Source of the DNA: Sulfitobacter sabulilitoris | GTDB lineage: Bacteria > Pseudomonadota > Alphaproteobacteria > Rhodobacterales > Rhodobacteraceae | Length of the DNA: 64,000 nt | Assembly (NCBI RefSeq): GCF_005887615.1 | Contig: NZ_VANS01000001.1 | Coordinates: 359,415-423,414 of the forward strand | Reading direction: 5' to 3' | In this document: positions 1 to 64,000 of the stretch, one piece after another | How positions within the stretch are numbered: the first letter of the stretch is position 1 | Layout of the letters: each line of letters opens with the position of its first letter | Position numbers and translations under genes: made by a program | Notes under the pieces: model-generated | Database searches by the model: none | Seen by the model: only the letters and a program-made list of their open reading frames with translations | What the model was told of the DNA's origin: nothing

Positions 1-633
1 CGCGACTTCCTCGGCATAGATCGTCTCCAGCGCCGCGACCGCGCTGTCGGCCTTGGCGCGGCGGAACACCTCTATCATGCCGGGCGTCACGTCCAGCCCG
101 CGCGCTTCCAGTACCATGGGCACGACCGCCAGCCGCCCCATCAGGTCGTCGCGGGTATCCTCGGCGGCGCGCCACATGCCGGCGTGCGCGGGCAGGGCAC
201 CGTACTGGCTGCCCAATTCCTCAAGGCAATCGGCCATCAGGTTGAAATGCTTGGATTCCTCGTCTGCCGCCTTGACCCAGTCGTCATAGAACCCCATCGG
301 CATTGGCACATGCGCAAAGCGCGCGATGACGTCCCAGTGCAGGTCCACGGCGTTCAGTTCGATATGCGCCACCGCATGCAGCAGCGCCACGCGCCCTTCG
401 GGCGTGCCGGGGCGCCGGCGCGGCACGTCGCGCGGGCTCAGCAGTTCGGGGGCGTCGGGCCGCGCGGGATGCAGGGGCGGATCCGCGCGGCCGATCGGGG
501 GCGCGTTCCCGGCTGCGCGCGCCGCCTGCCACTGCGCGGCCAGCCGCCGCGACAGGGCGGTCTTTTCGCGGCCCTCCGCGGTGCGCAAGACGGCCTCGGC
601 CATCTGCGCCAGCGGCATCACCGCATCGCTCAC
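1..633 (-). CDS. DUF455 ferritin-like protein (partial, 3' end beyond window)
   Basis: The reading frame stays open from a GTG start at 633 to the left edge, giving 211 residues with no stop. It matches the DUF455 ferritin-like family: a helical protein with Glu/His-rich segments such as HAVAHIELNAVDLHWD and DEESKHFNLM, and ending at the edge in YAEEVA, where the family continues towards an Asp/Glu-His metal motif. The function is not established; members are often described as di-iron ferritin-like. The GTG overlaps the TGA stop of the upstream peroxiredoxin gene in a GTGA, so the two genes are almost certainly co-transcribed and translationally coupled. This link suggests a role in iron or oxidative-stress handling, which is inference only. 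Confidence 0.85.
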   Translation of the reverse strand, partial: MSDAVMPLAQMAEAVLRTAEGREKTALSRRLAAQWQAARAAGNAPPIGRADPPLHPARPDAPELLSPRDVPRRRPGTPEGRVALLHAVAHIELNAVDLHWDVIARFAHVPMPMGFYDDWVKAADEESKHFNLMADCLEELGSQYGALPAHAGMWRAAEDTRDDLMGRLAVVPMVLEARGLDVTPGMIEVFRRAKADSAVAALETIYAEEVA

Positions 634-1091
634 AGCGCGCGCACCGCGGCCAGCACCTCTTCGACGTGACCGGGCACCTTCACCTTGTTCCAGACCTTCG
701 CGACCTTGCCGTCCGCGTCGATCAGCACAGTGGTCCGCTCGATCCCCATGAATGTCTTGCCGTACATCTTCTTTTCCGTCCACACGCCGTAGTCCTCGCA
801 GACGGTGCCATGCTCATCCGACAGCAAGGGCACGCTCAGGTCATGCTTGGCGGCGAACTTGTCATGGCTGGCAATGCTGTCCTTCGACACGCCAAAGACC
901 TGCGCGCCGGCATCGGCGAACGCCTGCCGGTGATCGGAAAATCCGATGGATTCCTTGGTGCAGCCCGGCGTATCGTCGCGCGGATAGAAAAACAGCACGA
1001 CCGGTGCGCCGCGCAGGTCCGACAGGGTCACATCATCGCCACCGTTGCGGGGCAGGGTGAAATCGGGGGCAGGTTGGGAAATCTCCGGCAT
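630..1091 (-). CDS. bcp: Peroxiredoxin, Bcp/PrxQ type (thioredoxin-dependent thiol peroxidase)
   Basis: This 153-residue cytoplasmic peroxiredoxin reduces H2O2 and organic hydroperoxides with electrons from thioredoxin. The peroxidatic cysteine is Cys44 in TPGCTKE, after the strand VVLFFYPRDD; the usual catalytic Thr and Pro are present in that loop. The position five residues later, where many Bcp proteins carry a resolving Cys, is Ile49. The only other cysteine is Cys98, so it may act as a one-Cys enzyme or use Cys98. Length is normal for the family. The DUF455 gene starts within its stop codon. It is divergent from the large AsmA-like gene. Confidence 0.95.
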   Translation of the reverse strand: MPEISQPAPDFTLPRNGGDDVTLSDLRGAPVVLFFYPRDDTPGCTKESIGFSDHRQAFADAGAQVFGVSKDSIASHDKFAAKHDLSVPLLSDEHGTVCEDYGVWTEKKMYGKTFMGIERTTVLIDADGKVAKVWNKVKVPGHVEEVLAAVRAL

Positions 1092-1221
1092 GGCACTCTC
1101 TTGGCTTGGAACGTGAATATGTGACTGTCATACTAGGGCAGGCCCCGCCAGATGAAAGGGGCCGCCCCGCAGATTGCGCCCAGCGTTTTCCATCCCGTCA
1201 CAGACGAGACCTTCACCGATC

Positions 1222-4200
1222 TTGAGCCAGCCCAACGCCCCCTTGGACCGACGACCGCGCAAGACCCGCTTGCGCCGGGCCGGACTGTGGTCGCTCGTGA
1301 CGGTGCTGGCGCTGGCGCTGGTGGCCGGTGGCGGCATCATCTGGCTTCTGGGCAAGCCGATCCTCGCGCCGGATTGGGCCCGCGACCGGATCGAGACGCG
1401 GCTGGCGCAGGTCCTGCCCGAGGCGCGCGTGCAATTCGGCGAGGTGGAAGTGGTCGTGGACGAGGGCTGGCGGCCCCGCGTGCGGGTGCGCGACGTCGCG
1501 GTCGCGGCGCCCGACGGCACACCGATCGTCGAAGTGCGCGAACTCAAGGCCAGCCTGTCGATGCGCGCCCTGCTGCAACGCCAGATCGAGCCGCGCGCGA
1601 TCAGCCTGACGGGCATCCTCGCCAGCCTGCGGCGCGGGCCGGATGGTCGCGTGGCGCTGTCGGGCGGCGGCCTGCCACAAGCACCCGCGCGCGAGGCCGC
1701 CGACCTCGCGCAACTGGTCGGTCAGGTCGATACACTGCTGCAACGCCCCGGACTGGCGAGCCTGCGCAGCCTCGAGATCCGGGCCCTGACCCTGCGGTTC
1801 GAGGACGCCCGCGCCGGTCGCGCATGGACGGTGGATGGCGGGCGCGTGCTGCTGACCCGCGCGGCCGACGATCTGCAACTCACCGCCGATCTCGCGCTTC
1901 TGAGCGGCAGTGCGGGCGTGGCGACCCTGGCCGCGAACTACGCCAGCACCATCGGATCGCGCGCGGCCAGCTTCGGCATCACCATCGACGGGGTCGAGGC
2001 CGCGGACATCGCGACGCAGGGCCCCGCCTTTGCCTGGCTGCGCGCCCTGCGCGCACCCATTTCCGGGGCGCTGCGCAGCGGTGTGGCGGCGGATGGCACG
2101 CTGGCGCCGCTGAACGCGACGCTCCAGATCGGGTCGGGCGTGATCCAACCCACACCACAGACCAAGCCGGTGCCCATCGACGGCGCGCGCAGCTATTTCA
2201 GCTACGATCCCGCGACCCGGGTGCTGACCTTCGACGAACTGTCGCTGCGCAGCCAATGGGTGTCGGGCCGGGCCGAGGGTCAGGCCTTCCTCGAAGCGCC
2301 GAGGGCCGCTGCCGGCGGCGCGGCGCTGGGGGATCTCGTCGGGCAGTTCCGGCTGACCGACCTGACAGTCAACCCCGCCGACCTCTATCCACAGGCGGTG
2401 CGGATCGACACAGCCGAGATGGATTTTCGCCTCGCCCTCAATCCCTTCGTGCTGACGCTGGGGCGATTGCAGATCGCCGATCAGGGCGGGGTGCTGACGG
2501 CCAATGCCACCCTTGCCGCCGATCCGGGCGGCTGGCGGCTGTCGGCGGATGCGGGGATGGACGGCCTGACGCCCGCGCGCCTGCTTGAACTTTGGCCGCA
2601 AGCGGTCAAGCCGCGCACCCGCGACTGGCTGGACGCGAACCTGTCCGGCGGCGTCCTGCGCGATATCGACGTGGCGCTGCGCAAAGCGCCCGGTCAACGC
2701 GCCGGTCTGTACCTGAGTTTCGATTTCGACGGCGCCGACATCCGCGTCATGAAGACCCTTCCGGTGATCGACGCGGCGCAGGGGCATGCCAGCCTGCTGG
2801 AGAACCGCTTTGTTCTGGCGGTCGATCACGGCACCCTGTCCGCGCCGCAGGGCGGCGAGGTCGATATGGCGGGATCGTCGTTCATCATTCCCGATGTCAC
2901 CGTCAAGGGCGGCGCGCCCGCCATCGTGCGCCTGTCCACGCGCAGCACCATCACCGCCGCGCTGTCGCTGCTCAACCAGCCGCCGATGCAGGTGATGGAC
3001 AAGGCGGGCCAGCCGGTGACGGTCGCTGACGGGCGGGCGCTCTTGCAGGGCACCGTCGCCCTGCCGCTGATGCCGAAATTGCCGCCCGGATCGGTCGAAT
3101 ACGACGTGGCCGGAACGCTGCTCGACGTGCGCGCCGACGGGCTCGTTCCGGGCCGTGTGCTCGCCGCGCCGCGCCTGTCGCTGACGGCGTCGAACGAGGC
3201 GGTGCGCATCGGCGGGCCGGGGCGGATCGACGGGGTGAATTTCGATGCCGCATGGCTTCAGCCGCTGGGACCGGACCGCGCGGGTCAAAGCAGCGTCAGT
3301 GGCACACTCGAAGTGTCGGAGCGCACGCTCGATACCTTCAACATCGCCCTGCCGCCCGGATCGGTGCGCGGGCAGGGCACCGCCCGGATCGACATCGCCC
3401 TGTCCAAGGGACAGCCCCCGCGCTTCGATCTGCGCTCCGATCTGGTGGGGCTGCGCGTGGCGGTGGACCCGCTGAACTGGCGCAAGGCGGCGGGGACGGC
3501 GGGCAGCCTGGCGGTGGCGGGGCACCTGGGCGCGGTTCCGGTGATCGACAGGCTGGCCTTCGATGCACCGGGGCTCAGCGCTGCCGGCTCCGTCACACTG
3601 GCCGCCGGCGGCGGGCTCGACCGGGTCCGCCTCGAGCACTTGCGCGCAGGTGACTGGCTGGATGCGCCGATCGATCTGGTGGGGCGCGGCGCGGGGGTGC
3701 CGCCGCGGGTCGTCGTGCGGGGCGGCACGCTTGATCTGCGCCGCGCCGAATTCGGATCGTCGGGTGGCCCCGGCGGCCCTGGCGCCCCGCTGACCGTCGC
3801 GCTGCAGCGGCTGCAGATCAGCGACACGGTGGCGATCACCGCGCTGAACGGCGACTTCACAAGCGGCGGCGGACTGGACGGCAGCTTCACCGGTGCGGTC
3901 AACGGCGGCGCGACCGTCGCGGGGCGGGTGGTGCCGGAAAACGGGCGCAGCGCCGTGCAACTGACCGCACAGGACGCGGGCGGCGTGCTGGCCTCTTCGG
4001 GGCTGCTGCGACAGGCGCGCGGCGGCACGATGGGTCTGACGCTGCGGCCCGTGGGATCGGGCGGCGCCTTTGACGGAACATTGAACGTGCGCGATGTCCG
4101 GGTGGCCGATGCGCCCGCAATGGCGGCCTTGCTGAATGCTATCAGCATCGTGGGCCTGCTCGATGAACTCAGCGGCACCGGCATCTATTTCTCCGAAGTC

Positions 4201-4599
4201 GACGCCAAGTTCCGGCTGAGCCCGTCGCGCGTCACCCTGACGCAAGCCAGCGCCGTGGGTCCGTCGATGGGCCTGTCGATGGATGGGGTCTATGCCACCC
4301 AGACCCGGCAACTGCAGATGCAGGGCGTGATTTCGCCGGTCTACCTGCTCAACGGGATCGGCAGCATCCTGACCCGCAAGGGCGAGGGGCTTTTCGGGTT
4401 CAACTACACGTTGCGCGGCACGGCGGACAAGCCGTCGGTGTCGGTCAACCCGCTGTCGGCTCTGGCGCCGGGCATGTTCCGCGACATCCTGCGCGCGCCC
4501 GCGCCCACCGTCCCGCGCGAAGCCGGCGAGGCACCGGCGCCTTCGCCCGATCCGGGGCCCGTCAATCCACCGCTTGTCGATCCGGGCGTGGGCCGCTAA
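1222..4599 (+). CDS. AsmA/YhdP-like large envelope protein (DUF3971)
   Basis: This is a protein of about 1125 residues with a short basic N-terminus, one membrane segment (about residues 22-43, rich in Leu/Val/Ala) and a long beta-rich periplasmic part. The early WLLGKPILAPDWARDRIE segment and the C-terminal region around the LLDELSGTGIYFSEVDAKF stretch are typical of YhdP/AsmA-like proteins. These bridge-like proteins are linked to phospholipid movement between inner and outer membranes. The C-terminus is Pro-rich. The start is uncertain: no in-frame ATG is suitable, and TTG at 1222 places the membrane helix near the N-terminus as in relatives, but an in-frame TTG at 1174 is also open. A very long antisense frame overlaps it and is ignored. 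Confidence 0.85.
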   Translation: MSQPNAPLDRRPRKTRLRRAGLWSLVTVLALALVAGGGIIWLLGKPILAPDWARDRIETRLAQVLPEARVQFGEVEVVVDEGWRPRVRVRDVAVAAPDGTPIVEVRELKASLSMRALLQRQIEPRAISLTGILASLRRGPDGRVALSGGGLPQAPAREAADLAQLVGQVDTLLQRPGLASLRSLEIRALTLRFEDARAGRAWTVDGGRVLLTRAADDLQLTADLALLSGSAGVATLAANYASTIGSRAASFGITIDGVEAADIATQGPAFAWLRALRAPISGALRSGVAADGTLAPLNATLQIGSGVIQPTPQTKPVPIDGARSYFSYDPATRVLTFDELSLRSQWVSGRAEGQAFLEAPRAAAGGAALGDLVGQFRLTDLTVNPADLYPQAVRIDTAEMDFRLALNPFVLTLGRLQIADQGGVLTANATLAADPGGWRLSADAGMDGLTPARLLELWPQAVKPRTRDWLDANLSGGVLRDIDVALRKAPGQRAGLYLSFDFDGADIRVMKTLPVIDAAQGHASLLENRFVLAVDHGTLSAPQGGEVDMAGSSFIIPDVTVKGGAPAIVRLSTRSTITAALSLLNQPPMQVMDKAGQPVTVADGRALLQGTVALPLMPKLPPGSVEYDVAGTLLDVRADGLVPGRVLAAPRLSLTASNEAVRIGGPGRIDGVNFDAAWLQPLGPDRAGQSSVSGTLEVSERTLDTFNIALPPGSVRGQGTARIDIALSKGQPPRFDLRSDLVGLRVAVDPLNWRKAAGTAGSLAVAGHLGAVPVIDRLAFDAPGLSAAGSVTLAAGGGLDRVRLEHLRAGDWLDAPIDLVGRGAGVPPRVVVRGGTLDLRRAEFGSSGGPGGPGAPLTVALQRLQISDTVAITALNGDFTSGGGLDGSFTGAVNGGATVAGRVVPENGRSAVQLTAQDAGGVLASSGLLRQARGGTMGLTLRPVGSGGAFDGTLNVRDVRVADAPAMAALLNAISIVGLLDELSGTGIYFSEVDAKFRLSPSRVTLTQASAVGPSMGLSMDGVYATQTRQLQMQGVISPVYLLNGIGSILTRKGEGLFGFNYTLRGTADKPSVSVNPLSALAPGMFRDILRAPAPTVPREAGEAPAPSPDPGPVNPPLVDPGVGR

Positions 4600-4608
4600 G
4601 GCCAAGCC

Positions 4609-5685
4609 ATGAAACTGAGCGATTTCGATTTCGACCTGCCCGAAGAGCTGATTGCGACGCGGCCCGCGACCCCGCGGTCCTCGGCGCGGATGCTGGTGGC
4701 CGAGGGCTGCCGCCTGACCGATCAGGTGGTCACCGACCTGGTGGGGTGGCTGCGCCCCGGCGACCGGCTGGTGCTGAACGACACCCGCGTGATTCCCGCG
4801 CGCCTGTCGGGCCTGCGCCACCGCACCGGCGCGCAGGGCGCCACCAGCGCCCGGATCGAAGCGACCCTGCTGGAGCCGCGCAGCGACGGCACCTGGGCGG
4901 CCCTGGTCAAACCGCTGAAAAAGCTGAAGATCAACGAGCAGATCGTGTTCAGCGACCAGTTGTCGGCCAGGCTCGAGGGGATCGCGGACGGGCAGGGCCA
5001 CCTGCGCTTCAACCTGACGGGAGAGGATTTCGACGCGGCGCTGGCGCAGGCGGGCGCGATGCCTCTGCCGCCCTATATCGCCGCCAAACGCCCCGCGGAT
5101 TCGCGCGATCTGCAGGATTACCAGACCGTGTTCGCCCGCACGCCCGGCGCGGTGGCCGCGCCGACGGCCTCGCTGCATTTCGACCGGCCCCTGCTCGATG
5201 CGCTTGCGGCGATGGGCGTGACCTTTACGCATGTCACCCTGCATGTCGGCGCGGGCACGTTCCTGCCGGTCAAGGTCGAGGATGTGACCACCCACAAGAT
5301 GCATGCCGAATGGGGCCAGGTGAGCGCCGACGCGGCCGCAGAGATTGCCGCCACCCGGGCGGCGGGCGGCCGGGTGATTCCCGTCGGCACGACCGCGTTG
5401 CGCCTGATCGAAACCGCGGCCCGCGGCGGCACCATAAAACCGTGGGAAGGACCGACCGATATTTTCATCTATCCGGGCTTTGAATTTCACGTGACCGACG
5501 CGCTGATGACCAATTTTCATCTGCCAAAATCGACACTTATGATGCTTGTTTCGGCGCTGATGGGCCAACAGGCCGTGCGTGACATCTATGCGCACGCCAT
5601 CGCCGCGCGGTATCGTTTCTTCTCTTATGGCGATGCCTCCTTGCTCTTGCCGGCCGGGCGTGACAGGCGGAAACCGACGCCTTAG
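4609..5685 (+). CDS. queA: S-adenosylmethionine:tRNA ribosyltransferase-isomerase
   Basis: This 358-residue protein is full length for QueA, which transfers and isomerises the ribose of AdoMet onto 7-aminomethyl-7-deazaguanine in tRNA to make epoxyqueuosine. Family marks are the N-terminal [18 protein letters not shown], then [38 protein letters not shown] and the C-terminal [16 protein letters not shown]. It starts nine bases after the AsmA-like stop, so it probably shares that transcript. The MFS gene starts 100 bases downstream. I see no tgt or other queuosine gene nearby. Confidence 0.97.
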
Positions 5686-5785
5686 GTCGCGACCTGGCCC
5701 GACAGGGCCGGCGCAACACGTCAGGTGTCGCCTCACGTTGTACCCCCGAAGGCCTCTGAGCCCGACCAGACCGGAGATCCCTATC

Positions 5786-7042
5786 ATGCTGCAGGTTTTA
5801 TCTAGCGCCTGGGCCCTGCTTCTTGGCATGGGGCTGCTGATGATCGGCAACGGCATGCAGGGCACGCTGCTGGGCATCCGCGGCGAAATCGAAGGCTTTT
5901 CCACGCTGCAGATGTCGATCGTGATGTCGGCCTATTTCGTGGGCTTTCTGGGCGGCTCGCGCATGGCGCCGGGGATGATCCGCCGGGTGGGTCACGTGCG
6001 GGTCTTTGCCGCGCTGGCGTCGATGATCTCGGCGGTGATGATTCTCTATCCCACCTTTGCCGAGCCGTGGCTCTGGACGATCGGCCGGGTGCTGATCGGG
6101 TTTTGCTTTTCGGCGGTCTACGTGACGGCCGAAAGCTGGCTGAACAATGCCGCCACGAACGGCACGCGCGGCCAGGCGCTGTCGCTGTACATGATCGTCC
6201 AGACGGCGGGCATCGTGGTCAGCCAGGCGCTCTTGCTGACGGCGGACCCCTCGGGCTACGTGCTGTTCGTGATCCCGTCGGTGCTGGTGTCCATCGCCGT
6301 GACGCCGGTCCTGCTGTCGATCAGCCCGACACCGGCCTTCGACACCACCAAGCCGATGAGCCTGCGCGCGCTGATGAATTTTTCGCCGCTGGGCTGCGTG
6401 GGGATGTTCCTGCTCGGCGGGATCTTTTCGGCGCAATTCGGTATGGCGTCGGTCTATGGTGCCAAGGCGGGGCTGAGCGTCGCGCAGATCTCGACCTTCG
6501 TGGCGACGTTCTTTGTCGGCTCGGTTGTGCTGCAATACCCGATCGGCTGGATTTCCGACCGCATGGACCGACGGTTCCTGGTCATCATTGTCTCCGCGAT
6601 CGGCGCCGGAGGGTCTTTCCTCGGCATGGCCATGGGCCATCAGTTCACGTTTTTGCTGATCTCGGCCTTTGTCGTAGGCGGCATGTCGAACCCGCTCTAT
6701 TCGCTGCTCATCGCCCACACCAACGACTTCCTGCAACACGAGGACATGGCCGCGGCCTCGGGTGGGTTGATCTTCATCAACGGTCTGGGCGCGATTTCTG
6801 GTCCTATCATAACTGGCTACATGATGGATTTCGCGGGGCCGGGGGGCTTCTACCTGTTCACCGCGGTGCTGTTTCTGGCGCTTGTGGGATATGCTGCCTA
6901 TCGCTCCACCCGTCGCCCATCCGTTCCGTCCGACGAGACATCCAGCTACGTGGCCGTGACGCCGTCTTCGACCTCGGTCGCGGTGGGATTTGCACAGGAA
7001 TACGTCATCGAATCCGACCAGTCGGGCGAAAACGCTGCGTAA
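5786..7042 (+). CDS. MFS transporter (YcaD-like)
   Basis: This 418-residue inner-membrane protein has about 12 hydrophobic segments across its whole length. The pattern is that of the major facilitator superfamily, with GRVLIGFCFSAVYVTAESWLN in the first half and WISDRMDRRFLVI, an MFS loop signature, in the second. It most resembles YcaD-type MFS proteins, whose substrate is unknown. The frame is open upstream to 5579, but the Met at 5786 puts the first helix directly at the N-terminus and fits other members. The cytoplasmic tail after the last helix is Ser/Thr/Val-rich and unremarkable. Confidence 0.9.
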   Translation: MLQVLSSAWALLLGMGLLMIGNGMQGTLLGIRGEIEGFSTLQMSIVMSAYFVGFLGGSRMAPGMIRRVGHVRVFAALASMISAVMILYPTFAEPWLWTIGRVLIGFCFSAVYVTAESWLNNAATNGTRGQALSLYMIVQTAGIVVSQALLLTADPSGYVLFVIPSVLVSIAVTPVLLSISPTPAFDTTKPMSLRALMNFSPLGCVGMFLLGGIFSAQFGMASVYGAKAGLSVAQISTFVATFFVGSVVLQYPIGWISDRMDRRFLVIIVSAIGAGGSFLGMAMGHQFTFLLISAFVVGGMSNPLYSLLIAHTNDFLQHEDMAAASGGLIFINGLGAISGPIITGYMMDFAGPGGFYLFTAVLFLALVGYAAYRSTRRPSVPSDETSSYVAVTPSSTSVAVGFAQEYVIESDQSGENAA

Positions 7043-7139
7043 ATGCCTCTGGCTGTTGCATTTGTCGCAATTCGTGAGTGGATAGACAGATCAGGATTTC
7101 ATTAACTTGTTACAGAACGACGACGCAAGGACACCCGCG

Positions 7140-7721
7140 ATGACACGACCCGACGACATTCTCGAATTCTGGCTCGACACGATCGGACCCGACGGCTGGT
7201 ACAGAACCGACGCCGCCCTCGACGAAGAGATCCGCACGCGGTTCCACGATGCCTGGATCGGGGCGACCGAGGGGCGGTACTCGCTCTGGCTGACGTACCC
7301 GGCGGGAGCCTTGGCCTACATCATCCTGACGGATCAGTTTCCGCGCAACATGTTCCGCGGCGAAGGACGCGCCTTTTCCACCGACCGCGCGGCGCTGGCC
7401 GTGGCCAAATCGGCCATCGCGAAAGGCTGGGACATGACGATCGACGAACCGGCGCGGCAGTTCTTCTACCTTCCGCTGATGCACTCCGAAAACCTCTGCG
7501 ATCAGGACCGCTGCGTCCGGCTGATGTGCGACCGCATGTCGGCGAAGGGGGATGGCAACCTGCTGCATGCCCGCGCCCACCGCGAGGTCATCCGACGCTT
7601 TGGCCGCTTTCCCTATCGCAACGACGCCCTGCACCGCGCCCATACCGCGCTCGAGGCCGACTACGTCAGCCACGGCGGCTATGGCTCCACGCTGCGCGCC
7701 CTTCAGGGCGAAGCCGCCTGA
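7140..7721 (+). CDS. DUF924 family protein
   Basis: This 193-residue soluble protein belongs to DUF924. The family pattern is clear: DDILEFWLD at the start, YILLTDQFPRNMFR-like text (here YIILTDQFPRNMFRGEGRAF), then FFYLPLMHSENLCDQD and a C-terminal helix pair. Proteins of this family are predicted to be all-helical with TPR-like folding and have no assigned biochemical role. The ATG at 7140 was chosen over an upstream TTG because AAGGA lies at a good distance before it. It stands alone between the MFS gene and lipoamide dehydrogenase. Confidence 0.9.
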   Translation: MTRPDDILEFWLDTIGPDGWYRTDAALDEEIRTRFHDAWIGATEGRYSLWLTYPAGALAYIILTDQFPRNMFRGEGRAFSTDRAALAVAKSAIAKGWDMTIDEPARQFFYLPLMHSENLCDQDRCVRLMCDRMSAKGDGNLLHARAHREVIRRFGRFPYRNDALHRAHTALEADYVSHGGYGSTLRALQGEAA

Positions 7722-7817
7722 TCCGGCCAGGGATTTCGCACCGGCGAATGTTGCCGGGCGGGTGGAATTGGTTTAACGGTAAACTAATTTCCAGTGGCGC
7801 ACGTGCGAGGACATCCC

Positions 7818-9212
7818 ATGGCTGAAACATCCTTTGACCTGATTGTGATCGGTGCGGGGCCGGGCGGCTATGTCGCCGCCATACGCGCGGCGCAGCTCGG
7901 CCTCAAGGTGGTCATCGTCGAGCGCGAGCACATGGGCGGGATCTGCCTGAACTGGGGCTGCATCCCGACCAAGGCGATGCTGCGCTCTTCGGAGGTGTTT
8001 CACCTGATGCACCGGGCCAAGGAATTCGGCCTGAAGGCCGACAACGTGGGCTACGATCTGGATGCGGTGGTCAAGCGGTCGCGCAAGGTCGCGGGCCAGT
8101 TGTCGGGCGGCATCGGCCACCTGATGAAGAAGAACAAGGTCACGACCGTGATGGGCGAGGCCAAGATCACCGGCAAGGGAAAGGTCAGCGTCAAGACCGA
8201 CAAGGGCGCGCAGGAGCTGACCGCAAAGAACATCGTGCTGGCCACCGGCGCGCGGGCGCGCGAACTGCCGGGGCTGGAGGCGGACGGCGACCTGGTCTGG
8301 ACCTACAAGCACGCGCTGCAACCCGCGCACATGCCAAAAAAACTGCTGGTCATCGGGTCGGGCGCCATCGGCATCGAATTCGCCAGCTTCTACAACACGC
8401 TGGGCGCCGATACGACCGTGGTCGAGGTGATGGACCGCGTTCTGCCGGTGGAAGACGCCGAAATCTCGGCCTTTGCCAAAAAGGCCTTCGAGAAACAGGG
8501 CATGAAGATCATGCAAAAGGCCATGGTCAAGCAGCTTGACCGGGGCAAGGGCAAGGTCACCGCCCATATCGAGACGGGCGGCAAGGTCGAAAAGCACGAT
8601 TTCGACACCGTGATCAGCGCCGTGGGGATCGTCGGCAACGTCGAAAACCTCGGGCTGGAAGATCTGGGCGTCAAGATCGACCGCACCCACGTGGTGACCG
8701 ATGAATATTGCCGCACCGGGGTCGATGGCCTGTATGCCATCGGTGACATCGCCGGGGCGCCATGGCTGGCGCACAAGGCCAGCCACGAGGGCGTGATGGT
8801 GGCCGAATTGATCGCCGGCGGTCATCCGCACCCCGTCAAACCCGAAAGCATCGCGGGCTGCACCTATTGCCATCCGCAGGTCGCCAGCGTGGGCTATACC
8901 GAAGCCAAGGCCAAGGAATTGGGATACGACATCAAGGTCGGGCGCTTTCCGTTCATCGGCAATGGCAAGGCGATCGCCCTGGGCGAACCCGAAGGCATGA
9001 TCAAGACTGTCTTTGACGCCAAGACCGGCGAATTGCTGGGCGCGCATATGGTCGGCGCGGAAGTGACCGAACTGATCCAGGGCTACGTCGTGGGCCGACA
9101 GCTTGAAACCACCGAGGAAGACCTGATGAACACGGTCTTTCCGCATCCCACCCTGTCCGAGATGATGCACGAAAGCGTGCTGGACGCTTACGGGCGCGTC
9201 ATTCACATGTGA
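7818..9212 (+). CDS. lpdA: Dihydrolipoyl dehydrogenase (E3)
   Basis: This 464-residue flavoprotein disulfide reductase reoxidises dihydrolipoamide of 2-oxoacid dehydrogenase complexes and/or the glycine cleavage system, making NADH. Visible motifs are the FAD site GAGPGG at residues 12-17, the redox pair Cys43/Cys48 in GGICLNWGCIP, the NAD-binding GSGAIGIEFASFY, the FAD motif YAIGDIAGAPWLAHKA, and the C-terminal HPTLSEMMHE carrying the catalytic His-Glu pair. The ATG at 7818 follows GCGAGGA. No E1 or E2 gene adjoins it, so which complex it serves cannot be read here. A stem-loop follows the stop. Confidence 0.97.
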   Translation: MAETSFDLIVIGAGPGGYVAAIRAAQLGLKVVIVEREHMGGICLNWGCIPTKAMLRSSEVFHLMHRAKEFGLKADNVGYDLDAVVKRSRKVAGQLSGGIGHLMKKNKVTTVMGEAKITGKGKVSVKTDKGAQELTAKNIVLATGARARELPGLEADGDLVWTYKHALQPAHMPKKLLVIGSGAIGIEFASFYNTLGADTTVVEVMDRVLPVEDAEISAFAKKAFEKQGMKIMQKAMVKQLDRGKGKVTAHIETGGKVEKHDFDTVISAVGIVGNVENLGLEDLGVKIDRTHVVTDEYCRTGVDGLYAIGDIAGAPWLAHKASHEGVMVAELIAGGHPHPVKPESIAGCTYCHPQVASVGYTEAKAKELGYDIKVGRFPFIGNGKAIALGEPEGMIKTVFDAKTGELLGAHMVGAEVTELIQGYVVGRQLETTEEDLMNTVFPHPTLSEMMHESVLDAYGRVIHM

Positions 9213-9219
9213 CCTCTCT

Positions 9220-9245
9220 GCGCCCGCACCGGATGCTGCGGGCGC
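9220..9245 (+). terminator. Stem-loop after lpdA
   Basis: A perfect 9-bp inverted repeat, GCGCCCGCA and TGCGGGCGC around an 8-base loop, begins seven bases after the lpdA stop. It lacks a clear T-run on either strand. It may be a weak or Rho-assisted terminator, or an mRNA 3' end stabiliser. It lies between converging genes and could act on both. Confidence 0.55.
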
Positions 9246-9255
9246 GGGTGGCGCA

Positions 9256-10245
9256 TCAGGCCCGAAACATCTCGGGATTGATGAAACTGACATAGTCGCC
9301 GGGCTGCTGGCCAAACAGGGTCGTGTAGTTCTTGGTGCCGATGGCATCGGCAAAGCCGTTCATGGCCTCCTTGACGTGCGGCTTGGCCTGCATCGCAAGT
9401 TCGACCGGGTCGAACTCCGGAGCGGCCGTCAGCGGCACCGTGTCGGAGGCCTGCTGCGGAATGTCGGCGCGCCTGTCGAGGTGCGCATAGACCGATTGCA
9501 TCTCGCGGATCTCGGCATCCGAGATGGCGTCGCCCAATTCGTCGCGCAGCATCAGTTCGATTTCGGCCTGATGCGCGTCGATCTGGGCGGACCGCGTAAT
9601 CAGTTCGGCTGCGTCCAGACGGTCGTGCAGGTCGTCCACCATCATCGGCAGGCTGCGTTCGCCGGGCTGCGCCATCTTCAGCTTGCCGCTCTTCTTCTTG
9701 CGTTGTTTCCAGTCCCAACAGATCTTGGCCTGTACGGCGGTTGCCACGGGCGCCAGCGCGGTCAGCCAGACAAACGCCGGGATCGATGTGCCGTAAACGC
9801 CGTAAAACGCCTTGGTGACGTTATACTGCTTGGCCTGCCGCACCGTGGCGCCGGTATGGTACAGGATCCGGTTGGTGATTTCGTGGCAAACCCCGTGCAC
9901 CGCATAGACGATCCCCGCAGAGCAGGGGATCTTCATGAAGGTGGTCCGCATCGGATCGCCCAGGTATTTTGCCCGCTGAATGCTGCCGGTGCCGTTTTCA
10001 GGCAGCAGACGGCTGCCCTTGGGCGGGGTGTATTTCCCGTCGCTCCACCGCTTGGGCCCACAATAGAAACTCTTGTCCGTACCGCCCAACGCCGGCCAGC
10101 AGACTCCCGGCTCATCGGTGCTGGCCCAGGTGTGATCGCTTAGGGGGGTGCCGTCGGGCAATTTGTAACTCAAGGCCTTGGCATAGGCGCGAAATCGCGT
10201 GTTGGACTTGGCGGCGCCCATCGGGTCTGTCTCGTCTTGTGGCAT
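9256..10245 (-). CDS. Unrecognised 329-residue protein
   Basis: I do not recognise this family. The ATG at 10245 is strongly supported by AAAGGAGA at the right distance, so I treat the gene as real; an in-frame start further upstream is less likely. The N-terminal half is rich in Gly, Pro, Tyr, Trp and Cys and ends in a striking stretch, [20 protein letters not shown], with two Cys and two His. A hydrophobic segment, about residues 150-175 ([18 protein letters not shown]), is followed by a Lys-rich patch. The C-terminal half is charged and helical ([17 protein letters not shown]). No clear signal peptide is seen. It converges on lpdA and is divergent from uvrA. Confidence 0.8.
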
Positions 10246-10531
10246 GATGAAATCTCCTTTGGAAAATACAGCGCATGGCTTACGCAACGGAAGGTTCTAC
10301 CAGGGGTCGCAAAAAATCAACTCTCGTCGCCTTGTGGTTCCCAAGCGGGCGCCTATCTGCCGGGGATCGTCGGTCCAAATCCAAAGACCGGGTCCATGCC
10401 GCACCGCGATAGGCGCGCATTCGGGTGGTGTCGCTGCGTCGAAGCGTCCGTGTTCGCGGTACGTTCCGTTTTTTACGTTGGAGAATCCCGCCAGCCACCC
10501 TATGTCTAGATCGTTAACCCGGGGGCATGTG
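10246..10531. other. Intergenic region before uvrA (286 bp)
   Basis: This gap separates the divergent unrecognised gene and uvrA. It holds the GTTC-N7-GTTC box at 10452-10466. Several frames are open across it, but none has a ribosome binding site or familiar protein content. A segment near 10360-10390 contains GGTCCAAATCC, which looks like a tRNA T-arm, but no acceptor stem or cloverleaf can be drawn around it. Confidence 0.6.
10452..10466 (+). promoter_or_regulatory. LexA (SOS) box upstream of uvrA
   Basis: The sequence reads GTTC-GCGGTAC-GTTC, an exact match to the direct-repeat GTTC-N7-GTTC LexA operator known from Rhodobacter and other alphaproteobacteria. It lies 65 bases before the uvrA start, where LexA would block the promoter. 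This fits DNA-damage induction of uvrA. Confidence 0.8.
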
Positions 10532-13393
10532 ATGGCTGAGCAAAAACACATCGAAGTGCGTGGCGCGCGCGAGCACAATCTCAAGAACATCGACGTGAAC
10601 ATTCCGCGCGATCAGCTTGTGGTCATCACCGGCCTGTCGGGGTCGGGCAAATCGTCGCTCGCCTTCGACACGATCTATGCCGAAGGTCAGCGCCGCTATG
10701 TCGAATCGCTGTCGGCCTACGCGCGGCAGTTTCTCGACATGATGCAAAAACCCGATGTCGATCATATCAGCGGCCTCAGCCCCGCGATCTCCATCGAGCA
10801 AAAGACGACCTCCAAGAACCCGCGGTCCACGGTCGGCACGGTCACGGAAATCTACGACTACATGCGCCTGCTATATGCCCGCGCGGGAACGCCCTATTCG
10901 CCCGCCACCGGCAAGCCGATCGAGGCGCAGCAGGTGCAGGACATGGTCGACCGCATCATGACGATGGAGCAGGGCACGCGCGCCTATCTGCTGGCGCCGA
11001 TCGTGCGCGACCGCAAGGGCGAGTACCGCAAGGAGTTCCTGGAACTCAGGAAGCAGGGGTTCCAGCGCGTCAAGGTCGACGGCGCGTTCTACGAACTCGA
11101 CGAGCCGCCGACGCTCGACAAGAAATTCCGCCACGACATCGACGTGGTGGTGGACCGTATCGTGGTCCGCGAGGGTCTGGAGACGCGGCTGGCCGACAGC
11201 CTGCGCACCGCGCTCGATCTGGCCGACGGCATCGCCATCCTGGAAACCGCCCCCAGCGAGGGCGACCCCGAGCGCCACACGTTTTCAGAGAAATTCGCGT
11301 GTCCTGTCAGCGGCTTCACAATTCCTGAGATCGAGCCGCGCCTGTTCTCGTTCAACGCGCCCTTCGGGGCCTGCCCCGATTGCGACGGTCTGGGCGTCGA
11401 GCTTTTCTTTGACGAACGCCTGGTCGTGCCGGATCAGAACCTCAAGATCGCCGATGGCGCGATCGCCCCGTGGCGCAAGGGCAAGTCGCCGTATTTCCTG
11501 CAGACCATCGAGGCCATCGCCAAGCATTACGGCTTCAAGCAGTCGACCAAGTGGAAGGACCTGCCGGAAAAGATCCAGCAGGTGTTTCTCTATGGGTCGG
11601 GCAAGGATGAAATCGCCTTTCGCTATGACGAGGGCGGGCGCGTCTACAACGTCAGCCGCGTGTTCGAGGGGGTGATCCCCAACATGATCCGCCGCTATCG
11701 CGAGACCGACAGTTCCTGGGTGCGCGAGGAATTCGAGCGCTACCAGAACAACCGCCCCTGCGGCACCTGCGAGGGGTTCCGCCTGCGGCCCGAAGCGCTG
11801 GCTGTCAAGATCGCCGACCTGCACGTGGGTCACGTGGTGCAGATGTCCATCAAGGAGGCGTTCGATTGGTGCAACACCGTTCCCGACCGCCTGAGCCAGC
11901 AGAAGAACGAGATCGCCCGCGCTATTCTCAAGGAAATCCGCGAGCGTCTTGGATTCCTGAATAACGTTGGATTGGAGTACCTTACGTTGTCACGTTCAAG
12001 TGGCACGTTGTCGGGCGGCGAGAGCCAGCGGATCCGGTTGGCCAGCCAGATCGGTTCGGGCCTGACCGGTGTTCTCTATGTGCTCGACGAGCCCTCTATC
12101 GGGCTGCACCAGCGCGATAACGACCGGCTTCTGGGCACGCTCAAGAACCTGCGCGATCAGGGCAACACCGTGATTGTCGTCGAACATGACGAAGAGGCGA
12201 TCCGCGAGGCGGACTACGTGTTCGATATCGGTCCGGGTGCCGGCGTGCACGGCGGGCAGGTGGTCAGCCACGGCACACCGGCGCAGATCGCCGCCGATGC
12301 CAATTCCGTCACCGGGCAATATCTAACCGGCGCGCGCGAAATCGCCGTGCCCGAGACCCGGCGCAAAGGCAAGAACAAGAAGGTGCAGGTCGTCAAGGCG
12401 ACCGGAAACAACCTGCAGGACGTCACCGTCGATTTCCCGCTGGGCAAGTTCGTCTGCGTCACCGGCGTGTCGGGTGGCGGCAAATCCACCCTGACCATCG
12501 AGACGCTGTTCAAGACCGCCTCGATGCGCCTCAACGGGGCGCGTCAGACGCCCGCGCCCTGCGAGACGATCAAGGGGCTGGAACACCTCGACAAGGTGAT
12601 CGACATCGACCAGCGCCCCATCGGGCGCACGCCGCGCTCCAACCCCGCGACCTATACCGGCGCCTTCACCCCGATCCGCGACTGGTTCGCCGGTCTGCCG
12701 GAGGCCAAGGCGCGTGGCTACAAGCCGGGGCGGTTTTCATTCAACGTCAAGGGCGGGCGCTGCGAGGCCTGTCAGGGCGACGGTGTCATCAAGATCGAAA
12801 TGCACTTTCTGCCTGACGTCTACGTGGAATGCGAAACCTGCAAGGGCGCGCGGTACAACCGGGAAACGCTTGAGATCAAGTTCAAGGGCAAGAGCATCGC
12901 CGACGTGTTGGACATGACGGTCGAGGATGCGCAGACCTTCTTTCAGGCGGTGCCATCCATCCGCGAGAAGATGGATGCGCTGATGCGCGTGGGACTGGGC
13001 TATATCAAGGTCGGCCAGCAGGCCACGACCCTGTCGGGCGGAGAGGCGCAGCGCGTCAAGCTGAGCAAGGAGCTGAGCAAGCGCGCCACTGGCCGCACGC
13101 TCTATATCCTCGACGAACCTACCACCGGCCTGCATTTCGAAGACGTGCGCAAGCTGTTGGAAGTGCTGCATGAATTGGTTGATCAGGGCAATTCGGTGGT
13201 CGTCATCGAACACAACCTCGACGTGGTGAAAACTGCCGATCACATCATCGACATCGGCCCCGAAGGCGGCGATGGCGGTGGCCGTGTGGTGGCCACCGGC
13301 ACGCCCGAAGAGGTGGCCGAGGTCGCCGACAGCTACACCGGCAAATACCTCAAGCCGATGCTGCAACCGCGCAGCAAGGTCGCGGCGGAATGA
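10532..13393 (+). CDS. uvrA: Excinuclease ABC subunit A
   Basis: This 953-residue protein is the damage-sensing ATPase of nucleotide excision repair, acting with UvrB and UvrC. It has two ABC ATPase cassettes. Walker A sites are GLSGSGKSS at about residues 34-42 and GVSGGGKST near 645. ABC signatures [14 protein letters not shown] and [14 protein letters not shown] are both present. Zinc-binding cysteines are seen near 280 (ACPDCDGLG) and near 745 (CEACQGDG, then ECETCKG). Length and C-terminus are normal. The ATG at 10532 starts the conserved [18 protein letters not shown]; the frame is open far upstream only by chance. A LexA box sits just upstream. Confidence 0.98.
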
Positions 13394-13453
13394 TCCGAGC
13401 GCGGGCGGTCGTGGTGCGGTGACACCCGTACCCAAATCGGCATAGGCTTCGCG

Positions 13454-14185
13454 ATGCGTGTTTTATACGACAAGATCGGCCTCAATTACGCGAACCTGCG
13501 GCAGCCTGACCCACGCCTTGCGCGCACCATCGACCGGGCGTTGGGCGACGCCCGAACCGTTCTGAACGTCGGGGCGGGTGCGGGATCCTACGAGCCGGAG
13601 AACCGGCGGATCACGGCGATCGAGCCGTCGGCGGAGATGATCCGCCAGCGCCCAGCGTCAGCCGCGACGGTGGTGCAGGGCAGGGCGGAACACCTGCCCT
13701 TTGCCGACGGGTCGTTTGATGCGTCGATGGCGGTTCTGACCATCCACCACTGGTCAGATCAAAGGGCGGGCGTCATGGAAATGCGCCGCGTGACACGCGG
13801 AAACCTCGTTTTCCTGACCTTCGATCCGGCGTTCCGCGGCTTTTGGCTGGCTGACTATTTCCCGGCGCTTGTCACGCTGGACGAAGGGCAGATGCCGCAA
13901 ATGGCCGATTTCCATAGCTGGCTTGGCCCTGTCACGGTGTCGACCGTCGCCATCCCGCATGATTGCACGGATGGCTTTCTGGCAGCCTACTGGCGGCGTC
14001 CGGCGGCCTATCTCGACGACAGGGTGCGGGCCGCCATGTCGCCTTTCTGGGCCTTGGGCGATGTGTCCGCCGAGGTTGCAAGGCTCGCGGCAGACCTGGA
14101 AAGCGGCGCCTGGGCGGATCGCTACGCGCATCTGTCGGAGCGGGACGAACTCGACTGCGGCTACCGATTGGTCGTGGCCGGATAA
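13454..14185 (+). CDS. Class I SAM-dependent methyltransferase
   Basis: This 243-residue protein has the Methyltransf_11 pattern: motif I VLNVGAGAGSYEP, an acidic strand end ITAIEPS that would hold the AdoMet ribose, GRAEHLPFADGSFDASM as motif II/III, and RRVTRGNLVFLTFDP as the following strand. The substrate cannot be told from sequence. Enzymes of this type methylate small molecules such as quinones, lipids or arsenic species. It follows uvrA by 60 bases in the same direction and could be read through from it. Confidence 0.85.
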   Translation: MRVLYDKIGLNYANLRQPDPRLARTIDRALGDARTVLNVGAGAGSYEPENRRITAIEPSAEMIRQRPASAATVVQGRAEHLPFADGSFDASMAVLTIHHWSDQRAGVMEMRRVTRGNLVFLTFDPAFRGFWLADYFPALVTLDEGQMPQMADFHSWLGPVTVSTVAIPHDCTDGFLAAYWRRPAAYLDDRVRAAMSPFWALGDVSAEVARLAADLESGAWADRYAHLSERDELDCGYRLVVAG

Positions 14186-14286
14186 AGCGGCGCAGCGCGC
14201 AGGCCTCTGTCGGGGCCTGTCCCCGAAAGCGGCTGGCAACCGTGACCCTTCGATCAGGATCACGGCCAGTGGCGCAATGACCGGCG

Positions 14287-14703
14287 TCAGTTCAGGATGG
14301 CGGTCACAGCCCCGATCAGATCGAGGATTTCGCGCGTGTCGCGGTCGACACGGTACACACCGCCGCGCGCCTGGTAATAGGTGCCGTAGGGATCAAGACC
14401 GTACCGGCCGGGATCGCGGATGATCACGTAGTCGCCTTGGCGGATCACGTCGCCCCGACGGTAGCGCCCTTCGCGGTAGCGGTCGTCGTCGTAATCATCA
14501 TAGCGGTCGTGGTCGTAGCGGTCGCTATAGTAGCCATCCTTGTGCTTGCCCTTTGAATAGTGCTTTTTGGCCTGTCCGGGCGGCACGCAAGGCACGGCTT
14601 TCTTGGCCAGGCCGGGCGGGCACCCCTTTGGGCCTGCCTGGGCCGCCGGAACAAGGGTCATGGCGGCCATCAGGGCCACGGCGGGTATCATGTATCTGCG
14701 CAT
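14287..14703 (-). CDS. Small secreted Asp/Tyr/Arg-rich protein
   Basis: This 138-residue protein begins with a clear Sec signal peptide (about residues 1-23, ending in AAQAG). A short segment with Pro, Gly and two Cys follows (GCPPGLAKKAVPCVPPGQAKK), then a low-complexity stretch of Tyr, Asp and Arg (about residues 55-85), and a compact C-terminal domain containing GDYVIIRDPGRYGLDPYGTY. This layout occurs in many short alphaproteobacterial periplasmic proteins, some called RcnB-like, but I cannot assign it firmly. AAGGAGTG precedes the ATG at a good distance. Confidence 0.8.
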   Translation of the reverse strand: MRRYMIPAVALMAAMTLVPAAQAGPKGCPPGLAKKAVPCVPPGQAKKHYSKGKHKDGYYSDRYDHDRYDDYDDDRYREGRYRRGDVIRQGDYVIIRDPGRYGLDPYGTYYQARGGVYRVDRDTREILDLIGAVTAILN

Positions 14704-14808
14704 TGGATCACTCCTTAACTTTCAAGGGTATAACTCATTGCGCGCCGATATCGTTTCACGGCTTCGTGCGCATCGGCGCGCTCCCGCCGATGCGCAGGCG
14801 GAAATCCG

Positions 14809-16737
14809 TCACCCGTCGTCCCGGGTGCGTTTCTCGAACCGCGGCAGCATGGCCGAGAAATCCATGCCCTTGCCGCCTTCCTGCTCGACGAACTGCGCAT
14901 AGAGCGCGCGCGCCAGTTGACCCATCGGGGTATCGGCATCGACGGCTTCGGCGGCCTGTTGGCTCAGCCCCAGATCCTTGAGCATCAGTTCCGCCGCGAA
15001 ACCGGGCTTGTAGTCATTGTCGGCGGGCGACTGCGGCCCCACGCCGGGCGCCGGGCAATAGGCGTTCATCGACCACGAATAGCCCGACGAGGTGCTGACG
15101 ACATCGAACATCTTTTGCCGGTCCAGCCCCAGCTTGTCGGCCAGCGCAAAGGCCTCGCAGGTGGCGATCATGGTCACGCCAAGGATCATGTTGTTGCAGA
15201 TCTTGGCCGCCTGGCCCGCACCCGATGCGCCGCAATGCACCGCCTTCTGGCCCATGATGTCAAACAGCGGTTCGGCCTTGGCAAAAGCCGCGTCACTGCC
15301 GCCGGCCATGAAGGTCAGCGTGCCGCCCGCAGCGCCGCCGACCCCGCCCGACACCGGTGCGTCAACGGCCAGAAGCCCGGCGGCTTCGGCGTCTTGCGCC
15401 ACAGCGCGGGCGCTTTCCACGTCCACGGTCGAACAATCGACAAAGGCGGCGCCGGGCTTCATCACCGGGATGATCTGCTCGGCCACGCTGCGCAGGATCT
15501 GGCCGTTCGGCAGCATCGTGATGACCACATCTGCGTCGCGCGCGGCCTCCTCGGCGCTCGCGGCCTGTGCCACACCTTCGGCGCTCACGCCCGCGCTGTC
15601 ATATCCGGCGACGTCGTGCCCCGCCTTGGCGAGGTTCGCGGCCATCGGCGCACCCATGTTTCCCAGTCCGATAAATCCGATCTTGAGGGTGGTCATCTGT
15701 TTGTCCTCCAAATTCAGTGCAGCCTTGCCCAGGGGTTGCAGCATTCTGGCCGTCGCGACCGGGGGCACGTTCATATCCGCATATTGCCACTTCGGGCTGC
15801 GGTCCTTGTCGATGATCGCGGCGCGGATCCCCTCAAGGAAATCGCCATGCTCCATCGCACGGTAGGTAAAGCGGTATTCCAGATCCAGCGCCTTGGCGAT
15901 GCTGATCGAGGGGCCGCGCAAACGGTGAACCAGCTCGACGGTGCAGGCCATCGACAAGGGGCACATGCGCGAAAGCGTCTTCAGCGTCCCGGTCGCAAAG
16001 GCGCCATCGTCGGCGCGCAGGCTGCGCAGGATGTCACCAAGGGATTCGCCCGCGAAATGGCTGTTGATCTGGTCTTGTTGTGCCGCCAGCGCACTGGCGG
16101 GGGCGTCGGCATGAAAGCCGACGAGCGTCCCGACATCGCCGGTGTCCTCAAGCAGCGCCTTGGCGTCCGGCCACTTTAGCTCCGGCATGTAATGATCTGC
16201 AAAACCTGCATAAATCGCATCCGACCCGTCCATCCGCGTGCCGGTCGTTCCAAGGTATTCGCCCAACCGCCCCGGTGCCAGCGCCAGCATCAGCGTCCCG
16301 CCCACGTCCGGTATCAGCCCGATCCCGCATTCGGGCATGGCGATCTGGCTGCTTTCGCCCACGATGCGGTGCGAGCCGTGACAGCCGATGCCGACACCGC
16401 CCCCCATCACGAAGCCCTGCAGAAACGACACCACCGGCTTGGGGTAGTCGAAGATCTTGGCGTTCAGCCGGTATTCATCGGCCCAGAACCGGCGACCGTA
16501 GTCGTAGTCGCCCTTCGTTCCGGTCGCGTATAGTTCGGCAATGTCGCCGCCAGAGCAAAAGGCGCGGTCGCCCTCGGCGTCGATCACGACGACGGCCACC
16601 TCCGGGTCGTCGCGCCACGTGTCCATCGCATCTTCGATGGCCAGGCACATGGCATAGGTCATGGCATTGAGCGCGTGCGGACGGGTCAGGGTGATCCGGC
16701 CCGCGCGCCCGGTGATGCGGATGTCTATATCGCTCAT
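14809..16737 (-). CDS. mmsB: Fused 3-hydroxyisobutyryl-CoA hydrolase / 3-hydroxyisobutyrate dehydrogenase
   Basis: One open frame of 642 residues covers two enzymes that act in succession in valine breakdown. Residues 1-347 are an ECH_2 family enzyme (RPHALNAMTYAM, FCSGGDIAELY, GGGVGIGCHGSHR, MPECGIGLIPDVGGT), fitting 3-hydroxyisobutyryl-CoA hydrolase. From residue 348 it is a complete 295-residue MmsB: the NAD(P) motif GFIGLGNMGAPMA, APVSGGVGGA, and the catalytic-lysine region GQAAKICNNM. Each half has its normal full length, and nothing but LNLEDKQ joins them. A ribosome binding site and ATG remain at the junction (15696), so MmsB may also be made alone. Upstream, isobutyryl-CoA dehydrogenase ends 8 bases before. 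Loss of a stop codon or a sequencing error could explain the fusion. Confidence 0.85.
   Translation of the reverse strand: MSDIDIRITGRAGRITLTRPHALNAMTYAMCLAIEDAMDTWRDDPEVAVVVIDAEGDRAFCSGGDIAELYATGTKGDYDYGRRFWADEYRLNAKIFDYPKPVVSFLQGFVMGGGVGIGCHGSHRIVGESSQIAMPECGIGLIPDVGGTLMLALAPGRLGEYLGTTGTRMDGSDAIYAGFADHYMPELKWPDAKALLEDTGDVGTLVGFHADAPASALAAQQDQINSHFAGESLGDILRSLRADDGAFATGTLKTLSRMCPLSMACTVELVHRLRGPSISIAKALDLEYRFTYRAMEHGDFLEGIRAAIIDKDRSPKWQYADMNVPPVATARMLQPLGKAALNLEDKQMTTLKIGFIGLGNMGAPMAANLAKAGHDVAGYDSAGVSAEGVAQAASAEEAARDADVVITMLPNGQILRSVAEQIIPVMKPGAAFVDCSTVDVESARAVAQDAEAAGLLAVDAPVSGGVGGAAGGTLTFMAGGSDAAFAKAEPLFDIMGQKAVHCGASGAGQAAKICNNMILGVTMIATCEAFALADKLGLDRQKMFDVVSTSSGYSWSMNAYCPAPGVGPQSPADNDYKPGFAAELMLKDLGLSQQAAEAVDADTPMGQLARALYAQFVEQEGGKGMDFSAMLPRFEKRTRDDG
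15694..15709 (-). promoter_or_regulatory. Internal RBS and ATG for MmsB inside the fused gene
   Basis: On the minus strand GGAGGA (15704-15709) lies seven bases before the ATG at 15694-15696, which begins MTTLKIGFIGLGNMG, the natural N-terminus of MmsB. A separate 295-residue MmsB could be translated from this site (14809-15696), in addition to the fusion. Confidence 0.7.
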
Positions 16738-16745
16738 ATCCGGCC

Positions 16746-17888
16746 TCAGCGATTCTTGAGCATGTCGCGGGCGACGATCACGCGCATGATCTCGTTTGTG
16801 CCTTCCAGGATCTGGTGCACCCGCAGATCGCGCACCAGCTTTTCGATCCCGTAATCCGCCAGGTATCCATAGCCGCCGTGCAGTTGCAGGCACTGGTCCA
16901 CGATGCGGCTGCCGGCCTCGGTGACGAATTTCTTGGCCATCGCGCAGAACTTGGTCGCATCCGGCGCGCCGGTGTCCAGCTTCCAGGCCGCCTGCCGCAG
17001 AAAGACGCGCGCGGCCTGCAATTCGATCTCCATGTCGGCCAGTCGGAACTGTAGGCCCTGAAACTGGTCGATGCTTTGCCCGAAAGCCTTGCGTTCGCCC
17101 ATATAGGTCAGCGTGGCGCTCAATGCGGTCTGCGCCGCGCCCACCGAACAGGCGGCAATGTTCAGCCGCCCACCGTCAAGGCCAATCATCGCATATTTGA
17201 AACCTTTGCCCTCTTCTCCGATCAGATTTGTGGCAGGAATGTGGCAATTGTCGAATTGCACCTGCGCCGTCGGTTGGCTGCGCCAGCCCATTTTTTCCTC
17301 CAGGCCGCCAAAACTCAGCCCCTCGGTGCCATCCTCGACAAAGACGGTGGACACGCCCGCCGCCCCGTCATCGGAGGTCCGCACCATGCAGACATAGGCA
17401 TCGGAATACCCGCCGCCGGAGATGAACGCCTTGGTGCCGTTGAGCGTGTAGCCTTCGTTCGTGCGCACTGCCTTGGTCTTGAGCCCGGCGGCATCCGATC
17501 CGGACCCGGGTTCGGTCAGGCAATAGCTGAGCACGGTCTTCATCGACAGCACGTCGTCCAGAACCCTGTCCTTCAACGCGTCCGATCCGAAAGTGTCGAT
17601 CATCTTGGCGCACATGTTGTGGATCGACAGGAACGACGCGACCGACGGGCACGCCATGCTGAGCGCTTCGAACACCAGCGTCGCGTCCAGCCGGCTCAGA
17701 CCGGATCCGCCCGCCTCCTCGGACACGTAAAGCCCGCCGAAGCCAAGCTCCGCGATGCGCGGCCACAACTCCTTCGGGATCGTCCCCTCGCGTTCCCAGG
17801 CGCGCGCGTGGGGTGCGATATGCTCCTGCCCAAAGGCGCGGGCCATATCGAATATCGCGGTTTGTTCTTCGGTCAGTGCAAAATCCAT
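16746..17888 (-). CDS. Isobutyryl-CoA dehydrogenase (acyl-CoA dehydrogenase family)
   Basis: This 380-residue FAD enzyme oxidises isobutyryl-CoA to methacrylyl-CoA, the third step of valine degradation. It shows the acyl-CoA dehydrogenase order: helical N-domain, YCLTEPGSGSDAAGLKT, a beta domain with WRSQPTAQVQFDN, and the C-terminal helices with ERKAFGQSIDQFQG and LQLHGGYGYL. The catalytic base is Glu362 in ILEGTNEIMR, the placement used by isobutyryl-CoA and other short-chain enzymes. The substrate assignment rests on its neighbours (hydrolase and MmsB directly downstream, mmsA nearby). GGAGGAAA precedes the ATG. Confidence 0.9.
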   Translation of the reverse strand: MDFALTEEQTAIFDMARAFGQEHIAPHARAWEREGTIPKELWPRIAELGFGGLYVSEEAGGSGLSRLDATLVFEALSMACPSVASFLSIHNMCAKMIDTFGSDALKDRVLDDVLSMKTVLSYCLTEPGSGSDAAGLKTKAVRTNEGYTLNGTKAFISGGGYSDAYVCMVRTSDDGAAGVSTVFVEDGTEGLSFGGLEEKMGWRSQPTAQVQFDNCHIPATNLIGEEGKGFKYAMIGLDGGRLNIAACSVGAAQTALSATLTYMGERKAFGQSIDQFQGLQFRLADMEIELQAARVFLRQAAWKLDTGAPDATKFCAMAKKFVTEAGSRIVDQCLQLHGGYGYLADYGIEKLVRDLRVHQILEGTNEIMRVIVARDMLKNR

Positions 17889-17948
17889 TGCGGGGTTTCC
17901 TCCGGGTCTTACGTGTACGTCAGGTGATGGTGTGATGGGGGCGGGGCG

Positions 17949-19064
17949 TCACAGATCGGCGTGATACTCCTCGATCAGGTGGCGGACGACGGCCTGTCCG
18001 CGCGCGGTGGCGTCGCCCGATGCCTGCGCATGGGCGCTGCGTTGACGGGTGGCGCTGGTGCCGGCCTCGACGATCATGCGCAGCCGCTCGACCTCGGCGC
18101 GGCAGCCAAGCTGATCGGCGTCCTGTGCGACCAGTTCCAGCATGTCGTCAAGCAGGGCGGCGAACGGGCGCAGGCTGCGTTCGCCAAAGTCGATCAGCGG
18201 TTCGGTGATGCCGTAGCGCTGCGCGCGCCAGCGGTTTTCGGAAATCAGGAACCGGTCGTAGTCGCGCCAGCGCATGTTCTCGTCGCGCAGCCGGACCAGC
18301 CTGCGCACCAGCGCCTGCGTCAGTGCGGCGATCGACAATGCGTCCTCCATCCGGGGGCTGACATCGCAAATCCGCGTCTCGAGCGTCGGATAACTGTGCG
18401 AGGGCCGCAGATCCCACCAGATTTCCGTGGGATCGTCGATGACGCCCAGATCGATCAGCGTTCCGGTGGTGCGCTCGTAGGCCGCCCAGCTGCTGATCTC
18501 GGGGGGCAGGCCGGTGCGCGGCATGTTGTCGAACACCGACAACCGGTAGGACGCCAAGCCGGTATCCTGCCCCTGCCAGAACGGCGAGGAGGTGGACAGC
18601 GCCAGAAGATGCGGCAGGAAATAACTGAGCTGCGGCATCAGATCGACGCGTTGGCTGTCGTCGTCGACGCCCACATGCACATGCATTCCGCAGATCAGCA
18701 TCCGGCGCGCTACCCCGGCCAGGTCCGCCTCGAGGTCGCTATAGCGCTCTTTTTGGGTGAACGACTGCGCCCGCCAGCGCGAAAACGGATGGCAGGACGC
18801 GGCGATCGGCGCCAGATTGTGGTCGGCGGCATGGCGCGCCACAGTGGCCCGCAGATACCGCAGGTCGGCGCGGGCCTCGGCGATGGTCTTGCAGACACGG
18901 GTGCCGATCTCGATCTGGCAGTCCAGAAACTCCGGGCTCACCTGATCCTGCAGATCGGCGCGGCACGCCTCCATCAAGGCATCCGGCGCGCGGGCCAGCG
19001 CAAGACTGTCCTTGTCGACGAGGAGGTACTCCTCCTCGATCCCCATCGTGAATTCAGTCTGCAT
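17949..19064 (-). CDS. YbdK-type carboxylate-amine ligase (GCS2 family)
   Basis: This 371-residue protein belongs to the glutamate-cysteine ligase type 2 family. It opens with [13 protein letters not shown], the acidic metal- and ATP-binding motif, and continues with [12 protein letters not shown] and [16 protein letters not shown], all typical of YbdK. E. coli YbdK makes gamma-glutamyl-cysteine only weakly; the natural substrate of most members is unknown. It sits between isobutyryl-CoA dehydrogenase and the cupredoxin gene, in the same direction, without an obvious link to valine catabolism. AGGAGA precedes the start. Confidence 0.9.
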
Positions 19065-19199
19065 GTCGTGACGTCTCCTGCGCGCGATGGGTCACTTGAA
19101 CAGAGCGGTGCGCGCAGCGCAAGATGCGGGCGGTTTCCCGCGCCCGGTATCGCCCGCGCGCAAGACCATCCCGCCGAAACCAGACCGGCGTGCAGCCCG

Positions 19200-19526
19200 T
19201 CAATTGACGATTATTCTGCCCTTCATCGAGGGATGGATCGAACAGAAATATGCGTGTGTTCCCAACTCGGTAAAGGTGACTGTCGCTGCCGATCCGGGCG
19301 GCAGGACGCCCGTGTTCCAGCGTCCCTGCGTGCCGGTGACGGTATGGCGCGACAGACCCCGGTTGACCCAGGTGACGCTGTCGCCCGGCCGGATCGACAG
19401 GCTCGCCGGTTGAAAGGCCATGTTGCGGATGACGACCTCGTGGCGCAGGGCGGAGCGGGCAGGGGTCGGGACGAATACGGCGGCAAGTGGGGCCAGAACC
19501 GCACTGCGGCGTGTGATCATAAGCAT
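19200..19526 (-). CDS. Exported cupredoxin (amicyanin/plastocyanin-like)
   Basis: This 108-residue protein starts with MLMITRRSAVLAPLAAV, a twin-arginine-like export signal cleaved near ARSA. The mature part is one small cupredoxin domain. The type 1 copper ligands are all visible: His61 in SRHTVTG, then Cys95, His98 and Met101 in YFCSIHPSMKG. The spacing is that of short-loop blue copper proteins such as amicyanin and pseudoazurin. It should carry single electrons in the periplasm; its partners are not encoded nearby. The ATG at 19526 was preferred because GGGAG lies before it and it begins the signal directly. Confidence 0.88.
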   Translation of the reverse strand: MLMITRRSAVLAPLAAVFVPTPARSALRHEVVIRNMAFQPASLSIRPGDSVTWVNRGLSRHTVTGTQGRWNTGVLPPGSAATVTFTELGTHAYFCSIHPSMKGRIIVN

Positions 19527-19634
19527 TGGACATGCTCCCGTTTTGCGCGAGCCCAAAGCCGTGGTGGCCCGCAGCACCATCATACAGCATTTCGCGCTGT
19601 TTGTGATCCTGCGGAGCCTGCATCGGAGCGCTGG

Positions 19635-21134
19635 TTACTCCATCACGGGGATGGAGAATTCGCCGCCGTCCTTGATGCCCGAGGGCCAGCGCGCGGTCAC
19701 CGTCTTGGTGCGGGTGTAGAACTTGAACGCGTCCGGCCCGTGCTGGTTCAGGTCGCCAAAGACCGATTTCTTCCAGCCGCCAAAGGTGTGGTAGGCCAGC
19801 GGCACCGGGATGGGCACGTTGATGCCGACCATGCCGATGTTGATGCGGTTGGCGAAATCGCGCGCCGCATCGCCGTCGCGGGTAAAGATCGCTGTGCCGT
19901 TGCCGTACTCGTGGTCCATCGCCAGACCCAGCGCCTCTTCGTAGGATTGCGCGCGCACGCAAGTCAGGACAGGGCCAAAGATCTCCTTTTGGTAGATGTC
20001 CATGTCCTTGGTCGCGTGATCGAAAAGGTGCGGGCCGACGAAAAAGCCGTCCTCGTATCCCTGCAGGTTGAAGTTGCGGCCATCGACCAGCAGTTTGGCG
20101 CCCTGGTCGATGCCGGTCTGCACCAGGCGTTCGATATTGGCCTTGGCCGCGGCGGTCACGACGGGCCCGTAATCCACGTCATTGCCCGCGGTATAGGGCC
20201 CGACCTTTAGCTTTTCGACACGCGGCACCAGCTTTTCCATCAGGCGGTCGGCGGTATCGTCGCCCACCGGCACGGCGACCGAGATTGCCATGCAGCGTTC
20301 ACCTGCGGCACCGTAACCTGCGCCGACCAGCGCATCGGCGGCCTGATCCATGTCCGCGTCGGGCATGATGATCATGTGGTTCTTGGCCCCGCCGAAACAC
20401 TGCACGCGTTTGCCGTTGGCGCACCCGGTGGCATAGATGTATTCCGCGATCGGCGTCGATCCGACAAAGCCCACCGACTGGATCACCTCGTGGTGCAGGA
20501 TCGCATCGACCGCTTCCTTGTCGCCGTTCACGACCTGGATGATGCCCTTGGGCAGGCCCGCTTCTTCCAGCAGTTCCGCCAGCATCAGCGGCACCGACGG
20601 ATCGCGTTCGGAGGGTTTCAGGATGAAGGCGTTGCCGCAGGCGATGGCGGGCGCGAACATCCACATCGGGATCATCGCCGGAAAGTTGAAGGGGGTGATG
20701 CCCGCGGTGACGCCGAGCGCCTGGCGCATCGAATACATGTCGATACCGGGGCCCGCGCTGTCGGTGTATTCGCCTTTCAGCAGTTCGGGCGCACCGATGC
20801 AGTATTCCACGACTTCAAGCCCGCGCTGCACGTCGCCTGCGGCATCGGGCAGCGTCTTGCCGTGCTCGCGGCTCAGCGCCTCGGCCAGCTTGTCCATGTC
20901 GCGGTTGAGCAGGGCGACGAATTTCATCAGGACCCGCGCGCGCCGCTGGGGGTTGGTCGCGGCCCAGGCGGGCTGTGCGGCCATCGCGTATTGGACGGCG
21001 GTGTCGAGTTCCTCGGCGCTGGCCAGCGGGGTCCGGGCCTGCACCTCGCCGGTGGCCGGGTTGAAGACATCGGCAAAGCGGCCGGATGTGCCTTTGACGT
21101 GTGCGCCGTTCAGGTAGTGGGTCAGCTCTTGCAT
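19635..21134 (-). CDS. mmsA: CoA-acylating methylmalonate-semialdehyde dehydrogenase
   Basis: This 499-residue NAD-dependent aldehyde dehydrogenase converts methylmalonate semialdehyde, the product of MmsB, to propionyl-CoA. Marks are ITPFNFPAMIPMWMFAPAI, SVGFVGSTPIAEYIY and the catalytic cysteine in GAAGERCMAISVAV; AGERCMA is typical of MmsA in place of the general GQxC motif. The start at 21134 follows GGAGGATC; an upstream extension of the frame is not supported. The divergent LysR gene starts 181 bases away. Together with the hydrolase/MmsB fusion and isobutyryl-CoA dehydrogenase it makes up most of the valine pathway. Confidence 0.96.
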   Translation of the reverse strand: MQELTHYLNGAHVKGTSGRFADVFNPATGEVQARTPLASAEELDTAVQYAMAAQPAWAATNPQRRARVLMKFVALLNRDMDKLAEALSREHGKTLPDAAGDVQRGLEVVEYCIGAPELLKGEYTDSAGPGIDMYSMRQALGVTAGITPFNFPAMIPMWMFAPAIACGNAFILKPSERDPSVPLMLAELLEEAGLPKGIIQVVNGDKEAVDAILHHEVIQSVGFVGSTPIAEYIYATGCANGKRVQCFGGAKNHMIIMPDADMDQAADALVGAGYGAAGERCMAISVAVPVGDDTADRLMEKLVPRVEKLKVGPYTAGNDVDYGPVVTAAAKANIERLVQTGIDQGAKLLVDGRNFNLQGYEDGFFVGPHLFDHATKDMDIYQKEIFGPVLTCVRAQSYEEALGLAMDHEYGNGTAIFTRDGDAARDFANRINIGMVGINVPIPVPLAYHTFGGWKKSVFGDLNQHGPDAFKFYTRTKTVTARWPSGIKDGGEFSIPVME

Positions 21135-21176
21135 GGTGGATCCTCCGCTGGGATTGGGTTTGGCGCGACAGTAGGC

Positions 21177-21232
21177 TTGCAAAAACCCAAGGGGAAGGGG
21201 CAAGATGCCAAAACCGTCTTGCATTTTTGCAA
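21177..21232. promoter_or_regulatory. Candidate LysR operator between mmsA and its divergent regulator
   Basis: The divergent gap holds a perfect inverted repeat, TTGCA-TTTT-TGCAA, at 21219-21232, and a further TTGCAAAAA at 21177-21185 facing it. LysR regulators bind interrupted dyads in such gaps. The repeated TTGCAAAA core is a plausible recognition and activation site pair for the adjacent LysR protein, controlling mmsA and itself. Confidence 0.5.
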
Positions 21233-21241
21233 AACGCGCGA

Positions 21242-21299
21242 GGGGCCAGCCCCGTCCCGGCACGCCGGGGCTCCCCCAAGGCATTTGGGGTCAAAAGAT
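21242..21299. repeat. Short dispersed palindromic repeat, copy 1
   Basis: A GGGGCCAGCCCC hairpin core is followed by a C-rich stretch, GGCATTTGGGG and TCAAAAG. The same order (GGGGGCCAGCCCCC, C-rich, GTATTT, ACCAAAAG) occurs at 38863-38907. The likeness suggests a dispersed intergenic element. Here it lies in the leader of the LysR gene. Confidence 0.5.
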
Positions 21300-21315
21300 A
21301 CGGGAGCGAGACCGG

Positions 21316-22212
21316 ATGCACACGAACTGGGAGGATCTGAGGCTGTTTCTGGCGGTCGCGCGGGAAGAAAGCCTGTCGGGCGCGGGAAAGCTGTTGCGGC
21401 TCGATCCGGCGACGCTGGGGCGGCGCATGGCGCGGCTGGAGGAGGGCCTGCAGGCGACGCTGTTCGCGAAATCGCCGCAGGGCTATGCGCTGACCGACGC
21501 GGGCGCCGAATTGCTGGCGCGGGCCGAGGTCGCCGAGCAGGCAATGCGCGCGGCCACCGCCGGATTGCCGGTGCCGTCCGGGCGGCTGACCGGTCAGGTG
21601 CGGATCGGTGCGCCCGACGGGGCCGCCAATTTCCTGTTGCCGCAGGTCTGCGCCGCAATCGCCCGCGACAATCCGGACCTCGACATCCAGATCGTCGCCC
21701 TGCCGCGGGTCTTCAACCTGTCGCGCCGCGAGGCCGACATGGCTATCGGTGTCAGCGCGCCGACGGCGGGGCGGCTGGTGGTGCAGAAAGTGACCGATTA
21801 CAAGCTGCACCTGGCCGCGGCGCAGACCTATCTTGATCGCAATCCCGCCCCCGAAAGCCTGGCCGATCTGAAGGCCCACCGGTTGGTGGGCTATATCCCC
21901 GACATGATTTTCGACCGGGAACTGGATTACCTGTCGGAAATGGGAATCGGGCGGGTGCCGCTGGCGTCGAATTCCGTGTCGGTGCAGATCAACTGGATCC
22001 GGCAGGGCGGCGGCATCGGGGTCGCGCATGATTTCTCGCTGCCGGCGACGCCGGGCGTGCGCAGGATCCTGATGGACCAGGTCAGCCTGCGGCGCGCCTT
22101 CTACCTTATTCGCCACGCCGACGATCAGCGCAATCTGCGCCTGTCGCGCTTTGCCGAGGACCTGGCCGGCGGTCTGCGTGCCGAAGTGGCCCGGCTCGAG
22201 GCACTGGCTTGA
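21316..22212 (+). CDS. LysR family transcriptional regulator
   Basis: This 298-residue protein has an N-terminal winged helix-turn-helix (about residues 1-60: LRLFLAVAREESLSGAGKLL, then LGRRMARLEEGLQATLF) and a LysR substrate-binding domain from about residue 90. It is divergent from mmsA, so it probably controls valine catabolism, with a pathway acyl-CoA or acid as possible inducer; that is inference from position. The ATG at 21316 begins the HTH domain; the longer frame upstream runs through the repeat and is not used. Confidence 0.92.
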   Translation: MHTNWEDLRLFLAVAREESLSGAGKLLRLDPATLGRRMARLEEGLQATLFAKSPQGYALTDAGAELLARAEVAEQAMRAATAGLPVPSGRLTGQVRIGAPDGAANFLLPQVCAAIARDNPDLDIQIVALPRVFNLSRREADMAIGVSAPTAGRLVVQKVTDYKLHLAAAQTYLDRNPAPESLADLKAHRLVGYIPDMIFDRELDYLSEMGIGRVPLASNSVSVQINWIRQGGGIGVAHDFSLPATPGVRRILMDQVSLRRAFYLIRHADDQRNLRLSRFAEDLAGGLRAEVARLEALA

Positions 22213-22270
22213 CTTGCAACGGTAATGCGGTGACGCTGAAGCATGGCTGCATTTTCCGAGGGAGGTTGAA

Positions 22271-22705
22271 ATGCTGGTGTCTCAGATCCTCAAGAGCAAA
22301 TCCGACGACGCGGTGGTGACGGTTCCGCCGACGATGCTGCTGTCCGAGGCCGCGGGCATCCTGTCGGAGCGACGCATCGGGACATTGGTGATCTCGCGCG
22401 ACGGTCAGAGCCCCGACGGCATCCTGTCGGAACGCGACATCGTCCGCGAGATCGGTCGGCGCGGGTCGGGGTGTCTGGCGCACACGGTGTCGGAGTACAT
22501 GACCTCCAAGCTGGTGACCTGTTCGCGCGACGACCGTGCCGATGCGATCCTGCAACAGATGACCGACGGACGGTTTCGTCACATGCCGGTGATCGAAGGC
22601 GGCCAGCTTGTCGGGCTGATTTCGCTGGGCGACGTGGTCAAGGCGCGGCTGACCGAACTTGCGATGGAAAAAGACGCGCTCGAAGGCATGATCATGGGTC
22701 ACTAG
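22271..22705 (+). CDS. CBS domain pair protein
   Basis: This 144-residue protein consists of two CBS domains (about residues 8-62 and 76-132). The second contains RFRHMPVIEGGQLVGLISLGDVV, the usual CBS signature. Such stand-alone pairs bind adenine nucleotides and are thought to regulate partner enzymes. Nothing in the sequence shows the partner. GGGAGGTTGAA precedes the ATG. It is 100 bases before coaD in the same direction. Confidence 0.92.
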   Translation: MLVSQILKSKSDDAVVTVPPTMLLSEAAGILSERRIGTLVISRDGQSPDGILSERDIVREIGRRGSGCLAHTVSEYMTSKLVTCSRDDRADAILQQMTDGRFRHMPVIEGGQLVGLISLGDVVKARLTELAMEKDALEGMIMGH

Positions 22706-22813
22706 GCGCAGGATCGGTCGGGCAAAGACGGTGATGCGCGCACACAAGCGGCTTGCAATCGCCTGCGCGACCTGATTGCTTGTACCGCAAGATCAAATAT
22801 CAGGAGCGTCCGC

Positions 22814-23332
22814 ATGCGCGTTGGCCTCTATCCCGGCACCTTCGATCCGATCACATTGGGTCATCTCGATATCATACGCCGGGCGGCGGCACTTGTGGAC
22901 CGGCTTGTGATCGGGGTCGCGATCAACCGCGACAAGGGGCCGTTGTTTTCGCTGGAACAGCGCGTCGCCATGATCGAGGCGGAATGCGCCAAGCTGAGCG
23001 ATCAGACCGGCACAGAGATCGTCGTGCACCCGTTCGAGAACCTGCTGATCCACGCCGCCCACGATGTCGGGGCGCAGGTCATCGTGCGCGGACTGCGCGC
23101 GGTGGCGGATTTCGAATACGAATACCAGATGGTCGGCATGAACCGGCAACTCGATGACAGCGTCGAGACGGTGTTCCTGATGGCCGAAGCCCAGCATCAG
23201 GCGATCGCCAGCAAGCTGGTCAAGGAAATCGCCCGGCTTGACGGCGATGTCAGCAAGTTCGTGACGCCTTTGGTCAATCAGGAATTGCTGCGTCGCTTCG
23301 GCGCCAAGGCCAAGGCCGCCGCGACGGCCTGA
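22814..23332 (+). CDS. coaD: Phosphopantetheine adenylyltransferase
   Basis: This 172-residue protein carries out the fourth step of coenzyme A synthesis, joining 4'-phosphopantetheine and ATP to dephospho-CoA. It has the nucleotidyltransferase motif TFDPITLGHLDII near the N-terminus, IVRGLRAVADFEYEYQM in the centre, and IASKLVKEIA in the place of the ISSxxVKE motif. Length is slightly above the usual 160 through an Ala/Lys-rich tail. GGAGCG precedes the ATG. It converges on gap. Confidence 0.96.
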   Translation: MRVGLYPGTFDPITLGHLDIIRRAAALVDRLVIGVAINRDKGPLFSLEQRVAMIEAECAKLSDQTGTEIVVHPFENLLIHAAHDVGAQVIVRGLRAVADFEYEYQMVGMNRQLDDSVETVFLMAEAQHQAIASKLVKEIARLDGDVSKFVTPLVNQELLRRFGAKAKAAATA

Positions 23333-23482
23333 TCCGTCGATCGGGGCCGGCGGGCGGCCGCAATCCGTCGGATGTCAATCGCGCCGCCATTTGGCCTGAT
23401 ACCACGTCTGATGCCGCTGAGCGCGCATGACCGGGTTGATCGACTGTCATCCGATCGCCGCGCGCCGCGCCGCGTACCCTGC

Positions 23483-24481
23483 CTAGAGCCCGGCCATCAG
23501 GGCGGCTGTATCCAGCATCCGGTTGGAAAAGCCCCATTCGTTGTCATACCACACCAGGACGCGCACCATGCGCGCATCCAGCACCTGCGTCTGGTCGGCG
23601 GCGAACACGGCGGAGTGGGGGTCGTGGTTGAAATCCACCGACACCAGCGGGCGGGCGGTAACGGCCAGAATGCGGCTGTAGGGGCCTGCGGCGGCATCGG
23701 CCACGATCTGGTTGATCTCCTCCACGCTGGTGTCGCGCCCCGCCTCGAAGGTGAGGTCGACGCAAGACACATTCGGTGTCGGCACCCGGATCGCGGTGCC
23801 GGCGATGCGACCGTCGAGTTCGGGCAGCACCAGGCCGAGCGCCTTGGCGGCACCGGTCGTGGTGGGCACCATCGACAGTGCTGCGGCGCGCGCGCGGTAG
23901 AGATCCCTGTGTGCGGTATCATGCACCGGCTGATCGCCGGTATAGCTGTGCACGGTGGTCATCATCCCGCGCGTGAGGCCGACAGCGTCGTTCAGGATCT
24001 GCGCGATGGGGGCCAGGCAATTCGTGGTGCACGACCCGTTCGACACGATCCTGTCGTCCGCCGTCAGAATGTCGTGGTTCACGCCGAAGACCACCGTTTT
24101 CATCGCGCCCTTGCCGGGGGCCGAGATCAGAACCTTTTTCGATCCGTTCGTGAAATGGCGCGCCGCCGCCTCGGCTTCGGTAAAGACGCCCGTGCACTCA
24201 AGCGCCACATCGACACCGTCCCAGGGCAGATCCTCGGGCGTGCGCAGGGCCGTCACCGTGATCGGGCCCTGGCCCACGTCCATCGTGCCGTCCGACAGGG
24301 TTACGGGGCGGCCATAGCGGCCATGCACGCTGTCGTATTCGAAAAGATGCGCATTGGTGTCGAGCGGGGCGAGGTCGTTGATCGCGACAACCTGAAGGTC
24401 GTCGCGCCCCGCATCCATCAGCGCACGCAGTACATTGCGGCCGATCCGGCCAAATCCGTTGATTGCGATACGGGTGGTCAT
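23483..24481 (-). CDS. gap: Glyceraldehyde-3-phosphate dehydrogenase, NAD-type
   Basis: This 332-residue GAPDH interconverts glyceraldehyde 3-phosphate and 1,3-bisphosphoglycerate. The NAD site is INGFGRIGRNVLRA, and the nucleotide-selecting loop is VAINDL, where the Asp is the hallmark of NAD preference. The catalytic cysteine lies in SNGSCTTNCLAP, and the C-terminus holds WYDNEWGFSNRM. The ATG at 24481 follows AAGGGGAT. It is the downstream member of a pair with another gap gene, separated by a 47-residue membrane peptide gene, all in one direction. Confidence 0.96.
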   Translation of the reverse strand: MTTRIAINGFGRIGRNVLRALMDAGRDDLQVVAINDLAPLDTNAHLFEYDSVHGRYGRPVTLSDGTMDVGQGPITVTALRTPEDLPWDGVDVALECTGVFTEAEAAARHFTNGSKKVLISAPGKGAMKTVVFGVNHDILTADDRIVSNGSCTTNCLAPIAQILNDAVGLTRGMMTTVHSYTGDQPVHDTAHRDLYRARAAALSMVPTTTGAAKALGLVLPELDGRIAGTAIRVPTPNVSCVDLTFEAGRDTSVEEINQIVADAAAGPYSRILAVTARPLVSVDFNHDPHSAVFAADQTQVLDARMVRVLVWYDNEWGFSNRMLDTAALMAGL

Positions 24482-24597
24482 CCGAAATCCCCTTTGTCCG
24501 GTGCGGCCGGTCCGCGGGGTCCGTCCCGGCGACACCGATAGCGCTAACATCGAGCGTGAAACAAAGCCATTTGACCGGCGATGTCAACCCTTGGGTG

Positions 24598-24741
24598 TCA
24601 GCGCCAGAAGGCGATCCATTCGATCAGTTCAAAGAGTTTCTTGCTGAGGAAAACCACGTGATCGGATCCAAAGAGGATCACGTCGGTCACCACAATCGCC
24701 ATGATCAGCAGGCCGAGGACAAGCGCGATGCGGTTGGTCAT
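24598..24741 (-). CDS. 47-residue predicted membrane peptide between the gap genes
   Basis: A short frame encodes MTNRIALVLGLLIMAIVVTD followed by a polar segment and ending in EWIAFWR. It has one strong membrane helix (about residues 5-23) and an amphipathic, aromatic C-terminal part. It has a start and stop that fit exactly between the two gap genes, in the same direction. I recall similar small proteins between gap genes in roseobacters, but no function. It may be a membrane-attached accessory of glycolysis or only co-transcribed. Confidence 0.7.
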   Translation of the reverse strand: MTNRIALVLGLLIMAIVVTDVILFGSDHVVFLSKKLFELIEWIAFWR

Positions 24742-24790
24742 GGGGCCTCTGGGATGGGGCGGGGCACCGCGAGCGGCGCCGGAGCGGGAA

Positions 24791-24824
24791 ATGAAAACGG
24801 CAAGGCCGGTATGACAGCCTTGCC
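24791..24824 (-). terminator. Rho-independent terminator after the upstream gap gene
   Basis: On the minus strand GGCAAGGC and GCCTTGCC form an 8-bp stem around a 10-base loop, followed by GTTTTCATTT. It lies 38 bases past the stop of the gap gene at 24862-25863, so the two gap genes may be partly separate transcripts. Confidence 0.75.
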
Positions 24825-24861
24825 GGATGCTCGCAAGCCGGGTGATGCGCGCGCGGCGCGA

Positions 24862-25863
24862 CTAACCCAGGCGCCCCATCGCGACGGCGACGTCGGCCAT
24901 GCGCACGGAAAACGCCCATTCGTTGTCGTACCAGCCCAGTACACGCACGGTCCGGCCCGCGACCACGATGGTCTGATCCGGCGCAAAGATGCAGCTATAC
25001 TCGGTGTGATTGAAATCGACCGATACCTTCTGCTCCGGATCATAGGCCAGTACGCGGGCCATGTGGCCCTGGGCGGCGGCGCGGGCGGCCTCGTTGATCT
25101 CTTCCACGGTAACGTCGCGCGACGCCTGGAACGTCAGGTCTACGGCGCTCACGTTAGGTGTGGGGACGCGCATCGCGGTGCCGTCCAACCGGCCCTTGAG
25201 CGCCGGCAGCACCTCGCCCAGCGCCTTGGCCGCGCCGGTCGATGTGGGGATGATCGCCATGGCGGCGGCGCGCGCGCGGTACAGATCGTCATGCCGGCGG
25301 TCCAGCGTGGGCTGATCGCCGGTATAGCTGTGGATCGTGGTCATCAGCCCGCTTTCGATGCCCACGGCCTCGTGCATGACCTTGGCCAGCGGGGCCAGGC
25401 AGTTCGTGGTGCACGACCCGTTCGACACCATCCGGTCCGACGCGGTCAGCGTGTCGTCGTTGACGCCGAAGACCACGGTGCGGTCCACGTTCTTGCCGGG
25501 CGCGGACAGCAAGACGCGCTTGGCCCCGCGATCCAGGTGCACGCCGGCCTTGGCGCCGTCGTTGAATTTTCCGGTGCATTCCAGCACCACGTCGCAGCCC
25601 GACCAATCCAGTTCTGCCATGTCATAGGTCGAGGACACAGGGATCGGCCCATGCCCCAGGTCCAGCGTACCGTCACCCACCGTCACCTCGCCGGGAAAGC
25701 GGCCATGCACGCTGTCGTACTTGATCAGATGCGCGGCCGAGGCCAGCGGCCCGGTGGCGTTGATCTTGACCACTTCGATATCGTCGCGCCCGCTGGCCGC
25801 GATATGCGAAAGCGTACAGCGGCCGATGCGGCCAAACCCGTTGATGCCGACTTTGATGGTCAT
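24862..25863 (-). CDS. gap: Glyceraldehyde-3-phosphate dehydrogenase, probable NADP-type paralogue
   Basis: This 333-residue GAPDH is a diverged paralogue of its downstream neighbour. Catalytic and fold motifs are intact: GFGRIGRCTLSH, SNGSCTTNCLAP and GWYDNEWAFSVRM. In the cofactor loop VVKINATGP the Asp that selects NAD is replaced by Ala, as in NADP-using GapB-type enzymes. The later segment after SYTGDQ reads DRRHDD, with two Arg that might touch the 2'-phosphate. It therefore probably serves gluconeogenesis or NADPH supply; this is inference from residues. AAAGGAAAG precedes the ATG. Confidence 0.95.
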   Translation of the reverse strand: MTIKVGINGFGRIGRCTLSHIAASGRDDIEVVKINATGPLASAAHLIKYDSVHGRFPGEVTVGDGTLDLGHGPIPVSSTYDMAELDWSGCDVVLECTGKFNDGAKAGVHLDRGAKRVLLSAPGKNVDRTVVFGVNDDTLTASDRMVSNGSCTTNCLAPLAKVMHEAVGIESGLMTTIHSYTGDQPTLDRRHDDLYRARAAAMAIIPTSTGAAKALGEVLPALKGRLDGTAMRVPTPNVSAVDLTFQASRDVTVEEINEAARAAAQGHMARVLAYDPEQKVSVDFNHTEYSCIFAPDQTIVVAGRTVRVLGWYDNEWAFSVRMADVAVAMGRLG

Positions 25864-26062
25864 GCTCTTTCCTTTGGTCATGCTGGTGTCGCGCGTTCTA
25901 TATCGGCGGGGGCCGAGGGGTGAAATGGACAAAACGCACCGATTTCCGGGTGTTAGCGATAAACCTGCCGGTCTGACGCGACGGCGCGCAAAGCGGTTGG
26001 CCAAACCGCGCGCGGGTGCTAGCTGATACGGGAACACGAGCAAGGAACCGAGGAGCGGTGAT

Positions 26063-27031
26063 ATGAGTGGTCTTTTGGCCCTGCTGGACGATGTGGCGTC
26101 GATCGCCAAGGTGGCCGCGTCTTCGGTCGACGATGTGATCGGGCAGGCGGCCAAGGCCGGGTCCAAGGCCGCGGGGGCGGTGATCGACGACGCCGCTGTC
26201 TCGCCGAAATACGTTCAGGGTTTCTCGGCCGAGCGTGAACTGCCGATCATCTGGCGCATCACCAAGGGATCGCTCAAGAACAAGCTGGTGTTCTTGTTGC
26301 CGATCGGGCTTTTGCTCACCAACTTCGCGCCCTGGCTGATCACCCCGCTTCTGATGTTGGGCGGGGCCTATTTATGTTTCGAGGGGGCGGAGAAGGTGCA
26401 GCACGCGCTGTTTCCCCACAACCCGGCGCAGGTGTTCAAGGAGGATTTGCCGGGCGATCCCGCTCATCTGGAAGAAGAAAAGGCGCAAGGCGCGATCAAG
26501 ACCGATTTCATCCTGTCGGCGGAAATCATGACCATCGCCCTGGCCGCCATCCCCGAAAGCAATTTCTGGTTCGAGGCGGCGACCCTCGCGGTGGTCGCGA
26601 TCATGATCACGGTTGTGGTCTACGGCGCGGTGGCGCTTATCGTGAAAGCCGACGATGTCGGACTACATCTCGCCTCCGAAGGGTATTTCGGTGCCACTCG
26701 CGCCTTTGGCCGCGGGATCGTCAAGGCGATGCCGGGCCTGATGAAGGGCCTCACGATCATCGGCACGGCGGCGATGCTCTGGGTCGGGGGCAACATCGTG
26801 ATCCACGGGCTGGACGTGGTCGGGTGGAGCTGGCTCTACGACCGGATCCACGACATCGCGGTGGCGCTCGCGCATCAGGTTCCGACGCGGATCGAGGCGG
26901 CCACCGAATGGGCGGCGACCGCGGCGATGGACGGGGTGCTGGGCCTGGCGCTCGGGCTCGTGCTGATCCCGGTGGCGACACGGGTCCTGGTGCCGATCTG
27001 GGGCAAACTGTCGGGCGGCAAGACCGCCTGA
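26063..27031 (+). CDS. DUF808 (YedI-like) membrane protein
   Basis: This 322-residue inner-membrane protein opens with SGLLALLDDVASIAKVAASS, the DUF808 signature, followed by VSPKYVQGFSAERELPIIWRITKGSLKNKL and then several hydrophobic helices to the C-terminus. FEGAEKVQHALFPH is also conserved in the family. The function is unknown. It is divergent from the gap pair and converges, with only three bases between stops, on the HPF-like gene. GAGGAGCG precedes the ATG. Confidence 0.93.
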   Translation: MSGLLALLDDVASIAKVAASSVDDVIGQAAKAGSKAAGAVIDDAAVSPKYVQGFSAERELPIIWRITKGSLKNKLVFLLPIGLLLTNFAPWLITPLLMLGGAYLCFEGAEKVQHALFPHNPAQVFKEDLPGDPAHLEEEKAQGAIKTDFILSAEIMTIALAAIPESNFWFEAATLAVVAIMITVVVYGAVALIVKADDVGLHLASEGYFGATRAFGRGIVKAMPGLMKGLTIIGTAAMLWVGGNIVIHGLDVVGWSWLYDRIHDIAVALAHQVPTRIEAATEWAATAAMDGVLGLALGLVLIPVATRVLVPIWGKLSGGKTA

Positions 27032-27034
27032 CGC

Positions 27035-27586
27035 TCAGTCGCGCAGCGATACGTTGACCGCGTAGGGGCCCTTTTCGCCCTCCATCAGCGTGAAGTGCAA
27101 CGTGCTGCCGACGGTCACGTCCTTCCAATCCCTGCCGACCATGCTGTCGCGCTGGAAGTACACTTCGTCGCCCGATGGCAGCGCGGCAAAGCCGAAGCCA
27201 TCGCGCGGAAACACATCGACCACGGTGCCCTGCTGTTTTTCGGGATGGGTTTTGACGTGCACGCCGTCGTGGCGCCGCAGGTGCCCCACCAGTTGCCGCC
27301 GGGCGCTGGCAAAGCTGTCGCGCAAAGCGACCTTGAGGTCCTCATGGGCATTCACATCGCCGGGCTTGCGGCTGACCGACACCTTGCCCGTCGGCACTTC
27401 GATGTCGATGGACACCCGGTAGATATGGCCCTGAACGCCCTTTTTCTTGGGCAGGTCCACGGTGACGGTGCAGGATGTGATGCGGTCGTGCACCTGTTCG
27501 AGCTTGGCGATCCTGTCGCGGATCAGCGGCTCGATGTCCGGGGCCGGGTCAAAGCCGCGATAGATGATCCGGGGTTGCGTTTCCAT
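27035..27586 (-). CDS. HPF/RaiA ribosome-binding domain fused to a cold-shock domain
   Basis: This 183-residue protein joins two domains. Residues 1 to about 105 fit the HPF/RaiA sigma-54 modulation fold (YRGFDPAPDIEPLIRDRIAKLE, DVNAHEDLKVALRDSFASARRQL), which binds the 30S decoding site in stressed cells. Residues from about 115 resemble a cold-shock domain (GTVVDVFPRDGFGFAALPSG, then DEVYFQRDSM), an RNA-binding OB fold. It is not a long-form HPF, whose C-terminal domain dimerises 70S ribosomes. It may couple ribosome binding and mRNA binding. The start at 27586 has AGAGGGAC before it. Confidence 0.85.
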   Translation of the reverse strand: METQPRIIYRGFDPAPDIEPLIRDRIAKLEQVHDRITSCTVTVDLPKKKGVQGHIYRVSIDIEVPTGKVSVSRKPGDVNAHEDLKVALRDSFASARRQLVGHLRRHDGVHVKTHPEKQQGTVVDVFPRDGFGFAALPSGDEVYFQRDSMVGRDWKDVTVGSTLHFTLMEGEKGPYAVNVSLRD

Positions 27587-27783
27587 GAGCTGTCCCTCTG
27601 TGGCCGGAAAGATACGCGGCACTGTGGCACCGCGGTCCGGCGCGCATACTGATCGGGGTCAATTCGGCTGCGGGGCGGATCATGGGCGTGGAGGTCGACA
27701 CGGGGTGTCGCGCGCGCGACCCACCATTGCCGACGCGGCGGTGCCGTTCGGCCCAAGGCGTGATCGCACCGGTGACGCCGCCG

Positions 27784-28326
27784 CTATTCCACTGTCAGGT
27801 CGGCATCCGTCGTGAACAGATAGTCGCCTCCGCCAGCGTCCTGATGACAGGCGATGCAGCCGGCCTCGGCACCCTTGCCCACCAGCCCCGCAAGCGCCAT
27901 GCCCGCCGGGTTCTGATCAAGCGTGCCATCTGCCAGATACTTGGCCCAGAACCAGTTTCCGGTCTCGGGATCATAATCCGCCTCGCGTTGAAACATGACG
28001 GTGATCGACCCAAGGTGATCGTCGGGGTTCGACAGGATCTCGTCGACGGACACCCCCTCCGGTCCGTAGTTGCGCTTGACGACCAAAGCTCCGGTGTGCC
28101 CGTCGATCGTGGTGCGGGTATAGAATGTCTGAAGCATCAGGCCGTGCGGTTCGACGCCCTGGTAGGGAAACGCCTGGATGGCGCTGTCGCCCGTCAGGCC
28201 CAATGCCTCCATCCGGGCCCAAAGTTCGGCCGCGTAGGATTTGTCGGCTTCCGTGCCTGCAAGCTGTTGGGACAGTGCCGTTGTCGCGCTGACAACAAGA
28301 GCGATACCGATCAAAGACTTTTTCAT
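27784..28326 (-). CDS. Exported cytochrome P460 family haem protein
   Basis: This 180-residue protein has an N-terminal signal peptide (about residues 1-19) and one c-type haem motif near the C-terminus, Cys157-Ile-Ala-Cys160-His161. The order of segments (LMLQTFYTRTTIDGHTGALVVKRNYGP, SITVMFQREADYDPETGNWFWAKY, then GCIACHQDAGGGDYLF) fits the cytochrome P460 family. Known P460 enzymes oxidise hydroxylamine or detoxify N-oxides through a Lys-crosslinked haem; Lys129 in FWAKY is a possible crosslinking residue. No nitrification gene adjoins it, so the substrate here is open. Confidence 0.85.
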   Translation of the reverse strand: MKKSLIGIALVVSATTALSQQLAGTEADKSYAAELWARMEALGLTGDSAIQAFPYQGVEPHGLMLQTFYTRTTIDGHTGALVVKRNYGPEGVSVDEILSNPDDHLGSITVMFQREADYDPETGNWFWAKYLADGTLDQNPAGMALAGLVGKGAEAGCIACHQDAGGGDYLFTTDADLTVE

Positions 28327-28447
28327 ATGAGCCTCCTCGATTTGCTACCTCAAGTAGAAAGTCTTTGCGCGCGGCGGTCAAATCACTTTCCCTCGACGGT
28401 GCGGGCACCGGCCTTTGGCGGATCAGTCAGCCGTTTTGACAGGCAAA

Positions 28448-28473
28448 GGGCGCGACCCTTGCGGATCGCGCCC
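28448..28473 (-). terminator. Terminator of tkt
   Basis: GGGCGCGA and TCGCGCCC form a perfect 8-bp stem with a 10-base loop. On the minus strand it is followed by TTT, and it begins 25 bases beyond the tkt stop. Confidence 0.75.
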
Positions 28474-28497
28474 CGTTTTCCACCCGGTCGTCGGGTG

Positions 28498-30513
28498 TTA
28501 CAGCAACGCCTTTACCTTGTCGACCACGGCCTGGGGCGTGATGCCGAACTTGTCGAACAGCACTTCGGCGGGTGCGGAGGCGCCGAAGCTGTCCATGCCG
28601 ACGAAATCGGCCTTGCCCCATTTGCCGCGCTCGCCCAGCAGCCACTGGTCCCAGCCCTGGCGCACGGCGGCCTCGATGCCGACGCGGACCGGACCGCCCG
28701 GCAGAACCCGTTTGCGGTAGGCTTCGTCCTGCGCGGCGAACAGCTCCATGCAGGGCATGGACACGACACGCGTGCCGATCCCGTCGGCCTGCAGCATGTC
28801 GCGCGCGGCCATCGCCACGCTGACTTCGGATCCGGTCGCGATCAGGATGACCTGTCGCTTGCCTTCCGCGTCGGCCAGGACATAGGCGCCCTGCGCGGTC
28901 AGGTTCTTGGTCTTGTGGTCGGTGCGCACGGTTGGCAGCCCCTGACGGGTCAGCGACAGGACCGACGGCGTTTCGGTCGCGGTCAGCGCGATTTCCCAGG
29001 CCTCGGCCGTTTCGATCGTGTCGGCGGGGCGGAAGACATAGGTGTTGGGGGTGGCGCGGCTGATCGCCAGATGCTCGACCGGCTGATGGGTCGGCCCATC
29101 CTCGCCGAGGCCGATGCTATCGTGGGTCATCACGAAGACGGTCGGGATGCGCATCAGCGCGGCCAGCCGCATCGCCGGGCGTGCGTAATCGGTAAAACAC
29201 ATGAAGGTGCCGCCATAGGGCCGCACCCCTCCATGCAGGGCCATGCCGTTCATCGCCGCCGCCATGCCATGTTCGCGGATGCCCCAATAGACATAGCGCC
29301 CTGCACGGTTGTCCACGTCGAACACGCCCAGATCGGCGGTCTTGGTGTTGTTCGATCCCGTCAGGTCCGCCGAGCCGCCGACGGTTTCCGGCAGGATCGG
29401 GTTCACCACTTCTAGCACACGCTCCGAGCTGGCGCGGGTGGCCAGCTTCGGCGCGGTTTCGGACATCTGCTTTTTGAACGCCTTGATCGTCGCCGACAGC
29501 TTGTTCGGCGCCTCCAGCCTGTAGGCGCGGTTGAAGGTCTCGCGCTTGGCGCGGGGCAGGGTGTCGAACCGCTCCTCCCAGGCGCGGCGGGCATCGGCAC
29601 CGCGTGCGCCGATGGCCTCCCATGCGGCTTTCACCTCCGCCGGCACCTCGAACGGCCCGGCTGTCCAGCCATAGGCGGCTTTTGCGGCAGCCATCTGATC
29701 GGCGTCGGTCAGCGCGCCGTGCCCCTTGGAGGTGTCCTGCGCCGCGTGGCCCAGCGCGATATGCGTCTTGCAGGCGATCATCGTGGGCAGGTCGCCCTCG
29801 CGGGCCTGTGTCAGGGCCGCGTCGATCGCCTCGGGGTCGTGGCCGTCGATTTCGATCACGTCCCAGCCCGCCGCCCTGAAGCGCGCCGGCTGATCGGTGC
29901 GGTCGGACAGGCTCACGGGGCCGTCGATGGTGATGTCGTTGTTGTCCCACATCACGATCAGCTTGCCCAGTTTGTGACGCCCCGCCAGCGTGATCGCCTC
30001 CTGGCTGACGCCCTCCATCAGGCAGCCGTCACCGGCGATGACATAGGTGTAATGGTCCACGGCCTTCTTGCCATAGGTGGCGCGCTGGATTTCCTCGGCC
30101 ATCGCAAAGCCCACGGCGTTGGAAATGCCCTGTCCCAGCGGGCCCGTGGTGGTCTCGATCCCGCCGGCATGGCCATATTCGGGGTGGCCCGCTGTGCGCG
30201 CGCCCCACTGGCGGAAATTCTTGACCTGCTCCAGCGTCATGTCCTCGTACCCGGTCAGATACAACAGCGAATAGATCAGCATCGATCCGTGACCGGCCGA
30301 CAGGATGAAACGGTCGCGGTCGGGCCAGGCGGGGGCCTTGGCGTCGAACTTGAGGTGCCGCTCGAACAGGACGGTGGCGACATCGGCCATGCCCATCGGC
30401 ATGCCGGAATGGCCTGAATTGGCCGCTGCGACCGCGTCCAGCGTCAACGCGCGGATGGCGGTCGCCTTGGACCAGTGATCGGGATGGGCGGTGGCGAGGG
30501 CGTTCAGATCCAC
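28498..30513 (-). CDS. tkt: Transketolase
   Basis: This 671-residue thiamine-diphosphate enzyme moves two-carbon units in the pentose phosphate pathway. It contains [20 protein letters not shown] at the N-terminus, [17 protein letters not shown], the cofactor motif [15 protein letters not shown] with DNNDITIDG, and in the second half the catalytic-Glu region [17 protein letters not shown] and [22 protein letters not shown] at 30513, with AAGGAAG before it, gives the normal length and N-terminus; an ATG 14 codons upstream is less likely. The surrounding gap genes suggest a central-carbon neighbourhood. It is divergent from the zapA pair. Confidence 0.95.
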
Positions 30514-30784
30514 GGGGCAGGCTTCCTTTGGGTATGAGCTTTGGGCTAGGTCCATACCAGCCAGCGGCCAAAGATCAAGCGCCGCCGCGCGCGCAGGCCC
30601 TTGCCGGGCGGTTCGGCAGGATGAAGCGCAGCGTGCAAGGCGTTGATCGCAAAGGGGGGCGCATTTATTTTGCCCTTTGGGTAGGATTGCCCCACACAAG
30701 CGCCACAGGCGCGATTCGCGGATCGGACCGCCCGGGGGGCGCCGCCGAAGAGACCGCGGGGCCCTGATAGACATAGAGGTGGGT

Positions 30785-31318
30785 ATGAGTGACATCGACG
30801 AGTTGCAGCGGCGGATCACCGCAGCGATGGACCGGGTGGCCAAGGGGCTGGACGGACTGGCCGCGCAGGGCGACCGCGACGACGCCTCCGTCCGGCAGCA
30901 GCTGGACGAGGAAAAGACCGTCAACGCGCAACTGACGGAACGCGTGCGGGTGTTGAAAGAACGCCAGGACGCGGCGCTGGCCCGGCTGGAGGCGCAGGGC
31001 GCACAGGCCGAGGCGCGGATGACAAAGCTCGACACCGACCTGCAAAAGCTGCGGCGGGTGAATGCGCAACTGACCGAAGCCTGCGATGCGCTGCGGCGCG
31101 CCAACGAAGAGGGCGTGGGCGAGCCGCATCTGATCAACAAGGCGATGATGGCCGAACTGGAAAGCCTGCGCGCGGCGCGGGCCGTCGATCTGTCCGAGGC
31201 CGACACGATCCTTGGAGCGTTGACCCCGCTGTTGCAAGCCGCTGCACGCGATGACGGCGCCGGAGCGGGGAATGCCGCCGAAGCCGCCGGGACCAAGACC
31301 GAAGAGGAGAGTGCCTGA
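30785..31318 (+). CDS. Coiled-coil protein upstream of zapA
   Basis: This 177-residue acidic protein is mostly a predicted coiled coil from about residue 30 to 110 (LERVRVL-type heptads, [37 protein letters not shown]). A second helix follows ([19 protein letters not shown]) before a low-complexity tail. It has no membrane segment. It overlaps zapA by one base in TGATG, so the two are coupled. A role beside ZapA at the division site is plausible but inferred from position only. Confidence 0.85.
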
Positions 31319-31710
31319 TGCCCGAAGTGACGATTTCCATCGGTGGCCGGCAGTTCCAGGTGGCCTGCCAGGAGGGCGAGGAGCATTATCTGCACTCGGC
31401 CGCCAAGATGCTGGACGACGAGGCCCAGGTCCTGTCCGACCAGGTGGGCCGCATGCCCGAATCGCGGATGCTGCTGATGGCGGGCCTGCTGCTGGCCGAT
31501 AAGACCGCCAGCGTCGAGGACCGGGTGACCGAGGTGCAGGCGAAACTGGCCGAGCGCGAGGCCGAACTCGAAGGGCTGCGCGGCGCTGTCGTGGAGCCGG
31601 AGCGCGTCGAGGTGCCGGTGGTGCCGCAAAGCGTCACCGACACACTGGCCGAACTGGCCGCGCGCGCGGAGGCGCTGGCCGCGTCGGTAGAGGAGAAAGC
31701 GGCGTCCTGA
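31318..31710 (+). CDS. zapA: Cell division protein ZapA
   Basis: This 130-residue protein has the ZapA N-terminal domain ([20 protein letters not shown], then [18 protein letters not shown]) followed by a long coiled coil. ZapA crosslinks FtsZ filaments at the division ring. The C-terminal part is Val/Glu/Ala-rich and longer than in E. coli. It starts within the stop of the coiled-coil gene. It is followed by a 217-base structured gap. Confidence 0.93.
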
Positions 31711-31927
31711 CCACGGGGCACGCGCCCGCCCCGGCGATGCGTGATCCGAAGGCGCGGCTGCGCCGCACGACAGGTCCGCGATCATTCTCTGCGACAATGA
31801 TCGCGGGGCGGGTGCCGCGCGTGATCGGGCGATGCGCCCTCGCGGCACTTGAGCAACATCAATGCGGCTTGGCCGCATCCGCGCTATGCGACAGCAGTCC
31901 TTGTCCAGATGCGGAGTGGCCCAGATC
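31711..31927 (+). ncRNA. Structured intergenic region after zapA, possible non-coding RNA
   Basis: This 217-base stretch has no convincing gene but three clear stem-loops: GGCGC-GGCT-GCGCC at 31751-31764; a perfect 11-bp stem, CCGCGATCATT and AATGATCGCGG with a 9-base loop, at 31776-31806; and ATGCGGC-TTG-GCCGCAT at 31862-31878. The second may end zapA transcription, though it has no T-run. In many proteobacteria the 6S RNA gene lies just after zapA. I cannot draw the 6S central bubble here, so this is only a possibility. Confidence 0.3.
31776..31806 (+). terminator. Perfect 11-bp hairpin after zapA
   Basis: CCGCGATCATT pairs with AATGATCGCGG across a 9-base loop, 66 bases after the zapA stop. 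No T-run follows, so it would be an atypical terminator or an RNA structural element. Confidence 0.5.
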
Positions 31928-32737
31928 ATGATCACCAATGGCGATATTCCCTTTGGCGCGCCCAACTGGGCCGATTGCGCCACCACAGATCCCGACGCGG
32001 CGGAGCAGTTCTACCACAAGGTGTTCGGCTGGACGAGCCAGGACATCGGCAACAAGGACAGCGGAGAATACGCGCTCGAGCGGCTGGAAGGCATGCTGGT
32101 CGCGGGCATCTATCCGTTGAACCCCGAACTGCGCGCACAGGACGTGCCGCCGCATTGGGCGACCTATTTCAAGGTGCGCGACGTGGACGCCACCCTGAAA
32201 CGTGTCGAAGAGGCGGGCGGCGCATGCGTCGACGGCCCATTTGGCGCTTTCGAGGGGGGCAAGATCGCGGTGATCCGCGACCCCGTCGGCGCGCTGGTCC
32301 GAATCTGGAGCGGCGGACATGGCCACGGCAGCGAGGTCATGGGCGTGGCCGGAGCGATGATGTGGAACGAGCTTTGCACCCGCGAGCCGGACCGCGCGGG
32401 GGAGTTCTACGCCCGCGTCTTTGACCTGGAACGCCAGGAGGTCGAGGCCGGACCGGAGCCCTATACCATCCTCAAGCGCGATAACCGCCCCGTCGCGGGC
32501 ATCCTCCATCAGACCGAGGACATGGAAGACCGGCCACCAAGCTGGGACGTGTATTTCGCCAGCGACGATATCGACGCGACCGTGGAGGCCGTCAAAAAGG
32601 CGGGCGGCAGCGTGGTGAAAGAGCCCTTCGACCTGCCTGTCGGCGCGCGGATCGCCGTGTTGCAGGATCCGCAGGGTGCGACGTTTGCCGTAATGCGCTG
32701 GCTCGATATTCCCGAAACGGCGCAGGCCGCGGGCTGA
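31928..32737 (+). CDS. VOC family protein with two glyoxalase-like domains
   Basis: This 269-residue protein has two vicinal oxygen chelate domains in tandem. The first starts with [20 protein letters not shown] and ends in [15 protein letters not shown]; the second starts with [20 protein letters not shown] and ends in [17 protein letters not shown]. The arrangement resembles actinobacterial CFP30B-type proteins. Many members bind a divalent metal and act on small ligands, but the reaction is unknown. The ATG at 31928 has only a weak GGAG upstream. It converges on grxD. Confidence 0.88.
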
Positions 32738-32812
32738 CATCCGGATCACCGGAAAAGACCCGGTCGCGCGCAGGGCGGCGGCCGGGCCTTGCGTAGTGCA
32801 CTGGGGCGTGGA

Positions 32813-33175
32813 TCAGCCGTTGGCTTCGCGGATCTTGTCGGCGGCGTCCTTGTCATAGGTGACGCCGCTTTGCTCGAACAGGGTGTCCAGCTCGCCCGAG
32901 AGGGTCATCTCGGTGATGATGTCGCAGCCGCCGACGAATTCGCCTTTGACGTAAAGCTGCGGGATCGTCGGCCAGTCGGAGAATTCCTTGATCCCCTGAC
33001 GCAGGGCCTCGTCGGCCAGCACGTTCACATCGTTGAATTCGACACCCATGTAGTTGAGCACGCCGGCCACCCGGCTGGAAAATCCGCATTGCGGCATTTC
33101 CTTGGTGCCCTTCATGAACAGGACCACATCGCTTGCGGTGATGGTTTCACGGATCTGGGTCGTTGCGTCGGTCAT
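32813..33175 (-). CDS. grxD: Monothiol glutaredoxin, Grx4 type
   Basis: This 120-residue protein has the CGFS active site at residues 30-33 (MPQCGFSSR), the glutathione-binding [20 protein letters not shown], and the length of single-domain monothiol glutaredoxins. These proteins carry [2Fe-2S] clusters, often bridged with BolA. A bolA gene lies just upstream in the same operon, which fits that partnership. Its ATG overlaps the stop of the small membrane-protein gene in ATGA. Confidence 0.96.
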
Positions 33176-33417
33176 TTCGTTTTGTCCTTTGGTATGAAGG
33201 TTCTGGCGTATTCCTGCGGGTCGCGGGGCACCTTGAAGCTGCTGGCGTGTCCGCCGCCGCCGCCACCTGAGAAATAATTCGCCTCGATCGTGTGATAGCC
33301 CTTGCCGGGCAGGCTGCCGCGCTCGGTGTCCCTGGTGTGGCGCAGGGCCTGCAGCCCGCGCAGCACCGCAACCACGACGATCGCAATGCACAGGATCCCG
33401 ATGAGCAACCAGTCCAT
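33172..33417 (-). CDS. 81-residue membrane protein between bolA and grxD
   Basis: The protein has one N-terminal membrane helix ([19 protein letters not shown]) and a cytoplasmic or periplasmic tail. The tail has a Gly-run within [18 protein letters not shown], then [13 protein letters not shown]. No family name comes to mind. It starts seven bases after the bolA stop and its end overlaps the grxD start, so it is translated with both. It may be related to Fe-S delivery at the membrane, inferred only from the tight operon. Confidence 0.8.
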
Positions 33418-33424
33418 CGCGCCG

Positions 33425-33667
33425 TTACTCCGGCGCCTTGGTGGTCAGCGCCAGCGCGTGCAATTCGCCCGCCGATCCGTCCATCTTGCCCTTGAGGGCC
33501 GCATAGACGGCACGCTGTTGCTGGACGCGGTTCAAGCCCTTGAACGACGCGTCGACCACCTCGGCGGCATAGTGGTTGCCATCGCCGCGCAGGTCGGTGA
33601 TCGTGATCTGTGCGTGTGGAAACGTCTCGCGGATCAGGTCTTCGATGTCGCGGGCTTGCATGGGCAT
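33425..33667 (-). CDS. BolA family protein
   Basis: This 80-residue protein fits the BolA fold: DIEDLIRETFPHAQITI, DLRGDGNHYAAEVVDASF and NRVQQQRAVYAALKGKM. BolA proteins partner monothiol glutaredoxins in [2Fe-2S] cluster sensing and transfer; grxD lies two genes downstream. Two ATGs, at 33667 and 33661, are possible; the first has GGAG at the better distance. The cysteine-free sequence is normal for short BolA proteins, which use His ligands. Confidence 0.93.
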   Translation of the reverse strand: MPMQARDIEDLIRETFPHAQITITDLRGDGNHYAAEVVDASFKGLNRVQQQRAVYAALKGKMDGSAGELHALALTTKAPE

Positions 33668-33838
33668 GGGCGGGCTCCGGTCTGGTGTGGCTTCATCGCC
33701 AGATGTAGTGGCCATGGCCAAGTGCTACAAGATGTGAATTTGTGCGCAGGCGGCGGGCAAGCCTGCGCCGGTGCAACGGAAATATCGGCAGACAGGGTCG
33801 CGCGGAGCCGCCATACTGTGTGCCAGGGGAGAAACGCG

Positions 33839-34807
33839 ATGGATGTCTTTGATAACGCACCGGAACGGGCGCTGGAATGGGTCGATGCGGGCCGCGGGGC
33901 CGTTCTGGCGACGGTGATCGAGACATGGGGGTCCGCCCCGCGTCGGGTGGGCGCGCAGCTTGTCATCGCGGGCGACGGCGAAATGCAGGGCTCGGTGTCG
34001 GGCGGTTGCGTCGAGGGCGCGGTGGTCACGGAGGCGCTGGAGGCGCTGGAGGATGGTGCGCACCGGGTTCTCGAATACGGCATCAGCGATGGCGACGCCT
34101 TTGCCGTGGGGCTGGCCTGCGGCGGAACGATCCGCATCCTGGTCGAACCCGTTGGCGCGGCGATGCCCGAGGCGCTGCTGCGCGAACTGGTCGCGGCGCG
34201 CGCCGCGCGCAGCCCCGTCGCCTACGAGGTCAACCTCGACACCGGGGCGCGGGCGCTGGTGGACCAGGGCCATGCGCACCGCTTTGCCACGGATCGGTCG
34301 GGGTTCGAGGAGGACGGCGCGCTGTTCGTGGCGATTCACAACCCGCCGCTTCGCCTGATCGTCGTGGGCGCGGTGCATATCGCACAGGCACTGGTGCCGA
34401 TGGCGCGCATCGCGGGCTACGACCCCACCATCATCGACCCGCGCGGCGCCTTCGGGTCGGAGGCGCGCTTTCCCGGCGAGACCATCGTCGCGGACTGGCC
34501 CGACGAGGCGATGCAGGACCTGCGCGTCGACAGCCGCACCGCCGTCGTGCTGCTGACCCACGATCCCAAGCTGGACGATCCCGCGCTGCACATCGCGCTT
34601 CGCTCGGGCGCGTTCTATGTCGGTGCGCTGGGATCGAAACGCACCCATGCGTCGCGCATCGCCCGGCTGCAGGAGGCGGGCTTTACCGGCAAGGAGATCG
34701 CGCGCATCCATGGCCCCATCGGCCTTGATATCGGCGCGGCCAGCCCGCCCGAAATCGCGGTGTCGGTGCTGGCCGAGATGACCCAGGTCCTGCGGCGCGG
34801 CGCATGA
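33839..34807 (+). CDS. XdhC/CoxI family molybdenum cofactor insertion protein
   Basis: This 322-residue protein has an XdhC N-terminal domain ([48 protein letters not shown]) and a Rossmann-like C-terminal domain ([56 protein letters not shown]). XdhC binds molybdenum cofactor, aids its sulfuration and delivers it to molybdenum hydroxylases. The downstream CoxSLM-like enzyme is the likely client. It overlaps the next gene in ATGA. The ATG follows GGGGAG. Confidence 0.93.
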
Positions 34808-35805
34808 GGTTCGGCGCGGTTCCGCTGGCGCAGGCGCAGGGCGCCGTGCTGGCCCATTCGGTGCCGGTCACGGCGGGCCGACTGCGCAAGGGGCGTGTGC
34901 TGGCGCAGGCGGATATCGCGGCGCTGCAAGAGGCGGGCATCACCGAGGTGATCGTGGCGCGGCTCGACGATGGCGATGTCGGCGAGGATGCGGCGGCGCA
35001 GGCGCTGGCCAATGCCCTTGTGCCGGATCCGGCGGCGGCGCAGCTTGACGTGACCAAGCCGTTCACCGGGCGCGTGAACCTGCTGGCACGGGGTCCGGGC
35101 GTGGCGGTGCTGGATGCGGGCGCGGTGCAGGCGGTCAATCGGATTCACCCGATGATCACCGTCGCCACGGTGCCGCCCATGCAGCAGATGGCGGGGGGCG
35201 GCATGGTCGCCACGATCAAGATCATTTCCTACGCCGTTCCGGGGGCCGCGCTGAAGACCGCCTGCGCCGCCGCGCGCGCCGCGATCCGGCTGGCGCCGCC
35301 GGTGCTGCGCAGTGCGTCGCTGATCGTCACCGAAATCCCCGGCGGGGCCGGCGACAAGGGCCGCGCGGCGATCGAGGCGCGCACCGACGCTTTGGGTCTG
35401 ACGATGGAGCAGGTCACCCTGGTCGCGCACCGCACCGACGCGCTGGCCGCCGCGCTGCGTTCCGCCGCGTCCGATCTGACGCTGATCCTGACCGGCTCGG
35501 CCACCTCCGATATCGACGACGTCGCGCCGTCCGCCCTGCGCGCGGCCGGCGGCCGGGTGGAGCGGTTCGGGATGCCGGTCGACCCCGGTAACCTGCTGTT
35601 TCTGGGCGATCTCGGCGGGCGCGCGGTCATCGGCCTGCCGGGCTGTGCGCGGTCGCCCGCGCTGAACGGGGCCGATTGGGTGCTGGCGCGGGTGGCCTGC
35701 GGGATCGCGGTCACCGGCGACGACATCGCGGCGATGGGTGTGGGCGGGCTGTTGAAAGAGATCCCGACGCGCCCGCAACCGCGCCGCAAGCGCCCGGCGC
35801 CCTGA
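34804..35805 (+). CDS. MoeA/MoaB-like molybdopterin-binding protein
   Basis: This 333-residue protein combines an N-terminal MoeA-like segment ([37 protein letters not shown]) with a MoCF-type fold in the second half ([20 protein letters not shown], where the family has TGGxS...D). It ends in a basic tail. It is translationally coupled to the XdhC gene and precedes coxS, so it probably prepares the cofactor for the Cox-like enzyme. It is shorter than true MoeA and probably does not replace it. Confidence 0.87.
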
Positions 35806-35920
35806 GCATCCTGCACTATCGTGCACCAACGTGAAGATGTTCAAGAATTGTGTTCTCAAGTCGCGGCGCGCGTGTTTAACTTCGGAACAATTCAGATCTG
35901 TCGAAATAGGGGAGGACAGC

Positions 35921-36406
35921 ATGACACAGGTCAAGATGACCGTGAACGGAAAAGCCGCGTCCGGCGATGTGGAAGGGCGCACTCTGTTGTCGTCGTTCCT
36001 GCGGGAGCAGCTGAACCTGACCGGCACGCATGTCGGATGCGACACCAGCCAGTGCGGGGCCTGCGTGGTCCATGTGAACGGCGAGGCGGTCAAGGCCTGC
36101 ACCATGCTGGCCGCCGAAGCCCAGGGCGCCGAAGTGACCACCATCGAGGCGATGGCGAATGCCGACGGGTCGCTCAGCGTGATCCAGCAGGCGTTCCAGG
36201 ATCACCACGGGTTGCAGTGCGGCTTTTGCACGCCCGGCATGGTGATGTCGGCGGCAGCCCTGCTCAAGGAAAACCCCAAGCCGACGGAGCGCGAGGTGCG
36301 TGTCTATCTTGAGGGCAATATCTGCCGCTGCACGGGCTATCACAACATCGTCAAGGCGATCATGGCCGCCAGCGGCCAGGACGTGAGCCGCATCGCCGCC
36401 GAATAG
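35921..36406 (+). CDS. coxS: Form II CO dehydrogenase-like small subunit (2Fe-2S)
   Basis: This 161-residue protein carries two [2Fe-2S] clusters that pass electrons within a molybdenum hydroxylase. The plant-type cluster is bound by Cys40, Cys45, Cys48 and Cys60, and the second by Cys100, Cys103, Cys135 and Cys137 (QCGFCTPGM and ICRCTGY). GGGAGGACAG precedes the ATG at 35921, which decides the start. It heads a coxS-coxL-coxM set, the order usual for form II clusters. Confidence 0.95.
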
Positions 36407-36419
36407 ATCATCGTAACAC

Positions 36420-36468
36420 GTGGAATCGCCCCTTGCGGAGAGGAGCCGCAGGGGAAGCCCGGTTCCAC
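36420..36468 (+). promoter_or_regulatory. Stem-loop between coxS and coxL
   Basis: An outer stem GTGGAA/TTCCAC encloses an inner stem CCCC-T-TGCGG/CCGCA-GGGG with a single bulge and a 7-base loop. No T-run follows, so it is not a standard terminator. It is followed by the coxL ribosome binding site GGGAGGAG. It may set mRNA stability or subunit ratio. Confidence 0.5.
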
Positions 36469-36487
36469 CTTTAGGGAGGAGAGACAA

Positions 36488-38848
36488 ATGCCAAAGGACG
36501 GAGGCATCGGTGCCAGCTCGAAGCGGCGCGAGGACGTGCGGTTCCTGACGGGGACCGGCAATTACACCGAAGACATCAACATCAACGGGCAGGCGCATGT
36601 GTTTTTCCTGCGCTCTGACGTGGCGCACGGCACGATAACGTCGATCGACACAAGCACCGCGGCGGACATGCCCGGCGTCGTGCAGATTTTTACCGGCGCG
36701 GATTTCGAGGCGGTGGGCGGTGTGCCCTGCGGCTGGCAGGTGACCGACAAGCACGGCGACCCGATGCAGGAGCCGCGCCACCCGGTGCTGGCGCATGGCA
36801 AGGTCCGCCACGTGGGCGAACCCATCGCCGCCGTCGTCGCCGAGACGCTGGCGCAGGCGCGCGACGCCGCCGAGGCGATCGAGGTCGATATCGCCGAATT
36901 GCCCGCGGTCGTGAACATGCGCGATGCGCTCAAGGACGGCGCGCCCAAGGTGCACGACGACCTGACAGGCAACCTGTGCTATGACTGGGGTTTCGTGGAG
37001 GAGAACAAGGAGGCCGTCGATCAGGCGTTCCGCGATGCGGCGCATGTGACCAAGCTTGAGCTGATCAACAACCGCCTCGTGGCCAACCCGATGGAACCGC
37101 GTGTGGCGGTGGGCGACTATGCCCGCGGCACCGGCGATCACACGCTCTATACCACCAGCCAGAACCCGCATGTCATCCGCCTGCTGATGGGCGCCTTCGT
37201 GCTGGGGATACCGGAGCATAAACTGCGCGTCGTCGCCCCGGACGTGGGTGGCGGTTTCGGCACCAAGATCTTTCACTACCAGGAAGAGGCGTTTGTCACC
37301 TTCGCGGCCAAGGCGTGCAACCGCGCGGTCAAGTGGACGTCGAGCCGCTCGGAGGCCTTCATGTCGGACGCGCATGGCCGCGATCACGTCAGCACCATCG
37401 AACTGGCGCTCGACAAGGACAACAACTTTACCGCGCTGCGCACCGATACCTATGCCAACATGGGCGCGTACCTCAGCACCTTTGCGCCGTCGGTTCCGAC
37501 ATGGCTGCACGGGACGCTGATGGCGGGCAACTACAAGACGCCGCTGATCTATGTGAACGTCAAGGCCGTGTTCACCAACACCGTGCCGGTCGATGCCTAT
37601 CGCGGGGCTGGCCGCCCCGAGGCGACCTATCAGCTGGAGCGGGTGGTGGACAAGGCCGCGCGCGAGCTTGGGGTCGATCCCATCGCGCTGCGGCGGCAGA
37701 ACTTCATCACCGAATTTCCTTATGCCACGCCGGTGGCGGTGGAATACGACACCGGCGATTACGTGGCGACGATGGACAAGCTCGAGGAGATCGGCGATTT
37801 CGGCGGCTTCGAGGCGCGCCGGGCCGAGAGCGCGAAGAACGGCAAGCTGCGCGGCCTGGGCGTGAACTGCTACATCGAGGCCTGCGGCATTGCGCCCTCG
37901 AACCTCGTGGGGCAGCTGGGCGCGCGGGCGGGCCTGTTCGAGAGTGCGACGGTGCGGGTGAACGCCACCGGCGGGCTGGTCGTGATGACCGGCAGCCACA
38001 GCCACGGGCAGGGCCACGAGACGTCATTCGCGCAGGTCGTGGCCGAGATGATCGGCATCGACGAGAGCATGATCGAGATCGTGCACGGCGACACCGCCAA
38101 CACCCCGATGGGCATGGGCACCTATGGCTCGCGCTCCATCGCGGTGGGCGGATCGGCGATGGTGCGCGCGACCGAGAAGATCATCAACAAGGCCAAGAAG
38201 ATCGCGAGCCACCTGCTGGAGGCTTCGGAAAGCGATATCGAGTTGAAGGACGGCGCGTTCAGCGTCGCCGGCACGGACAAATCCGTGGCCTGGGGCGATG
38301 TCACGCTGGCGGCCTACGTGCCGCACAACTATCCGCTCGAGGATATCGAGCCGGGGCTGGAGGAGACGGCGTTCTACGATCCGTCGAACTTCACCTACCC
38401 GTCGGGTGCCTATTCCTGCGAGGTGGAAGTGGACCCGGAGACCGGCAAGGTCAGCATCGAGCGGTTCTGTGCCGCCGACGACTTCGGTAACATCATCAAC
38501 CCGATGATCGTGACCGGCCAGGTGCACGGCGGTCTGGCGCAGGGCATCGGACAGGCGTTGCTGGAAAATTGCGTCTATGACGACAACGGCCAGCTTCTGA
38601 GTGCGAGTTACATGGACTACGCCATGCCCCGGGCCGATGACCTGCCGTTCTACGATGTCGATCACAGTTGCCAGACCCCCTGCACGCATAACCCGCTGGG
38701 CGTGAAGGGCTGTGGCGAGGCCGGGGCCATCGGCAGCCCGCCCGCGGTGGTGAACGCGGTGGTCGATGCGCTGCAGCGCGGCGGCAAGGATGTGACCCAC
38801 ATCGACATGCCGTTGACACCGTCGCGCGTCTGGGCGGCGATGCAATGA
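36488..38848 (+). CDS. coxL: Form II CO dehydrogenase-like large subunit (molybdopterin-binding)
   Basis: This 786-residue protein is the catalytic subunit of a xanthine-dehydrogenase-family enzyme. Cofactor regions include [20 protein letters not shown] and [20 protein letters not shown], the latter containing the likely base Glu. The active-site loop near residues 369-375 reads AYRGAGR, which defines form II; true CO-oxidising form I enzymes have AYRCSFR with a copper-binding Cys. So it lacks that Cys and probably does not oxidise CO as its main job. The substrate is unknown. GGGAGGAG precedes the ATG. Confidence 0.95.
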
Positions 38849-38862
38849 CCTGAGTGGGCGGA

Positions 38863-38907
38863 CCGGGGGCCAGCCCCCGGACCCCCGGAGTATTTATGAC
38901 CAAAAGA
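38863..38907. repeat. Short dispersed palindromic repeat, copy 2
   Basis: A perfect 8-bp palindrome, CCGGGGGC-CA-GCCCCCGG (38863-38880), is followed by ACCCCCGGAGTATTT and GACCAAAAG. The same sequence of elements occurs at 21242-21299. It lies between coxL and coxM and could also act as an mRNA 3' end or processing structure. Confidence 0.55.
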
Positions 38908-38950
38908 AGCATGGGGCCGCGAGGACCCTGACGCTTCGGGAAGGACCAGG

Positions 38951-39742
38951 ATGTATAATTTCGATGTAGAGACCCCGACCAGCATCGCGGATGCCGTCAA
39001 GGCGCTGGGGCGCGAGGAAGCGCAGCCGCTGGGCGGTGGGCAGACGTTGATCCCCACGCTCAAGCAGCGGCTGGCGAGCCCGTCGGTGCTGGTGTCGCTG
39101 ACCGGGATCGCGGAAATGAAGGGCGTGTGCATGACCGACGACGGGCAGCTGGCCATCGGTGGCGCGACACCGCATGCGGTCGTCGCGCGCGAAGCGGCGC
39201 GCCATTATCCGGGGCTGGCCGACCTGGCGAGCCATATCGGTGACCCGGCGGTGCGCAATCGCGGCACCATCGGCGGATCGCTGGCCAACAACGACCCTTC
39301 GGCCTGCTATCCGGCGGCGGCGCTGGGATCGGGGGCGACGATCATCACCGACAAGCGCGAGATCGCGGCGGACGATTATTTCCAGGGCATGTTCGCCACC
39401 GCGCTGGACGAAGGTGAGATCGTGACCGAGGTGCGGTTCCCGGTGCCTGAGGTGTCGCATTACCAGAAGTTCGTGCAACCGGCCTCGCGCTTTGCGCTGG
39501 TGGGTGTGTTCGTCGCCAGGTTCGGCGATGGGGTGCGGGTGGCCGTCACCGGCGCATCCAACGACGGCGTGTTTCGCTGGACCGAGGCGGAGACGGCGTT
39601 GTCGTCGAATTTTGCCGCCGACGCGGTGAATGGCCTCGCGCTTTCGGGGGCCGACATGATCAGCGACCTGCATGGATCGGGCGACTACCGCGCCCATCTG
39701 GTGGGGGTGATGACCAAGCGGGCCGTGGCCGCCGCCCGCTAG
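38951..39742 (+). CDS. coxM: Form II CO dehydrogenase-like medium subunit (FAD-binding)
   Basis: This 263-residue protein is the FAD subunit of the Cox-like enzyme. It contains the family motifs QPLGGGQTLIPTLKQRL and IGDPAVRNRGTIGGSLANND, which hold the FAD pyrophosphate and isoalloxazine, and a CO dehydrogenase C-terminal domain. Length is a little short of CoxM of form I enzymes but normal for form II sets. It is 102 bases after coxL with a repeat in the gap. AAGGACC precedes the ATG. Confidence 0.94.
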   Translation: MYNFDVETPTSIADAVKALGREEAQPLGGGQTLIPTLKQRLASPSVLVSLTGIAEMKGVCMTDDGQLAIGGATPHAVVAREAARHYPGLADLASHIGDPAVRNRGTIGGSLANNDPSACYPAAALGSGATIITDKREIAADDYFQGMFATALDEGEIVTEVRFPVPEVSHYQKFVQPASRFALVGVFVARFGDGVRVAVTGASNDGVFRWTEAETALSSNFAADAVNGLALSGADMISDLHGSGDYRAHLVGVMTKRAVAAAR

Positions 39743-39913
39743 CCACACCGCTCTGACACGGATTGAAGCGCCGCGTGGTCCCGCCGGACTGCGCGGTTTT
39801 TCGCTCGCGGAGCGGCGCTTTGCTGCGCGGTGGGAACGGCCGTGACCTTGGGGGCGTTCTATGTCCGATAGCGCGATGCTAAAGGCAGCGCATGCAATGA
39901 AAGGTCAAGACCC

Positions 39914-41659
39914 ATGAAATCCATCCTCAACGCAACGACCGCCCTGACGGTTTGTGTCAGCATCAGTATGCCCGCAACCGGCTTTGCACAGGAAGGCGCC
40001 GGGCAGTGCCAGTTCACCGAAGAGTTGCCGACCGTGCCCTGTGTCCTTGGCGATGGGCAGGTGATCGGATCGATCGAAGAGTGGATGACGGCCAAGGCCG
40101 GCGGCGCAGAGGCCCAGGCGGCCGCGCAAGCGCAGCAGGAAGCCGAAGCACAAGCAGCGGCTGACGCGCAAGCGCAGCAGGAGGCCGAGGCGCAGGCAGC
40201 GGCGGACGCGCAGGCGCAGCAGGAGGCCGAGGCGCAAGCAGCGGCGGACGCGCAAGCGCAGCAGGAAGCCGAAGCACAAGCAGCGGCGGACGCGCAAGCG
40301 CAGCAGGAAGCCGAGGCACAGGCAGCGGCGGATGCGCAAGCGCAGCAGGAGGCCGAAGCACAAGCAGCGGCTGACGCGCAGGCGCAGCAGGAAGCCGAAG
40401 CACAAGCAGCGGCGGACGCGCAGGCGCAGCAGGAAGCCGAAGCACAGGCAGCGGCTGACGCGCAGGCGCAGCAGGAGGCCGAGGCACAAGCAGCGGCGGA
40501 CGCGCAAGCGCAGCAGGAAGCCGAGGCGCAGGCAGCGGCGGATGCGGATGCCGCCAAAGACGAGCGCAAGGCAGCCCGCAAAGCCGAGCGTCAGGCCGCG
40601 CGGCAAGCCGAGCGTGAAGCTGCCGCAGCCGCGGCAGCAGCGGCGGATTCATCCGGTGCAGACAACGTCGAAGTGACGACGGAAGAGGTGGCGGAGGAAG
40701 ACGTCCGCACCTCGAACCAGGAATTTTCAACCGACGTGACCGGAAATGCTCCGTCGGCCTCTGCCGAAAGCGACGACAGCGGTGGCTTGAGCAAGTTCGA
40801 AAAAGCTCTACTGCTGGGCCTTGGGGCGGTGGCGGTCGGCACCGTTCTGAAGAACGGCGACCAGGTGATGAGCCGTTCGGGTGACCGCGTCGTGGTTGAG
40901 CGCGACGGCGAGCTTCGCGTGCTCAAGGACGATGATGCGCTGCTGCGCCAGCCCGGCAACGAGGTACGCACGGAGACCTTCAACGATGGCTCGACGCGCA
41001 GCACGGTGACGCGCGAGGATGGCAGTCAGATCGTGACGATCCGCGGCCGCGACGGGACGGTGCTGAGCCGGACACGGATCGGCACCGATGGCGAGGCGAC
41101 GGTATTGTTCGACGATACGGTCGCCGCACAAGAGGTCGTGGTGTCGGAGTTGCCCCAGGTGGAGGAGCAGAGCTTTGCCGCGTCGGACCAGAGCGAGAAC
41201 GCCCTGCGCGCCGCGCTGGCCGCGGAATTGAACCGCGACAACACGCGGCGGTTCTCGCTCAACCAGGTGCGTGACATCCGTCAGGTGCGCGCTCTGGCCC
41301 CCGAAATCGAACTGGATGCGATCCGCTTTGAGACCGGATCGGCGGCGATCCAGCCCGAACAGGCGCGGGCCCTGGCCGAGATCGGTGGCGCCATCCGCGA
41401 GATGATCGCGGAGGATCCGCGCACCGTGATCCTGGTCGAGGGACACACCGACGCCGTGGGCAGCGCGACCTACAACCTCGCGCTGTCGGACCGCCGGGCG
41501 GAGACCGTGGCGCTTGCCCTGACGGAGTATTTCGATGTGCCGCCGGAAAACCTGATTACGCAGGGGTACGGTGAAGGATCCCTGCGCATTCAGACCGAAG
41601 AGGCGGAGCAATTGAACCGTCGTGCCGTGGTGCGGAACATCACCGCCTTGCTGCGGTGA
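39914..41659 (+). CDS. OmpA family outer-membrane protein with long Ala/Gln/Glu repeat array
   Basis: This 581-residue protein has a signal peptide (about residues 1-25), then a short Cys-containing segment (QCQFTEELPTVPCVLGDG), then a tandem array of a 14-residue unit, EAQAAADAQAQQEA, covering roughly residues 65-213. A basic helix (ERKAARKAERQAARQAER) and an Ala-run follow. A hydrophobic segment near 297-312 (ALLLGLGAVAVGTV) precedes a beta-rich part. The last 110 residues are an OmpA domain (EGHTDAVGSATYNLALSDRR) that binds peptidoglycan. The array should form a long helix that could span part of the periplasm. A strong terminator follows. Confidence 0.9.
   Translation: MKSILNATTALTVCVSISMPATGFAQEGAGQCQFTEELPTVPCVLGDGQVIGSIEEWMTAKAGGAEAQAAAQAQQEAEAQAAADAQAQQEAEAQAAADAQAQQEAEAQAAADAQAQQEAEAQAAADAQAQQEAEAQAAADAQAQQEAEAQAAADAQAQQEAEAQAAADAQAQQEAEAQAAADAQAQQEAEAQAAADAQAQQEAEAQAAADADAAKDERKAARKAERQAARQAEREAAAAAAAAADSSGADNVEVTTEEVAEEDVRTSNQEFSTDVTGNAPSASAESDDSGGLSKFEKALLLGLGAVAVGTVLKNGDQVMSRSGDRVVVERDGELRVLKDDDALLRQPGNEVRTETFNDGSTRSTVTREDGSQIVTIRGRDGTVLSRTRIGTDGEATVLFDDTVAAQEVVVSELPQVEEQSFAASDQSENALRAALAAELNRDNTRRFSLNQVRDIRQVRALAPEIELDAIRFETGSAAIQPEQARALAEIGGAIREMIAEDPRTVILVEGHTDAVGSATYNLALSDRRAETVALALTEYFDVPPENLITQGYGEGSLRIQTEEAEQLNRRAVVRNITALLR
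40106..40553 (+). repeat. 42-bp tandem repeat array, about 10.5 units, coding
   Basis: A 42-bp unit repeats with exact spacing; the GAC or GAT codon of each unit falls at 40163, 40205, 40247 and so on to 40541. Nine units encode an identical 14-residue motif. The first, at 40106, is shorter and the last changes into AAADADAAKD. DNA differences between units are almost all at synonymous third positions (CAA/CAG, GAC/GAT, GAA/GAG), so the protein motif is conserved by selection or by recent expansion with drift. Confidence 0.95.
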
Positions 41660-41699
41660 CGCGGCCCCCCAGGGCCAAGACCTTGGTGCCATGACAAGA

Positions 41700-41733
41700 A
41701 AGCGCCCCCGCGATCATCGCGGGGGCGCTTTTG
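41700..41733. terminator. Bidirectional terminator between the OmpA gene and infC
   Basis: A 15-bp perfect inverted repeat, AAGCGCCCCCGCGAT and ATCGCGGGGGCGCTT around one base, has T-runs on both strands. It lies 40 bases after the OmpA gene stop and 43 bases after the infC stop, so it can end both converging transcripts. Confidence 0.92.
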
Positions 41734-41775
41734 CATCTGGACTGTCACGATCACCGGCGCGGTGCTCTTGACCTG

Positions 41776-42324
41776 TCACTTGGAGGGCAGGGGCCCGATC
41801 AGCATGACCATCTGACGGCCTTCCATCTTTGGAAAGTTCTCTACCCGACCGACGTCCTTGGTGTCTTCGGCGACCCGCTCAAGCAATTCACGACCCAGGT
41901 TCTGGTGCGCCATCTCGCGCCCGCGAAACCGCAGCGTGATCTTGACCTTGTCGCCGTTCTCGAGAAACTTGAAGACGTTGCGCATCTTGACGTCATAGTC
42001 GTTGGTGTCCGTGTTGGGGCGGAACTTGACTTCTTTGATCTCGATGATCTTCTGTTTCTTGCGGGCTTCGGCTTCGCGCTTCTGGGTCTCGTACTTGAAC
42101 TTGCCGAAATCCATGATCTTGCACACAGGCGGGTTCGCGTTGGGCGAGATTTCGACAAGGTCGAGGCCAGCCTCTTCGGCCATTTCCATGGCGCGGGCGG
42201 GCGTCACCACACCGACGTTATCGCCGTCGGCGCCGATCAGGCGGATTTCCGGGGACCGGATCTTGTCATTGACGCGCGGGCCGGTGTCACGTTGGGGCGG
42301 CGCGTTGTGGGGTCTGCGAGCGAT
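41776..42324 (-). CDS. infC: Translation initiation factor IF-3, AUC start codon
   Basis: This 182-residue IF-3 prevents subunit joining and checks the start codon in 30S initiation complexes. The N-domain has [20 protein letters not shown], the linker [16 protein letters not shown], and the C-domain [17 protein letters not shown] and [15 protein letters not shown]. No ATG, GTG or TTG gives the conserved N-terminus [16 protein letters not shown]; an ATC codon at 42322-42324, eight bases after AAAGGA, starts exactly there. Rare AUU/AUC starts are the known basis of infC self-control. A GTG at 42210 would cut off most of the N-domain. Confidence 0.93.
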
Positions 42325-42526
42325 GGCTGTAGTCCTTTGGTTGTTAATACTTTCCGAGCCGCCAAGCTAAACCCGCGCGAAAGGCACTTCAAGCCGCAAA
42401 ATAGGCCGGTACTGGCTGGAAATGGCCGAATAATCCCTTGAACCTTTCCATTTTGACGCTCATTTGACACCACAAGGGAACACGCCGCCGAAATCGACGC
42501 GGCCAAGGTCTGAAGGGATCAAGGAC

Positions 42527-43426
42527 ATGAGAAATCTGATTTGGATTATCGTAGCGGCCGGTATCGCGGGCGGGGCATACCTGCTCTATACCGGTCAGAC
42601 GGTTCAGGAAGCCACGCAGGAGGCGTCGGATGCCGTGAATGCACCCGAAGCGCTGGAAAGCGCGACCGAGGCCGCAGGCGACGCGGCGGATGCCACAGGC
42701 GAGGCGGTCAGCGACGCGGTGGATGCGGCCAGCGAAGCCGCCGACGCGGCAGCGGCAGCGGCAGGCGATGCGGCCAATGCCCTGTCCGAAACCGCCTCGG
42801 ACGCGGCGGACGCCGTCGAAAGCATGGCGAGCGATGCAGCCGAAGCGGTGAGCGAAGCCGGCGCGGGTGCGATGAACCTGGCCGAGGATGCGGCTGAAGC
42901 GACCGGCGACGCGGCGACAGAGGCCGCGACCGCAGTGGAAGAGACCGCCGAGACCGCCGCCGACGCCACGACCGACGCCGCAACGGACACCGTGCAGGCC
43001 GTTGAAGGTGCTGCGACCGACGCGGCCGAGGCGACATCGGAGACCGTTGACGCGGCGGCGGAGGCGGTGGACGAGACGGCGACAGAGGCTGCCGAGGCGG
43101 CAGAAGGCGCGACGGAGACCGTGACCGAGGAGACCGCTGACGCCGTGGACGCCACTGCCGAGGCTGACGCAACGGTCGACGCGCAGGGCACAGAGGCGAC
43201 GGCGGAAGTGACGGCAGATGCCAGCGCCGACGTCACCGCCGAGGAGGCGTTGACCGTGGAGAGCTTCGACATGGAAAAGGTCGCCGAAATGATCGAGAAC
43301 TCCGATCTGGGCGCGATGGAGAAAACCCTTCTGGCCAACGGTTTGCAGGCCGCGCAAGACAATCCTGAACTGCTCGAAGCGTTCTTGACCCGCGCGCGCG
43401 AGGCCTTGGGTATGCCCGCCAACTGA
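42527..43426 (+). CDS. Membrane-anchored Ala/Glu/Thr/Asp-rich low-complexity protein
   Basis: This 299-residue protein begins with a membrane helix (LIWIIVAAGIAGGAYLLY, about residues 4-21). About 210 residues of highly acidic, Ala-rich sequence follow, with repeating DAADA, EAATE and ETVDAAAEAV patterns at helix-like spacing but no exact DNA repeat. A conserved-looking C-terminal domain follows (VESFDMEKVAEMIENSDLGA, then LLANGLQAAQDNPELLEAFL). The middle resembles LEA-like or apolipoprotein-like amphipathic helices. The function is unknown. GAAGGG precedes the ATG, and a terminator follows. Confidence 0.85.
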   Translation: MRNLIWIIVAAGIAGGAYLLYTGQTVQEATQEASDAVNAPEALESATEAAGDAADATGEAVSDAVDAASEAADAAAAAAGDAANALSETASDAADAVESMASDAAEAVSEAGAGAMNLAEDAAEATGDAATEAATAVEETAETAADATTDAATDTVQAVEGAATDAAEATSETVDAAAEAVDETATEAAEAAEGATETVTEETADAVDATAEADATVDAQGTEATAEVTADASADVTAEEALTVESFDMEKVAEMIENSDLGAMEKTLLANGLQAAQDNPELLEAFLTRAREALGMPAN

Positions 43427-43441
43427 GCGGATCACCGATCC

Positions 43442-43457
43442 GGCGGACATGTCCGCC
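43442..43457. repeat. Perfect 16-bp palindrome
   Basis: GGCGGACATGTCCGCC reads the same on both strands. It lies 15 bases after the stop of the Ala-rich gene and just before its terminator. It may be part of the mRNA end structure or a protein-binding site. Confidence 0.5.
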
Positions 43458-43461
43458 AGAG

Positions 43462-43493
43462 AAGGCCGCGCCCCCTTGGGACGCGGCCTTTTT
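43462..43493 (+). terminator. Rho-independent terminator of the Ala-rich gene
   Basis: AAGGCCGCG and CGCGGCCTT pair over 9 bp with an 11-base loop, followed by TTTTT. It ends transcription of the gene at 42527-43426. Confidence 0.9.
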
Positions 43494-43688
43494 GCTGCTT
43501 GAAGGGCCAAGGATCACTGTCGGCGGAGGGCGCTGCTTTGCCTGCCGCGGATAGCGTGCCTGGCGGGTGTGATGTGGGTGCCGACGGATCAAAGGGCGGC
43601 GGCGCAGGTGCGGCGTGATCCCGACACGGCCGCGGTCACGACACCGGCATGGTCATGCCGGGCCGCGAGTTGCCCCCGACAAGGCCGA

Positions 43689-44525
43689 TCAGCCGACGAA
43701 TGCCTTTTCGACCACGTAGTGTTTCGGGTCGGAATTCGCGCCTTCCTCCAAGCCGAAGCCTTCGAGGATCTCCTTGATATCCTTGTTGAACCCCAACGAT
43801 CCACAGACCATCGCGCGATCGGTGTCCGCCGCGATCCCGTCAAGCCCCAGGTCGGCAAAGACCGTGCCGTCTTGCAGCAGCGTGGTGATGCGGCCCATCT
43901 TGGGGCTCTGCTCGCGGGTGGTGGTCGGGTAATAGACCACCTTGCCGTCCACCATCTCGCCGATCAGCGGATCGCTTTCCAGCCCGGCGATCAAGCGGCG
44001 GCCATATTCCAGTTCGGCGACGTCGCGGCAGGTATGGGTCATGATGATCTGGTCGAACTTCTCGTATGTCTCGGGCTCGCGCAGCAGCGATGCGAAGGGC
44101 GCAAAGCCGGTGCCGGTGGCGAACAGCCACAGCCGCTTGCCGGGCAGCAGCGCGTCATGCACCAGCGTGCCCACAGGCTTGGGTCGCAGAATGATCTGGT
44201 CGCCGGGTTGGATATGCTGCAACCGGCTTGTCAGCGGGCCGTCCTGGACCTTGATCGAATAGAACTCAAGCTCGTCGTCCCAGGCGGGCGACGCGATGGA
44301 ATAGGCGCGCAGCAGCGGCTTTTGCTTGCCCGTCTTCGGGTCCGGATCGCCCATCAGGCCGATCATCACGAATTCGCCCGACCGGAACCGCAAGGACGCG
44401 GGCCGCGTCACCCGAAAGGAAAACAGCTGATCCGTCCAATGCTGGACAGAGGTCACGGTCTGCGCATCGGGCAGGGTGGCGACTTTGGTGGCGGCGGCTT
44501 GGGTCACGGGTGTCTGCTCGGTCAT
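43689..44525 (-). CDS. fpr: Ferredoxin--NADP reductase, bacterial type
   Basis: This 278-residue flavoenzyme passes electrons between NADPH and ferredoxin or flavodoxin. It has the FAD motif RAYSIAS at residues 73-79, the NADP-side GTGFAPFASLLREP and CGSLGFNKDI, and ends in VEKAFVG, the C-terminal form seen in Rhodobacter Fpr. It is the last gene of the cysG-DUF2849-cysI-cysH-DUF934 series in the same direction. It may supply electrons to the sulfite reductase, which has no CysJ partner here. Confidence 0.95.
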   Translation of the reverse strand: MTEQTPVTQAAATKVATLPDAQTVTSVQHWTDQLFSFRVTRPASLRFRSGEFVMIGLMGDPDPKTGKQKPLLRAYSIASPAWDDELEFYSIKVQDGPLTSRLQHIQPGDQIILRPKPVGTLVHDALLPGKRLWLFATGTGFAPFASLLREPETYEKFDQIIMTHTCRDVAELEYGRRLIAGLESDPLIGEMVDGKVVYYPTTTREQSPKMGRITTLLQDGTVFADLGLDGIAADTDRAMVCGSLGFNKDIKEILEGFGLEEGANSDPKHYVVEKAFVG

Positions 44526-44598
44526 ATGGATATCATCGCGCGGGTCTGCGCCCGCGGCTCCTTCTTAGGCAATGAGGGGGATGTGCGAAAGGGGGCAA

Positions 44599-45000
44599 TC
44601 AGCCGCGCAGACGCTGCTGGTAGTCATGCGCTTGCCAGTCGCTGCGCGCCAGCCATTGCTCCTGCGGTTGGCGGGCAGCGAGGTCATCGGCGATCTCGAC
44701 TTCGTCGAAGCCCGACCGCCGGGCCATCGCGTATTGATCGGCGATGACATGACCGCGCGCGCGCAGACGCCCGGTATAGCCGCGCAGACGCAACTGGCGG
44801 GCAATCGTGAAACCGCGGCCGTCGGCGGCAGAGGGGAAATCGATGCGGATCATCCGCACCCCCGCGCACAGCGGAATATCGGCGGGCGCCGCATCGGAGG
44901 GCACATCCAGCGCCATCGCATCATTGGCGGCCTCGAGCGATGTATAGCCCTGGGTCCAGTCGTCGGGGCCAAAGCCCGCATCGGTGACAATTACGCTCAT
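44599..45000 (-). CDS. DUF934 protein of the sulfite-reduction cluster
   Basis: This 133-residue protein fits DUF934 (WTQGYTSLEAANDAMALDVP, VRMIRIDFPSAADGRGFTIA, then LRLRGYTGRLRARGHVIADQ). The family almost always lies beside cysH and cysI, so a role in assimilatory sulfur reduction is likely though unproven. The ATG at 45000 overlaps the cysH stop in ATGA, and AGGAGC lies before it. There are no cysteine motifs for a metal site. Confidence 0.92.
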   Translation of the reverse strand: MSVIVTDAGFGPDDWTQGYTSLEAANDAMALDVPSDAAPADIPLCAGVRMIRIDFPSAADGRGFTIARQLRLRGYTGRLRARGHVIADQYAMARRSGFDEVEIADDLAARQPQEQWLARSDWQAHDYQQRLRG

Positions 45001-45779
45001 GAATCTGCTCCTGTTCGCACCATTTTGCCGTTCACGAAATGGATGCCGCATTCTTCCTTGGATTGATCGCGCCAGCGGCCCGCGCGGGCGTCTTCGCCGG
45101 GGGCGACCGGAGACGTGCAGGGCGCGCAGCCGATCGAGGGATAGCCCTGCGCCACCAGCGGGTGCCGCGGCAGGCGGTTTTCGGTCATATAGGCCTGTAC
45201 GTCCTGCGGTGCCCAGCGGGCCAGCGGATTGACCTTGATCCGGCCGGTGCCGTCCTCGACTTCGAAGAATTCCAGCGCGGCGCGGGTGCCGGACTGAAAC
45301 CGCTTGCGGCCGGTGATCCAGCCATCGAAATCCGCCAGCGCCGCGTCGAGCGGTGCGGATTTTCGCAGCGCGCAGCAGGCATCCGGGTCGCGCTGGTGCA
45401 GGGTGCCCGCAGGGTCCTGATCGGCGATGTCGGCCGCGCGCAGGATATGCACCCGCCGCAGCCCCAGCCGTTCGGCCAATTCCTGCTGATAGACCAGCGT
45501 TTCGGCAAACAGCATCTGCGTATCGATGAACAGCACCGGCAAATCGCGGTTCACCATCGCCGCCAGATGCAGCAGCGCCACGCTTTCCGCGCCGAAGCTG
45601 GACACCAGCGCCAGGTTGGGCACCGCGCGAAGCGCCAGCCGCAGGACATCGGTCGCGCCGTGGTGGCGCATCTGGTCGTTCAGCGCCGCGACACGGTCGC
45701 GCAGCGCTGTGGTGGCGGCGGAGCCGCCGGCGGAGGAGGAGTTTTCAGCCAGAAGACGGCCGGGTTCGTCAAGCGGCAT
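44997..45779 (-). CDS. cysH: Phosphoadenylyl/adenylyl-sulfate reductase, [4Fe-4S] APS type
   Basis: This 260-residue enzyme reduces activated sulfate to sulfite. The substrate-binding loop is LVSSFGAESVALLHL. The cysteine pairs Cys135-Cys136 (DACCALRK) and Cys218/Cys221 (GCAPCTSP) bind a [4Fe-4S] cluster; their presence marks the APS-using rather than the PAPS-using form. The catalytic cysteine is Cys244 in EECGIHF. It overlaps the end of cysI by 11 bases and the DUF934 start by four. Confidence 0.94.
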   Translation of the reverse strand: MPLDEPGRLLAENSSSAGGSAATTALRDRVAALNDQMRHHGATDVLRLALRAVPNLALVSSFGAESVALLHLAAMVNRDLPVLFIDTQMLFAETLVYQQELAERLGLRRVHILRAADIADQDPAGTLHQRDPDACCALRKSAPLDAALADFDGWITGRKRFQSGTRAALEFFEVEDGTGRIKVNPLARWAPQDVQAYMTENRLPRHPLVAQGYPSIGCAPCTSPVAPGEDARAGRWRDQSKEECGIHFVNGKMVRTGADS

Positions 45780-47436
45780 CGGCTTTGGCCTCGGCTGGAT
45801 AGAGGGCGGATTTGAACGGGGAGAGGCCCAGCCTGCGATAGGTCTGCAGGAAGGTTTCCGATGGTTCCGTGCGCAGGTCGAGATAGGCCAGAACCAGCCG
45901 TTCGATGGCGGGAATGATCTCGTCCGCGGAAAAGCCCGGGCCTGCGCGTTCGCCGATGGCCGCATCCTGCGTTCCGTCGCCGCCCAGCGTGATCTGGTAG
46001 TTTTCCACGCCCGCCCGGTCGAGCCCGAGGATGCCGATATGGCCCACATGGTGGTGGCCACAGGCGTTGATGCAGCCCGAGATCTTGATCTTGAGCGGAC
46101 CGACGTCGTGTTCCAGCTTGAGCTCGTCGAAGCGGGTCGCGATTTCCTGCGCGATTGGAATCGACCGGGCCGTGGCCAGCGCGCAGTAGTCCATGCCGGG
46201 GCAGGCGATGATGTCGCTGATCAGACCGATGTTGGCGGTGGCCAGTCCCGCGTCTTTCAGCGCGGCGTGCAGGGCGGGCAGGTCGCCGCGGTGCACATGC
46301 GGCAGGATCACGTTCTGTTCGTGGCTGATGCGCAGTTCATCGTGACCGTAGTCGCGGGCCAGGCTGGCCATCAGCCGCATTTGATCGGACGAGGCGTCGC
46401 CGGGTGTCGCCCCATGCGCCTTGAGCGAAATGGACACGATCGCATACCCCGGCGCGCGATGATCGCTGAGGTTGGTGTCCGCCCAGCTGCGAAAGATGGG
46501 ATCGTTGCTGTAGGCGGCTTCAAACGGCGCGAGCGAGGCCGACTTGAATGCAGGGGCCGCGAAATCGGCTTCGATCGCCGCCAGCAATTGCTGATCGACA
46601 CCCGAGAACTGCGGGCGGATCAGGGCGAAGCGCTCTTCGACCCGCGCGCGGATGTCGTCGAGCCCGTTTTCATGCACGGTGATCTTGATGCGCGCCTTGT
46701 ACTTGTTGTCGCGGCGGCCCAGCAGGTTATAGACCGACACGATGGATTCAAGATAGGGCAGCAGGTCTTCGCGCGGCAGGAAGTCGCGCAACACCTTGCC
46801 GATCATCGGCGTACGGCCCAGGCCACCGCCGACGATGACCTCGAAGCCGGCTACGCCGTCACGCTCCACCATTCGCAGGCCGATGTCGTGCGCCTTGGTC
46901 ACAGCGCGGTCGTTCGGGCTGCCGGTGACGGCGACCTTGAACTTGCGTGGCAGGAACTGGAATTCGGGGTGGTCTGTGGACCACTGGCGGATAAGCTCGG
47001 CCACCGGGCGCGGGTCGGCGATCTCGTCCGCGGCGGCACCGGCGAAATGGTCGGCCGTTACGTTGCGGATGGTGTTGCCGGAGGTCTGGATCGCATGCAT
47101 TCCCACGTCCGCAAGCGCGTCGAGCATGTCGGGCACGTCGCGCAGCAGCGGCCAGTTGTACTGGATGTTCTGGCGGGTGGTGAAATGGCCGTAGCCCTTG
47201 TCCCACCGGTCGGCGATATCGGCCAGCGCGGTCATCTGGCGGCTGTCGAGCGTGCCATAGGGGATGGCGACGCGCAGCATGTAGGCATGCAGTTGCAGGT
47301 ACAGACCGTTCATCAGGCGCAGCGGCTTGAATTCGTCCTCGGTCAGCGAGCCGTCGATGCGGCGTTCGACCTGGGCGCGGAACTGGGCGTTGCGTTCGGT
47401 CACAAATTCGGTGTCAAACTCGGTATAGCGGTACAT
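45769..47436 (-). CDS. cysI: Sulfite reductase, sirohaem [4Fe-4S] subunit
   Basis: This 555-residue protein reduces sulfite to sulfide. It has the duplicated nitrite/sulfite reductase fold: GYGHFTTRQNIQYNWPLL and a first ferredoxin-like half, then the cluster-binding cysteines in ACPGMDYCALA and SGCINACGHHH (near residues 408, 414, 447 and 451). Its size and the lack of a CysJ flavoprotein suggest ferredoxin-type electron supply; fpr is in the same cluster. It could be taken for an assimilatory nitrite reductase, but the cysH and cysG partners support sulfite. Confidence 0.94.
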   Translation of the reverse strand: MYRYTEFDTEFVTERNAQFRAQVERRIDGSLTEDEFKPLRLMNGLYLQLHAYMLRVAIPYGTLDSRQMTALADIADRWDKGYGHFTTRQNIQYNWPLLRDVPDMLDALADVGMHAIQTSGNTIRNVTADHFAGAAADEIADPRPVAELIRQWSTDHPEFQFLPRKFKVAVTGSPNDRAVTKAHDIGLRMVERDGVAGFEVIVGGGLGRTPMIGKVLRDFLPREDLLPYLESIVSVYNLLGRRDNKYKARIKITVHENGLDDIRARVEERFALIRPQFSGVDQQLLAAIEADFAAPAFKSASLAPFEAAYSNDPIFRSWADTNLSDHRAPGYAIVSISLKAHGATPGDASSDQMRLMASLARDYGHDELRISHEQNVILPHVHRGDLPALHAALKDAGLATANIGLISDIIACPGMDYCALATARSIPIAQEIATRFDELKLEHDVGPLKIKISGCINACGHHHVGHIGILGLDRAGVENYQITLGGDGTQDAAIGERAGPGFSADEIIPAIERLVLAYLDLRTEPSETFLQTYRRLGLSPFKSALYPAEAKADAA

Positions 47437-47508
47437 GTCGGCTCCTTGATGCCCCTGGGCCGCGGGGGCCGGGGCGGATCGGGGATTGGGTGTGTCAGCG
47501 GCTGCGGA

Positions 47509-47817
47509 TCAAAGCGGCGCGATGTCGTCTTCCTGCTTGCCGTGGCGATAGTTGCTGGGCCCGCGGGCGCGAAATGCCTCGCGGAAATGCGCAGGCGCGG
47601 GGCCACCGGCCTGCGGCACCACATCGGCGAGATAGGCGCCCACGACGCGGTTGATCTGCTGCGCGGCCTCGATCAGGCGCAGATCGGCATCAGCCTCGTC
47701 GGTCAGCACCTCGGCGTGATCCAGCTCACGGGTCCAGCCGCTCGCGGTCTGATAAATCACATCGCCCAGCAACAGATCGTTGGCGGTCACGACTTTGGGA
47801 GTGAATTCTCTGGCCAT
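47509..47817 (-). CDS. DUF2849 protein
   Basis: This 102-residue protein matches DUF2849: KVVTANDLLLGDVIYQTASG, HAEVLTDEADADLRL, and VVGAYLADVVPQ near the end. The family is found between cysG and cysI in alphaproteobacteria, and its role is unknown. Its ATG overlaps the TAA stop of cysG by one base (TAATG), so the two are coupled. A longer frame into cysG is a shadow. Confidence 0.92.
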   Translation of the reverse strand: MAREFTPKVVTANDLLLGDVIYQTASGWTRELDHAEVLTDEADADLRLIEAAQQINRVVGAYLADVVPQAGGPAPAHFREAFRARGPSNYRHGKQEDDIAPL

Positions 47818-49211
47818 TATGCAAGCTCCTCGATGGGCAGGTCGGTCAATGCGGGGACGGCGGCGCGCGGGGCAAGGCCGTAGAATGTGAGTGCGGGGCC
47901 GGCCATCGCGGCGGCCTCGAGCGCGGCGGGCAGGGCGTCGAGCGTGGTGTCGAGAATGCGCTGTTCGGGGCGCGAGGCGTTTTCGATCACCGTGACGGGC
48001 GTGTGCCGGTCGGCACCGTGCATGATCAGCCGCCCCTGAATGAACCGGGCGGATTTCTTGCCCATGTAGATCGCCGCGACCTCGCCGGGGCGGGCCAACG
48101 CGCGCCAGTCGTGATCGGCGAAGCCCTTGGTGTCGTGACCCGTGAGAAAGCGCACCGAGGAATTGCGATCGCGTTTGGTCAGGCTTTGACCGATCGCGGC
48201 CACCGCGGCGGAGGCGGAGGTGATGCCGGGCACGATGTCCCACGAGATCTGATGCGCGTCCACCGCGTCGATCTCTTCGTCCAGGCGGCCAAAGACCGTG
48301 GCGTCGCCCGATTTCAGCCGCACCACCTGCGCACCGGTGCGGGCGTGTTCGACGATCAGCGCGTTGATGTCGGCCTGGGTCATCGAGGGGCCGAAGCCTT
48401 CCTTGCCCGCGTCGATCATCACCGCCTCGCGGCGGGCGAGTTCCAGAATGGGCTGGCTGATCAGGCGGTCGTAGATCACGACGTCGGCCTCATCCAGCAC
48501 ACGGCGCGCCTTGAGCGTCAGAAGCTCCGGGTCGCCTGGGCCCGCGCCGACGAAATGCACATGGCCGGGCCGCGCACCGCGGGTCAGGTGATCGTCGAGC
48601 AGCGCATCCAGTGCGGGACGCACGGCATCGGCACCCTGCGCCACGGCGCGGGGGCCGGCGGCGAAATAGAAGTCGCGCCAGAAATCGCGGCGCGGGCGGC
48701 CGAAGGGCAGCGCATCGGCCATCTTGCGGAATCCCTTGCCGATGCGGGCCAGCGTGCCCAGCGTGGCGGGCAGGCGCTGCTCCAGGTCGGCCTTGATCGC
48801 GCGGGCCAGCACGGGGGCCGCCCCTTCGGTGCCGATGGCGATGGTCACGGGGTCGCGATCGACGATGGCGGGGGTGATGAACTGGCTGTCGTCGAGGTTG
48901 TCCACGATGTTGACCAGCGCCCCGTCGGCGCGTGCAATGGCGGCGGTACGGGCGTCTTCGGCGGCGTCCTCGTCGGCGGCATAAAAAAGTGCGGCGCAGA
49001 GCGCATCGCCCGGGGCCATCGCGCGCGGGATCAGCGCAAGCTTGCCCTGCGCGGCCCATGTCCGGATGTCCTGGGCCGCATCGGGCGCAAAGACGGTCAG
49101 ATGGGCAGTCGTCTTCATCAGCAGGCGCAGCTTGGCACTGGCAGCGTCGCCCCCGCCCGACAGCACGACGCGGCGCCCGGCGAGTGCGACGAAGATTGGG
49201 AAATGATCCAT
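47817..49211 (-). CDS. cysG: Sirohaem synthase (multifunctional CysG)
   Basis: This 464-residue protein makes sirohaem for CysI. The N-terminal half is the dehydrogenase/ferrochelatase module (FVALAGRRVVLSGGGDAASA, IVDNLDDSQFITPAIVDRDP). The C-terminal half is uroporphyrinogen III methyltransferase (VHFVGAGPGDPELLTLKARR, VVRLKSGDATVFGRLDEEI, DIVPGITSASAA). The ATG at 49211 begins the first module. It heads the sulfur cluster and is divergent from the Lrp regulator gene; the 147-base gap holds inverted repeats. Confidence 0.96.
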   Translation of the reverse strand: MDHFPIFVALAGRRVVLSGGGDAASAKLRLLMKTTAHLTVFAPDAAQDIRTWAAQGKLALIPRAMAPGDALCAALFYAADEDAAEDARTAAIARADGALVNIVDNLDDSQFITPAIVDRDPVTIAIGTEGAAPVLARAIKADLEQRLPATLGTLARIGKGFRKMADALPFGRPRRDFWRDFYFAAGPRAVAQGADAVRPALDALLDDHLTRGARPGHVHFVGAGPGDPELLTLKARRVLDEADVVIYDRLISQPILELARREAVMIDAGKEGFGPSMTQADINALIVEHARTGAQVVRLKSGDATVFGRLDEEIDAVDAHQISWDIVPGITSASAAVAAIGQSLTKRDRNSSVRFLTGHDTKGFADHDWRALARPGEVAAIYMGKKSARFIQGRLIMHGADRHTPVTVIENASRPEQRILDTTLDALPAALEAAAMAGPALTFYGLAPRAAVPALTDLPIEELA

Positions 49212-49254
49212 TGTTGAAACCGCCTGCTGTTCGTTTGACTTGACCCCCAATATA

Positions 49255-49331
49255 GGAAATATTCCCGATATGTCGCCAGATGCCGGATTGAATAAGGACG
49301 CATGTTCCGTTTATACGTCAAACCGGAACAT
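49255..49331. promoter_or_regulatory. Candidate Lrp-type operator between cysG and its divergent regulator
   Basis: Two inverted repeats lie here: GGAA-ATA-TTCC at 49255-49265, in an AT-rich stretch, and ATGTTCCG with CGGAACAT separated by 14 bases at 49302-49331. Both share a TTCC/GGAA core. Lrp proteins bind such spaced half-sites, so control of cysG and self-control by the adjacent Lrp protein is plausible. Confidence 0.5.
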
Positions 49332-49358
49332 AAGACTGCACAGGGCAAGGAAATCGGA

Positions 49359-49820
49359 ATGAGCGTTCGAATTGACGAGACAGACAGGAAGATCCTGGCG
49401 GAGCTGCAGCGCGACGCCAGCCAGTCGCTGGACGACATCGCGACCCGCGTGGGCAGTTCCAAGACCCCGGTATGGAACCGGATTCGCAAGCTGCGCGATG
49501 CCGGGGTGATCGGACAGCATACCGTGATGCTGGATGCCGACATGCTGGGCTTCGAGGCATGCTTTTTCGTGCTGATCCGCACGTCCGAACATGAGGCCGC
49601 GTGGCAGCAGGCGTTCCTGAAGGCCCTGCAAGACCGCCCCGAGGTGCAGGAGGCGCACCGCCTTGCGGGCGATATCGACTATATACTCAAGGTGCGGGTC
49701 AAGAACGCGCGCGCCTATGACGCATTCTACCAGGCGCTGATTTCAGAGGTGAAGGTGTTCAACGTCACGGCGCTTTTGTCGATGGAGCAGTTGAAATCCA
49801 CCACGATGCTGCCGCTGTGA
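49359..49820 (+). CDS. Lrp/AsnC family transcriptional regulator
   Basis: This 153-residue protein has an N-terminal HTH (ETDRKILAELQRDASQSLDD, SSKTPVWNRIRKLRDAGVI) and a RAM ligand-binding domain (VQEAHRLAGDIDYILKVRVK). It is divergent from cysG and probably regulates the sulfur cluster, perhaps in response to cysteine or methionine; that is inferred from position. The ATG at 49359 begins the HTH domain with GGAA before it. An upstream ATG at 49302 lies within the putative operator. Confidence 0.93.
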   Translation: MSVRIDETDRKILAELQRDASQSLDDIATRVGSSKTPVWNRIRKLRDAGVIGQHTVMLDADMLGFEACFFVLIRTSEHEAAWQQAFLKALQDRPEVQEAHRLAGDIDYILKVRVKNARAYDAFYQALISEVKVFNVTALLSMEQLKSTTMLPL

Positions 49821-49905
49821 GGTGATCCGCCGGCGCGGCTCGCGCCGCACGACATGCTGGCGGCGGCGGCACCGCGATACGCCGCGGCAGCGGTCGCGCG
49901 GCGGT

Positions 49906-51087
49906 CTACGCCGTGACGATCAGCCGGTCGAGCTTGTGAAAGTGGTAGCTTGCCGCGTAGCGCGGCGGTTCGGCCAGCGCGAGCCCCGGCAGGCGGTCGA
50001 ACAGCATCGGCAGGGCGATCTGCATCTCGAGCCGCGCCAGCGGTGCGCCGACGCAGAAATGCAATCCGCCGCCAAAGGCCGCGTGGGCCTTGACCGGGCG
50101 CTGCGGGTCAAAGCGGTCGGGCTGGGCGAACACCCCCGGGTCTCGCCCCGCGGCCCCCAGCAGCAACGCAATCTGCTCGCCCTGCCGCAGGGTGCGGCCC
50201 GCGATCTCGATATCCTCGTAGGCATAGCGTGTGAACAGGTGCAGGGGCGGATCGTAGCGCAGCAACTCCTCGACCGTCGCGGCCACCGCATCGGGCGCGA
50301 GGGCGGCCCGCGGCGTGTCATGCTCAAGCATGGTCTTCACCGCGTTGCCGAGGCTGTGCACCGTCGCTTCGTGGCCCGCGTTCAGCAACAACACGCAGGT
50401 GCCTGTCAGTTCCGCCGCGGTGAGCGTTTCGCCGTCCTGCTCCGCTGCGATCAGTTCCGAGATCAGATCGTCGCGCGGATCGTTCCGGCGGCTGCCGATG
50501 TACCGGGTCAGGAAATCGGTGAAGTCGCGCGCGGCCGCATTGGCCGCGTCCTCGGTCGCACGGCTGCGGGGCGTCTGGTACATCGCGACCATCGCGTTGG
50601 ACCAGCGCAGCAGGTCTGGGGCCATCGCTTCGGGCACACCCAGAAGGCGGGCGATGATGCGCACGGGCACTTGGGTGCAATAGGCGGGGATCAGGTCGAA
50701 GGGGCTTTGCGGCAGGGCTGTCAGCAGATCGTCGCAGACGGCGCGGATGTCGGGGGCAAGCGCCTTGATCCGGCGCGAGGTGAAGGCGCGCAGCACCAGG
50801 CCGCGCAGGCGCGTGTGGGTGGGTGGCTCAAGCTCGAGCATCGAGTGCCGTTCGAGCGCGTCCCAGTCGGCCAGGTGGACGGGCGCGCGACGGTCCTGAT
50901 CGCGGGGCACCTCGCGGCCCAGGCGGCGGTCGCGCAACAGCGCCTGCACCGTCGCCGCATCGAACGCGGCGAGCATCCCGTAGTCCTGCCAAAGGTGGAC
51001 CGGCCCGCGCGCGCGGGCGGCCCGGTAAAAGGCGTAGGGGTCTTGCACGAAGGCGGGGTCGAGCGGAGATTGGCGTACTGTCGTCAT
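49906..51087 (-). CDS. Cytochrome P450
   Basis: This 393-residue soluble bacterial P450 has all the key elements: the I-helix oxygen-binding segment LLNAGHEATVHSLG, the K-helix EELLRYDPP with its ExxR, and the haem loop FGGGLHFCVGAPLARLEM with the proximal Cys near residue 343. The N-terminal part ends in HSMLELEPPTHTRLRGLV, typical of class I bacterial P450s. Its substrate is unknown and no ferredoxin or reductase adjoins it. It is divergent from the dctB-like gene. Confidence 0.95.
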   Translation of the reverse strand: MTTVRQSPLDPAFVQDPYAFYRAARARGPVHLWQDYGMLAAFDAATVQALLRDRRLGREVPRDQDRRAPVHLADWDALERHSMLELEPPTHTRLRGLVLRAFTSRRIKALAPDIRAVCDDLLTALPQSPFDLIPAYCTQVPVRIIARLLGVPEAMAPDLLRWSNAMVAMYQTPRSRATEDAANAAARDFTDFLTRYIGSRRNDPRDDLISELIAAEQDGETLTAAELTGTCVLLLNAGHEATVHSLGNAVKTMLEHDTPRAALAPDAVAATVEELLRYDPPLHLFTRYAYEDIEIAGRTLRQGEQIALLLGAAGRDPGVFAQPDRFDPQRPVKAHAAFGGGLHFCVGAPLARLEMQIALPMLFDRLPGLALAEPPRYAASYHFHKLDRLIVTA

Positions 51088-51146
51088 GCCCGACTTAAAG
51101 CCGGCAGGCTCTGGTCAATGCAAGGGGCACTTTGTAAGGTTTTGCC

Positions 51147-52922
51147 ATGAAACGGAATGTCATCAAGAGCGGTCTTGTGCAGCGCAGCGCGATCGTGCTG
51201 GCGTTTCTGGCGACGGTGGCGACAATCAGTGCGGGCGTCTGGCGGCATGGCTACCTGCAGGCGCTGGGGCAGGTGGCGCAGCAGGGGCGCGCGGCGCTCG
51301 ACCTCAACAGCGACCGACTGGTGGGCCAGGTGCAGCGCGCGCGCGAACTGGCCGTGCTGATGGCCGATCACCCGATGATGCCCGCGCTGGCGGCGGGGCG
51401 GCAAGGCGACCGGGCGGCGCAGTTGTTTCTGGAGGTCGCGGACAAGACCGCCGCGCTGGACGTCATGTTCGTCAACCGCGCGGGCCGGGTGCAGGCCGCC
51501 GCCCGGGCCGCCGCTGGGGCCGACCTGGGCGATCAGGATTATATCCGCCGCGCGATGCAGGGGGCGCTGGGGTGGGGCCACGGCGTGGACCGCCCGCTTG
51601 CGCCGCGCGCCTTTTACGCGGCGGCGCCCGCCTTTGACGCGGCGGGCCGGGTGCAGGGCGCGGTGGTCGTGGCCGTCGACATGACCAGCATCGAAGACAG
51701 TTGGCGCGGCAGCAATCCGGCGGTGTTCTTCACCGATGAGCGGGGCGCGGTCTTTGTGTCGAACCGGTCCGAACTGGTGTTCTGGGAGCGGCCGGAAAAC
51801 GGGCCGGGGCTGGTCCCGCCCGAGGGGGCCGCGCCCGCGTTCGACAGCTACCGCACCGGCCCGCACGAGGTCTGGCAACTGGGCTGGGGGCCGTACCTGC
51901 CGCAGAACGCGCTGCACCTGACGCGGGCCTTGCCGGTGATCGGGCTGACCGGCGAGGTGCTGATCGATGTGGCGCCGGCGCGGGCGCTGGCCACCAGCCA
52001 GGCCGCCGCGGTCGCCGCGCTGTGCCTGGCGTTCGGGGCGCTGCTGTTTCTCGCGACGGAACGGCGGCGCACCCTGGCCGCGGCGAACGCCCAGCTTGAG
52101 GCGCGCGTGGCCGAACGCACCGCCGCGCTGTCCGATACCAACGCACAATTGCGCCGCGAGGCCACCGAACGCGAAGAGGCGCAGACCGCCCTCGCGCGCG
52201 CGCAGGCCGATCTGGTGCAGGCCGGCAAGCTGAGCGCCCTGGGGCAGATGAGTGCGGGCATCAGCCACGAACTCAACCAACCGTTGATGGCGATCCGGTC
52301 GTTTGCGGAAAACGCGGTGCAATACCTTGACCGCGACCAGCCCGACCGCGCCGCCGAGAACCTGGGCCGCATTTCCGACATGGCGCGCCGGATGGGGCGG
52401 ATCATCAAGAACCTGCGCGCCTTTGCGCGCAACGACCATGAACCGCAGACCCGCGTCGATGCCGCGGCCGTGCTGCGCAGTGCGCTGGACCTGACGGCCA
52501 GCCGGATCGACCGGGCCGACGTCACCGTGGCCTACGATCCGCCACCCGGCCCCGTCTGGGTGCGCGGGGGCGACGTGCGGCTGGGGCAGGTGTTCGTCAA
52601 CCTGATCGCCAACGCCGCCGACGCGATGGAGGGGCGCGCGACGCGGACCCTGCGGATCACGATCGAGGATGGCGCGCGCCCGGCCATTCATTTCGCCGAC
52701 ACCGGCCCCGGCATCGACATGCCCGACAAGATGTTCGAGCCGTTCTATTCCACCAAGTCGGTGGGCAGCGGCGATGGCATGGGGCTTGGACTGTCGATCA
52801 GCTATGGCATCGTGCAAAGCTTCGGCGGCGAGATCAAGGGCAGCAATACCGGCGAGGGCGCGTTGTTCACCGTCCGGCTGGATCCGATGCCCGCCAAGCC
52901 CGGAGAGGTGCGCGCCGCATGA
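51147..52922 (+). CDS. dctB: DctB-like C4-dicarboxylate sensor histidine kinase
   Basis: This 591-residue membrane kinase has a first helix at about residues 12-30, a periplasmic PAS-like sensor region, a second helix near 277-298, a coiled coil (RVAERTAALSDTNAQLRREA) and the kinase core. The phosphorylated His is near residue 374 in GISHELNQPLMAIRSF. The ATPase motifs are FVNLIANAADAM (N box), FADTGPGIDM (G1) and GMGLGLSISYGIV (G2). The layout and GISHELNQPLxAI are those of DctB. It overlaps the regulator gene in ATGA, and dctPQM lies just downstream. Confidence 0.92.
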   Translation: MKRNVIKSGLVQRSAIVLAFLATVATISAGVWRHGYLQALGQVAQQGRAALDLNSDRLVGQVQRARELAVLMADHPMMPALAAGRQGDRAAQLFLEVADKTAALDVMFVNRAGRVQAAARAAAGADLGDQDYIRRAMQGALGWGHGVDRPLAPRAFYAAAPAFDAAGRVQGAVVVAVDMTSIEDSWRGSNPAVFFTDERGAVFVSNRSELVFWERPENGPGLVPPEGAAPAFDSYRTGPHEVWQLGWGPYLPQNALHLTRALPVIGLTGEVLIDVAPARALATSQAAAVAALCLAFGALLFLATERRRTLAAANAQLEARVAERTAALSDTNAQLRREATEREEAQTALARAQADLVQAGKLSALGQMSAGISHELNQPLMAIRSFAENAVQYLDRDQPDRAAENLGRISDMARRMGRIIKNLRAFARNDHEPQTRVDAAAVLRSALDLTASRIDRADVTVAYDPPPGPVWVRGGDVRLGQVFVNLIANAADAMEGRATRTLRITIEDGARPAIHFADTGPGIDMPDKMFEPFYSTKSVGSGDGMGLGLSISYGIVQSFGGEIKGSNTGEGALFTVRLDPMPAKPGEVRAA

Positions 52923-54151
52923 GCCGCCGTGTGTTGCTGGTCGATGACGATGCCGCCGTCCGCGAGGCGCTGGTCCAGACGCTCGAGCTGGCGGATCTCG
53001 ATCCGATCGCGGTGGGGTCCTTCGTGGCGGCCAAGGACCACATCACCCGCGGCTTCGACGGTGTGATCCTGTCCGATATCCGGATGCCGGGGCGCGACGG
53101 CTTTCACCTGCTGGGCTATGCGCGCGACGCCGATCCGGACTTGCCGGTGATCTTGCTGACGGGCGAAGGCGACATCCCGATGGCGGTTCAGGCCATGGGG
53201 CAGGGGGCGTTCGATTTCCTGGAAAAACCCTGTGCGCCGGGCGCCTTGCTGGCGGTTCTGGAACGGGCGCTGAAGACCCGCGCGCTGGTGCTCGACAACC
53301 GCCGCCTGCGCGCGCTGGTCCAAAGCGGCGATCCGGCGGCGCGGTTGTTGCACGGCACCTCCGATCTGGCCGAGGGCCTGCGGGCGCGGGTGCGCCGCGC
53401 GGCGCGCACCCAGGCCGAAGTGCTGGTGACGGGCGCGCCGGGGACCGGGATTTCCAAGGTGGCCGAGGTGATCCACCTCAGCTCCCAAAGCTCCGGCGGC
53501 CCCTTTGTGAAACGCGCGGGCGCGGGGCTGGCGCCCGCCGCGCTGCAGGACGCGCTGACCGCCGCGCGCATGGGCAGCCTCTTCATCGACGAGATCACGC
53601 AGTTGCCGGCACAAAGCCAGCTTACCCTGACCGAGGCGCTGGACGGCGCGCGCGAGACACGGCTGATCGCCGGATCGACGCGCGATCTGTCCGCGCTGGT
53701 CGAGACTGGCGAGATGAGTGCGGAGTTGTATTACCGGCTGGAAGTGATGCAGGTGCGGATTCCGTCGCTGTCCGAGCGGCCCGAGGATATTCCGGTGCTG
53801 TTCCAGCATTATGTCGCACAGGCCAGCGAACAGGCGGGACTGCGCCCGCCCGAAATTGCGCCGCAGGTCGTGGCGGGGTTGCTGGCGCGCGACTGGCCCG
53901 GCAACGCCCGCGCCCTGATGTCCGAGGCGATGCGCTTTGCGCTGGGTCTGGGAGAGGAGCGCGAGAGCGACGCGTCGCTCGGGTTGGCCGACCAGATGGC
54001 GCAGGTCGAGCAATCGCTGCTGGAAGCGGCCCTGCGCCGCGCCGGGGGTCAGGCGACGGCGGCGGCCGAGGCGCTGCGATTGCCGCGCAAGACCTTCTAC
54101 GACAAGCTGGCGCGCTACGGGATTCGGGCAGAGGATTACCGGCGCTCGTGA
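52919..54151 (+). CDS. dctD: DctD-like response regulator with degenerate AAA+ domain
   Basis: This 410-residue regulator has a receiver domain (Asp9-11, phosphorylated Asp53 in ILSDIRMPGRDG, Lys in EKPCAPG), an AAA+ domain and a FIS-type HTH (GGQATAAAEALRLPRKTFYD). The AAA+ part departs from sigma-54 activators: the Walker A site near residues 170-180 reads TGAPGTGISK, with Ile in place of the Lys, and the segment that should hold the ESELFG and GAFTGA motifs is missing. Walker B (GSLFIDEI) and the arginine region (LYYRLEVMQVRIP) remain. It cannot be expected to drive sigma-54 polymerase. Rhodobacter capsulatus NtrC, also without GAFTGA, works with sigma-70. Confidence 0.9.
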   Translation: MSRRVLLVDDDAAVREALVQTLELADLDPIAVGSFVAAKDHITRGFDGVILSDIRMPGRDGFHLLGYARDADPDLPVILLTGEGDIPMAVQAMGQGAFDFLEKPCAPGALLAVLERALKTRALVLDNRRLRALVQSGDPAARLLHGTSDLAEGLRARVRRAARTQAEVLVTGAPGTGISKVAEVIHLSSQSSGGPFVKRAGAGLAPAALQDALTAARMGSLFIDEITQLPAQSQLTLTEALDGARETRLIAGSTRDLSALVETGEMSAELYYRLEVMQVRIPSLSERPEDIPVLFQHYVAQASEQAGLRPPEIAPQVVAGLLARDWPGNARALMSEAMRFALGLGEERESDASLGLADQMAQVEQSLLEAALRRAGGQATAAAEALRLPRKTFYDKLARYGIRAEDYRRS

Positions 54152-54153
54152 TT

Positions 54154-54203
54154 TGTGCGGAAATCCGCACAGGCTTGCCCGCAAGTGTGCGGATTATCGC
54201 ACA
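54154..54203 (+). promoter_or_regulatory. Tandem operator pair upstream of dctP
   Basis: Two near-identical 18-bp dyads occur: TGTGCGGAAATCCGCACA at 54154-54171 and TGTGCGGATTATCGCACA at 54186-54203. Their starts are 32 bases apart, three helical turns, so both face the same side of DNA. Tandem DctD sites of this kind are known from rhizobial dctA. They begin three bases after the dctD stop and 208 bases before dctP, in the place of an enhancer. No sigma-54 (GG-N10-GC) promoter was seen downstream. Confidence 0.8.
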
Positions 54204-54302
54204 CGGAGCCGCGGGATTGCCGGCCTCCGCAAGCGGAGTGGGGCGCAATGGATTGAAAAGACGTCGATTAATCCGATCCGCCGGGTATCCGTTCACAATG
54301 TC

Positions 54303-54331
54303 TTGTCGGCGGGCTGACGCTGGTGTCATAT
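54303..54331 (+). promoter_or_regulatory. Possible sigma-70 promoter of dctP
   Basis: TTGTCG and TCATAT lie 17 bases apart, 80 bases before the dctP start. The match is partial, especially at -10. It is listed because no sigma-54 element can be seen between the operator pair and the gene. Confidence 0.3.
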
Positions 54332-54410
54332 GTCCAGCAGCGCCTTTGCACCGCAGGGGCCGACCGCAAACTTGCATCAGCAAGACCAAAAGTTTCTGGG
54401 AGGAAACCAC

Positions 54411-55412
54411 ATGAAATTTCTGACAGCCGCCGCAATGGCGCTGACGCTGACCGTCAGCGCCACAGCAGTATCCGCCGCATGCGACGATGGTGAAATCGTC
54501 ATCAAGTTCAGCCACGTGACCAACACCGACCGTCACCCCAAGGGCATCGCCGCCTCGCTGCTTCAGGGGCGCGTGAACACCGAGATGGACGGCAAGGCCT
54601 GCATGGAAGTGTTCCCCAACTCGACACTCTACAACGATGATCAGGTGCTCGAGGCGCTGCTGCAGGGCGACGTGCAGATGGCCGCGCCGTCGCTGTCCAA
54701 GTTCGAGCAGTTCACCAAGGTGTTCCGCATCTTCGACCTGCCGTTCATGTTCAACGACATCAACGCCGTGGACGCGTTCCAGAACTCCGAAACCGGGCAG
54801 GCGATGAAGGAATCGATGGTGCGCCGCGGGTTGCTGGGCCTGCAGTTCTGGCACAACGGCGTGACCCAGATCTCGGCCAACAAGCCGCTGATCTCTCCTG
54901 AGGATGCCGCGGGCCTGAAGTTCCGGGTGCAGCCCTCCGAAGTGCTGAAGGCGAACATGGAAGCGCTTGGCGCGAGCCCGCAGCCGATGGCCTTTTCCGA
55001 AGTCTACGGCGCCCTGCAGACGGGCGTTGTCGACGGTCAGGAAAACACCTGGTCGAACATCTACGGCCAGAAGTTCTTTGAAGTGCAGGACGGCATCACC
55101 GAGACCAACCACGGTGTGATCGACTACCTCGTCGTGACCAACGTCGACTGGTGGGAAGGGCTTGACGCCGACGTGCGCGACCAGCTCGCCACCATTCTGC
55201 AGGAAGTGACCGAACAGCGGAACGCGGAATCCTTCCAGGTCAACGAGGAAGCCAAGGAAGCGATCATCGCCGCCGGTGGCACGGTGCGCAAGCTGACGCC
55301 CGAGCAGCGTCAGGCCTGGGTCGACGCGATGAAACCGGTCTGGAACCAGTTCATCGACGACGTGGGCCAGGAAAACATCGACGCCGCACAGGCGATCAAC
55401 GCGTCAATGTAA
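54411..55412 (+). CDS. dctP: TRAP transporter solute-binding protein, DctP family
   Basis: This 333-residue periplasmic protein has a signal peptide (about residues 1-23, ending in VSAAC) and the DctP fold. The conserved GLKFRVQPSEVLKANMEALG holds the Arg that binds the substrate carboxylate, followed by EVYGALQTGVVDGQENTWSN. C4-dicarboxylates such as succinate, malate or fumarate are the likely ligands, given the DctBD genes upstream. GGGAGGAAA precedes the ATG. A terminator-like hairpin separates it from dctQ. Confidence 0.95.
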   Translation: MKFLTAAAMALTLTVSATAVSAACDDGEIVIKFSHVTNTDRHPKGIAASLLQGRVNTEMDGKACMEVFPNSTLYNDDQVLEALLQGDVQMAAPSLSKFEQFTKVFRIFDLPFMFNDINAVDAFQNSETGQAMKESMVRRGLLGLQFWHNGVTQISANKPLISPEDAAGLKFRVQPSEVLKANMEALGASPQPMAFSEVYGALQTGVVDGQENTWSNIYGQKFFEVQDGITETNHGVIDYLVVTNVDWWEGLDADVRDQLATILQEVTEQRNAESFQVNEEAKEAIIAAGGTVRKLTPEQRQAWVDAMKPVWNQFIDDVGQENIDAAQAINASM

Positions 55413-55422
55413 GCCACGGACC

Positions 55423-55450
55423 CGGCGGCATCCCTCGGGGGGTGCCGCCG
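55423..55450 (+). terminator. Stable stem-loop after dctP
   Basis: CGGCGGCATCCC and GGGGTGCCGCCG form about 11-12 pairs, including one G-T, around a TCGG loop. It starts ten bases after the dctP stop and may protect the dctP mRNA 3' end from decay, raising binding-protein output over the permease. Confidence 0.65.
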
Positions 55451-55455
55451 ACCTC

Positions 55456-55484
55456 GCCCGAGCCTGTGTGCCCGGGCATTTTTT
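55456..55484 (+). terminator. Rho-independent attenuator between dctP and dctQ
   Basis: GCCCG and CGGGC form a stem with a 12-base loop, followed by ATTTTTT. It probably stops a share of transcripts after dctP, so that the binding protein is made in excess over DctQM. Confidence 0.75.
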
Positions 55485-55508
55485 CGGCCCGATCCAGGAC
55501 ATCCGACC

Positions 55509-55560
55509 AAGCGGTCGTGCTCAACGACCGCGCGGGTGTCCAACGACGGGCCGACCGCTT
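55509..55560 (+). repeat. Long inverted repeat in the dctQ leader
   Basis: AAGCGGTCG (55509-55517) and CGACCGCTT (55552-55560) are perfect 9-bp complements. The first arm also pairs locally (GGTCGT with ACGACC), so two alternative foldings are possible 40 bases before dctQ. Its role is unknown. Confidence 0.45.
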
Positions 55561-55601
55561 GTGCGGGACCATTCCTGCAACACCAGACTCGGGGGACGCA
55601 C

Positions 55602-56282
55602 ATGTCGGTGCATCAAAAAGACCAGTCCGCGTTCGGTCGTTTCGTGACCGAGCTTGAGGAAACCTTTATCGCGCTGCTCCTCGGCGCCATGACGATCATC
55701 ACTTTCATCAACGTCGTGCTGCGCTACGGCTTCAACACCGGGTTGATCTGGGGGCTGGAAGCGGTGACGTTTCTGTTCGCGTGGCTCGTGCTGTTCGGCG
55801 TCAGCTACGCGGTCAAGATCACGGCCAACCTTGGCGTGGATGCGGTGATCAACCTGTTCGGGCCCCGCGTCCGACGCGTTCTGGCCCTGGTGGCAGCGGC
55901 GGTTTGCCTGATCTACGCCTTCATGTTGCTCAAGGGCGCCTGGGACTATTGGGCGCCCTTCGCGGGCTTCGATGTGACCAGCGGGCGCTGGTTCCCCACC
56001 GGGTTCACGCCCACGCGCGACCAGGCCTGGTACGAGGTCGTCGATATTCCGTTTCCCGAATTTCTGCGGTGGATCGAACCCATCGTCAACGAGGGGGAGC
56101 ATTACGAGAAACTGCCGCGCTTCATTCCCTATGCGATCCTGCCGCTGGGCATGGCGTTGCTGCTGCTGCGGTTCATTCAGGCCACGCTGCGCCTGATCCG
56201 GGGCGAGGCCGACAGCCTGATCGTGAGCCACGAGGCCGAAGACGCCGTCGAGGACGTCAAACACATGAATGCCGAGGGCTAA
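55602..56282 (+). CDS. dctQ: TRAP transporter small permease, DctQ family
   Basis: This 226-residue inner-membrane protein has four membrane segments (the first about ALLLGAMTIITFINVVLRYG; the second includes WGLEAVTFLFAWLVLFGVSY). FNTGLIWGLEA is typical of DctQ. A larger than usual loop between helices 3 and 4 is rich in Trp, Phe and Pro. With DctM it forms the sodium-driven importer that takes ligand from DctP. The ATG at 55602 was chosen over 55536; GGGGGA lies before it. dctM starts four bases after the stop. Confidence 0.93.
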   Translation: MSVHQKDQSAFGRFVTELEETFIALLLGAMTIITFINVVLRYGFNTGLIWGLEAVTFLFAWLVLFGVSYAVKITANLGVDAVINLFGPRVRRVLALVAAAVCLIYAFMLLKGAWDYWAPFAGFDVTSGRWFPTGFTPTRDQAWYEVVDIPFPEFLRWIEPIVNEGEHYEKLPRFIPYAILPLGMALLLLRFIQATLRLIRGEADSLIVSHEAEDAVEDVKHMNAEG

Positions 56283-56285
56283 GAC

Positions 56286-57665
56286 ATGGAAGTCGCAATT
56301 CTTTTCGCCATGGTGGTAGGCCTGATGCTGATCGGTGTTCCGATCGCCGTATCGCTTGGCATGTCCTCCATCATGTTCCTTCTGGTGCTCAGCGATACCT
56401 CGCTGGCCTCCATCGCGCAGACGCTGTTCCAGGCGATGGCGGGGCATTACACGCTACTGGCGATCCCGTTCTTCATCCTTGCCTCCAGCTTCATGTCGAC
56501 GGGCGGTGTGGCCAAACGGATCATCCGCTTTTCCATCGCCCTCGTCGGGCACCTGCCGGGCGGTCTGGCGATTGCGGGCGTGTTCGCCTGCATGATGTTC
56601 GCGGCGCTGTCGGGGTCCAGCCCGGCCACGGTCGTCGCCATCGGTTCCATCGTGATCGCGGGGATGCGGTCGGTGGGCTATTCCAAGGAATTCGCCGCCG
56701 GTGTCATTGCCAACGCAGGCACGCTCGGCATCCTCATTCCGCCCTCGATCGTGATGGTGGTCTATGCCAGCGCCACGGACGTGTCGGTGGGCCGGATGTT
56801 CCTGGCCGGCGTCATTCCCGGCTTGTTGGCGGGCACCATGCTGATGGTCACGATCTACGCCATGGCCAAGATATACGACCTGCCCAAGGGCGAATGGCTT
56901 GGCTGGGGCGAGGTCTGGGCCAGCGGGCGCGAGGCGGGTTGGGGCCTGTTCCTGATCGTCATCATCCTGGGCGGCATCTATGGCGGGATCTTTACCCCGA
57001 CCGAAGCCGCCGCCGTCGCCGCCGTCTATGCGTTCTTCATCGCGAGCTTCGTCTATCGCGACATGGGGCCGCTGCATGTGAAGGGCGACGAGACGCATAA
57101 CCTGCCGCTGATCAAAAAGCCCATCGCGCTGATTTCGGTGTTTTTCCACCGCGACACCCGCGACACCCTGTTCGAGGCGGGCAAGCTGACCGTCACGCTG
57201 ATGTTCATCATCGCCAACGCGCTGATCCTCAAGCACGTCCTGACCGACGAACAGATCCCGCAACAGATCGCGGCGATGATGCTGGACGCGGGGTTCGGGC
57301 CCATCGTGTTCCTGGTGATCGTCAACGTGATCCTGCTGATCGGCGGGCAGTTCATGGAACCGTCGGGCCTGTTGGTGATCGTGGCGCCGCTGGTCTTTCC
57401 CATCGCGATCGAACTGGGGATCGACCCCATTCACCTGGGCATCATCATGGTCGTCAACATGGAAATCGGGATGATCACGCCGCCGGTCGGTCTGAACCTC
57501 TTCGTGACCTCGGGGGTTGCCAACATGCCGATGATGTCGGTCGTGCGCGCGGCGCTGCCGTTCCTGGCCGTCTTGTTCGTGTTCCTGATCCTCGTGACAT
57601 ACGTCCCGATCATCAGTACATGGCTGCCCACCTTGATGATGGGGCCGGAAATCATCGTCAGGTGA
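56286..57665 (+). CDS. dctM: TRAP transporter large permease, DctM family
   Basis: This 459-residue inner-membrane protein has about 12 hydrophobic helices and the DctM family motifs: PIAVSLGMSSIMFLLV, FASSFM-like FFILASSFMSTGGVAKRI, AALSGSSPATVVAIGS, GTLGILIPPSIVMVVYA, and near the end NMEIGMITPPVGLNLFV. It forms the transport channel of the DctPQM system. The central cytoplasmic stretch is slightly long. A terminator shared with tpiA follows. Confidence 0.96.
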   Translation: MEVAILFAMVVGLMLIGVPIAVSLGMSSIMFLLVLSDTSLASIAQTLFQAMAGHYTLLAIPFFILASSFMSTGGVAKRIIRFSIALVGHLPGGLAIAGVFACMMFAALSGSSPATVVAIGSIVIAGMRSVGYSKEFAAGVIANAGTLGILIPPSIVMVVYASATDVSVGRMFLAGVIPGLLAGTMLMVTIYAMAKIYDLPKGEWLGWGEVWASGREAGWGLFLIVIILGGIYGGIFTPTEAAAVAAVYAFFIASFVYRDMGPLHVKGDETHNLPLIKKPIALISVFFHRDTRDTLFEAGKLTVTLMFIIANALILKHVLTDEQIPQQIAAMMLDAGFGPIVFLVIVNVILLIGGQFMEPSGLLVIVAPLVFPIAIELGIDPIHLGIIMVVNMEIGMITPPVGLNLFVTSGVANMPMMSVVRAALPFLAVLFVFLILVTYVPIISTWLPTLMMGPEIIVR

Positions 57666-57725
57666 CACCCTGACCGGGCTGCGCGCGCGCCGCGCACCCC
57701 CCAAGGGTAGATACCCATGAAAAAG

Positions 57726-57756
57726 GCGACACACCGATCGGATGTGTCGCTTTTTT
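57726..57756. terminator. Bidirectional terminator between dctM and tpiA
   Basis: GCGACACA and TGTGTCGC form an 8-bp stem with a 9-base loop, with A's before and six T's after. It can end both the dctM and the converging tpiA transcripts. Confidence 0.9.
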
Positions 57757-57799
57757 GCATGCGCCCCGGCGCAGGCAGATCTTGTGCCCATAGGGCGGG

Positions 57800-58549
57800 T
57801 CAGGCGCGCGCCAGGGCCGCTATGATCGGTGTGAAATCCGCCGCCGTCAGGCTGGCGCCGCCGACCAGCGCGCCGTCCACGTTCGACGTGGCAAAGATCT
57901 CGGCGGCGTTGTCGGGTTTGACCGATCCGCCATAGAGCAGCCGCACCGCGGCACCGGTCGCCGCGCCGAACCTGTCGCCAAGCTGGGCGCGCAGGGCATC
58001 GTGCACCTCGGCGATCTGGGCGGTGCTTGGCACCTTGCCGGTGCCGATGGCCCAGATCGGTTCATAGGCGACCACAAGGCGCTGACCGGTGGCGCCGTTG
58101 GGCAGCGAATAGGCCAGTTGCTCCGAGATGACAGCCAGCGCGGTGCCGCCCTCGCGGTCCTCCAGGCTTTCGCCGACACAGACGATCGCGGTCAGATCCG
58201 CCGCCCAGGCCGCCCGGACCTTGTTGGCCACATCCGCGTTCGTCTCGCCGTAGCCCTCGCGCCGTTCCGAATGGCCGAGGATGACATGCGTCGCGCCCGC
58301 GTCGGCAACCATCGGCGCCGAGATATCGCCGGTATAGGCACCCGACGCGGCCTCGTGGCAGGTCTGCGCACCAATCACGATACCTGTGCCCAGGGCCTGC
58401 GTCGCGGCCGGGTGGAGCAGGGTGGCCGGCGGACAGATCAACACCTCGGGGCCGTCTTCGGTGGCCGCGCCCGCCAGATCGCCCAACACGGACAGATCCG
58501 CGCGGGTGCCGTTCATCTTCCAGTTGCCTGCTGCCAGTTTGCGCCGCAT
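57800..58549 (-). CDS. tpiA: Triose-phosphate isomerase
   Basis: This 249-residue TIM barrel enzyme interconverts dihydroxyacetone phosphate and glyceraldehyde 3-phosphate. Catalytic residues are Lys11 (GNWKMNG), His93 (ILGHSERR) and Glu163 (AYEPIWAIGTG). The phosphate loops include LLYGGSVKPDNA and GALVGGASL. Length is normal. It is divergent from the 2OG oxygenase gene and separate from the gap/tkt neighbourhood. Confidence 0.97.
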   Translation of the reverse strand: MRRKLAAGNWKMNGTRADLSVLGDLAGAATEDGPEVLICPPATLLHPAATQALGTGIVIGAQTCHEAASGAYTGDISAPMVADAGATHVILGHSERREGYGETNADVANKVRAAWAADLTAIVCVGESLEDREGGTALAVISEQLAYSLPNGATGQRLVVAYEPIWAIGTGKVPSTAQIAEVHDALRAQLGDRFGAATGAAVRLLYGGSVKPDNAAEIFATSNVDGALVGGASLTAADFTPIIAALARA

Positions 58550-58693
58550 GAGTGTCCCCAGGGTTGTCTTCGATGTGGTCTGTGACCTGTCCTAGCACCG
58601 GGCCGCCGCTGCGTCTATCGGCGCGGACCATGTTGACGCCGAAGCCGCCAGCGCCCAGATAGGCGGCATCGACCTGTCAGAAAGACCCTTGAT

Positions 58694-59599
58694 ATGATCC
58701 CCCGACTGGACGCCGCCGCGATAGCCGCCCAAGACCCCGCCACGCTGGCGCAACTGGCCGAGGCCGCGACCGGGGTCGGGTTTTTCACCGTGCACGGCAC
58801 GGCGCTGTCCGGCGCGCGGGTAGAGCAGGCGATCGAAACCTACCGCGCTTTCTTTCATCTGGACGAGGCGCAAAAACGCGCCGTGGACATGGCCGCGACC
58901 GGCGCCAACCGGGGCTGGGGGCGCGCCGGGTCGGAACAGGTCGATCCGCAGGTCAATCCCGACTACAAGCAGTATTTCGATTGCGGGTTCCAGGTGCCGC
59001 GTGATGATCCGCGCAGCGCCCTGCCGGTCTATGCGCCCAACCTGTGGCCCGACGAGCCGGCGCGGTTCGCCGCGATCATCGGGGCCTATTACACCGACGC
59101 CTGCGCCGTGGCGATGGATGTGCTGCGCGGCATCGCGGGGGCCATCGGTGCGCCGCGCGACCATTTCGACCAAGCCTTTGACACGCCGATGGCGCTGCTG
59201 CGCGGCAATTTCTATCCCGCGCGCCCCGCTTGGGCGACGGACCGCGATTTCGGGATCGCAACCCACACCGATTATGGCTGTCTGACGCTGTTGGCGATGG
59301 ATGGATCGCCGGGGCTGGAGGTACGCACGCGTGGCGGCGGGTGGATCCCCGTCAGCGCCCCGCCGGGCGAATTCGTCATCAACTTTGGTGAAATGATGGA
59401 GATGTGGACGGGCGGGCGTGTGCGCGCTACTCCGCACCGCGTGATCGGCACCGACGCCGAGCGGATTTCCGTGCCGTTGTTCTTCAATCCCAACGTGGAC
59501 ACGAACGTGGCGCGCATGGGGTCGGGCGAGGAGATCCGCGCGGGCGATCACCTGCAGCGCCGGTTCAGCGAAACCTATGTACACCTGAAAACGGGCTGA
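58694..59599 (+). CDS. 2-oxoglutarate/Fe(II) oxygenase, isopenicillin N synthase-like
   Basis: This 301-residue protein has a DIOX_N domain (residues 1 to about 110, ATGVGFFTVHGTALS) and a 2OG-Fe(II) oxygenase core. The iron ligands are His and Asp in ATHTDYGCLTLL (near residues 190 and 192) and the distal His in RATPHRVIG (near 248). The 2-oxoglutarate-binding Arg is in ERISVPLFFNPN. NRGWGRAGSEQ fits the bacterial branch of this family. The substrate is unknown. It stands alone, divergent from tpiA. Confidence 0.92.
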   Translation: MIPRLDAAAIAAQDPATLAQLAEAATGVGFFTVHGTALSGARVEQAIETYRAFFHLDEAQKRAVDMAATGANRGWGRAGSEQVDPQVNPDYKQYFDCGFQVPRDDPRSALPVYAPNLWPDEPARFAAIIGAYYTDACAVAMDVLRGIAGAIGAPRDHFDQAFDTPMALLRGNFYPARPAWATDRDFGIATHTDYGCLTLLAMDGSPGLEVRTRGGGWIPVSAPPGEFVINFGEMMEMWTGGRVRATPHRVIGTDAERISVPLFFNPNVDTNVARMGSGEEIRAGDHLQRRFSETYVHLKTG

Positions 59600-59641
59600 C
59601 GGTCATCTGGCGGGCCGGGTGGCGCACATGCGCCCGGCGCG

Positions 59642-59986
59642 TCAGCCGAACTTGATCGATTCACCGCATCCGCAGGCTTCGGTCACGTTGGGGTTGTTGA
59701 ACTTGAACCCGGATTCCAGCAGCGATGTTTCATAGTCGATCTGCGTTCCGAAAAGGAACATCTGCGCCATCGGCGCGATCATCACCCGCGCGCCATCCTG
59801 TTCCACGACCTCGTCGTTCGGATCCGCGTCGGTGACGTATTCCATCGTGTATTCCATGCCGGCGCAACCGCCCTTCTTCACGCCGATCCGCAGCCCCGCA
59901 TGACCCGCGGACTGCATTAGTTTGGCCACTTGCGCGGCCGCCTTGGGGGTGAGGGTGACAGCTTGTTTACCGGGGATACCGAACAT
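59642..59986 (-). CDS. sufA: A-type iron-sulfur carrier protein (HesB/IscA/SufA family)
   Basis: This 114-residue protein carries Fe-S clusters to target proteins. The three ligand cysteines are Cys41 (KKGGCAGMEY), Cys105 and Cys107 (ACGCGESIKFG). Length and the ending GxSxxF(G/x) are those of the SufA/IscA/ErpA family; which subtype is meant cannot be settled from this window. A sufT gene follows on the same strand upstream, suggesting a shared Fe-S role. AAGGAGAA precedes the ATG. Confidence 0.92.
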   Translation of the reverse strand: MFGIPGKQAVTLTPKAAAQVAKLMQSAGHAGLRIGVKKGGCAGMEYTMEYVTDADPNDEVVEQDGARVMIAPMAQMFLFGTQIDYETSLLESGFKFNNPNVTEACGCGESIKFG

Positions 59987-60245
59987 GGGCGTTCTCCTTA
60001 TACCGCCAATCTAATTGCCCGGCGGCGGGCTCTCAAGGGGGGCACGTCAAAAAGCGGGTGCATGCACGAGGCAGCGGTCACAAGGGGTTGGTCAGGCCAT
60101 GATCGAACCGTGCCCGCCGGGGACCGGAAGGGCCAAGGTCAAACCACGGTTGCGCAAGACACGCGGCCCGCCAAAAGCCCGCCGCCCGTGCAGGTGTCCG
60201 GGCAGGCATCGCGGCTGGCAGCACTCCGCGCCGCACCCGCCGCAG

Positions 60246-60608
60246 TCACATGAACCCCAGTTCCAGCCGCGCCTCGTCCGACATCATGTCCATGCCCCAG
60301 GGCGGCTCCCAGGTAAGATCCACATCGACCTGTTTCACCCCGGCGATCGGCTCGACCGCGTCGGCGACCCAACCGGGCATTTCACCCGCCACGGGGCAGC
60401 CCGGAGCGGTCAGCGACATGATGATCCTGACTTCGTTCTCCGGGGTGATGTCGATGGTGTAGATCAGACCCAATTCATAGATATTTACCGGAATTTCAGG
60501 GTCATAGACCGTACGGCACGCTTCGACCACCTGTTCGTAGAGGGGGTGGTCGGTGGACGAAGGCGCAATCAACGGCGCCCCTTCGAGCGGTTCGGGGGAA
60601 TGGGTCAT
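60246..60608 (-). CDS. sufT: SUF system Fe-S assembly protein SufT (DUF59)
   Basis: This 120-residue protein is a DUF59/MIP18 family member with DPEIPVNIYELGLIYTIDI, the core motif, then LTAPGCPVAGEMPGWV with the single conserved Cys, and VDVDLTWEPPWGMDMMSDEA. SufT proteins help assembly or delivery of [4Fe-4S] clusters. It lies 259 bases before the A-type carrier gene in the same direction; I see no gene in that gap. Other suf genes are not in the window. Confidence 0.94.
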   Translation of the reverse strand: MTHSPEPLEGAPLIAPSSTDHPLYEQVVEACRTVYDPEIPVNIYELGLIYTIDITPENEVRIIMSLTAPGCPVAGEMPGWVADAVEPIAGVKQVDVDLTWEPPWGMDMMSDEARLELGFM

Positions 60609-61030
60609 TCGGGCCTCTGGCTTTGTTCCTGAGCATTTATATAGGTTTTATGTGCCGGGGCGTCTAGGGGGGCGGGTAAACGCACATGTGGCAAGCTGTG
60701 ACCGTGGGCGCCGCACAGCTCGCCCAACGCGCGCATTCGCCACCCCGGCGATGCGATCCGCGCCCCGCGCGGGGCCGCCATTTGCCGGCATAGGCCATTT
60801 CGCGCCGATCCCGATGCTGCGCTGCAATCTGGCGCGCGGAAAATTATCCACAGGATAAGCCGCATCCTTGCCGCGATAATTCATCTGACGGGGTCGTCGG
60901 GTCCGGTTCAATGCCGCATTGCGGCGCGAGGGCGGTCGGTCGCTTCGGGCGACTCCTCGCCATGCGGGACGCGAAGGTGCCTCGAATCTGCTATTGTCGG
61001 TTGAAATTCAGCCCTGGGGAGGAGCGACTG
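60609..61030. other. Gene-free region of 422 bases with a perfect DnaA-box match
   Basis: No frame here has a convincing start and protein content. TTATATAGGTTTTAT near 60637 is AT-rich and may belong to the sufT promoter. CCCCGCGCGGGG at 60763-60774 is a 12-bp palindrome. TTATCCACAGGATAA at 60844-60858 contains a perfect DnaA box (TTATCCACA) and is itself an inverted repeat. GCCGC-ATT-GCGGC lies near 60913. One box is too few to call an origin. Confidence 0.55.
60844..60858 (+). promoter_or_regulatory. DnaA-box-like inverted repeat
   Basis: TTATCC-ACA-GGATAA is a perfect 6-bp inverted repeat whose first nine bases equal the DnaA consensus TTATCCACA. It lies about 235 bases upstream of sufT and 172 bases before the methyltransferase. 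Confidence 0.4.
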
Positions 61031-61831
61031 ATGAACCAGCATGCCACCTTTGACACATGGACCGCCGCCGCCGCGTATGATGCCTACATGGGGCGCTGGA
61101 GCCGGCTGATCGCGCAAAGTTTCGTGGACTGGCTGGATGTGCCCGTGGGTGCGCATTGGCTTGAGGTCGGATGCGGGACCGGCGCCTTGACCCAGGAGGT
61201 CGTCAGCCGGTGCGCGCCCGCGTCGCTCATGGCGGTGGACCCTATGGCGGAATTCGTGGCCTGCGCCTCGACCCGTATCCCCGACAGTTGCGCGGAGTTC
61301 CGGGTGGCCGCGGCCCCCGACCTTCCGGTGCAGACAGGGACGGCGGATGTGGCGACGGCGGGGTTGGTGTTGAACGATGTGGCGGACCCGGTGGCGGCGC
61401 TCAAGGCGATGGCCCGCGCGGTGCGGCCCGGCGGAACGGTGTCCTTTTATGTCTGGGACTACGCGGGCGGCGGCATGGGCATGATCGACGCCTTCTGGTC
61501 AACCGCGTCCCTGCTGGACCCGGCGGCGGATATCCTCGACGAGGCGGTGCGCTATGGCCAGTGCAGCCAGTCGGGGTTGCTGCGCCTTTGCGCCCAGGCC
61601 GGGCTGGAGGCCGAGGCAACCGCGATCGAGACCACCACGGAGTTTTCGGATTTCAACGATTTCTGGGCGGGTTTCCGGCATGGTGACGGCGCGGCGCCGG
61701 GCTATTGCGACAGCCTCACGCGCGATCAGCGGATGGCATTGAAAACCCGGCTCGAGACCGAAGTGGGCGAACATGGCGCGGTGCGTCTGCCGGCGCGGGC
61801 CTGGGCGCTCAAGGCGCAGGTCGCGGCCTAG
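61031..61831 (+). CDS. Class I SAM-dependent methyltransferase
   Basis: This 266-residue protein has the UbiE/Methyltransf_11 pattern: [20 protein letters not shown] at the N-terminus, motif [16 protein letters not shown], the acidic [29 protein letters not shown] and [17 protein letters not shown]. The AYDxYMGRWSR opening is shared by a group of bacterial methyltransferases of unknown substrate. GGGGAGGAG precedes the ATG. Its stop overlaps by four bases the converging end of the RimB-RimK gene. Confidence 0.9.
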
Positions 61832-63213
61832 CCCGCGCGGCGCCGCCGCACCGGCTGCGGTTTCACGCGGGCCTCGATCTCGTCGTACAGCTTGCCGACG
61901 ATATCCTTGCCGGTGGCCTTTTCGATCCCCTCGAAACCGGGAGAGGAATTGACCTCAAGCACCTTTGGCCCGTCCGAGGACCGAAGCAGGTCGACCCCCG
62001 CCTTGCCCAGGCCAAAGGCGCGGGCGGCACGCAGGGCGGTGTCGCGCTCGGCCTTGGTGATGCGCACGACCTGCGCCGATCCGCCCCGGTGCAGGTTCGA
62101 GCGAAAGTCGCCCTCGGCCCCGGTCCGTTTCATCGCCGCGACAACCTTGTTCGCGATCACCAGGCAACGGATGTCCTCGCCCGCCGCTTCCTTGACGAAA
62201 TCCTGCACCAGGAAGTTCGCCTTGAGCCCGCGAAAGGCGTCGATCACCGATTCCGCCGCCTTTTTCGTCTCGGCCAGCACGACGCCCTTGCCTTGTGTCG
62301 ATTCCAGCAGTTTTACGATCAAGGGCGCGGTTCCGACCAGCGCCATCAGGTTGCTGGTGTCCTTGGGGCTGGCGGCGAAGGCCGTGGTGGGCATGCCGAT
62401 CTTCTTGGAGGCCAGCACCTGGTGTGCGTGCAGCTTGTCGCGGCTGGCGGTGATGCCCGCGCTGCCGTTGACGCAATAGGTGCCGATGGTTTCGAACTGG
62501 CGGATCACGGCGCAGCCATAGGGTGTGACCGATGCGCCGATGCGCGGGATCACCGCGTCGTAGCGGGGCAGCCGCTTGCCGTCGTAATGCACTTCCGGCG
62601 CCATCGAATTGATCGCCATGTAGCAGCGCGTGGTGTCGATCACCTCGACCGTGTGGCCGCGCGCCTCGCCGACTTCGACCAGGCGTTTGGTCGAATAGTT
62701 ATGCGCCTCGCGGCTGAGCACGGCGATGCGCAGGGCGCGTTCGGGCGCGCGCCGCCGGACCACGGGCGTGTGATAGACGTCATAGCTGAGTTCGGGCTGA
62801 AGCCGCTTTTCGGTGGGCGAGATCGAGATGTGGTCATTGAGCGCCTGTCGCCCCAGCAGCATCCGGCTGGTCATGCCCGCGCGGTTGGTCAGCGTCACGT
62901 CGATGGGCCAGCTGTGCCCGCCCACGTCGAGCGCGCTTGAGATGACATAGCGCAGTTCCGCCTCGCCGTTGGAGGAGGTGACTTCGCGCCGGTCGATGAT
63001 CGGTGCGGAACAGGCGATCGTGATGTCCTCGCGCCCGGCGATGGGGTGCACCAGAAAACGGACCTTGGGCTTGGCGGAGGAGCCGAAGACCTCGATGTCG
63101 CTGGCGTGCAGCGCAGAGGTGCGCGCGCCGGTGTCCACCTTGGCCTTGAGCGCGGGCAATCCCAGTTCGGGCAGTGAAATCCACTCTTCCCAACCGAATG
63201 TCAGCTTGTCCAT
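61828..63213 (-). CDS. rimK: Fusion of RimB-like retropepsin and RimK-like ATP-grasp ligase
   Basis: This 461-residue protein joins two activities. Residues 1 to about 140 form a retropepsin-like domain (DUF785, formerly called ATP-dependent zinc protease) with the aspartic motif DTGAR at 27-31 and [11 protein letters not shown] near its end. From about 170 it is RimK-like: [18 protein letters not shown], then the ATP-grasp core [39 protein letters not shown] and [15 protein letters not shown]. RimK adds Glu to ribosomal protein S6, and RimB tunes it in Pseudomonas. The ATG at 63213 has AGAGGAG before it. Confidence 0.9.
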
Positions 63214-63299
63214 GACGGCACGACTCCTCTCTGGATGGCATGAAGACGTGCACCTAGCGCGCTGATGGCGCGATCTCAAGGTCTATCGGCGCGTGGGCG

Positions 63300-64000
63300 T
63301 CACGTGTCGGGCAGATGCCGCCGATCGGTTTCGGGCAGCATCCGCCGCCCGGTGTCCTCCTCGATCCGGCGGGCTTCTTCGATCAGGCGTTCGCGCATCT
63401 TGCATTCGATGTCCCATCCCGTCGCGGGGTTTGCGGTGGGCAGTTCAAAGCGCACCTTCTGGCCAAAGACGTCGTGGCCGACCACGCGCACATCCGCCTT
63501 GTCCAGCGGGCCGGTGTCCTCGCCGTCCTCGGTTTCGATGATCTGAAGGAAAACCTTGCGCAGCGCCTCTGTGTCGGCGGTCTGGGCCAGTGTCAGCACG
63601 ATGGGCCGGATCATCCGCACGTCCTCGATGGACCAGTTTTCAAAGGCGTCCTTGACGAAATAACTGACCGGCACGACAAAGCGGTTGCCGTTCCAGATCA
63701 GCAGCTGGACGTAGGTGAAGTGAATCCGCTCCACCGTGCAGAAATGCCCTTCGAAGATCAGCTGATCGCCGATCCGTGCGGAGCGGTTCAACGCGATCTG
63801 CACCGAGGCGAGGATATTGCCCAGCACCTCGCGGGCGGCAAAGCCGAGGATGATGGTCAGGGCCCCCGCCGAGGCCAGCAGCGACAGGCCAAGCGACTGG
63901 AACGTGTTGGCCGAGCTGAGCACGATGCCGCTGCCCAGCAGCAGCGCGATCACGATCACGAACTTGCGCGCCGCCGAAACGGTCGTCGCGATGTTGCGCA
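63300..64000 (-). CDS. Mechanosensitive channel, MscS family (partial, 5' end beyond window)
   Basis: The frame is open to the right edge, so the N-terminal membrane part is missing; the 63959 start is internal. What remains is the pore helix and the cytoplasmic beta and C-terminal domains: LGLSLLASAGALTIILGFAA, REVLGNILASVQIALNRSAR, then GDQLIFEGHFCTVERIHFTY and RFVVPVSYFVKDAFENWS. The Gly/Ala-rich pore and the following amphipathic helix mark MscS. It probably releases solutes at high membrane tension. The C-terminus carries a charged tail (RRIEEDTGRR). Confidence 0.9.
   Translation of the reverse strand, partial: RNIATTVSAARKFVIVIALLLGSGIVLSSANTFQSLGLSLLASAGALTIILGFAAREVLGNILASVQIALNRSARIGDQLIFEGHFCTVERIHFTYVQLLIWNGNRFVVPVSYFVKDAFENWSIEDVRMIRPIVLTLAQTADTEALRKVFLQIIETEDGEDTGPLDKADVRVVGHDVFGQKVRFELPTANPATGWDIECKMRERLIEEARRIEEDTGRRMLPETDRRHLPDT

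Follow-up and report, generated by a model that had tools for sequence, protein, structure and literature searches.

Tandem DctD-type operators upstream of dctPQM in Sulfitobacter sabulilitoris: a putative sigma-54 enhancer probably now used with sigma-70 polymerase

Two near-identical 18-bp operators lie upstream of a TRAP transporter operon (dctPQM) in the Sulfitobacter sabulilitoris genome, within the 64,000-nucleotide stretch of DNA analyzed here (the window). We consider it probable that they form an enhancer-type upstream activating sequence of dctPQM, derived from a sigma-54 system but now working with the sigma-70 polymerase, with the help of an IHF bend and by contact instead of ATP-driven remodeling. 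The evidence comes from the locus itself, from its counterparts in related bacteria and from relatives that display an older, sigma-54-dependent arrangement.

RESULTS AND DISCUSSION

Organization of the locus and its operators

The genes and sites follow the order dctB-dctD-operators-dctP-dctQ-dctM. A DctB-like sensor histidine kinase (51147..52922, plus strand), recognized by weak dCache, HisKA and HATPase_c matches, shares the last four bases of its ORF with the start of a DctD-like response regulator (52919..54151, plus strand). The latter lacks both the GAFTGA motif and the Walker-A lysine, while its receiver D53 and Fis-type HTH are intact. Downstream are dctP, coding for the TRAP solute-binding protein (54412..55412, plus strand), dctQ, coding for the small permease (55603..56282, plus strand), and dctM, coding for the large permease (56286..57665, plus strand). 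A longer ORF call for dctP, starting at 54330, is unnecessary, as the ATG at 54412 suffices. The neighbor of the operators had been named as dctP in the original prediction, and it is indeed part of a DctP-family TRAP operon, dctPQM. The regulator gene thus has as neighbors genes for a DctB-like kinase and for a transporter of the C4-dicarboxylate type, and the transporter family suggests a C4-dicarboxylate substrate. Elsewhere in the window (45769-49820), ORF translations point to a compact sulfur-assimilation block composed of a sulfite-reductase-like ORF, a CysG-like siroheme synthase and a divergent Lrp/AsnC-type regulator.

Operator 1 (TGTGCGGAAATCCGCACA, 54154..54171) and operator 2 (TGTGCGGATTATCGCACA, 54186..54203), dyads for which no strand is assigned, start 32 bp apart, which corresponds to 3.05 turns at 10.5 bp per turn. 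Both have perfect 6-bp arms, and 14 of the 18 letters are common to the two 18-mers. The initial description of two near-identical dyads, placed three turns apart on one DNA face, is therefore exact in position, spacing and symmetry. A genome-wide search, proposed as a check of that description, returned operators 1 and 2 as the only perfect TGTGCG-N6-CGCACA sites: they are the sole zero-mismatch matches to TGTGCGNNNNNNCGCACA in the whole 3.94-Mb genome. We had considered a wider DctD regulon in S. sabulilitoris, but with no further perfect site in the genome the operators look local. Within the window alone, the operator count is unremarkable by itself (2 matches with at most one mismatch against 0.49 expected; 8 of 100 shuffles reached 2).

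Conservation of the operator pair in related bacteria

We compared the window with 80 fetched loci that code for a homologous regulator (81 loci in total), searching each whole locus for the best pair of dyads with the spacing left free between 24 and 45 bp and the arms scored out of 24. Every locus yielded a best pair scoring 20-24, and the spacing was 32 bp in 62 loci, 33 bp in 18 and 31 bp in one. The same search with a backwards-read control pattern gave best pairs of only 16-19. Chance dyads are excluded because the pair is conserved, at fixed spacing, in all 81 loci.

The distance from the operators to the dctP ATG is steady near 200 bp, whereas that from dctD to the operators varies from ~5 to 150 bp. 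Two loci (L069 and L076), in which more than 1 kb separates dctD from the transporter, looked like exceptions at first sight; the pair turned up further downstream, before dctP and not beside dctD. Because of this near-constant distance to dctP, and because the pair stays with dctP in L069 and L076, the operators are considered to be part of the dctP control region. The DctD-like neighbors in L172 (S. medicae), L174 (Aminobacter) and L175 (Chelatococcus) do not belong to dctA or dctP loci and have no such pair.

DNA recognition and likeness to rhizobial DctD sites

A resemblance to the DctD sites of rhizobial dctA had been noted from the outset, and for operator 1 it amounts to identity. All 18 positions agree with the DctD site of dctA on S. 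meliloti pSymB (L180:3563), and this sequence is the published R. meliloti DctD-binding site (PMC11077940). The second, weaker dctA site of S. meliloti is unrecognizable with the operator pattern, so the spacing comparison leaves S. meliloti out. The recognition helix of S. meliloti DctD also recurs unchanged in the window regulator (PRKTFYDKL). The HTH residues R, K, T and Y are invariant in all 81 regulators, and the window protein gives an HTH_8 match. These similarities suggest that the DctD-like regulator is the binder of operators 1 and 2.

Degeneration of the regulator

The original prediction called the adjacent DctD degenerate, a view that extends to the entire set: both GAFTGA and the Walker-A lysine are lost in 81 of 81 regulators. 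Compared with S. meliloti DctD, the window regulator carries a 19-residue deletion that includes the GAFTGA loop and a further 12-residue deletion before sensor I, and its Walker A reads GAPGTGIS against GETGSGKE. Not one of the 81 proteins has a GAFTGA-like motif, and the Walker-A lysine is replaced by I, V, T or F throughout. Nearly all of them have N, H or S at the position aligned with the R of FREDLYYR (the arginine finger). By contrast, receiver residues D53, T81 and K103 are kept in every regulator, and the window protein gives a Response_reg match.

The receiver, the HTH together with the operators, the kinase and transporter context, and the grouping in the regulator tree all mark the protein as DctD-type by descent. 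What sets it apart from sigma-54 enhancer-binding proteins is the loss of GAFTGA, of Walker A and of the arginine finger, in a setting that lacks a -24/-12 promoter and rpoN. By sequence, the ATP-binding feature needed by R. capsulatus NtrC is missing as well, the Walker-A lysine being absent, and the DctD-like activator probably no longer binds ATP.

Sigma-54 machinery in the genome and its relatives

No sigma-54 element was found between the operators and dctP, even with three mismatches allowed, and rpoN was undetected in the S. sabulilitoris genome by a search that does find it in Caulobacter. The earlier statement that no sigma-54 promoter lies nearby is thus upheld and extends to a genome without detectable rpoN. 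All five clear NtrC-family proteins of this genome lack GAFTGA; the enhancer-binding proteins of this rpoN-less genome have changed over genome-wide. The other four NtrC-family AAA+ regulators are located at C17:56589-57092 (L184), C1:591920-592408 (L185), C1:798361-798819 (L186) and C1:588201-588617 (L187). Walker A (GxxGxGK) is kept in four of the five, only DctD having lost the lysine.

We also surveyed 49 genomes with a close DctD homologue, chosen by at least 53% identity to the window DctD and not by the state of the loop in each protein. In this set rpoN is absent from 39 genomes, full-length in 8 and fragmentary in 2. Since eight genomes keep full-length rpoN, its loss is not always coupled with that of GAFTGA. 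The full-length copies occur in G077, G112, G114, G010, G039, G097, G003 and G082, each of which also codes for a protein closely homologous to the degenerate DctD. Several RpoN matches in these genomes score low, and they are perhaps dedicated or regained copies.

Predicted sigma-70 promoter and IHF-like site

Between operator 2 and dctP there is a predicted sigma-70-like promoter. Its -35 element, TTGTCG (54303..54308, plus strand), contains a positionally conserved TTG, 108 bp from the operator 2 center in the window, and is separated by a 17-bp spacer from the -10 element TCATAT (54326..54331, plus strand); the dctP transcript would start near 54338. Compared with the consensus the window promoter is poor (4/6 at -35 and 3/6 at -10), and a generic promoter scan does not call it. 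Such weakness fits an activator-dependent promoter, although it does not prove one. An IHF-like site, CAATGGATTGAAA (54246..54258, minus strand), is found 51 bp past the operator 2 center; read on the minus strand, TTTCAATCCATTG matches 8/9 of WATCARNNNNTTR.

Both elements recur at nearly fixed positions. Among 78 loci, TTG peaks 107-109 bp from operator 2 and mostly falls within 105-110 bp. The pattern TTG-N19-21-TNNNNT is present at 104-110 bp in 44 of the 78, whereas other offsets average 2.3, with a maximum of 8. Likewise, matches to at least 8/9 of the IHF consensus on the minus strand number 33 at offsets 49-53, against ~1 elsewhere. A second group of genera, which had no part in their discovery, has the two elements in most of its loci, for example in L130 (IHF 9/9 at 52, TTG at 109) and L123 (9/9 at 51, TTG at 107). 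The basal GAFTGA-less locus L102 has both promoter-like and IHF-like elements too. Some Tateyamaria loci are without TTG at the conserved -35 position. Both ihfA and ihfB are present in the S. sabulilitoris genome.

Proposed mechanism and rival explanations

According to the mechanism that we propose, DctB would sense C4-dicarboxylates and the DctD-like regulator would become phosphorylated on D53. Two dimers would then bind one face of the DNA at the tandem 18-bp operators, whose centers lie at about -175 and -143 relative to the predicted start. IHF, bending the DNA near -86, would bring the regulator onto the sigma-70 polymerase at TTG-N17-TNNNNT, and the regulator would recruit or stabilize this polymerase by contact and not by ATP-driven remodeling. 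Binding by the regulator, bending, phosphorylation, the direction of control and nucleotide independence are all inferred here from the features described above. A published phenotype bears on the direction of control. Loss of SPO2630 in Ruegeria pomeroyi abolishes 97% of growth on fumarate, the corresponding figures for dctM and dctP being 99% and 97% (PMC10130141). SPO2630 carries the annotation C4-dicarboxylate transport sensor (PMC4809877). Gene order and the close Ruegeria loci (L080, L084, L095 and L096) suggest that the SPO2630 locus is equivalent to that of the window. The mutant growth fits activation; the mutated gene is the annotated sensor, not the regulator.

The same two sites could instead let the regulator mainly repress, or form a silencing loop, with dctP being constitutive. 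Losing ATPase and sigma-54 contact leaves a bEBP well able to bind DNA, and at sigma-70 promoters the GAFTGA-less Caulobacter NtrC works both as an activator and as a repressor (PMC10274813). Yet the operators do not overlap the conserved promoter, being placed ~140-175 bp before the predicted start, and the growth defect of the R. pomeroyi sensor mutant on fumarate is what an activator system would lead one to expect; we regard repression as unlikely. Somewhat more weight, though not much, may be given to activation without IHF, either through direct contact alone or with a different bending protein, with the middle element belonging elsewhere. This element is known by its consensus only, the window copy reaches 8/9 and several loci score lower; moreover, A/T-rich DNA is favored by other nucleoid proteins too. 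Against this stand the strong enrichment at a single offset, its repetition in independent genera and the presence of both IHF genes.

The identity of the sigma factor can be questioned in a similar way. RpoH-type promoters have a CTTG-like -35 and a C-rich -10, and CTTGAG and CTTGTG are frequent versions of the conserved -35. However, the sequences at the -10 positions (TTTACT, TTGATA, TTCACT) lack the C-rich RpoH character, and reading by another sigma-70-family factor, such as an RpoH-type one, in place of the housekeeping factor seems improbable. Least credible of all, and in our opinion extremely improbable, is a role of the dyads in RNA, as a terminator or attenuator after dctBD. The stretch does fold better than shuffles (z -2.4), but any dyad pair would do so. 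No terminator is called and there is no T run; the pair keeps a nearly fixed distance to the promoter but a variable one to dctD, accompanies dctP when dctD is more distant and is located upstream of the predicted dctP start. We therefore dismissed a terminator or RNA element and favor an upstream activating sequence.

Relation to known systems

The rhizobial DctB-DctD/dctA system has in common with the window the operator 1 sequence (18/18 in S. meliloti), the recognition helix, the tandem sites and, if the substrate suggested for the window is correct, the substrate class. The window differs from it by having no GAFTGA, Walker-A lysine or rpoN, by a sigma-70-like promoter in place of -24/-12, by a TRAP operon in place of dctA and by an IHF-like site in between.

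In its proposed mode of action, the activator resembles Rhodobacter capsulatus NtrC, whose tandem sites lie over 100 bp upstream. This protein, too, has GAFTGA deleted, and the window locus likewise joins a GAFTGA-less regulator to far-upstream tandem sites. R. capsulatus NtrC is a phosphorylation-dependent activator of the housekeeping polymerase, a likeness that we propose for the window regulator. It is also a GAFTGA-less, sigma-70-acting bEBP that needs ATP binding (PMC10274813, citing Bowman and Kranz 1998). ATP binding is thus needed there, whereas here the Walker-A lysine is lost in all 81 regulators; regulon and operator differ as well.

Another counterpart is R. capsulatus HupR at hupSL, where a far-upstream site (~-157) and an intervening IHF site (~-87) precede a sigma-70 promoter. 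HupR is an NtrC-family activator, and this layout and its distances are nearly those predicted for the window. HupR activates when unphosphorylated (PMC5133592). The window shows no sign of inhibition by phosphorylation, and its operator and partner kinase are different. Caulobacter NtrC and Vibrio VspR are further GAFTGA-less bEBPs at sigma-70 promoters, as proposed for the window; the former needs Walker A and B and the latter works without ATP (PMC10274813). Neither is associated with operators of the DctD type. That bEBPs lacking GAFTGA can operate on sigma-70 promoters is consequently already known, and a DctD version would be new; in the open-access literature we found no published description of a DctD of this kind.

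Probable origin from a sigma-54 enhancer

Our view of the older sigma-54 state is based on four canonical loci. In L105 (G004), a member of the same family, the regulator has GAFTGA and GETGTGKE, the genome codes for rpoN, and a 32-bp tandem pair is followed by a sigma-54 promoter, TGGCATGGATTCTGCA, before dctP. L143, L149 and L153, which belong to other families within the class, have rpoN and pairs 32-34 bp apart with arm scores of 19-21/24; their sigma-54 elements are 93-104 bp from operator 2. Across the four loci, the -24 element lies 60-104 bp from operator 2. In a regulator tree built by a quick method, all GAFTGA-less DctDs of the lineage fall into one clade (99% SH-aLRT), which nests beside the canonical G004 and G017 (95% and 99%). 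The degree of degeneration varies among GAFTGA-less proteins: Walker A is still present in L102 (G057) and in the G105 group, the latter having lost Walker B, and the Walker-A lysine is gone from the main clade. The G057 and G105-group genomes are without full-length rpoN.

Because the same pair occurs in a relative that has both GAFTGA and rpoN, and because the GAFTGA-less DctDs form one clade, the enhancer was most likely kept while its polymerase partner changed. This part of the original prediction is supported both by the rpoN-bearing relatives, with a tandem pair before a sigma-54 promoter, and by the tree. A fuller version of events, which we find about evenly balanced between right and wrong, is that the whole sigma-54 enhancer moved to the housekeeping polymerase. 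The operators, their 32-bp spacing and the rough loop length would have been kept, a sigma-70 promoter would have replaced -24/-12 at a similar distance, and the AAA+ domain would now serve as a nucleotide-free scaffold. Graded natural intermediates would survive, from GAFTGA with rpoN (G004) through GAFTGA loss with Walker A kept (G057) and Walker B loss (G105 group) to Walker A loss (main clade).

These findings bear on how an ATP-burning sigma-54 activator can switch to the ordinary polymerase. R. capsulatus NtrC, HupR and Caulobacter NtrC are single cases of such a change-over, and we know of no before-and-after pair at one promoter. The same operator pair in both states among related bacteria, together with intermediate proteins, makes the change traceable and testable stepwise. 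The results also lead to a prediction for the control of C4-dicarboxylate uptake in common marine bacteria of the Roseobacter group.

Two further loci deserve mention. The canonical DctD of G017 (L114 3890-3960) has the helix PRNTLYDK instead of PRKTFYDK, and its locus contains TGTCCGA/TCGGACT-type repeats instead of TGTGCGG, along with a sigma-54 element, TGGCGCAACTCTTGCT. The TGTGCGG pair is absent upstream in this locus, and the paired differences in helix and repeats are a possible natural change of the helix-to-operator code. On a plasmid of Qingshengfaniella alkalisoli (L112 / L178), whose genome is without rpoN, a distant DctD-like protein has GAFPGA for GAFTGA, and tandem dyads 32 bp apart precede a TAXI-type TRAP operon; this is possibly an independent instance of the same change.
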